This document shows, piece after piece, positions 1-26,969 of a stretch of 26,969 nucleotides of DNA. Numbering within the stretch: position 1 is the first letter of the stretch; every line of letters starts with the position of its first letter. The stretch covers positions 1 to 26,969 of IMG/VR virus record IMGVR_UViG_3300027859_000069. One strand, given 5' to 3'. Source of the stretch: a virus. The notes below the pieces were generated by a model. It saw only the letters and a program-made list of their open reading frames with translations, was not told the DNA's origin and did no database searches. The position numbers and the translations under genes are program-made.

Positions 1-162
1 GTTAATGAGACTGGTAGTAATCTTGGTTACTGGTATGTCTCCAAGTGCTTGAACATTGTGTCTCATGCTAGTAAGAAAATCTTTAGCTGATACATCTCCG
101 TTCTTTCTCCTGCGATAAGTTTTGTTCGCAGCTTCTTTTAATGTTGGTGTTTTCTTTTTCAA
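1..162 (-). CDS. int: Probable tyrosine-type integrase, N-terminal fragment (cut by window edge)
   Basis: Only the first 54 codons lie in the window; the frame is open to base 1. The visible part looks like the N-terminal, DNA core-binding portion of phage tyrosine recombinases. It has a basic, helical stretch (TLKEAANKTYRRRKNGDVSA) and then a VQALGDIPVTKIT segment, matching the 'LG..P...IT' pattern that closes the first core-binding helix in many integrases. The catalytic R-H-R-Y residues would be beyond the edge and cannot be checked. Start: an in-frame stop lies upstream and no ATG is available, so TTG at 162 is chosen; GGAG sits 8 bases before it. That GGAGTCAC leader also precedes the 136-aa gene start. 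The gene is last in the leftward operon visible here and overlaps the 53-aa ORF by 80 bases. Integrases of this kind are known in marine T7-like phages and would imply ability to integrate. The assignment rests on a short fragment. Confidence 0.6.
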   Translation of the reverse strand, partial: MKKKTPTLKEAANKTYRRRKNGDVSAKDFLTSMRHNVQALGDIPVTKITTSLIN

Positions 163-244
163 GGTCGTGACTCCAATGGTTAATAAGGGTTGTTAGTTCT
201 TTGATACGCTGAGTGGCAGCGTTGATTTTATCTAGGGTATTCAT
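83..244 (-). CDS. Small helical protein, unknown function (53 aa)
   Basis: This 53-residue ORF starts at ATG 244, which shares one base with the stop of the zinc-ribbon gene (TGATG junction), a typical coupled arrangement. The N-terminal part (NTLDKINAATQRIKELTTLI) has a spacing that would suit a short coiled coil, followed by a charged Lys/Glu-rich tail with two cysteines. No family is recognised. Its last 80 bases overlap the start of the integrase ORF in another frame, including that gene's GGAG ribosome-binding site. Translation through this ORF could therefore deliver ribosomes to, or interfere with, the integrase start. The overlap is long for two independent genes, so the C-terminal half may be a by-product of the integrase reading frame. 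Confidence 0.5.
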   Translation of the reverse strand: MNTLDKINAATQRIKELTTLINHWSHDLEKENTNIKRSCEQNLSQEKERRCIS

Positions 245-477
245 CATGGCATAAGGTCATCAATCCTTTGTAGCTCTGGCAGTTTTGCAAAGGCAATAAG
301 ATCAACGATATTGTATTCTCTTGTGGTATATCTTTTACCACAGTCAATACATTCTCTTCGCCTTGAAGTGTATGGAATGTTAGCCTTGTTCTTATTGATA
401 GGGTTAGGCTTACCACTCCTGAATCGAGTCTCAAGATTTTTAGTATTGAGACCCCGACAGTTAGGGCATATACTCAT
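244..477 (-). CDS. NrdR-type zinc-ribbon protein lacking the ATP-cone (77 aa)
   Basis: The protein matches the N-terminal zinc ribbon of the ribonucleotide-reductase repressor NrdR. Cys4 and Cys7 form the first CPNC knuckle; Cys43 and Cys46 sit in RRRECIDCGKRYTTRE, almost the NrdR consensus around its second knuckle. NrdR proteins are about 150 residues, with an ATP-cone after the ribbon that senses ATP/dATP. This ORF stops after 77 residues, so only the DNA-binding part plus a short tail is present. Similar stand-alone ribbons occur in phages. It may bind NrdR boxes of host or phage nrd genes, or act as a generic DNA-binding regulator; no reductase gene is in the window. ATG 477 follows the 32-aa gene by two bases. 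The upstream sequence has no clear Shine-Dalgarno but contains TTAACCAAAC and CTTTACCAAC, a variant of the operon's repeated leader. Confidence 0.75.
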   Translation of the reverse strand: MSICPNCRGLNTKNLETRFRSGKPNPINKNKANIPYTSRRRECIDCGKRYTTREYNIVDLIAFAKLPELQRIDDLMP

Positions 478-479
478 GG

Positions 480-578
480 TTAGTACTTTCTGTTGGTAAA
501 GTGTTTGGTTAATTTTTCGTTAGCTTCTCCGATAAGAACTAACGTGGTAGTGATGATAATTATGTTTATAAAAATCAT
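480..578 (-). CDS. Tiny single-pass membrane protein (32 aa)
   Basis: Starting at ATG 578, this ORF encodes 32 residues: a very hydrophobic N-terminus (MIFINIIIITTTLVLIGEA, one membrane segment) and a short polar, basic tail. It begins immediately after the stop of the 56-aa gene (TAAATG) and ends two bases before the ATG of the zinc-ribbon gene, so it fills the gap between two coding regions exactly. That packing supports it as a real gene. No Shine-Dalgarno is visible; expression would depend on coupling. Alternatively this stretch is simply the leader of the zinc-ribbon gene, since TTAACCAAAC and CTTTACCAAC lie inside it. Function unknown. Confidence 0.4.
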   Translation of the reverse strand: MIFINIIIITTTLVLIGEANEKLTKHFTNRKY

Positions 579-749
579 TTAAATAGATAAGATTGTTTTA
601 ACTAATTCTCTTTTGAGAATGACGATAGCTTCTTTGGCATCAAGGTTCTGATAAGCTATCAGGTTTGGTTGTGAGCCTGTGATTCTACAGGCTCGATAGT
701 ACATGGACTCTAGTTCCCAGTACGTTTGATGGGTCTTGCGTTTAATCAT
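579..749 (-). CDS. Hypothetical early protein (56 aa)
   Basis: A 56-residue ORF starting at ATG 749 and overlapping the end of the 136-aa gene by eight bases (ATGATTAA). It is basic at the N-terminus (MIKRKTHQTYWELESMYYRA), followed by a likely helical second half (LIAYQNLDAKEAIVILKREL). No family is recognised and no catalytic motif or membrane segment is visible. The overlap with the upstream gene and the exact TAAATG abutment with the next ORF indicate a compact, translationally coupled phage operon. It is probably a small soluble accessory protein. Confidence 0.6.
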   Translation of the reverse strand: MIKRKTHQTYWELESMYYRACRITGSQPNLIAYQNLDAKEAIVILKRELVKTILSI

Positions 750-1152
750 GGAAGTTAGGAATGAATGTACCTTCCATAGTTACAGGTCTTGTATAAGTTT
801 TACCTAGTGGTTCTCTCCATAGTTCGGGGTGTTGAATACGTTTAAACTGTACGTGTTCTAATCCTGCTTGATTAACTATTTCACAGGCACAGTCAGTCCA
901 GTATGTCTCAGAGTTGTGACCTAGATTTTCTATCTCATCATTCCAATATGGAATAGCTATTGCTAGACCTCTAAGCCAGTTCTCAATATCATCTTGACCT
1001 AAGTTTGAATACCATAGGTTGTAACACCATTGAAATTTTTCTTTATCATTCCAGTCTTGCCAGTTGCTATTGTCTAGTCCGTTACAGTATTCGTTTGAAT
1101 CTAACTCGAACTCGATAGCATCTAAGATTAAAGTTGTTAGTGAAGTTTTCAT
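742..1152 (-). CDS. Hypothetical early protein, acidic and Trp-rich (136 aa)
   Basis: A 136-residue acidic protein rich in tryptophan, asparagine and aspartate, with no membrane segment or signal peptide. Segments such as WLRGLAIAIPYWNDEIENLG resemble small uncharacterised phage proteins that carry a 'WL.GL...I.Y...EI..LG' pattern, but no function is attached to it. The start at ATG 1152 is well supported: AAGGAG lies 5 bases upstream within AAAGGAGTCAC, the clearest Shine-Dalgarno in the left operon. Upstream are the repeated CTAACCAAAC motif and a perfect 8-bp hairpin. The gene is followed by the overlapping 56-aa ORF. Possibly a host-interaction factor, by position only. Confidence 0.75.
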   Translation of the reverse strand: MKTSLTTLILDAIEFELDSNEYCNGLDNSNWQDWNDKEKFQWCYNLWYSNLGQDDIENWLRGLAIAIPYWNDEIENLGHNSETYWTDCACEIVNQAGLEHVQFKRIQHPELWREPLGKTYTRPVTMEGTFIPNFHD

Positions 1153-1164
1153 GTGACTCCTTTT

Positions 1165-1206
1165 GTTTGGTTAGTGGGTAGGGCATACCCTTAGTCAAGT
1201 ATGCCC
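1165..1206 (-). promoter_or_regulatory. Leader module: hairpin plus CTAACCAAAC before the 136-aa gene
   Basis: On the minus strand, a perfect 8-bp stem (GGGCATAC at 1199-1206, pairing with GTATGCCC at 1181-1188, 10-base loop) is followed by ACTAACCAAAC (1165-1175) and AAAGGAGTCAC directly before the ATG at 1152. The hairpin has no trailing U run, so it is not a classical terminator. The same order recurs before the 50-aa gene, with an almost identical stem (GGGCATAG/CTATGCCC), and in variant forms elsewhere in the operon. It may be an RNA-processing or stability element with a translation-enhancing leader. Confidence 0.7.
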
Positions 1207-1222
1207 ATTTGTTTTTCAGTTG

Positions 1223-1375
1223 TCAATAATCTATCTTGTCTAGAATATCTGACACTTGTTTTAGTTGATCTTTCTTTAGCTTTTTAATAGCATCTTTATC
1301 AACTGTATTTTTAAAGTCTGGTTCAGGTGGCCAGTTCTCATCATTGACTTGATTAATAAGATTGTTTAGTTTCAT
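1223..1375 (-). CDS. Small charged protein, unknown function (50 aa)
   Basis: This 50-residue ORF starts at ATG 1375 and ends with TGA at 1223-1225. The N-terminus is MKLNNLINQVNDENWPPEP; the second half is Lys/Asp-rich and probably helical (DAIKKLKKDQLKQVSDILDK). No domain is recognised. Support for it being real comes from its leader: hairpin, ACTAACCAAAC and AAAAGTCAC directly before the ATG, the same design as for the 136-aa gene. It sits alone between two hairpin leaders, leaving no other coding candidate for 1207-1437. Confidence 0.65.
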   Translation of the reverse strand: MKLNNLINQVNDENWPPEPDFKNTVDKDAIKKLKKDQLKQVSDILDKIDY

Positions 1376-1385
1376 GTGACTTTTA

Positions 1386-1422
1386 GTTTGGTTAGTAAGG
1401 GCATAGCTTTTACACTATGCCC
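1386..1422 (-). promoter_or_regulatory. Leader module: hairpin plus CTAACCAAAC before the 50-aa gene
   Basis: Read on the minus strand: GGGCATAG (1415-1422), an 8-base loop, CTATGCCC (1399-1406), then TTACTAACCAAAC (1386-1398) and the ATG at 1375. The stem is a perfect 8 bp and differs from the stem at 1181-1206 in one base pair. The loop sequences differ, so the structure looks conserved. No U tract follows. Confidence 0.7.
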
Positions 1423-1437
1423 AGTTGTTGTGACTAC

Positions 1438-1986
1438 TTAGTGGTTAGGTAGTAAGTCTTGTCTAAGACATACGTAACCTCTAAGTTTGCGAGGTCGCTT
1501 ACCCCTGCTATCGTAGGTGTCCCAGATAGCACCCTCTTTAACTGCAACCCAATGTTGTGGTACATGAACTATGCAAGTCTTAGGTATGTTGTCTTGATTA
1601 AAGTACAACCACGTTGACTTGTCATTGTTCCTGTATTTAGTAAGGGATTTATAAACAACATCAAGTCCAAAGTCTTGAAGTGTTGCGATTAAATCTGTCT
1701 TACTTAAACCCCAGTCTGCTGACTTAGCTGACTGTTTACGTTGACCCCATTGATCGTAGTAGTAACTACCTGCACGTTTGTTTCTGGTAGCTTTGTTCCA
1801 GACTTCTTTGTAGTCAAGACCATAAGCTAAACAGATAGCTCTCGTACCGCAGTCACCATGCCTTTCTTTCTTAGGGTGTGGGTTGCGTAGCATCACTCTT
1901 AAACCTGAATGATGAGAGGATTTTGGAAAAGTTAATTCCATAATTAGATAAAGCGTTGTACAACTGAGTGACTCTTTGTGAGCCAC
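1438..1986 (-). CDS. Papain-fold-like cysteine peptidase candidate
   Basis: The protein carries a Cys-His-Asp pattern like that of papain-fold phage proteins. Cys46 is in HGDCGTRAICLAYG at the head of a helix, His145 in VPQHWVAVKEG, and Asp156 or Asp159 in IWDTYDSRGKR. The 'GDC..RAI', 'H.VAV..G' and 'D(T)(W/Y)D' trio recurs in a common family of short phage proteins with no proven substrate. The longest frame starts at GTG 1986 (182 aa), but this lies in the 3' arm of a strong hairpin and has no Shine-Dalgarno. ATG 1941 (167 aa) or ATG 1893 (151 aa) may be the true start; conservation is only evident from about residue 34. The downstream neighbour is the 50-aa gene and the upstream one is ArdC-like, which suggests a role in early host take-over. 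Activity is inferred from motifs only. Confidence 0.6.
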   Translation of the reverse strand: MAHKESLSCTTLYLIMELTFPKSSHHSGLRVMLRNPHPKKERHGDCGTRAICLAYGLDYKEVWNKATRNKRAGSYYYDQWGQRKQSAKSADWGLSKTDLIATLQDFGLDVVYKSLTKYRNNDKSTWLYFNQDNIPKTCIVHVPQHWVAVKEGAIWDTYDSRGKRPRKLRGYVCLRQDLLPNH

Positions 1987-2022
1987 TCATACTAGCCCTT
2001 TGGTCAGGGCTAATAAGAGTGG
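1983..2022 (-). promoter_or_regulatory. Two-tier hairpin between ArdC-like and Cys-peptidase genes
   Basis: An extended stem-loop. The outer arms CCACTC (1983-1988) and GAGTGG (2017-2022) enclose a 4x4 internal loop, and the inner arms TAGCCCT (1993-1999) and AGGGCTA (2006-2012) enclose a six-base loop. On the minus strand its 3' arm covers the GTG at 1986 and an out-of-phase ATG at 1990. It therefore either masks that start or shows that the real start is further downstream. No U run follows. It occupies the position the leader hairpins have in the rest of the operon. Confidence 0.65.
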
Positions 2023-2038
2023 TTCTAGTAACACATTA

Positions 2039-3034
2039 TCAAGTGTTATCGGATTTGTCAACTATCGGGTTCAGGATAAAGTTCTTAGCCTTTACTGATT
2101 GTCCTAAGATAGTGTTAATAAACTTGGGTTCTTTCCTGAGTTTACTAATCCAGTTCTTAAGGTAACTAGCGTGTTGGTCATCAGTTGTGCTGACTTTCAA
2201 CTCTCTAGCTAGTAAAAACGCTGCACATTCTGTAATGATTTCTTCTTCAGCGTATAGCTCAGAGCCAAATCCACACGCTTTTACTATGCCCTGTCTCGCT
2301 AGTCTTTCTTGAGACCCACTACTATGACAGGCTTCGTGCATAACTACAGCGTAGTAATTCTCATTGTTTGAGAATCTAGTTCTATCGGGAACTACGATCT
2401 CATCAAAGAGTACATCATAGTATGCTCTATCCCCTTTGTGACTGAAGTTTTTAAGGTGCTTATCAATGTAGTTGGTAACTACTATGTCATGCACATTCTT
2501 TAGTCGGTCATCTAGTGGCTCAAAGTTAGTAGCTTGATGTTGTTTCTCAAGGTCAGCTATCCTATCGTCTAGCTTTTTTTGATTCTCAGGTGTTGAGCCT
2601 ACAAAACAGGCTATGTTAAACACTCTAGTAGGTCGAAAGATAGTAAATCTAGCACCAGTCTCGACTTGTAAACCATCAGGTTTGGACTCATCTAAGGGTC
2701 GCTTACCATTGATTGTAATAGGTCTAAGAATGACTGCACTCTTACTACCTTTCTTGATTTTAAGACCCCATTTTTGAGCCTGTTTGAAACCGCACCAGTA
2801 AGGATATTTATGGCCTTGAGCTAGTTTGTAAATCTCAAGGGCTATAAGGTTACCATTTTGGTAGTATTCCCCTGTTGTAAAGTTCATATGATCACCTTCA
2901 GGTGTCCACTCTTTGCGAAAAGGATTACAACCTTTCTCCATTAGTGAGATTAGTGTATCAGCTAATTCTTGTATGCCCTTATCAGGATTGTAAGGTTCTT
3001 TTTTAGTTTGTTTTTTGACAGGTGTTAAGGTCAT
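2039..3034 (-). CDS. ardC: ArdC-like antirestriction protein (ssDNA-binding domain plus metallopeptidase)
   Basis: A 331-residue protein with the two-domain architecture of ArdC-type antirestriction proteins. Residues about 15-145 match the ArdC N-terminal ssDNA-binding domain: 'LISLMEKGCNPFRKEW', 'N..TG..Y.NGN...L', 'WCGFKQAQKWGLKIKKGSK', then a strand ending in VFNIACF. Residues about 180-310 are the zincin-like domain, with zinc motif HEACH (His233, Glu234, His237) and a downstream glutamate helix (EEEIITECAAFLLARE) that should give the third ligand. Plasmid ArdC binds ssDNA and protects incoming DNA from type I and II restriction; phage members are presumed to do the same early in infection. 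The start at ATG 3034 follows CTAACCAAAAC and CTTTACCAAAAAC without a Shine-Dalgarno. It is the largest gene of the left operon. Confidence 0.85.
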   Translation of the reverse strand: MTLTPVKKQTKKEPYNPDKGIQELADTLISLMEKGCNPFRKEWTPEGDHMNFTTGEYYQNGNLIALEIYKLAQGHKYPYWCGFKQAQKWGLKIKKGSKSAVILRPITINGKRPLDESKPDGLQVETGARFTIFRPTRVFNIACFVGSTPENQKKLDDRIADLEKQHQATNFEPLDDRLKNVHDIVVTNYIDKHLKNFSHKGDRAYYDVLFDEIVVPDRTRFSNNENYYAVVMHEACHSSGSQERLARQGIVKACGFGSELYAEEEIITECAAFLLARELKVSTTDDQHASYLKNWISKLRKEPKFINTILGQSVKAKNFILNPIVDKSDNT

Positions 3035-3051
3035 TGTTTTTGGTAAAGTAG

Positions 3052-3081
3052 TTTTGGTTAGAGAGTCTTGTTAAGGACTCT
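3052..3081 (-). promoter_or_regulatory. Leader module: hairpin plus CTAACCAAAAC before the ArdC-like gene
   Basis: Minus strand: AGAGTC (3076-3081) pairs with GACTCT (3062-3067) around an eight-base loop that can itself pair CTT with AAG. CTAACCAAAA follows (3052-3061), then CTTTACCAAAAAC and the ATG at 3034. The 3' arm of the stem runs directly into the CTAACC motif. A further small palindrome (CCTACCTAGTAGG, 3088-3100) lies at the end of the upstream 44-aa gene. Confidence 0.6.
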
Positions 3082-3088
3082 TTAGAAC

Positions 3089-3223
3089 CTACCTAGTAGG
3101 CTCTAAGGAATCGTTAATTCTATTCCACTCATAAAGTGCATCTTGTTTTTGTGAGATATGCCAAGACCTTAAGACAGGTTGAGAGACAGTACCATTAACA
3201 ACTAATAGAATTGAATCGGTCAT
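3089..3223 (-). CDS. Small hypothetical protein (44 aa)
   Basis: A 44-residue ORF from ATG 3223 to TAG 3089-3091. It reads MTDSILLVVNGTVSQPVL, then a Trp/Gln-rich middle (RSWHISQKQDALYEWNRI) and a short tail. No family, membrane helix or metal site is recognised. The upstream sequence has CTAACCGCACG, a divergent copy of the operon's CTAACCAAA motif, 29 bases before the ATG. It lies between the 63-aa gene and the ArdC-like gene, with no better coding candidate in that interval. Probably a real but uncharacterised early gene. Confidence 0.5.
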   Translation of the reverse strand: MTDSILLVVNGTVSQPVLRSWHISQKQDALYEWNRINDSLEPTR

Positions 3224-3264
3224 TGTTTGCACTAAGGAAAACGTGCGGTTAGATTTGATAATCA

Positions 3265-3456
3265 TTAGATTTGTATATCAGGTGTAGTAGTTTGGATTTT
3301 GAAAGTAAAGCCTAGTTTTTTAAGGGCATTAATATTACTTTGAGTGAGAGTACTGTTACCAGTCAAAGACTGTAATGGATCTCTTTGTTCTTCATTGACT
3401 ACATCAACATAAGTAGTTCCGTAGGCAACCCTAGTTGAGATTAAAATTTCAGACAT
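3265..3456 (-). CDS. Small hypothetical early protein (63 aa)
   Basis: A 63-residue soluble protein with no recognised domain. It begins MSEILISTRVAYGTTYVDV and has a helix-like segment near the C-terminus (LTQSNINALKKLGFTF). ATG 3456 is preceded by CTAACCAAACC and CTTTACCAAAAAC, the full A-rich leader, and by two hairpins. There is no Shine-Dalgarno, so initiation probably relies on the unstructured A-rich leader. Second gene of the left operon. Confidence 0.6.
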   Translation of the reverse strand: MSEILISTRVAYGTTYVDVVNEEQRDPLQSLTGNSTLTQSNINALKKLGFTFKIQTTTPDIQI

Positions 3457-3478
3457 GATAGTTAAGTTTTTGGTAAAG

Positions 3479-3523
3479 GTTTGGTTAGAGTATTGAACTC
3501 TATCAAGGGAATTTAACCCTTGA
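3479..3523 (-). promoter_or_regulatory. Leader module: double hairpin plus CTAACCAAAC before the 63-aa gene
   Basis: Minus strand, in order: TCAAGGG (3517-3523) pairs with CCCTTGA (3503-3509) around a 7-base loop and covers the stop codon of the 75-aa gene. Next, AGAGT (3497-3501) pairs with ACTCT (3487-3491) around a 5-base loop. Then comes CTAACCAAAC (3479-3488), sharing its first bases with the 3' arm. The second stem has the same sequence family (AGAGT/ACTCT) as the one before the ArdC-like gene. Confidence 0.6.
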
Positions 3524-3740
3524 AAGAATCTAAGTACTTTTGAGTTACGGTCTTGTAGTCAAGACCTGACAACCATTTATTGAGTTGTCTAGTAGTAGTC
3601 TTTGAGTAGTGTTGCTCAGTTCTAACGTAGCCTTCATTGGCTAGATTAGCTGCTACGACTGTGTTGTATGACCAGAATAATACTGATCCGTTAGGTAGTT
3701 TTGACTCATAAATGTTAGAGCCAACTTTGATTTTGTCCAT
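3513..3740 (-). CDS. Hypothetical early phage protein, first gene of left operon (75 aa)
   Basis: A 75-residue basic protein. The core has the pattern 'FWSYNTVVAANL..G.VRTEQHYSKTTTRQLNKWL'; similar short proteins with a 'Y.T.VA......RT...YS.TT..H/QLNKWL' layout are frequent in marine phages, where their function is unknown. No membrane segment is present. It is the promoter-proximal gene: a sigma70-like promoter lies at 3798-3827, and a CTTTACTAAACAAC/CTAACCACAC leader sits between promoter and ATG. First genes of T7-like early operons commonly encode host-modifying proteins, but nothing in this sequence shows that directly. Confidence 0.7.
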   Translation of the reverse strand: MDKIKVGSNIYESKLPNGSVLFWSYNTVVAANLANEGYVRTEQHYSKTTTRQLNKWLSGLDYKTVTQKYLDSFKG

Positions 3741-3748
3741 TAAAACTG

Positions 3749-3771
3749 TGTGGTTAGTTGTTTAGTAAAGA
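3749..3771 (-). promoter_or_regulatory. Variant leader motif of the first left-operon gene
   Basis: On the minus strand CTTTACTAAACAAC is followed by CTAACCACAC and ATG at 3740. Both words match the repeated leader (TTTACCAAAAAC and CTAACCAAAC), here in reversed order and with no strong hairpin. It lies within the expected 5' untranslated region of the promoter at 3798-3827. Confidence 0.4.
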
Positions 3772-3797
3772 TCAAGTCTTGTTGACCTGATGAACCC

Positions 3798-3827
3798 ACT
3801 ATAGAAAGTGTTACCGCAGATTGTCAA
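3798..3827 (-). promoter_or_regulatory. Sigma70-like promoter of the leftward early operon
   Basis: On the minus strand a perfect -35 TTGACA (3822-3827) is followed after 18 bases by TATAGT (3798-3803), a 5/6 match to TATAAT. It lies about 58 bases before the first early gene. GTGTT and AACAC arms (minus strand, overlapping the -35 and spacer) form an imperfect dyad that could be an operator. A host-polymerase promoter is what a T7-like early operon needs. Confidence 0.65.
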
Positions 3828-3930
3828 CACTCATTCTAATATTAGTCTGACTTCCCTTGCTATCACTAATTAAATTCATTGTTTACATTTAGTAATAATT
3901 AGATTATCTTAGTGTTTATTACCCTTATCT

Positions 3931-3993
3931 ATTAACCCTATATACCCTCTATTCATTCTCTACCCTATACCCCCTATTGATTAACCCTATATA
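3931..3993. repeat. Iteron-like direct repeats ATTAACCCTATATA
   Basis: The 14-base word ATTAACCCTATATA occurs exactly twice (3931-3944 and 3980-3993). Related words lie between and after it, such as TACCCTATACCCCC at 3961-3974 and AACCTATACCCCCC near 4015-4028. All C runs are on the plus strand, giving spaced G runs on the minus strand. Directly repeated words in an AT-rich, gene-free region are typical of origins or multi-site protein binding, but nothing identifies the binding protein. Confidence 0.5.
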
Positions 3994-4246
3994 TTTATTT
4001 TGATTTAACCTATTGAACCTATACCCCCCTACCGATTAAGAAAAGAAATAAAAGTAAATAATAGAATCAATAGACCAAAAACCACACTAAGAATAGTAAT
4101 AATATTCTGAGAGCCTAGTAGTAGCAATATATTTTTCTTATAAACGCTTTATTTTTTTATAAATTGACAAAATTTTTTTTATTTATAGGGGGAAACTCGC
4201 TATGCACGTATTCTGTTACCCTTTCAGATTTTTCTGTCAAAATTTT

Positions 4247-4290
4247 TTCTTAAGATTATCCTAATGTATTCTTAAGATAATCTTAGTGTG
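4247..4290. repeat. 22-bp tandem repeat with internal 10-bp inverted repeat
   Basis: Two adjacent 22-base units, each beginning TTCTTAAGAT (4247-4268 and 4269-4290), match at 18 of 22 positions. Across them TAAGATTATC (4251-4260) and GATAATCTTA (4276-4285) form perfect 10-bp inverted arms separated by 15 bases. A further close copy, AGATTATCTTAGTG, is at 3901-3914 and differs in one base from 4275-4288. The pattern suggests binding sites for a dimeric regulator or a packaging/replication protein. Confidence 0.55.
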
Positions 4291-4298
4291 CTTAGTTA

Positions 4299-4313
4299 GA
4301 GAAACTCTTTCTC
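4299..4313 (-). terminator. Short hairpin just downstream of TerL (weak terminator candidate)
   Basis: GAGAAA (4299-4304), loop CTC, TTTCTC (4308-4313), 13 bases past the TerL stop on the minus strand. The stem is only 6 bp, low in GC, and no U run follows, so termination here would be weak or factor-dependent. The larger inverted repeat at 4251-4285 lies next downstream and may contribute. Confidence 0.3.
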
Positions 4314-4325
4314 CTATACTAGGCT

Positions 4326-6047
4326 TTAATAAGCACCGCTTATGAAACCATCATCAGATACATTAGAATTTCTTATCTGTTGAGGAGACATACCCATAGC
4401 GGATTGAGATATTGTGTTGTTTAGTAGAGACCCCCAGTTATCTAGGTGTACAGCTAGAAGTTCATCTTTACGTTTAGAGATGTTTAGGTCTTCAGTTTGA
4501 GCCATATAGTCAGTCCAGTAAGCAACTGCCCCTGCTAGGGAGTCAACGAGGTCATCATGTACAAGAGAACCTTTATTTCTGGATAATCTTGATATTTGGT
4601 AGATAAGTTGTAGTTTTAATCTACGTTCAGGTGTTTCATTAGGGTTAGATTTAAAGTCATTTTCTACAACTCTGCGATCAATAATAAGTTTATGAGAGTT
4701 CATTACAGGTTCTAAGGTATCAATGATTCTCATTTCTTTGGTCTTTGTATTTCGCACGTCTTCAACTTCGCAAGCGTGGTATCTCATAAGAAAAGGTTTT
4801 AGTAATTGTGAGAACATACCGCCACCAAAGTTTTGTTCTATAAGAATCTTGTTAATTTTATTGTCTTTAGCAGTCTTAGCAATGCGTTCTAACACGTTAT
4901 TGGAGTAACCACCTGACAAACCGAAGCACTCTGTGACAAATAAGTTACCATTAAGCATCTTTACACAGGATATAGCAGTCTGGTCTTTACCAGTACCAGA
5001 GGGGTCAACAAACATCACGCTACCTGTGTATTCAATGTAGTCTCCGAACTCTTGTGCAGGTCTATGAAACCTGTCTCCATTGAATCCAACGCAAGATAGA
5101 TCAGAGATTACATACTCAGGAGAGTTAGACCAAATAACTTTTTCAGGTGCGTACTCTTTATTGACCGACATAATTACTAGGTCGTTAATTTTTAGAGGGT
5201 ATCTATCTTGATCTGAGAGTGTTGTATCAAGCATGAACTGTAGATTGAACCCAGAACGTCCATAAGACGCTTCACGTTCCATCAAATCCTGTGCAGAGAA
5301 CCTTACAGGGTCAACAGGGTCTTGTGGCTCTACAGAGCCTTCTAGGAGGTTCTTAGCAAGACGTGGTGCAAGACGATCTCCGTAGTTGTTTTTATGGTTT
5401 GGGTAACGTGCAGTCCATATTCTTGTTTCATATCCTCTTTCTTCTAGTGTTAGGTACAAACTATTCTCTACTTGTGGTGTACCTAAGAAGGTAATCTTGC
5501 CATTTGGTTTTAGTATCGCTTCAAATTCTTTTACAGCTTCAGATAATTTGTCTCTCATTGGCTGTGTAAAGCTATTGTTAGGTACTTCACAGTCATCTGC
5601 TATGACTTCATCAGCACGACTTCCTGCAAGCTGCGATAAGACCCCTTTAGATGAACAGGAGGGTGCGTGATCGGCACTAGCAGGTCTTACATCAAAACTT
5701 ACCTTACTGTTTCTTTGGTCATCTCTGGGGATTAGTGGAGCAAGTATAGGCATCTCGTTTATAAGACGCATAGTAAACGTGGTAAAGTTATCAGCCCTGT
5801 CTTTACTGGCAGATACCACAAGAAACTTTAGTTGTGGGTCTATCCTTAGTCTCCAAACAACGTAAGTAGAAGTAATCCAACTCTTACCTACTCCACGAAA
5901 CCCTTGTATAATTTTTCTTCTAGCACCATGTTGTAGATATTCTGCTATATCTAGCTGAACAGGTGTAGGGTCTGGTAGGTTTAGATGTCTCCAAGTAACA
6001 ATTAAGAAATATCTAAAGTCTTGTAGCTTTTCTGGTAAGGGTTGCAA
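4326..6047 (-). CDS. terL: Terminase large subunit, T7 gp19-like
   Basis: At 573 residues it is close to T7 gp19 (586). It pairs an ATPase that pumps DNA into the prohead with an RNase H-fold nuclease that cuts concatemers. ATPase: Walker A GFRGVGKS (49-56), Walker B VIADDCE (148-154), coupling motif FLGTPQ (187-192). Nuclease: Asp348 in VMFVDPSGTGKD, a second acidic strand ILIEQNFGGG (401-410), and Asp498/499 with Asp502 in HDDLVDSLAGA. All core motifs are intact. The codon before the TTG at 6047 is an in-frame stop and the next ATG is beyond Walker A, so TTG must be the start or very near it. That TTG lies three bases past the TerS stop, suggesting re-initiation. It is read away from the capsid operon. 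Confidence 0.95.
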   Translation of the reverse strand: MQPLPEKLQDFRYFLIVTWRHLNLPDPTPVQLDIAEYLQHGARRKIIQGFRGVGKSWITSTYVVWRLRIDPQLKFLVVSASKDRADNFTTFTMRLINEMPILAPLIPRDDQRNSKVSFDVRPASADHAPSCSSKGVLSQLAGSRADEVIADDCEVPNNSFTQPMRDKLSEAVKEFEAILKPNGKITFLGTPQVENSLYLTLEERGYETRIWTARYPNHKNNYGDRLAPRLAKNLLEGSVEPQDPVDPVRFSAQDLMEREASYGRSGFNLQFMLDTTLSDQDRYPLKINDLVIMSVNKEYAPEKVIWSNSPEYVISDLSCVGFNGDRFHRPAQEFGDYIEYTGSVMFVDPSGTGKDQTAISCVKMLNGNLFVTECFGLSGGYSNNVLERIAKTAKDNKINKILIEQNFGGGMFSQLLKPFLMRYHACEVEDVRNTKTKEMRIIDTLEPVMNSHKLIIDRRVVENDFKSNPNETPERRLKLQLIYQISRLSRNKGSLVHDDLVDSLAGAVAYWTDYMAQTEDLNISKRKDELLAVHLDNWGSLLNNTISQSAMGMSPQQIRNSNVSDDGFISGAY

Positions 6048-6050
6048 TTA

Positions 6051-6269
6051 TTAATCTGTAAGAGGGATAGTTTCTAGGTCTGGTAAGTTATTCATTAGCT
6101 CTGTCATAGGGTTGTTTTCTACAGGAATACACTCAATACCATTATCTTTTAGAAACTGTCTAGCTACGTTTAAGTCTCCTGCTTTTGCTTCGCCACTTCT
6201 TACCTTATCTAACAAGTCTTTTGCTAATTCAAGGTGCAAACTTTTTAATATCTTTAAGTTTTTATCCAT
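6051..6269 (-). CDS. terS: Terminase small subunit-like DNA maturase
   Basis: A 72-residue protein just ahead of TerL, the usual place for the small terminase subunit (T7 gp18 is 89 residues). The helical core carries SGEAKAGDLNVARQFLKDN (about residues 25-43). This 'SGEA.A.DLN.ARQFLKDN' pattern is recurrent in small proteins next to podovirus terminases and resembles a DNA-recognition helical domain. The acidic C-terminus (MTELMNNLPDLETIPL) could contact TerL. It would recognise concatemeric DNA and stimulate TerL. Start ATG 6269 has no Shine-Dalgarno; 27 bases separate it from the upstream gene. Identity rests on position and the core motif. Confidence 0.75.
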   Translation of the reverse strand: MDKNLKILKSLHLELAKDLLDKVRSGEAKAGDLNVARQFLKDNGIECIPVENNPMTELMNNLPDLETIPLTD

Positions 6270-6296
6270 GATTACTAGCTTTTTTGTTTAATATAA

Positions 6297-6605
6297 TCAC
6301 TTTTTAGGTCTATTGCCAAATAAAACATACTTAAGTTTACCTATAAAACCTAATTTTTTTTTGTTTTTATAGCGTTTTAATTGAGATTCAATTTTGTGTA
6401 ATTTACTTTCAGTATCAGAGATCCGAACTAAAGCTGCAACAAGTAACATATCTTGCAGTCTTATTTGTTTTACAAGATCACAACAATAATCTTTGATTAC
6501 AGAATCAGGTAATTCTTTAACCTCTCTGCATTTTATTTCTATTTCAAGCTCTACTTCGGGAGGAGGATTACCAATAAGAATATCAAAAAATTCTTTATGG
6601 GTCAT
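6297..6605 (-). CDS. Hypothetical coiled-coil protein upstream of terminase (102 aa)
   Basis: A 102-residue protein with an acidic N-terminal third (PPPEVELEIEIKCREV), a helical middle likely to be coiled coil (LRISDTESKL-type heptads at about 50-85), and a basic C-terminal tail (KNKKKLGFIGKLKYVLF). Similar 'DYC..LV.Q..L...LL..AL..I' proteins occur in marine phages without known function. ATG 6605 overlaps the stop of the 54-aa gene by one base (TAATG), so translation is probably coupled. The amphipathic, basic tail could associate with membrane or DNA. It belongs to the terminase operon by orientation only. Confidence 0.65.
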   Translation of the reverse strand: MTHKEFFDILIGNPPPEVELEIEIKCREVKELPDSVIKDYCCDLVKQIRLQDMLLVAALVRISDTESKLHKIESQLKRYKNKKKLGFIGKLKYVLFGNRPKK

Positions 6606-6769
6606 TAGTTCATTTTAGGAAACAACTGTTGCTCCAACATATCAACAGCTTTATCGTCTAAGGTATTCGAGGTTTGTTTACAAATTGCTCTAAGCAAGTC
6701 CACCACTAACCTCTTCACAGCAGTCGTAGTGAAGAATTTTAGTAATACTGGCTTTAGTATTTTTAGCAT
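6605..6769 (-). CDS. Small hypothetical protein, first gene of terminase operon (54 aa)
   Basis: A 54-residue ORF from ATG 6769 to TAA 6605-6607. A hydrophobic and basic N-terminal helix (MLKILKPVLLKFFTTTAVKR) leads into VVDLLRAICKQ, then an acidic helix (TLDDKAVDMLEQQLFP). Short proteins ending in a 'LL.A..K.T.N.LDD..V' pattern are common near lysis and packaging genes of phages; role unknown. It is the promoter-proximal gene of the leftward terminase group, 22 bases from a candidate -10. The TAATG overlap with the 102-aa gene supports it being translated. Confidence 0.6.
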   Translation of the reverse strand: MLKILKPVLLKFFTTTAVKRLVVDLLRAICKQTSNTLDDKAVDMLEQQLFPKMN

Positions 6770-6790
6770 AGTTTTGTGTGTTACTTCCCA

Positions 6791-6819
6791 AACATAGCTA
6801 ACTTGCTAGTATTAGACAA
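6791..6819 (-). promoter_or_regulatory. Candidate sigma70-like promoter for the terminase operon
   Basis: Minus strand: TTGTCT (6814-6819), a 17-base spacer, TATGTT (6791-6796). Each hexamer matches consensus at 4 of 6 positions with ideal spacing, 22 bases before the ATG at 6769. It overlaps the rightward candidate at 6804-6812, so the two would compete within a 65-bp divergent region. Confidence 0.4.
6804..6812 (+). promoter_or_regulatory. Candidate extended -10 promoter for the rightward cassette
   Basis: TG (6804-6805), one base, then TAGTAT (6807-6812) resembles an extended -10 element; no -35 is visible at the right distance. It would start transcription about 15 bases before the ATG at 6835, a short leader containing AAGAG. 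This is a weak call made mainly because a divergent promoter is needed here. Confidence 0.3.
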
Positions 6820-6834
6820 GAGTTTTACGTTTTT

Positions 6835-7221
6835 ATGGCAGAACAACCAAAAGAAAATAAAAAAGGAGTCTGGTTTAAATTACAAGAAGCAGTACCAGAT
6901 CGAGAGGAACAATTTGAGTTTGTTTCTTTAGCTGTCAGATTAACGCTATTGCTTTGGGCTACAGCGATGTTGTCATTATCGTACTTAGATTTGTCAAAAC
7001 TAGGAATACCACAACAAAAAATTGACCCAACATTTATAGCTTCAGTATTTGTAGGATTAGCTTCTAGCTTCGGAGCATCTATTACACAGAAAGGGAAAGA
7101 GAATGGTAAAAATGGTAAAAGTGTAAAAGCTGAATTGCAAGAAGTGTTAGGTAATACACAGCTAGTTAGAATAGATACACCTATAAGATTAATAGTAGAT
7201 CCTAAACAGGAGAAAAAATGA
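6835..7221 (+). CDS. Two-helix membrane protein, holin-like candidate (128 aa)
   Basis: A 128-residue protein with a charged N-terminus, two predicted membrane helices (about 28-50, LAVRLTLLLWATAMLSLSYL; about 66-84, FIASVFVGLASSFGA) and a long polar C-terminal tail rich in Lys and Gly. Size, two helices and charged ends fit class II-type phage holins, which trigger lysis by permeabilising the inner membrane. No free endolysin gene is nearby, so this role is inferred from topology. It opens the rightward cassette and its stop overlaps the start of the next, secreted protein (7218-7221). The alternative is an unrelated inner-membrane protein. Confidence 0.55.
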   Translation: MAEQPKENKKGVWFKLQEAVPDREEQFEFVSLAVRLTLLLWATAMLSLSYLDLSKLGIPQQKIDPTFIASVFVGLASSFGASITQKGKENGKNGKSVKAELQEVLGNTQLVRIDTPIRLIVDPKQEKK

Positions 7222-7583
7222 AGAAACTGTTATTGCTATCTTTGTTTGTATTTAGCCCTGTATATGCCAATGGAGTTCCTTCTTGGACTACTGGTTCTAG
7301 TAACAGAACAGAGAATACTACTCAAACTATTCAGAGGTCAATAGTTACTGAAAAATATGGGTCTGCTTTAAATACTTGGGAAGCATCTAATATCGCTGTT
7401 ACAAGTGCTAATAGTGGTGGCATAACTCATACAGATGCAATCTTTACTCCTAAGACAGATACCGCAGATTGGTCACTTAGTATTACTACTAGGGCAGCTA
7501 GTCAAATGACTGAAAAGATTACACAAACAGATGCGATTACAACCACTAGCGTTATCACTTCTTTGTCTGTCTTTAGCCAGTAA
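7218..7583 (+). CDS. Secreted phage protein, Ser/Thr-rich (121 aa)
   Basis: A clear Sec signal peptide (MKKLLLLSLFVFSPVYA, cleavage after Ala17) is followed by about 104 residues very rich in Thr, Ser and Asn with no cysteine. This looks like an extended or beta-rich periplasmic or extracellular domain. Comparable signal-bearing 'GVPS.TTGS' proteins exist in marine cyanophages, from memory and without known function. ATG 7218 is preceded by AGGAGAAAAA, a good Shine-Dalgarno inside the previous gene. The final 53 bases overlap the next gene, which also encodes an exported protein. Lacking a lipobox, it is not an obvious spanin lipoprotein. Confidence 0.7.
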   Translation: MKKLLLLSLFVFSPVYANGVPSWTTGSSNRTENTTQTIQRSIVTEKYGSALNTWEASNIAVTSANSGGITHTDAIFTPKTDTADWSLSITTRAASQMTEKITQTDAITTTSVITSLSVFSQ

Positions 7584-8082
7584 TTCGGTAAGAGCCGAAG
7601 GCGATACAAATGTACAGGCTCAACCTAATGCTGTTGGTAATTCAAGTATTATCAACCAGAATATGAATATCAATAATGGAATGACAGGTAAGCAACAGTT
7701 TGGAAACTTAATTTGCAGTCAACCCACTATGGCTGTAACTCCTTTTTATACAGGTAATGATGCTCAAGGTGAAGAAACCTATAGCATTAATGAAGGTTGG
7801 GGTGTACAAATGTCTTTTATGATTCCATTAGGAGATAATCAAACTTGTAACGAGTTATCCAAAGTAAAGCTAGACTTAGCCAAAGAAGAACTAGACAAGC
7901 AAGTGCATGATAAGCAGCTAGTTCGTATCTTGAAGTGCGGACAGCTTCACGCATCAGGCTACATGATAAATCCTAAATCTAAGTTCGCATATATTTGTAG
8001 TGATGTAATCAATATACGAAGTTATGTAAAAGCTAATCCTTCTTTGTTTGGAAATCCTTTACCTCTTTCTTCAGAACCTTAG
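7531..8082 (+). CDS. Secreted phage protein with C-terminal coiled coil and cysteines (183 aa)
   Basis: A second exported protein: signal peptide at residues 1-22 (LALSLLCLSLASNSVRA, cleavage before EG). A polar Asn/Gln-rich segment follows (NSSIINQNMNINNGMTGKQQ), then CSQPTMAVTPFYTGND and a helix (KVKLDLAKEELDKQ, about 107-120). The tail has paired cysteines (ILKCGQLHASGYM and YICSDV) that could form disulphides in the periplasm. Proteins with the same order ('N.GMTGKQ.FG...C....M...PFY.GN' and 'C.D.' near the end) are familiar from marine cyanophages; function unknown. The start at 7531 lies inside the previous gene in another frame. The exported, overlapping pair recalls spanin pairs but lacks the usual lipoprotein signal. 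Its 3' end overlaps the minus-strand gene at 8033. Confidence 0.7.
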   Translation: MRLQPLALSLLCLSLASNSVRAEGDTNVQAQPNAVGNSSIINQNMNINNGMTGKQQFGNLICSQPTMAVTPFYTGNDAQGEETYSINEGWGVQMSFMIPLGDNQTCNELSKVKLDLAKEELDKQVHDKQLVRILKCGQLHASGYMINPKSKFAYICSDVINIRSYVKANPSLFGNPLPLSSEP

Positions 8083-8518
8083 TAAAGATCTTTTTAAATA
8101 TTTTCTTGATTTGACCTACTACAGCTTGCATTGCAATAGACCCTGCCACAGTTACAGTAGATGCCACCCCTGCACTAATAACACTTGACGCTATGACTTC
8201 AGGCGATGGAATTGGCATTTCGCCAAAAAAAGGTATATTAAAAGTACCTACAGTTTCTAATGAAGTATTTTCTAAGTTTTTTGGCAGGTTCGTTGGGATC
8301 ACTTCTTGTTTTATACTTGTTACTTCCTCGTCTTGCTCCTCTTCTTCTGAAGAAGTTTTTGCCTTCTCTTCTCCCAAACCCGACTGAACTTGTTCCAGAC
8401 TCGGTAAAAGAATTGGGTCTAGATAAGGTACTTCCGCTACAGGTGGATAAAAAATTGTTTTAGGTGGATTGAGTATATAGTTTGTATTTGGTAGGTTTGG
8501 TAAGTATATTTCGTCCAT
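8033..8518 (-). CDS. Proline-rich membrane-anchored protein on the opposite strand (161 aa)
   Basis: A 161-residue protein on the minus strand within a plus-strand block. It has a Pro-rich N-terminus (IYLPNLPNTNYILNPPKT), an acidic low-complexity middle (SSEEEEQDEE, about 57-66), PFFGEMPIPSPEVIASS, a membrane helix (about 108-134) and a Lys-rich tail. Marine phages, especially cyanophages, have proteins with this order ('Y.LNPPKT.F.P', 'PSPE', helix, Lys-rich end), which supports this strand. It overlaps the secreted gene tail to tail by 50 bases. A leucine-rich plus-strand ORF lies antisense at 8260-8463 and is judged a shadow. Start ATG 8518 has only AAAGG about 13 bases upstream. Possibly an envelope-spanning or structural accessory protein. 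Confidence 0.65.
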   Translation of the reverse strand: MDEIYLPNLPNTNYILNPPKTIFYPPVAEVPYLDPILLPSLEQVQSGLGEEKAKTSSEEEEQDEEVTSIKQEVIPTNLPKNLENTSLETVGTFNIPFFGEMPIPSPEVIASSVISAGVASTVTVAGSIAMQAVVGQIKKIFKKIFTKVLKKEVKDFQTKKD

Positions 8519-8521
8519 AGT

Positions 8522-8647
8522 ATGAAAGAAGCCTTTGCTAAAGCATTAGTGCCTGTAACCATAATAACTTTTGTAGGAATTATGGCACTAGCACCTTTGT
8601 ACGTCACCATGTCTATGATGACTAGACAAATGGAAAAAATAAACTAA
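8522..8647 (+). CDS. Small membrane peptide (41 aa)
   Basis: A 41-residue ORF from ATG 8522 to TAA 8645-8647. A short charged N-terminus (MKEAFAK) precedes one strong membrane helix (LVPVTIITFVGIMALAPLYV) and a Met-rich basic end. Its ATG is only three bases from the divergent ATG of the proline-rich gene, so neither gene has room for its own promoter between them. No clear Shine-Dalgarno is present. It could be a small lysis regulator or membrane peptide, by topology only; no family is recognised. Confidence 0.5.
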   Translation: MKEAFAKALVPVTIITFVGIMALAPLYVTMSMMTRQMEKIN

Positions 8648-8650
8648 TTT

Positions 8651-8659
8651 TGTTATACT
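8651..8659 (+). promoter_or_regulatory. Extended -10 promoter candidate for the capsid operon
   Basis: TG (8651-8652), T, then TATACT (8654-8659) is a good extended -10 element, with no clear -35. It would give a leader of about 120 bases before the capsid ATG. The leader contains inverted arms ACTTTTA (8684-8690) and TAAAAGT (8710-8716). T7 also places a strong promoter directly before its capsid gene; a phage-polymerase promoter could equally lie in this gap but cannot be recognised from one example. Confidence 0.45.
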
Positions 8660-8786
8660 TTAATTAACTTCACTTCCATTTTGACTTTTAGCGGAGTTAA
8701 TTTGTAAGTTAAAAGTGCCAGATACGTCTGACAACACTTTTACGTCATGGATAAGAAGTCTGTAAACCTTTACTATTACTAGAAAA

Positions 8787-9773
8787 ATGGCTAATGCCAC
8801 CGTTTCAAGGCTCGGTCTTGTAAACAATAGTGGAACAGGCTTTGACGCTCTGTTTCTTAAAACGTTTTCAGGTGAGATCCTAACTTCGTTTGCTGAAAAT
8901 AATATTTTCAACGAAGCGATGCACACAGTTCGCCAAATCGAAAGCGGAAAATCAGCACAGTTTCCAGTTTTAGGAACTGCGACTGCGGCTTATCATACCG
9001 TTGGCACACCTTTGGTTGGAGCAAACCAAATTAAGGCCAATGAAAAGATCATAAACATTGATGATCTATTGATATCACAGGCTTTTGTGGCAGATATAGA
9101 TAGTCTCAAGAACCACTACGATGTTAGGCAAACCTATAGTTCCGAATTAGGAAAGGCTTTAGCTCGAACATACGATCAAAACGTTGCGAAGGTAATCGCA
9201 AATGCTTCTAGAGCTTCTACTACTCTTAGTGGTGGTAACGGAGGTGTTGTTCTAACTCTTGCTTCTGGTAATACTGCGTCAGCAAACGTTACTGGTGATG
9301 AGTTAGCAGCAGCTATCTACGATATAGCTCAGACATTTGATGAAAGAGACATTCCTACTACAGATAGATTTGTAGTCTTACCACCTGCTGAGTATTACAA
9401 ACTTGCAGAGTCAGCAACTAGAACAATAGACGTTGACTTTAACCCAGGCGGTAACGGTTCATTTGCATCAGGTAGAGTTCAGCAAATTGCTGGTATGCCT
9501 GTAATGATGAGCAACAACGTTCCTCAATCAAATGTAGGTTCTGAAGTTTCTGGTACAAATAACAGCTACGCAGGTGACGATAGTAAAACTATTGGTTTAG
9601 TTTTCCATAAGTCGGCTGTAGGTACTGTTAAGTTAATGGACATGACTACTGAAATCTCTGGTTCTGACTATGGATTGATGTATCAAGGTACATTAATGGT
9701 TGCTAAGTATGCTCTTGGTCATGGAATTCTAAGACCAGAAGCAGCAGCAACAATTAAACTATCTGCTTCCTAA
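8787..9773 (+). CDS. Major capsid protein, T7 gp10A-like
   Basis: At 328 residues it compares with 345 for T7 gp10A. The sequence has the hallmark order of T7-like HK97-fold capsids: an N-arm ('GTGFDALFLKTFSGEILTSF'), 'FNEAMHTVRQIESGKSAQFPVLG', 'HTVGTPLVGANQIKANEK', 'DDLLISQAFVADID', 'RQTYSSELGKALARTYDQNV', a variable Ser/Gly-rich insertion, 'IPTTDRFVVLPPAEYY', and a C-terminal 'SDYGLMYQGTLMVAKYALGHGILRPEAA'. It forms the icosahedral head shell. It is flanked by its own upstream control region and a strong terminator, which fits the very high expression needed. No scaffold or portal gene precedes it, unlike in T7. ATG 8787 has no Shine-Dalgarno, only an A-rich run. Confidence 0.93.
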   Translation: MANATVSRLGLVNNSGTGFDALFLKTFSGEILTSFAENNIFNEAMHTVRQIESGKSAQFPVLGTATAAYHTVGTPLVGANQIKANEKIINIDDLLISQAFVADIDSLKNHYDVRQTYSSELGKALARTYDQNVAKVIANASRASTTLSGGNGGVVLTLASGNTASANVTGDELAAAIYDIAQTFDERDIPTTDRFVVLPPAEYYKLAESATRTIDVDFNPGGNGSFASGRVQQIAGMPVMMSNNVPQSNVGSEVSGTNNSYAGDDSKTIGLVFHKSAVGTVKLMDMTTEISGSDYGLMYQGTLMVAKYALGHGILRPEAAATIKLSAS

Positions 9774-9785
9774 TTTACAAAAATG

Positions 9786-9817
9786 GGGTATCTTATTAGT
9801 AGATACCCTTTTTTTTT
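9786..9817 (+). terminator. Strong rho-independent terminator after the capsid gene
   Basis: GGGTATCT (9786-9793), a 7-base loop, AGATACCC (9801-9808), then nine T residues (9809-9817): a perfect 8-bp stem with a U run, 12 bases past the capsid stop. It should limit read-through into the tail operon and so set a high capsid-to-tail ratio, like T7's terminator after gene 10. The ATG at 9818 begins immediately after the T run. Confidence 0.93.
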
Positions 9818-9925
9818 ATGTCTCCAATGGGCAAAGGTACTTACGGAAGTAAGGTAGGTAGACCTAAGAAAGCAAAAACTACTGCTAAAAAGAAAAAAAC
9901 TACTAAAAAATCTAAAAAAATGTAG
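9818..9925 (+). CDS. Tiny very basic protein (35 aa)
   Basis: A 35-residue ORF: MSPMGKGTYGSKVGRPKK, then an almost pure Lys/Thr/Ala tail ending SKKM. Very short 'MGKGTYGSKVGRPKK'-type proteins are widespread beside capsid genes in marine phages. Function is unproven; the charge suggests nucleic-acid binding. The start could be ATG 9818 or ATG 9827; neither has a Shine-Dalgarno, and 9818 is the first codon after the terminator's T run. It is only expressed when transcription passes the terminator. Too short for most gene finders. Confidence 0.65.
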   Translation: MSPMGKGTYGSKVGRPKKAKTTAKKKKTTKKSKKM

Positions 9926-9927
9926 CC

Positions 9928-10083
9928 ATGCCTAAAAAGAAACTTGGTTTATACGCAAACATCCATGCAAAAAGAAAGCGTATAAAAGCTGGTAGTGGTG
10001 AAAAGATGAGAAAGCCAGGAAGTAAAGGTTCTCCAACAGCAGCAAATTTTAGGAGAGCAGCTAAAACTGCTAAGAAAAGATGA
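9928..10083 (+). CDS. Small basic conserved phage protein (51 aa)
   Basis: A 51-residue protein with the strongly recurrent phage motif 'GLYANIHAKRKRIKAGSGEK', then 'MRKPGSKGSPTAANFRRAAK'. The same short sequence appears in many unrelated tailed phages, often near structural genes; I recall it as a domain of unknown function (DUF6321), to be confirmed. It is rich in Lys and Arg, so nucleic-acid binding or virion packaging is plausible but not shown. It starts two bases after the previous stop, and its TGA overlaps the ATG of tail tubular protein A (ATGA), suggesting coupled translation. Confidence 0.75.
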   Translation: MPKKKLGLYANIHAKRKRIKAGSGEKMRKPGSKGSPTAANFRRAAKTAKKR

Positions 10084-10688
10084 CAGTAGCAGCTACGACA
10101 GAATTAGAAGCTATTAACGTAATGTTAAGTGCGGTAGGAGAAGCACCTATAAACTCTCTTACAGGCACGTTACCAGTTGATGCAAGACAAGCACAAAGTT
10201 TTCTTAATGAAGCTAGTAAAGAAATACAAAGTGAAGGGTGGTCATTTAATTATGAATATGATGTAGTTCTTACTAGGGATGCAGGTAATAGTATTGCGTT
10301 ACCAACAAGTGTTTTACGTGTAGATGTAAGCGTTGCAAATCATCCTGATATAGATCCTGTTCAAAGAGGACTAAAATTATATGATAGAAAAAACCATACA
10401 TTTTCTTTTACAGAAGATCTAAAAGCTGAAATAGTATATTTTTTAGCATTTGATGAATTACCAGAACCAGCTAGAAGATATATAAATTTAAAAGCTGCAA
10501 GAGTATTTATAGATAGAGTTTTAGGTGATGATGGATTACGTGGATATACACAACAAGACGAAATAAGAGCTAGGGCAGTATTGTTAGATTCTGATGCTAG
10601 TATTGCAGATCATAATGTTCTTACAGGAGATCCAGCGATCTCAGGTAGGTTTGGTACATTCATGCCAAGCAAAGCATTAATTAGGTAA
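10080..10688 (+). CDS. Tail tubular protein A, T7 gp11-like
   Basis: At 202 residues it is near T7 gp11 (196). The N-terminus has the diagnostic pattern 'ELEAINVMLSAVGEAPINSL', followed by 'DARQAQSFLNEASKEIQSEGW'. The middle has 'LPTSVLRVDVS' and 'LKLYDRKNHTFSF', and the C-terminal part has 'ELPEPARRYINLKAARVFIDRV'. These are the conserved positions of the gp11 adaptor, which forms the ring between portal and nozzle and carries the tail fibres. The start at ATG 10080 overlaps the basic protein's stop; tail tubular B begins two bases after its end. Confidence 0.93.
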   Translation: MTVAATTELEAINVMLSAVGEAPINSLTGTLPVDARQAQSFLNEASKEIQSEGWSFNYEYDVVLTRDAGNSIALPTSVLRVDVSVANHPDIDPVQRGLKLYDRKNHTFSFTEDLKAEIVYFLAFDELPEPARRYINLKAARVFIDRVLGDDGLRGYTQQDEIRARAVLLDSDASIADHNVLTGDPAISGRFGTFMPSKALIR

Positions 10689-10690
10689 TT

Positions 10691-13153
10691 ATGGGACTTG
10701 TATCTAGAGCTATCCCTACTTTATTAAGAGGTATCTCACAAGCTGCTGATGCTACAAAACAAGCTGACCATGCAGATTTACAAGACAATGCAAACAGTAG
10801 TCCAGTACAAGGATTAACAAAACGTAGTGGCTCACAATTTGTTACTTCTATTAGCACATCTACATTAGGTAATGTTCATGTACAAACTATTAATAGAGAC
10901 ACAACAGAAAGATATATAGCAATATTTAGTAATGGGAATGTAAAAGTCTATGAGTTAGACGGTACAGAAAAAACTGTAAACAAACCTGATGGTACAACAT
11001 ATTTAAATACATCTAATCCAAGAGATCAAATAAAAACAGTAACGATTGCTGATTTTACTTTTGTTGTAAATACATCTGTAACTGCTGCTATGGACAGTAG
11101 TTTATCTCCTGGCAATATCACCCAAGCTGTTGTATTTGTAAATCAAGTCTCAGATAAGACTACTTATACACTTACTGTAGACGGCACTACAGCAACTAAA
11201 GATACGTCAAGTGATAGTACATTAAGTACGACTACTGTTGCTACAGCTTTACGAACAGGATTATCAGGTTTGTCTGGTTTTACGATTACGCAAAATGGTG
11301 CTGTTTTACGTATCAAAAAGAATGATGGTTCTAATTTTTCTATAGATGGTACTGATACTCAAGGCAATTCACACCTTACTGTAGTTAAAGACTCAGTACA
11401 AAGATTTACAGATTTACCAACAGTTTCACCACATGGTTATGTAGTAGAAGTAAAAGGTGATGAAACAACAAACTTTGATAATTACTATGTAAAATTTGTA
11501 GCTAATAATAGTACTGTAGATGGCACGTTAGAAGAAGGGCAATGGGAAGAAACTGTAGGAGCTGGTATAAATTTTAAATTTGATTATGGTACTATGCCGC
11601 ATGTTTTAATACGTCAGGCAGATGGTAACTTTAGATTTGCAAGGGTAGATGGAGATACATATACAATTAGCGGAACTGATTTTACATTACCAAAATGGGG
11701 AGAAAGAACTGTAGGTGATTTAGAGTCAGCACCTAGCCCTTCTTTTATAGGTACAAATATAAATAATGTATTTTTCTTTAGAAATAGATTAGGTTTTCTT
11801 GCAGATGACAACGTAGTTTTATCAAGAGTATCAGAGTTTTTTAATTTCTTTCCAGAAACAGTTTTAACTGTTGTAGATTCAGACCCTATTGACGTAGCTG
11901 CATCACATACAAAAGTAGCGATTTTAAAAAATGCAGTCACTATGGGAGAACAATTAATATTGTTTTCAGATCAAACGCAATTTGTATTAGCCAGTTCATC
12001 AGATTCTTTAACACCAAAATCAGCAAACGTTATAGTTGCAACAGAGTTTGAGAGTAGTGATCTTGTTGCACCTGTAGGTTCTGGTAGTTCTATATATTAC
12101 CTAACAGATAAAGGACAGTTTGCAGGTGTAAGAGAGTATATAACACAAGAAAATGCAGCGATAAAAGATGCAGCAAACATAACCATACATGTACCAAGAC
12201 TTATACCAGCAAATATATTTAAGTTTGCAGTATCTACTAATGAAGATGTATTGGTATTACTAGGTTCTGATAACCCTAATAAGTTGTATGTAAATAGATG
12301 GTTAATAGGAGATAACAATAGAAAGATACTAAATTCTTGGTCAACATATACGTTTAATGCAAGTAGAAGTATTAAAAATATTGATTTTATAGGTACAGAT
12401 ATGTTTATTGTTTTTGAAGAAGCAAATAAAGTTACTCTAGAAAAAATACCATTTGAAGCAAACTTTAGAGAAACCTATGCAGATTTTGAATATCATTTAG
12501 ATCACAAGGTTACAGAAGCGACTACTGGTGTAAGTGTTTCATACAACTCAGGTACAGATGTTTCTACATTCACCGTTCCTTATAGGTTAAGAGCAAAAAT
12601 GACGGTAGTAGGTAGGTATCTTGATACAGGAGAAACTAGCACATTTGTAGATACACAAGGCAATACAAAAACATTAAAGCCTGGACAAGTTTTATTGACT
12701 ACTAATGCTACAGATGGATCTACTTCTACAATTACAATAAGTGGCGATTATAGAAATAGTAAATTTATAATTGGCGAGTCATACGAAATGCACTATAGAT
12801 TTAGTACGCAAAGACTTACACAAAGTAGTGGTGGTTCTAATCAAGGAGAAGTAATTAGTGGTCGATTACAACTACGTAACTTTTACCTTAAATTTGAAGA
12901 TACTGGTTTTTTTAAAGTAGAAGTCACACCACAAAATAGAGATACAAGTATTCATAAGTTTACTGGTAGATTTTTAGGAGCAGCTTCTAGTTCTATAGGA
13001 AGTATTAATTTAGAAACAGGTACATTTAAATTTCCTGTTATGAGTAGAGCAGATAGAGTTACTATAGATGTTAAGAATGACACTTTTTTACCTACACAAT
13101 TAGCTAGTGCAGAATATGAAGCACAGTTTCATGTAAGAAGTAGGAGGATTTAA
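10691..13153 (+). CDS. Tail tubular protein B (nozzle), T7 gp12-like
   Basis: An 820-residue protein, like T7 gp12 (794). It forms the hexameric tail nozzle below gp11. The N-terminus is typical (LVSRAIPTLLRGISQAAD, then 'D.QDNANSSPVQGLTKRSG'). Mid-protein hallmarks are 'GDLESAPSPSFIGTNINNVF', 'FFRNRLGFLADDNVVLSR', 'EQLILFSDQTQFVL' and a 'YYLTDKGQFAGVREY' propeller-like segment. ATG 10691 follows AGGTAATT, a modest ribosome site. The 3' end carries AGGAGG (13142-13147) for the next gene, whose ATG shares a base with its stop (TAATG). Confidence 0.93.
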   Translation: MGLVSRAIPTLLRGISQAADATKQADHADLQDNANSSPVQGLTKRSGSQFVTSISTSTLGNVHVQTINRDTTERYIAIFSNGNVKVYELDGTEKTVNKPDGTTYLNTSNPRDQIKTVTIADFTFVVNTSVTAAMDSSLSPGNITQAVVFVNQVSDKTTYTLTVDGTTATKDTSSDSTLSTTTVATALRTGLSGLSGFTITQNGAVLRIKKNDGSNFSIDGTDTQGNSHLTVVKDSVQRFTDLPTVSPHGYVVEVKGDETTNFDNYYVKFVANNSTVDGTLEEGQWEETVGAGINFKFDYGTMPHVLIRQADGNFRFARVDGDTYTISGTDFTLPKWGERTVGDLESAPSPSFIGTNINNVFFFRNRLGFLADDNVVLSRVSEFFNFFPETVLTVVDSDPIDVAASHTKVAILKNAVTMGEQLILFSDQTQFVLASSSDSLTPKSANVIVATEFESSDLVAPVGSGSSIYYLTDKGQFAGVREYITQENAAIKDAANITIHVPRLIPANIFKFAVSTNEDVLVLLGSDNPNKLYVNRWLIGDNNRKILNSWSTYTFNASRSIKNIDFIGTDMFIVFEEANKVTLEKIPFEANFRETYADFEYHLDHKVTEATTGVSVSYNSGTDVSTFTVPYRLRAKMTVVGRYLDTGETSTFVDTQGNTKTLKPGQVLLTTNATDGSTSTITISGDYRNSKFIIGESYEMHYRFSTQRLTQSSGGSNQGEVISGRLQLRNFYLKFEDTGFFKVEVTPQNRDTSIHKFTGRFLGAASSSIGSINLETGTFKFPVMSRADRVTIDVKNDTFLPTQLASAEYEAQFHVRSRRI

Positions 13154-13605
13154 TGGGATATTTACGAAAGTCTAATAATAAAGATTTAGATCATGTTATA
13201 AACAATATGAGGGTAATAGATAAAATAGAAGCATATTATCAAAGTGGTCAAAGTCCAGAAGATGCAGTAGCTTATAGTTATTTAAATAGTAGTATCACAA
13301 TGACAGTTGCAGGTGATAAAGATCAACCTATGGGATTATGTGGTGTTGCACAAGATAAATGTATATGGTTTGTAGCTACAGATGAATTATATGAAACCAA
13401 AAAATATAGAATACAACTTATTAGAAAAGGTAAGGAATGGGTAGATAGTTTATTAAAAAACCACGATTATTTATATAATTATGTTTATAAAGAAAATACA
13501 AATGCTATTAAGTGGTTAAGGTCTATGAATTTTAATTTTATAAATTTACATAAAGAGTTTGGTTATCAGAAACAACCATTTTATGAATTTATGAGGATAG
13601 TATAA
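13153..13605 (+). CDS. Internal virion protein A, T7 gp13-like (GNAT-like fold)
   Basis: The 150 residues align well with T7 gp13 (138). 'GLCGVAQDKCIWFVATDELY' corresponds to the gp13 'CWFVTSDQVW' core. 'WVDSLLKNHDYLYNYVYKEN' followed by 'IKWLRSMNFNF' corresponds to gp13's 'YDTLWNYVWVGN...IRFLKTIGA'. The arrangement resembles an acetyltransferase-like fold with no obvious catalytic use. In T7, gp13 is needed for the internal core proteins to be incorporated. A textbook AGGAGG lies 5 bases before the ATG, the strongest ribosome site in this operon, and TAATG overlaps exist at both ends. Confidence 0.88.
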   Translation: MGYLRKSNNKDLDHVINNMRVIDKIEAYYQSGQSPEDAVAYSYLNSSITMTVAGDKDQPMGLCGVAQDKCIWFVATDELYETKKYRIQLIRKGKEWVDSLLKNHDYLYNYVYKENTNAIKWLRSMNFNFINLHKEFGYQKQPFYEFMRIV

Positions 13606-14399
13606 TGTGTGTTTTTGCTGCACCTGCTGTTGCTGGAGGTTTAGGCGGTGCTGGTTTGTTTTCTGCTGGTGCTGCTGCTTCATCAATTCCTTTTTCTTTA
13701 GGAGTAGGAAGTAGTCTTGGTATAGCTGCACCTGCATTTTTACCTGCTGCAACCGCAGCTTCTATATTTAGCCCTGCTGCCTTTGCTGCATCATCCGCAA
13801 TACCTTTTGCTACTGGTATAACTGCAAGTAGTAGTTTTTTAGGATTAGGTGCTGCTGCAAAACCATTCTTAGGAAGGCAAGCTTTAAATTTTTTCACAAA
13901 AGGACTTAGTGGCATACAACAAAGAAAAATTGCAAATCAACAAGCACAGTACGCATACGAAGCTGCAAGACGAGGTGCGGAAGCTGCTGACCTTGCATTT
14001 TCTAGAGAAGTAGAAGCTACAGCAGCTAGACTAAAAGAAGAAAAAGCTAGTGCAGCACAACAAAAACTAACAGCTACTATAAAAGGTATTAGAGCTAGAG
14101 CAGCAGTTAGGGCAACAGAAAGATCAGGTCTTACAATAGATTTATTATTACAGGATGCAGAAAACCAAGCTGCTAACCTAAGAGAAGCAATAGCACAAAC
14201 TATGGAAACACAGACAAGGCAATATTCTAGGGATGTACAAGCATTTGAAGCAAAGAGAGATAGTAGAAGAAATCAACAAGTAGACTTACAAAATCAAGCA
14301 TATGTAAATGCACAGAAAGCACCTACGCTTTTAGATACGATTGCACAAACAGCAAATCAAGGTCTAATGGACTACACAACCCTTAAGGCATTAGCATGA
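13605..14399 (+). CDS. Internal virion protein B, T7 gp14-like
   Basis: A 264-residue protein with two parts. Residues 1-85 are extremely Ala/Gly-rich and hydrophobic; residues about 95-235 are a long charged helix/coiled coil (RKIANQQAQYAYEAARRGAE, then REAIAQTMETQTRQYSRDVQ). The motif 'RARAAVRATERSGLTIDLLL' is typical of gp14 proteins ('...A...A..G..G.S...LL'). T7 gp14 (196 aa) leaves the virion first and forms the outer-membrane part of the DNA-ejection channel; the hydrophobic N-terminus fits membrane insertion. ATGA and TAATG overlaps join it to its neighbours. Confidence 0.88.
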   Translation: MCVFAAPAVAGGLGGAGLFSAGAAASSIPFSLGVGSSLGIAAPAFLPAATAASIFSPAAFAASSAIPFATGITASSSFLGLGAAAKPFLGRQALNFFTKGLSGIQQRKIANQQAQYAYEAARRGAEAADLAFSREVEATAARLKEEKASAAQQKLTATIKGIRARAAVRATERSGLTIDLLLQDAENQAANLREAIAQTMETQTRQYSRDVQAFEAKRDSRRNQQVDLQNQAYVNAQKAPTLLDTIAQTANQGLMDYTTLKALA

Positions 14400-17300
14400 C
14401 AGACTCTTACATAGGAACAGAATTTAAATCTGGTACAAGACCTAGAGATACTTTTGTACAACAAAGTAAAGTTGCACCTGTAAATACACAAGATGCTATA
14501 GGTCAACTTGCTAGTGCATTATCAACAATAAATCCAGGACTAAATAAATTAATAGAACAGGATATAAAAGAAAAGATTGCAGAAGATCAAGCAGAAGGAC
14601 AAAGAATGGCGATAGAAGAAACTGTAGATAGTGGTGGTTTTTTAGATGTTGTAGATAACTACAGAAAGAAAAATGGTGATGTAGCTGCAAATAATTTGAT
14701 CGGTGGAAGTATGTTTATACAAGGTCAATACGAAAGAACAAAAGCAAAATTAGGTCAACAGTCTCTTAAAAACGCATTAGATAATGGTTATACAAATACA
14801 TTATTGCCATATGTAAATCCAGAAACAGGAGAAACAATACAAAAGCCTATAAACTCTTTTGCACCTAATGATCCTGTAGTTCAAGCTTGGAGGGATGGCA
14901 TAGTAAAAAAACATACAGATAAGTTAGATGATGTCAGACCAGCTTTCCTTAACAAGCATTTTTATCCAAAGATGCAAGAACATGTTTTTAATAATGCAAA
15001 TCATCATATAAAAGAAAACAGAAAATATAAAATTACACGAATACAAACACAGTCAACGCAAGTAGTTACAGCATTTGCAGCTACGTATTCTAAATATAGA
15101 GACATTCAACCTTATACAGATTTAGAGTTAGAACAAATAGAAGATGGAACTTTTGTTGGTGATGTAGATCCTAACCGTAAAGCATATGCAGAGTCATTAC
15201 AAATAGTAGAAGATTATGCAACAGGACTTAGGAATTTAGGTCTTACAGGTACTAATGCAAAAACAACGTTTGATATTATATCTAAATCTATTATTAATAA
15301 TGCAAAAATATTAGCAAGTAGTGGCAATCCAGCAGATCAACAAGTAGCTAGAGATTTTCCTGTAAAAATGGCAAGTCTTATAAGGTATGGTAATGATGGT
15401 GGTACGTTAGTAAATCATCCAGAGTTTAAAGAAGAATATGCAAAGTTTCAGTATAATTTTGATGATTCTGCTAGAAAAAGGATAGAAGGTAGAAAAAAAC
15501 TAGGTAATACTTTTGCTAATCAAGAGTTTGATAAAGACATGGAAAATATATGGTACAAGACAGAAGAAACTAATGGTAAAACTGTTATTACTACAAGATC
15601 TAGAGAAGAAGTACAAAATGAATTTGCAAAATTACAAACAAAATACAGAACTATTATTGATAAAGTAAACGAAAGAGGTTATGCAGATAATATCGAACTT
15701 AAAACAGATCTAGAAAAATTAAAACAATACATGAGTTATGGTTTTGGATCACAAGATACAGGTGTTTTATACCAATTATTAAGTGAGATACAGGCAAATC
15801 ATCCTACATTAGATGATAAAGCATATAAACTAATAGATGAAGTACGAAATGATATAGCAAAGCATAAGACTATTGCAGACCGTATAGCAGATACAAGAAC
15901 AGATATATATAAAATTACAAATCCTTATTTTGGTATTTTAGGTCTAGGTCAATATGGTTCTAATTTTGAACAAAAAAAGATAAATCAATTTACAATACAG
16001 ACTGATAAATTATTAAGGCAATATTATTACAGTCGTTTGCAAGTAAAAAAAGATGATGACGGAGCATATTTTTATGGACATGATGCTGTTGATTTTGATA
16101 CTTTTAAACAAAACATTATAATTTCAGCACAAGTAGCAACAGGTAATCTTAGCTTTGCAGAAGCACAAAGAATACCTGGATTTGTGTATATGTATGACGT
16201 TACAAAAATTCCTATTCCGAATACATCTTTTGCTACAACAGATGAGAAAGGAATACTTAAAGTTGCTCAGCCAGGAGAAGAAGATATAAAAACAAGAATC
16301 CCAGGATTTGTAGGGGTAGGAACTAACACTATAAGAGATCAAAATACAGCTAATATAGCTGCACAAAAAGGTCTTACATTTAATTCAGAAGCAAGTAAAA
16401 AAGAAGGTAGAGCAGTATTTGATAACGAACCAAGATCAAATGATAACGTAGATGGTACGTTTGACGATAACCAAACTACTGAAATACAAAACGACAATAG
16501 TGAAATAAATAATGTAGTTAATAATGGAGAGAATGTAGAAGAAGAAACTAATTTAGATGTAGAAGTAGAACCAGTAGATACAAATAAAGCGAACAGGGTG
16601 TCTGGTGCAGTATTGAAAAAACTTATAGATAATGGAGTTGTTACTTTTAGTGCTGGTAGTTATGTAGATGATGACGGCAATGTATACATGCCAAATGAGC
16701 CTATAACAATAGAAACAAAAGTAGGAAACAAACCATTAATAGAAAATAATAAAAACGTATTTGAGCAAGATCCTATAGATGAAGATGGTTATATAAAGAA
16801 TATTTCACAGTCAGTATTTGAAAGATTACAACAACAAAAACTTATAAAACCAGTAGAAAAAGATGGTAAAACATTCTATGAAAATGTAATGTCAGGTGAA
16901 ATGTACCAGCTTGCAACACCTTTACAAACTAACAATGTACAACCAGACATATCTAGCAAAGTAGAAGTTGCACCTGGTTTTACTATAAATGAAATACAAA
17001 ATAGATCAGAGATACGTAGTGATGCAAGCACAGGACTTGATGCTAAAGATGGTGATCTTATTGCTATGAGTCCTACAGAAAAAAATAACGTAAAACAAAA
17101 ACTTACAAGTATTTTAAAAGACGTTGATATTAAACAAATCCCACAAAATACAATACAAGAAATGTTATTAGAAGTAGGCTTTAGTCCTAGAGAAGCAAGA
17201 ATATTAGCAGCAGTAGCAATGGCAGAATCTAGAGGTGATGCTACAACAGATACAGTAAAGTCTGGTACAGATCCTAATAAAGAAAACGAATTTTCTATAG

Positions 17301-17521
17301 GATTATTTCAAATTAATATGGATGATAGATTCAAGGAGCAAAGGTTAAAATTATTTGGTATTAGTTCTATAGATGAGTTGTATGATCCTATCGTCAATGT
17401 TATGGCAGCTAAAGCGGTATATGATGAACGTGGAGGAGGAGAAAACGGATTAAACGCATGGACAACATATGAATTTGGTAGATATAAAGAATTTTTATCT
17501 GACCGTACACCACCTGGCTAA
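14396..17521 (+). CDS. Internal virion protein (gp15 position) with C-terminal lytic transglycosylase domain
   Basis: A 1041-residue protein at the place of T7 gp15 (747 aa), part of the ejected internal core. Most of it is helical and charged with no motif I recognise; residues about 680-760 are acidic linker. The last 110 residues form a lysozyme-like SLT domain: catalytic Glu944 in AAVAMAESRGDATT, 'EFSIGLFQINMDDRF' (SIGLFQIN at 967-974), 'LYDPIVNVMAAKAVYDERGG' and a final 'NAWTTYEFGRYKEFL'. These match the ES, GLFQIN and AW.TY motifs of soluble lytic transglycosylases. It would open peptidoglycan during DNA entry. In T7 this activity is at the N-terminus of gp16, so the domain has a different location here. 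The start overlaps gp14 by four bases; the end overlaps the next gene by one. Confidence 0.88.
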   Translation: MTDSYIGTEFKSGTRPRDTFVQQSKVAPVNTQDAIGQLASALSTINPGLNKLIEQDIKEKIAEDQAEGQRMAIEETVDSGGFLDVVDNYRKKNGDVAANNLIGGSMFIQGQYERTKAKLGQQSLKNALDNGYTNTLLPYVNPETGETIQKPINSFAPNDPVVQAWRDGIVKKHTDKLDDVRPAFLNKHFYPKMQEHVFNNANHHIKENRKYKITRIQTQSTQVVTAFAATYSKYRDIQPYTDLELEQIEDGTFVGDVDPNRKAYAESLQIVEDYATGLRNLGLTGTNAKTTFDIISKSIINNAKILASSGNPADQQVARDFPVKMASLIRYGNDGGTLVNHPEFKEEYAKFQYNFDDSARKRIEGRKKLGNTFANQEFDKDMENIWYKTEETNGKTVITTRSREEVQNEFAKLQTKYRTIIDKVNERGYADNIELKTDLEKLKQYMSYGFGSQDTGVLYQLLSEIQANHPTLDDKAYKLIDEVRNDIAKHKTIADRIADTRTDIYKITNPYFGILGLGQYGSNFEQKKINQFTIQTDKLLRQYYYSRLQVKKDDDGAYFYGHDAVDFDTFKQNIIISAQVATGNLSFAEAQRIPGFVYMYDVTKIPIPNTSFATTDEKGILKVAQPGEEDIKTRIPGFVGVGTNTIRDQNTANIAAQKGLTFNSEASKKEGRAVFDNEPRSNDNVDGTFDDNQTTEIQNDNSEINNVVNNGENVEEETNLDVEVEPVDTNKANRVSGAVLKKLIDNGVVTFSAGSYVDDDGNVYMPNEPITIETKVGNKPLIENNKNVFEQDPIDEDGYIKNISQSVFERLQQQKLIKPVEKDGKTFYENVMSGEMYQLATPLQTNNVQPDISSKVEVAPGFTINEIQNRSEIRSDASTGLDAKDGDLIAMSPTEKNNVKQKLTSILKDVDIKQIPQNTIQEMLLEVGFSPREARILAAVAMAESRGDATTDTVKSGTDPNKENEFSIGLFQINMDDRFKEQRLKLFGISSIDELYDPIVNVMAAKAVYDERGGGENGLNAWTTYEFGRYKEFLSDRTPPG

Positions 17522-20500
17522 TGACTAACTCAAATCCAAACTTTAACCCCAATATAGACGAAACAGATTCAACAGAATCTAATATACCCCCTATTGAAGA
17601 GTTGGTTGAAGATAACAAACAAAATATAGAATTAAATAGTTTACAAACAGAAGGTACAGACCCTAAAGGTAAAGCTATAAAGAACAAAAGAGGTAGAACT
17701 ATAGGGTATGAAAACGATACAGAAGAAGGTTTTGATAAAGACGCATTTTTAGATTACAAGAATAATAATTACTCAAACCCACAAATAGGTAGGTCTGTAG
17801 TAAGAAACAACGAGTCAGATATTATTAGAGGTGAATTTAATCAAAAAGATTTATTTGCAGAGTTCGAACAAAACATACGGCCTTTATCTGTATTAGAAAA
17901 AACATTTCCTAGTAATTTACGTTTTCAACTTACACAAGAAGAAAGAAATAAATTTGCTGTAAGAAAAGAAGATGGAACTATTGACCATGCAGCTACAGAT
18001 AGAAAATTCATAACATTAGGAGAAAATAAATATGCAAGAGCAACAGTAGCAGGTATAGCAAACATACCAAATGAGATATATAAGATAGGTCGATACATAG
18101 GTGGAGATAGAACACCAGATAATTTATATTCTTTACAAGAACTAGGTTTAGAGTTAGAAGATGACAAAGATGATTTTGCTTATCAGACTACAAAATTCTT
18201 AGCAGGGTTTTTACTTCCATACGCAGGTTTAAGTAAGACAGGAAAGGTTCTTAGCGGTTGGAAAATGTTAAAAGGTGTAAACGGTTTAGGACTTGCTAAC
18301 CCTGCCTTCAGATCCTTTGTAGCAGGTAGTGTTGCGGAAACTATCGCTATAGATGCTTATGACGAAAACTTCTTTAATTTTCTTATAGATATAGATACAC
18401 CATATTTAGATTTTGCACAACCATTATTAGAAGTTCTAGCTGCTGACGAAACAAGAACAGAAGATTTAGGTGTAGCAAAACTTAGACAATTTTTAGCAGG
18501 TGGTGTATTTGGTGAAGTTCTAGGTTATGGAGGATCTAAGGTTGCACAAAAACTTATTTTAGAACCTATTGGTTATGGAGCTAGAGCAACAGGTAACGGT
18601 GCTTTATTTTTAGCAGATCAAGGTAGTCAGGTCATAAGAAGGACTATGGATGAATTTATGCCACCTACTATTTTAAGTAAGGAGCAAATAAAAAGTAGAA
18701 CTATACAGTTATTAAAAGATATAAAAGCAAATCCAAAGCGTTTAGAATTTTTTAAAAAACAAATAGACATTCTTAATAATGCAAACATTACTGAAACTGC
18801 TGGTTTTGTGCCTAAAGAAATAGCAGATGAAATTACAGAATTAGATAGAGTTGCAAAAAGGGTAGAAGATTTAATAGCTAGAGGTGATTTGGTTTATTCA
18901 GAAGGAGCTTTAGATTTCGAACCTGATGCAGATTCAATGGAATATTATACTCAAAAAATATTTCAAGAACTTAGTGAAGGTACATTAAATAATCAACGTT
19001 TAGATGATCTTTTGAGACAACAACCTTTACTAACTTTTAAACAAAGTAAAAAACAATCATTCACAAGAGTTTCAGAACGTATAGAAGGGTTACGTAGCTA
19101 TAGAGGTATAGAACGTACAGAAAGGTATCTTAATAATTTAGCTAGAGACAGAGTTATAGGTTTAGAAGAAGTAGATGAAATTAGAGATTTTCTTAATTTT
19201 ATAGGTAGAGAAGCGTTTGATGACATTGTTTTAGAACAAGATGCAACTTTAAGTAGAGCAACTTTAGGTAATTATAATTTCAATAAATCACTTATAAAAC
19301 TTAGAAATACAACAATTCAAGAAGGTCGGATGAGTGAAGTACTTATACATGAGCTATGGCATAGTCTTAGTAGAAATTTACCTAAAAAGGAATTAAGAAA
19401 ACTTACAGGAGAGTTTGCTAGAGCTAGGAATAAGTTTTTACAAACACATGAAGCTGGTAAACGAGCATTTATAGCAAAAACAAGTATTCAAGAAATGCAA
19501 GTTATAAAAAATTTAGAAGCATTTTCTGATCCTACAAGAATGACAAAACCTATAAAAGTTAATGAAACTAATTTCAATAGATTAGCGTCAAGGTATTACG
19601 ATAAAGAATTTAAATTTGTAGGTGATAGTTATCAGTTTTTAAATATTGATGAATTTTTTGCAGTTAATATGACAAAAATGTTTGAAGATTATGCACTTGA
19701 GTTAGAAACATTAGCACCAAGAGGAACATTTAAATACATAACACAAATAGTTTCAGAAATGTTTAGAGATACATTGGCAAGTATTAGGTCTGTACTTGGA
19801 TTAGAGCAAACAAAAAATATATTTAATATGTATAAGAGAAGAATGTTTAAGCAAAGACTTAGTAATTATCCTTTAGAGTTTCGTAACTTAGAGAAAATGC
19901 CAACAGAGTTGGAAGCAACTCTTAATGCAAAAATGCCAGGAGATAAAGGATTTAAAAGGCCAAGAATAAAAGCTAGGTTTAATCGTAGGTTGTATGGTGA
20001 CGGTCAAGAAATAACAATAGCTGAAAGGGTTGCAGATAACTTATTAGATCTAGATCCTAAAGCACCTTTTAGGATGACGCATGCAGAGACTATAGGTTAT
20101 GCACATGGTGAACTGCCAGAACATGTATATAAAGATATAGTGGCTGCTGCTGGTGCTATGAATACAGGCAATCCAACAAAGAGATTAAGAGTTAAATTAT
20201 TAAGAGCCTTAAATCTACAAAAAGAGATCATAGGTAATATGAAAACTAACATACATGAGTTAGAAAAATATGCACTTACAGGATCACAGATACCACAAGA
20301 GATAATAGATGAGGTTGCTTTAGATTCTTATCGTTGGATTAAATTTAATACACCTACTAAGAAAGTCGTAAGCGAAGTAGCAGGTACATTAGATGCAATA
20401 AAATTAGTAGGGAAAGAACCACCAGAAGGTGCTATATCTACAAAAGTAGGAAGAAAAAAGAAAAATACGTTACCCAAAGGAAATATAAAAAATCAAGTAG

Positions 20501-23004
20501 CAGGTACTTTAAAAAGGATAGAAGAAGAAGAGTTATTACCAAAGCCAGAAGAGATAGCAAAAGCTATTAGTGACATGCAAACTAACGGTGATATAGAAGG
20601 CATATTGACATATGCAAGAAGAATGATGGTACTTGCAGATGATCCTAAACAAGCTGGTCGATTTATAGCAAAAGCACCTCTAACACAGGCACTATTTAAA
20701 ACTGGCAGTATTGCTAACGAATTGTTTATTAATAGTATTTTATCTGCACCAGAAACACAGATAGTTAATACTATAGGTTCTTTATTTAATGTTGCTCTTG
20801 CACCTGTAGATTTATTTTTAGGTAGTGGTATAGGTGATGTTGCACTTAAAGGTAGAGCTATAAAAGAGTTTACAGCAATGTTTTCTACCCTAGAACAAAG
20901 TTTTATATTGGCAGGTAAAGCTCTTAGAGGTGGAGAAAGTATTATAGATCCACATCATATGCTTGGTTTGCAAGATGGAATGAGAGGTAGAAATAGATAT
21001 GCTATTCAATTTGACAATGAAATGAGTAATCCTTTTCTTGCAAGTATTAATTTACTTGGTTCAGTTGCAAGATTACCTTCTAGATTTCTTATAGCAGGTG
21101 ACGAACTTATAAAAAACGTTGCATTTAGAAGTCATGTAACAGGAGAATTTTATGAGCAAGCCTACAGGCAGGGGTTAAAAGGTGATGCCATGAAGAAATA
21201 TATACAAGAAAAAACAAGTAGAGTATTTGATATTGTAGAAAAACATAAGTTTAGTGCAGATAAAAAGAACAAAGATATTTTAGAAGCATATTTAAGAGGT
21301 ATAGATTTTGCACAAGACAAGACATTTACATCACAAATAGGTGGTAGTGGTATTACAGGTCTTGGTGGAGGTAAGTTTACAAATGATGTTGCAACAATAA
21401 TGAAGCATCCAGTAATGAAACCTATAGCACCTTTTGTTACTACACCAGTAAACATAGGTAAAAGTGTTATTAGAAGAACAGGTGTATCTATACCAGGTCA
21501 ACCTAAAATGAACGCTAGTTTAGGAAGAATATTAGCTGAACATAATGACAGATTATTTAGTCCAGATATGGCTACAAGAATGAGAGCTAACGGAGAAAGT
21601 ATTACAGGTGGTTTATTAATAGGATCATTTGTAACGTTAGCAGTAGCAGCAGATAATCCAGAAGCACCTATAGCTTTAGTTGGAGGTGGTACTACATTTA
21701 ATACCGAGAAGCGTAGACAGACACAATTTGGATTTAGAGAATTACCATATAGCTTTAGATTTTTAAAGAAAACGAATGGTATGTTTGGTGAAGTCGTAAG
21801 AAATGAAGATGGTAGTCCGCAATATGTATATATAGATTTTATTTCTAGATTAGAACCTATAGCATCATTGCTTATGCTTGCTTCTGACTTTGCAAATGTA
21901 AGTAAGTTTCAAGGTGAAGAGGATGATAGAAACCTAGCAGCTACATTACGTGTATTAGTAGGAAATAACTTAAGTAATAAATACTTTATACAAAGTGTAG
22001 GTAATTTATTTGAATTAATGAATAATCCAACCAGGTTAGAGTCCTGGTTACGACAACCTGCGAATTATATTGCTGCTATAGGTGCATATCCTATAGGTCT
22101 TAGGAAGAGTTTACGTAGGGCTAGAGGTGAAGATTGGACATCTACATTAGGTCAAGTTTATGAAAATGGTAAATTTATAGGTAAAGGTATGGGAATAGAA
22201 AAAGGTGAATTAGATCCACAAGAAATTAGTAAAGTAGATGCTGGTAATTATGAAGAAGATTTTATGATGGGTATGTTTGAAGGTAATGATTTAGGAAGTC
22301 TTAAAACAAAACGCAAACCATTTTTAATGAACTCATTAGATATTTTAGGCACTATGGTTATGCACACAATTAATAATGATTTAGCACCTAGATTAAATCC
22401 GTTATCAGGCAAGCCATATAAAAACTTTGGAACGATACCTTTTGTTGGCGGTATTAGATACAGCGAAAGTAGTACAGATCCTAACGAAGTACTATTAAAA
22501 AAATATGATCTTAATTTAGTACCTGTATCAGATATTCTTAGTGAGAATAGTAGTATGGTTGTAAGTAATGTAAATTTAAAAAATAAAGAATTACATACAT
22601 TAGAGAACCTTACTTCTAGTATTAAAATAGATTCACCATTTGGAAATAACTTACAATTTAACCAGGCATTATATAAGTTACAGCAGACAGAAGAATTTAA
22701 AAGATTTATGAAAAACTTTAATACACCACAAGATGATAGATTTCCTGATAATGAGTCATATGTAGAATTTCAAAATCAACAAAGAAGATATATGAACAAT
22801 ATGATAAATCAACTTTATAGAGCTTACAAAGAGCAAGCTGTAAATGTTTTAATAGATAGAAAGCGTGGACTTTTATCAAATGACTTTTATGATAGGGTTG
22901 AAGCTGGTAATAATCGTGAACGATTACGTATTATGAACGAGCAATCAACAAACGCTAGTGTACAAAATGTTAGCGGATTAGAAGATTTACTTAGGACTGT
23001 CTAA
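17521..23004 (+). CDS. Giant internal virion protein, gp16-like, with HExxH metallopeptidase motif
   Basis: At 1827 residues it is longer than T7 gp16 (1318) and occupies the gp16 position. The C-terminal half has features of gp16-type ejection proteins: 'LFINSILSAPETQIVNTIGS', 'GSVARLPSRFLIAGDELIKN', 'HVTGEFYEQAYRQG'. It contains hydrophobic stretches consistent with inner-membrane insertion. Around residue 600 it has a zinc-protease motif: HELWH (His610, Glu611, His614) in SEVLIHELWHSLS. Downstream, FLNIDEFFAVNMTKMFEDYA contains Glu711, a candidate third ligand, which together recall the metallopeptidase domain of phage polyvalent proteins. No transglycosylase motif is at its N-terminus; that domain sits at the end of the preceding gene. 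TAATG overlaps occur at both ends. The first 150 residues are acidic and polar, with no clear domain. Confidence 0.85.
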   Translation: MTNSNPNFNPNIDETDSTESNIPPIEELVEDNKQNIELNSLQTEGTDPKGKAIKNKRGRTIGYENDTEEGFDKDAFLDYKNNNYSNPQIGRSVVRNNESDIIRGEFNQKDLFAEFEQNIRPLSVLEKTFPSNLRFQLTQEERNKFAVRKEDGTIDHAATDRKFITLGENKYARATVAGIANIPNEIYKIGRYIGGDRTPDNLYSLQELGLELEDDKDDFAYQTTKFLAGFLLPYAGLSKTGKVLSGWKMLKGVNGLGLANPAFRSFVAGSVAETIAIDAYDENFFNFLIDIDTPYLDFAQPLLEVLAADETRTEDLGVAKLRQFLAGGVFGEVLGYGGSKVAQKLILEPIGYGARATGNGALFLADQGSQVIRRTMDEFMPPTILSKEQIKSRTIQLLKDIKANPKRLEFFKKQIDILNNANITETAGFVPKEIADEITELDRVAKRVEDLIARGDLVYSEGALDFEPDADSMEYYTQKIFQELSEGTLNNQRLDDLLRQQPLLTFKQSKKQSFTRVSERIEGLRSYRGIERTERYLNNLARDRVIGLEEVDEIRDFLNFIGREAFDDIVLEQDATLSRATLGNYNFNKSLIKLRNTTIQEGRMSEVLIHELWHSLSRNLPKKELRKLTGEFARARNKFLQTHEAGKRAFIAKTSIQEMQVIKNLEAFSDPTRMTKPIKVNETNFNRLASRYYDKEFKFVGDSYQFLNIDEFFAVNMTKMFEDYALELETLAPRGTFKYITQIVSEMFRDTLASIRSVLGLEQTKNIFNMYKRRMFKQRLSNYPLEFRNLEKMPTELEATLNAKMPGDKGFKRPRIKARFNRRLYGDGQEITIAERVADNLLDLDPKAPFRMTHAETIGYAHGELPEHVYKDIVAAAGAMNTGNPTKRLRVKLLRALNLQKEIIGNMKTNIHELEKYALTGSQIPQEIIDEVALDSYRWIKFNTPTKKVVSEVAGTLDAIKLVGKEPPEGAISTKVGRKKKNTLPKGNIKNQVAGTLKRIEEEELLPKPEEIAKAISDMQTNGDIEGILTYARRMMVLADDPKQAGRFIAKAPLTQALFKTGSIANELFINSILSAPETQIVNTIGSLFNVALAPVDLFLGSGIGDVALKGRAIKEFTAMFSTLEQSFILAGKALRGGESIIDPHHMLGLQDGMRGRNRYAIQFDNEMSNPFLASINLLGSVARLPSRFLIAGDELIKNVAFRSHVTGEFYEQAYRQGLKGDAMKKYIQEKTSRVFDIVEKHKFSADKKNKDILEAYLRGIDFAQDKTFTSQIGGSGITGLGGGKFTNDVATIMKHPVMKPIAPFVTTPVNIGKSVIRRTGVSIPGQPKMNASLGRILAEHNDRLFSPDMATRMRANGESITGGLLIGSFVTLAVAADNPEAPIALVGGGTTFNTEKRRQTQFGFRELPYSFRFLKKTNGMFGEVVRNEDGSPQYVYIDFISRLEPIASLLMLASDFANVSKFQGEEDDRNLAATLRVLVGNNLSNKYFIQSVGNLFELMNNPTRLESWLRQPANYIAAIGAYPIGLRKSLRRARGEDWTSTLGQVYENGKFIGKGMGIEKGELDPQEISKVDAGNYEEDFMMGMFEGNDLGSLKTKRKPFLMNSLDILGTMVMHTINNDLAPRLNPLSGKPYKNFGTIPFVGGIRYSESSTDPNEVLLKKYDLNLVPVSDILSENSSMVVSNVNLKNKELHTLENLTSSIKIDSPFGNNLQFNQALYKLQQTEEFKRFMKNFNTPQDDRFPDNESYVEFQNQQRRYMNNMINQLYRAYKEQAVNVLIDRKRGLLSNDFYDRVEAGNNRERLRIMNEQSTNASVQNVSGLEDLLRTV

Positions 23005-26000
23005 TGGCTACTAACACCACCGCTACAGCTACAAACCATACAGGAAACGGTAGTACCACTAACTTTGCAATATCTTTTTCGTTTTTATCTAGTGCAGAAA
23101 TAGACGTAACAGTAGCAGGTGTATTAAAAACATTAGATACTCACTATACAATTAGCGGATCTACAGTCACCTTTACTTCTGGTAACACCCCTGCTAATGG
23201 TGCTGCTGTAAAGTTTCAACGAGATACAAATATAAGTACAAAGAAAGTAGATTTTACAGATGGTAGTGTTTTAACAGAAACAGATCTAGATACAAATAGT
23301 GACCAGGTATTATTTGCTCAACAAGAGATTACAGATAAATTATCAGGTATAGAAGAAGGAGCTACAGCAGATCAGACAAATGCAGAAATCAGAACAGCAG
23401 TAGAAGCTGCAACTGATAGTAATGTCTTTACAGACGCAGATCATACCAAATTAAACAACATTGAAGCCAACGCTACTCAAGATCAAACAGCTAGTGAAAT
23501 AAGAACACTTGTAGAGAGTGCAAGTGATAGCAACGTGTTTACTGATGCAGACCATACCAAACTCAACAACATTGAAGATAATGCCACCGCAGATCAAACT
23601 AATGCTGAGATAAGAACAGCAGTAGAAGCAGCTTCAGATTCTAATGTCTTTACTGATGCTGACCATACAAAACTGAATAACATTGAAGATAATGCCACCG
23701 CAGATCAGACAGTATCAGAAATCAAAAGCCTTATAGCTGGTAGTCCTCTTGATGCTACTCACCTAGCAGCAAACTCAGTTGATAGTAGTGAGCTAGTTGA
23801 CGGAAGCGTGGACACCTCTCACTTATCTGCTGATTGCGTGGACGCTACAAAAATAGCCGACAATGCTATCGGATCAGAACATCTACAGGCAAACTCAGTA
23901 ACAACTTCTGAAATTGCAGATGCGGAACTAACAACACTAGCTGGTATGCAGTCTGGTACAGCTTCTAAGTTAGCTGACAGTACAGCTTTGACTTCTGATA
24001 TTGCCGATCTAAACCAGATAGATGGCATGGCAAAGCAGACAACTATAACTGATGATGATACAAAGTTTCCTACCTCTGGTGCTGTTGTAGATTTTGTAGC
24101 TGCACAGATCGCACCTATTGGTGGATTGGAAGTTATAGCAAATGAAGATAGCTTCCCTACTTCACAACCTTCATCAGGTGTAGTTATCAGTATTTCAGAT
24201 ATAGAAGGTCTTGTAGTCAATGGAAGTGGTGTTGCTACAAATGCAAGAACAACAGGAAACGGATCAGATAACGTAACTATTAATGGTTTTCCTTCTAGCT
24301 TACAAAGTAAGACAATGGCTGCTGGTCTTGGTCTTATGGTCAGTTCTACAGGCTCTAGTCAAACTTATACTTACCATAAACTATTAGCAAAAGAAGCTGA
24401 TGTAGAGCAACTAAGTAATGATATAAATGACTTTGCAGCTAGGTATAGAGTAGGTTCTTCTAACCCTACAACTGATCTTGATGCTGGTGATCTATTCTTT
24501 AATACTTCTACTCAGAAGTTATTAGTTTATAACTCAACTAATAGTGCGTGGGAAGAAGCACAAAGTATTGGTAACTTCTTTATATCTACATTTAGTGAAT
24601 CGTTTGACGGAAGTAGAACAGATTTTACTGTAAGTAATGCACCTGCAAATGCTCAACAGATAATCCTTAGTATTAATGGTGTTGTACAGAAACCTAATAG
24701 TGGAACATCTACACCTTCAGAGGGTTTTGCTTTATCTGGCAGTACTGTAAAACTATCTTCTGCCCCTGCTAGTGGATCAGATGTATTCATAATAGTAATG
24801 GGTTCTACAGTAAATATTGGAACTCCAAGTAACAACACAGTAACAAGTGCTATTCTCCAAAACGGATCAGTCATAACCGCTAAGTTGGCAGATCAAGCGG
24901 TCACTTTAGATAAGTTATTACATGGCGATAGCAATAGTAACGGAAAGTTTTTAAGAGCTAATAATGGTGCAGACCCTACGTTTGAAACAGTAGCAGCAGC
25001 TACAGGAGCTAGTAATGCTATCCAAACAACTGATGGGTCAGGTGCTTTTACTGCAAGTAATACTTTTACTATTTCTGGAGATAGTTTTCAAGGTCACGAC
25101 ATACATCTTGTGTCGGACAGCGGCAACAACCCCCCAGTTCTATCGCTTGGTAGTGGACATGGTGGTACTGTTAGATGTGCAACAACCGCATCTGGAGCAT
25201 TTGGATCAATTTTAAATGACTCTGGATTACAACTTGGCAGAAATACACAGTATGTAAAACTAGCTGCACCAGCAGATCAGTCAGGACAAGCAAGCTATAC
25301 ATTCACTTTCCCTCCTATATCAGGAACTAGCGGTCAAGCTCTTACTACAAATGGAAGTGGAACTACAAGCTGGACTACAATTTCTTCTGACTTGGTAGAT
25401 GACAGTTCACCACAGCTAGGCGGTAACTTAGATACGAATAGTCGTGATATTCTTTTTAGCGATAATGCTTCAGCAAAGTTTGGTGCTGGTACTGATTTAG
25501 AAATTTTTCATGACCCGACATCAGGTCATAGTAGAATTGCAGAAACTGGTTCTGGTCATTTAATTATTACATCAAATGGTGATGGAGTAATTCTGCAACA
25601 ACATAGTAGTGGTTCAAATCTAGCAAAGTTTCTTACAGGTGCAGCCTGCGAGTTATACCATTCAGGAAGTAAAAAGCTTTCTTCAACTTCAACTGGAATA
25701 GAAGTTCACGGAAGTACAGATAATGCCAGAATTTCGTTTGGTGACGCTTATGCAAATAGTTCAATTGGTTATGTTGGTTTAAATCGTTTTGCTATTGATA
25801 GCCATGACGGATTAGAAGTTAGAGACGTTTCCGATTCTTATGCAACTAGATTTAAAATAGATCAAAATGGTCATGTATTACCCGGTACAAATAATACTTA
25901 TGATTTAGGTTCCTCATCATTACGTTGGAGAAACGTTTACACCAATGACCTTAACTTATCTAACGAAGGTGGTGCTAATGATGTTGACGGAACTTGGGGA

Positions 26001-26093
26001 AGTTATACTATACAAGAAGGAGCAGAGGATCTTTTCTTAGTGAACAAACGCAATGGCAAGAAGTATAAGTTTGCTTTAACGGAGGTATCATAA
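23004..26093 (+). CDS. Tail fibre protein, T7 gp17-type N-terminus with tandem repeats
   Basis: A 1029-residue fibre. Residues 1-110 match the T7 gp17 N-terminal attachment domain ('TNFAISFSFLSSAEIDVTVAG', 'HYTISGSTVTFTSGNTPANG', 'VDFTDGSVLTETDLD', 'QVLFAQQEITDK'), which anchors to tail tubular A. Residues 114-240 are 37-aa tandem repeats, then a repeat-rich shaft ('NSVDSSELVDGSVDTSHLS'). A second strand-rich module repeats the attachment-like pattern ('FSESFDGSRTDFTVSNAPAN', about 533). The C-terminus ends in 'LGSSSLRWRNVYTNDLNLSN', a form common in marine phage fibres. It should bind the host receptor. The end carries GGAGGT for the next gene. Base use in the repeat region is less AT-biased than in the neighbouring internal-protein genes. 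Confidence 0.88.
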   Translation: MATNTTATATNHTGNGSTTNFAISFSFLSSAEIDVTVAGVLKTLDTHYTISGSTVTFTSGNTPANGAAVKFQRDTNISTKKVDFTDGSVLTETDLDTNSDQVLFAQQEITDKLSGIEEGATADQTNAEIRTAVEAATDSNVFTDADHTKLNNIEANATQDQTASEIRTLVESASDSNVFTDADHTKLNNIEDNATADQTNAEIRTAVEAASDSNVFTDADHTKLNNIEDNATADQTVSEIKSLIAGSPLDATHLAANSVDSSELVDGSVDTSHLSADCVDATKIADNAIGSEHLQANSVTTSEIADAELTTLAGMQSGTASKLADSTALTSDIADLNQIDGMAKQTTITDDDTKFPTSGAVVDFVAAQIAPIGGLEVIANEDSFPTSQPSSGVVISISDIEGLVVNGSGVATNARTTGNGSDNVTINGFPSSLQSKTMAAGLGLMVSSTGSSQTYTYHKLLAKEADVEQLSNDINDFAARYRVGSSNPTTDLDAGDLFFNTSTQKLLVYNSTNSAWEEAQSIGNFFISTFSESFDGSRTDFTVSNAPANAQQIILSINGVVQKPNSGTSTPSEGFALSGSTVKLSSAPASGSDVFIIVMGSTVNIGTPSNNTVTSAILQNGSVITAKLADQAVTLDKLLHGDSNSNGKFLRANNGADPTFETVAAATGASNAIQTTDGSGAFTASNTFTISGDSFQGHDIHLVSDSGNNPPVLSLGSGHGGTVRCATTASGAFGSILNDSGLQLGRNTQYVKLAAPADQSGQASYTFTFPPISGTSGQALTTNGSGTTSWTTISSDLVDDSSPQLGGNLDTNSRDILFSDNASAKFGAGTDLEIFHDPTSGHSRIAETGSGHLIITSNGDGVILQQHSSGSNLAKFLTGAACELYHSGSKKLSSTSTGIEVHGSTDNARISFGDAYANSSIGYVGLNRFAIDSHDGLEVRDVSDSYATRFKIDQNGHVLPGTNNTYDLGSSSLRWRNVYTNDLNLSNEGGANDVDGTWGSYTIQEGAEDLFLVNKRNGKKYKFALTEVS
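23343..23720 (+). repeat. 111-bp tandem repeats in the tail fibre gene
   Basis: Three full 111-bp units (23343-23453, 23454-23564, 23565-23675) and a partial fourth encode a 37-residue repeat with the core 'EIRT.VE.A.DSNVFTDADH' followed by TKLNNIE. Protein identity is higher than DNA identity: synonymous sites vary between units. This implies selection on the protein rather than very recent duplication. The repeats form the proximal fibre shaft and could change copy number by recombination. Confidence 0.85.
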
Positions 26094-26560
26094 TGGGAAT
26101 ATTTACAAGTACTTTATTTCCTGCTGGTGGTGAAACGGGAGATGGAGGAGGAATAATACAAATAAAAATAAATATAAAAACAGCTAGGTTTGCAACGACT
26201 TCTACAAGTTATACGGATGTTACAGGATATGATTGTTCTATTACCCCAACTTCCTCTAGTAATAAAATTTTAGTTATCACTTCTGCTAGTTTTGGTGCTG
26301 GTGGAGATGGTATAGATAATTACGCAAGATTATTAAGAGGGTCAACTAATATTTTGAGCAACGACTTGTCTATTAGGATGCCTAATGCCTATATTAATAA
26401 TACTTTTGTTCATACAATATTAGACAGCCCAAATACTACTTCTGCTACAACATACAAATATCAAGTAAAAGCTGCATCAAATGAAGTATTTTTAAACAGA
26501 GGTGGTAGTAATGTTATTAGAGGACAGTCAAGCATTATGTTATTGGAGTTATCATCGTGA
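26093..26560 (+). CDS. Short tail-tip/fibre-associated protein (155 aa)
   Basis: A 155-residue beta-rich protein: Gly-rich start (PAGGETGDGGG), then 'ATTSTSYTDVTGYDCSITPT' followed by 'SSSNKILVITSASFG'. This pattern is very common in short tail-end proteins of marine phages and fits a jelly-roll or receptor-binding fold. The end has 'SNVIRGQSSIMLLEL', also typical of that family. It is probably a tail-tip or fibre accessory subunit; receptor is unknown. GGAGGT lies 6 bases before ATG 26093, which overlaps the fibre stop (TAATG). Its own 3' end holds a GGAG for the following GTG start. Confidence 0.65.
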   Translation: MGIFTSTLFPAGGETGDGGGIIQIKINIKTARFATTSTSYTDVTGYDCSITPTSSSNKILVITSASFGAGGDGIDNYARLLRGSTNILSNDLSIRMPNAYINNTFVHTILDSPNTTSATTYKYQVKAASNEVFLNRGGSNVIRGQSSIMLLELSS

Positions 26561-26844
26561 GTTTAAATTTAGATTTTGAAGCAATTTACAAAGCATATTC
26601 AAATGCTGTAACGATTGATGATGATACAGGTGTTTTTGATGCTTCTGGTAATTCAATTACTCTTAACCAATCTTTAATAGATGCAGCGAGAGTAGAACTT
26701 GATAAATTAAATTATCAAACACAAAGAAAAGCAGAATACCCAGATTGGGGTACACAACTCGATTACATATACCACAACGGAATCGAAAAATGGAAGACAG
26801 ACATGATAGATCCTGTCAAAAACAAGTACCCAAAACCTAGCTAA
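26557..26844 (+). CDS. Tail fibre assembly-like protein (95 aa)
   Basis: A 95-residue soluble protein. The C-terminal half has 'RKAEYPDWGTQLDYIYHNGI' then 'W.....PVKNKYPKP', the hallmark of a small family found next to tail fibre genes and usually labelled tail fibre assembly or accessory. The N-terminal 40 residues are divergent. It starts at GTG 26557, with GGAG 9 bases upstream, and overlaps the previous stop (GTGA). Between two fibre-type genes, an assembly or chaperone role is likely, though some members may be virion parts. Confidence 0.65.
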   Translation: MSLNLDFEAIYKAYSNAVTIDDDTGVFDASGNSITLNQSLIDAARVELDKLNYQTQRKAEYPDWGTQLDYIYHNGIEKWKTDMIDPVKNKYPKPS

Positions 26845-26846
26845 CT

Positions 26847-26969
26847 ATGGGATTAACACAAGTATCAACAGATGGTGTCAAGAATGACGCAATCACAAAA
26901 ACAAAAATACCAGCAAACCAGATAGAAGCTAGTGAACTGGCAGATAACGCAGTCGATACTAATGCCATA
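26847..26969 (+). CDS. Second tail-fibre-type protein, N-terminal fragment (cut by window edge)
   Basis: The first 41 codons are visible: GLTQVSTDGVKNDAITKTKI, then 'PANQIEASELADNAVDTNAI'. This matches the repeat-rich shaft of marine phage fibre proteins ('ALTQVSTDGVKN.AI...KI.A..I..S.LADNAVDT.AI'). It resembles the shaft of the fibre at 23004 ('VDSSELVDGSVDTSHLS', 'IADNAIGSEHLQANSV'). It lacks the gp17 attachment domain, so it is probably a distal or side-fibre component. ATG 26847 is two bases after the previous stop. The frame is open to the window end. Confidence 0.7.
   Translation, partial: MGLTQVSTDGVKNDAITKTKIPANQIEASELADNAVDTNAI

Follow-up and report, generated by a model that had tools for sequence, protein, structure and literature searches.

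Predicted bistable RNA elements at early gene junctions of T7-like Prochlorococcus cyanophages

The window, i.e. the whole stretch of 26,969 nt that was analysed, is IMG/VR record IMGVR_UViG_3300027859_000069, part of the genome of a T7-like cyanophage of Prochlorococcus that is close to P-SCSP2 (clade MPP-C). The terminase shares 86% identity with its counterpart in Prochlorococcus phage P-SCSP2 and less than 60% with that of every other phage record. The phage family is Autographiviridae, as for T7. P-SCSP2 is a member of the MPP-C clade and its host is Prochlorococcus MED4 (PMC9860041). The early region consists of leftward genes after the terminase and includes small unknown genes, an ArdC-like antirestriction gene (gene D), gene C (PHROG 3754) and a Zn-ribbon gene. 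Open reading frames were called by a simple script. In relatives, and in the P-SCSP2 annotation too, an integrase-sized gene and then the RNA polymerase gene follow these early genes. The features of the early region are given below in the direction of transcription. The covariance models R1 and R2 were built on alignments of the two main types, with sequences chosen by eye, and E-values are rough.

3798–3827, minus strand: predicted early promoter PL with −35 TTGACA (3827–3822), an 18-nt spacer and −10 TATAGT (3803–3798), matching the sigma70 consensus at 11/12 positions
3771–3791, minus strand: PL hairpin close to the 5' terminus of the early mRNA, ATCAGGTC-AACAA-GACTTGAT, then CTTTACTAAACAACTAACCACA (from fold and covariation)
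3478–3530, minus strand: predicted bistable element before gene F, with a GATTCT (3530–3525), hp1 (3523–3503) and hp2 b:a' (3502–3486), running into CTAACCAAA (model R2, rough E-value 1.3e-8)
3053–3112, minus strand: predicted bistable element before the ardC-like gene, with a GATTC (3112–3108), hp1 (3106–3082), hp2 b:a' (3081–3062) and CTAACCAAA (3061–3053) (model R2, rough E-value 1.1e-14; covariation)
2039–3034, minus strand: gene for the ArdC-like antirestriction protein (Pfam ArdcN and MPTase-PolyVal; PHROG 7245, anti-restriction)
1955–2025, minus strand: predicted bistable element before gene C, forming either a long hairpin CCACTC.TATTAGCCC/GGGCTAGTA.GAGTGG or hp1 (2015–1990) and hp2 (1989–1965) (model R1, rough E-values 0.0027 and 1e-4)
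1399–1422, minus strand: dyad GGGCATAG-TGTAAAAG-CTATGCCC before gene B, then CTAACCAAA (1395–1387); sequence and loop almost invariant in near relatives
1181–1226, minus strand: predicted promoter-dyad before gene A with TTGACA (1226–1221), a 17-nt spacer and −10 CATACT (1203–1198) inside the dyad GGGCATAC-N10-GTATGCCC (1206–1181), matching sigma70 at 10/12 positions
1153–1174, minus strand: leader CTAACCAAAC...GGAGTCAC (Shine-Dalgarno-like) before gene A, recognised from sequence; GGAGTCAC/GGAGCCAC is kept in relatives
475–545, minus strand: hairpin (544–518), TTAACCAAAC (512–503) and TTTACCAA before the Zn-ribbon gene (477–244), fold z-score −2.8

The initial annotation of this DNA had noticed a repeated word before the early genes. 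The exact word CTAACCAAA has four matches in the window (1166–1174, 1387–1395, 3053–3061 and 3480–3488). All are located on the minus strand, 20–32 nt before a start; chance would give about 0.08–0.12 copies on the sense strand of the 4.3-kb early region. Neither the opposite strand of the window nor the reversed word gave a match. The zone within 40 nt of a start makes up 2.2% of positions and the chance that all four copies fall into it is about 2e-7. The word is therefore concentrated before starts and not equally common elsewhere. If one mismatch is allowed, 15 matches are found over the whole window versus 11.75 expected; thus, the signal is positional. Relatives carry the word too, with 65 matches on the sense strand versus 8 on the opposite strand and 13 for the reversed control; the 8 come from overlapping window loci, and the loci as a whole are redundant.

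Two further sites had been listed for the word. At 3749–3757 it is present as the variant CTAACCACA, with one mismatch to the exact form, and the site at 3245–3252 is a poor match inside the open reading frame 3265–3089. A possible internal start near 3221, close to that poor match, has a weak hairpin. The variant TTAACCAAAC with TTTACCAA follows a hairpin before the Zn-ribbon gene (start at 477), the variant word being at 504–512, and was missing from the initial list. A scan of IMG/VR with the DNA pattern TATGCC-N-CTAACCAAA yielded mostly chance matches. Other leader words (TAAACC...GAACCACA, for instance) are found in the wider phage group, with the tandem-hairpin topology and the G-poor character of the leader retained. 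The word is thus not the conserved core but one clade's form of a G-poor, AACC-rich leader.

Most of the stem-loops described before these words are real. The minimum free energies of the leader stems have z-scores of −1.6 to −6.3 relative to dinucleotide shuffles, below −2 in 7/8 window leaders, and in relatives the stems maintain pairing by compensatory changes. The stems are not followed by a U tract, as had been stated: on the sense strand no T run was found after the stems of F, D (ArdC), B or A, and among the scanned terminators no sense-strand site in this operon is an intrinsic terminator with a GC-rich stem and a U tract. The additional statement that the arrangement fits no standard promoter does not apply to two sites, since sigma70-like promoters are found at PL and at gene A.

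The hairpins of the window are of three kinds: the 5' hairpin at PL, the GGGCATA dyads and the bistable elements before F, ardC (D) and C. In the first leader, a simple 5' hairpin follows the TTGACA-18-TATAGT promoter, which is kept at the same place in several relatives. Double compensatory changes are found in 3/8 pairs of the PL hairpin (5 sequences), a value reached by 3/500 shuffles. For this set and the promoter-dyad set trimmed alignments were used, as MAFFT with full flanks misplaced the arms.

The dyad before gene A differs from this arrangement in that its left arm forms the −10 of a sigma70-like promoter. The order TTGAC(A/T)-17-CATACT precedes gene A with the spacing kept in about 30 relatives, and the GGGCATAC dyad is predicted to overlap the −10 of this conserved promoter. 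Pairing covaries at 4/8 positions and the GGCATAC arm is nearly invariant. The dyad before gene B has no −35. GGGCATA dyads occur once or twice per genome and in the early region only, which would suit DNA operators, i.e. dyads acting as binding sites for a phage repressor or activator, as does the centring of the gene A dyad on a −10. As an account of all the elements this is highly improbable: the spacing of the arms varies from 8 to 10 nt, and the arms of F, D (ArdC) and C are free to change while the pairing stays, with G·U pairs kept. The initial suggestion of a regulator target is thus possible for the GGGCATAC dyad and finds no support at the other elements. By eye, the Syn5 RNA polymerase promoter (ATTGGGCACCCGTAA, PMC3950665) resembles GGGCATAGTGTAA. 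In view of the number and early-only position of the dyad and of the sigma70 −35 in one version, this was judged to be a coincidence.

The leaders of F, ArdC and C belong to a family whose common topology, a-hp1-b-a', emerged from a comparison of the early regions of relatives. Two mutually exclusive pairings are open to strand b, with a in state L and with a' in state S. In state L, b:a extends hp1 to one long hairpin of about 16 bp; state S consists of hp1 and a second hairpin hp2 (b:a'). In the ArdC leader the strands are GATTC (a), GAGTC (b) and GACTC (a'). Calculated with 37 °C parameters, both folds of the F element have −15.6 kcal/mol. For the ArdC element the values are −20.7 and −19.7 kcal/mol, S being predicted slightly more stable than L, and for the gene C element −30.7 and −29.1 kcal/mol. 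The upstream stop codon (TAA) of the F element lies in the hp1 loop. In one relative the outer pair of the gene C element changes from C-G to U-A, a compensatory but weak signal. The larger hairpins before gene C were absent from the initial list.

With the covariance models 80 distinct copies of the element were found. Strand b is common to both pairings in 80/80 copies, with 21 combinations of a, b and a' sequences. The difference E(S)−E(L) is 0.8 ± 1.3 (n = 56) and 0.1 ± 1.4 kcal/mol (n = 24) in the two types, i.e. within about 1 kcal/mol; part of this balance follows from the repeat, because a and a' both complement b and are therefore alike. Likewise, the gains from pairing with a and with a' correlate (r = 0.73), as is largely expected from the shared strand b. 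Shuffling of a' destroys state S in 99% of the copies and shuffling of a destroys state L in 80%.

In the alignments of the two main types, changes on both sides are present in 7/16 pairs of the L helix, and 0/500 shuffles reach this score. For 53 aligned matches 11/16 L pairs show double changes, 96% of the cells are paired and again 0/500 shuffles reach the score; these sequences were aligned to the L model, so the result leans to L. In the ArdC-type set both L and S covary. The CTTTC-type set has arms that hardly vary, and its b:a' covariation is weak; support for S comes there from rare variants and from other types. Many copies are close homologues and the covariation tests thus overstate independence. 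G·U pairs are kept at several positions, which indicates sense-strand RNA; the sense folds are only modestly more stable than the antisense folds (56/80 copies). The structure with its two predicted states is well supported, and its covariation, near-equal predicted stability and fixed position between stop and start are shown; its function is inferred.

The position of the element is constant with respect to genes. An upstream stop and a downstream ATG enclose 75/80 copies, compared with 4.6% of random positions in the same loci. The upstream stop is mostly found at −4 to +1 of the element start (segment a); in the F and ArdC copies of the window it is located inside hp1. The downstream ATG mostly follows 15–24 nt after the element end. 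In searches of whole records, the matches are located downstream of the terminase and upstream of the RNA polymerase gene, i.e. in the early region. Genes of 22 protein families lie downstream of the element and genes of 25 families upstream, so that it is tied to no single gene function.

The leader behind the element contains 5.6% G versus 17.8% in the neighbouring sequence. AACC is present in 61/67 leaders and GGAG in only 9/67. The predicted unpaired probability is about 0.99 before F and ArdC. The hairpins might therefore act in translation only, isolating the G-poor leader and keeping it unstructured so that genes lacking a Shine-Dalgarno sequence are initiated independently. The narrow distance to the start codon fits as well. 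This explanation is quite unlikely, since it accounts neither for the alternative pairing nor for the tie to the upstream stop, and pairing involves part of the leader before C (unpaired probability 0.38). Being G-poor and containing C, the leader also looks like a Rho (rut) site; this was set aside as cyanobacteria are not known to possess Rho.

Near-identical elements are found at different genes: 105 pairs with at least 88% identity stand before unrelated genes. The F leader of the window precedes ardC in one relative (L018), and in relatives whole cassettes precede different genes. Together with the early-type promoters at two window sites, this resembles the PeSL cassettes (promoter-early stem-loops) of T4-type phages, as cited in PMC4503421 (Arbiol 2010, Comeau 2014). 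Both are repeated structured intergenic cassettes of the early region before many genes, some with sigma70-like promoters. The elements could accordingly be mobile gene-border cassettes that serve as recombination joints for swapping early genes with their expression signals kept, RNA structure being secondary. We consider this unlikely. Recombination alone predicts conserved sequence, not changing sequence with pairing kept in two folds. In contrast to PeSLs, most copies have neither a promoter nor a terminator U tract, and their core is a two-state RNA: a sigma70-like promoter is present at PL and at the A site and absent at F, D (ArdC) and B.

The initial annotation had favoured an RNA-processing, stability or translation-enhancing element. 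This is the best-supported class of explanation, the word having proved neither evenly spread nor missing in relatives. The nearest precedent is a processing or stability site, because T7 early mRNA is cut by RNase III and all cyanobacteria encode this enzyme. In T7, host RNase III makes five cuts at the early gene borders (PMC4858673), and RNase III genes are present in all sequenced cyanobacteria (PMC10989914). As in the T7 sites (R1.1 and others), irregular hairpins with mismatches separate the genes on the polycistronic early mRNA of a T7-like phage. The long hairpin is shorter here (about 16 bp versus the 60-nt R1.1 substrate of T7), and a third strand, a', gives a second and equally stable predicted fold. 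State L might thus be a plain target of RNase III or a similar enzyme that cuts the early mRNA into units, with the second pairing incidental. We regard this as rather doubtful: a simple cleavage hairpin would need no a', yet a' is kept and follows changes in b, and S is by prediction not the weaker fold in the ArdC copy. The precedent leaves the kept a' unexplained, whereas a fold that depends on a ribosome at the upstream stop does explain it.

An RNA with two predicted folds between stop and start points to a so far unrecognised switch or processing site at the RNA level that takes part in running the early genes. We give about even chances to the reading that these intercistronic elements control how the early mRNA is processed, how stable it is or whether translation re-initiates on it, probably by sensing ribosomes that terminate upstream. 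At many early junctions a-hp1-b-a' comes first, then a single-stranded leader that is poor in G and rich in AACC (with the word CTAACCAAA in this clade), then the start codon of the following gene; the element would mark the border of a translation unit on the polycistronic mRNA. State L would form first during transcription, giving a double-stranded site for processing or stability comparable to those cut by RNase III in T7. The upstream stop normally touches a or falls inside hp1; given the size of the ribosome footprint, a terminating ribosome would cover a. A ribosome finishing the upstream gene would thereby push the RNA into state S, and the leader would be open for ribosome entry in both states. 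The GGGCATAC element would supply an internal host-type promoter for genes further down. Alternatively, the position of the stop codon may reflect compactness rather than coupling. In MED4, RNase E expression goes up when the cells are infected by another T7-like phage, P-SSP7 (PMC9692554); a plausible purpose is thus to protect the RNA from decay or to direct this decay. In such a host the element could reveal how the early genes of T7-like phages are kept in balance. The more specific proposal of a new class of bistable ribosome-sensing RNA is tentative; several copies per operon would each report upstream translation and set cleavage, decay or re-initiation of the next gene.

In its mutually exclusive pairings the element is comparable to attenuators. 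One strand pairs with either of two others, the pairings are conserved and the position of a ribosome could decide between them. Different from attenuators, it is located between genes and not in a leader-peptide region. In the predicted folds the start codon is hidden in neither state and no U-tract terminator is formed, the leader being accessible in F and ArdC, and this counts against an evident switch output. The 5' stabilising hairpins of bacterial and phage mRNAs likewise lie just upstream of an open ribosome entry site, which is clear for the PL leader; here, internal copies are found at gene junctions as tandem alternative folds.

A search of Rfam gave no match at the gathering threshold in the window, and in four relatives nothing but a U2 hit regarded as spurious (E 0.28); the family is absent from Rfam. 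A scan of IMG/VR with the b:a' pattern alone returned 59 distinct viral copies. Segment a is at the expected place in 59/59 and 55/59 lie between a stop and a start; these copies partly overlap the 80 and are mutually homologous, so they confirm the combination of features and not independent evolution. In 257 Gb of bacterial and archaeal genomes the same pattern has 6 hits, all bacterial, none with a stop and a start on both sides; they look like chance. At E ≤ 0.01 neither R1 nor R2 has a match in the whole records of P-SCSP1a, P-RSP2, P-SSP7 and Syn5; within the records searched, the element is thus confined to the P-SCSP2-like lineage. Post-transcriptional control has hardly been described in the abundant MPP-C cyanophages, and the covariance models could be used to find such RNAs elsewhere. 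A compact element with two predicted folds at many junctions also offers probing experiments a defined target in an isolate, namely P-SCSP2 with Prochlorococcus MED4 as host. The P-SCSP2 genome has one strong copy at 36255–36318, between genes 42 and 43, with the strands TCTTTC (a), GAAAGG (b) and CCTTTC (a').

In the window, the terminase block (minus strand) and the major capsid gene (plus strand) meet head-on at 8033-8787. In P-SCSP2, a close cyanophage, and in the relatives checked, the tail genes are followed by the gene at 8518-8033 and the terminase, all in the same direction. Because of this shared order, the junction in the window appears to be either an inversion private to this phage or the product of chimeric assembly. 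The annotated terminase of P-SCSP1a (OM416763 34498-36240) lies on the strand opposite to the structural genes, which differs from P-SCSP2. This difference implies at least one inversion of the terminase block within the clade.

An AT-rich, non-coding stretch of about 500 nt (3830-4325) separates the terminase from the early promoter. Words resembling AGGGGGTATAGGGT recur within it, and the stretch may be the location of the genome end or of a late terminator.

A conserved sigma70-like promoter precedes gene A of the early region (1181-1226, minus strand) and is also present in the relatives' loci L050, L065, L086 and others. The promoter's -10 element doubles as an arm of a GGCATAC/GTATGCC dyad, and the arrangement may be an operator or a promoter-stem cassette. 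In loci L215-L221 of relatives, GGTACAATAAA is located immediately 3' of the RNA polymerase gene and is followed by a small hairpin and then by the next gene. The pairing of this hairpin is maintained (CGTCTT/AAGACG versus CGTCTA/TAGACG). The site may represent a further promoter or a processing site.

Early-region proteins
244-477, minus strand: zinc-ribbon protein, 77 aa, NrdR-like zinc ribbon (E 2.3e-7)
1438-1941, minus strand: gene C, PHROG 3754

The zinc-ribbon protein may regulate the early region by binding DNA. Gene C gave a very weak match to Josephin-like cysteine peptidases, under the Pfam cut-off.
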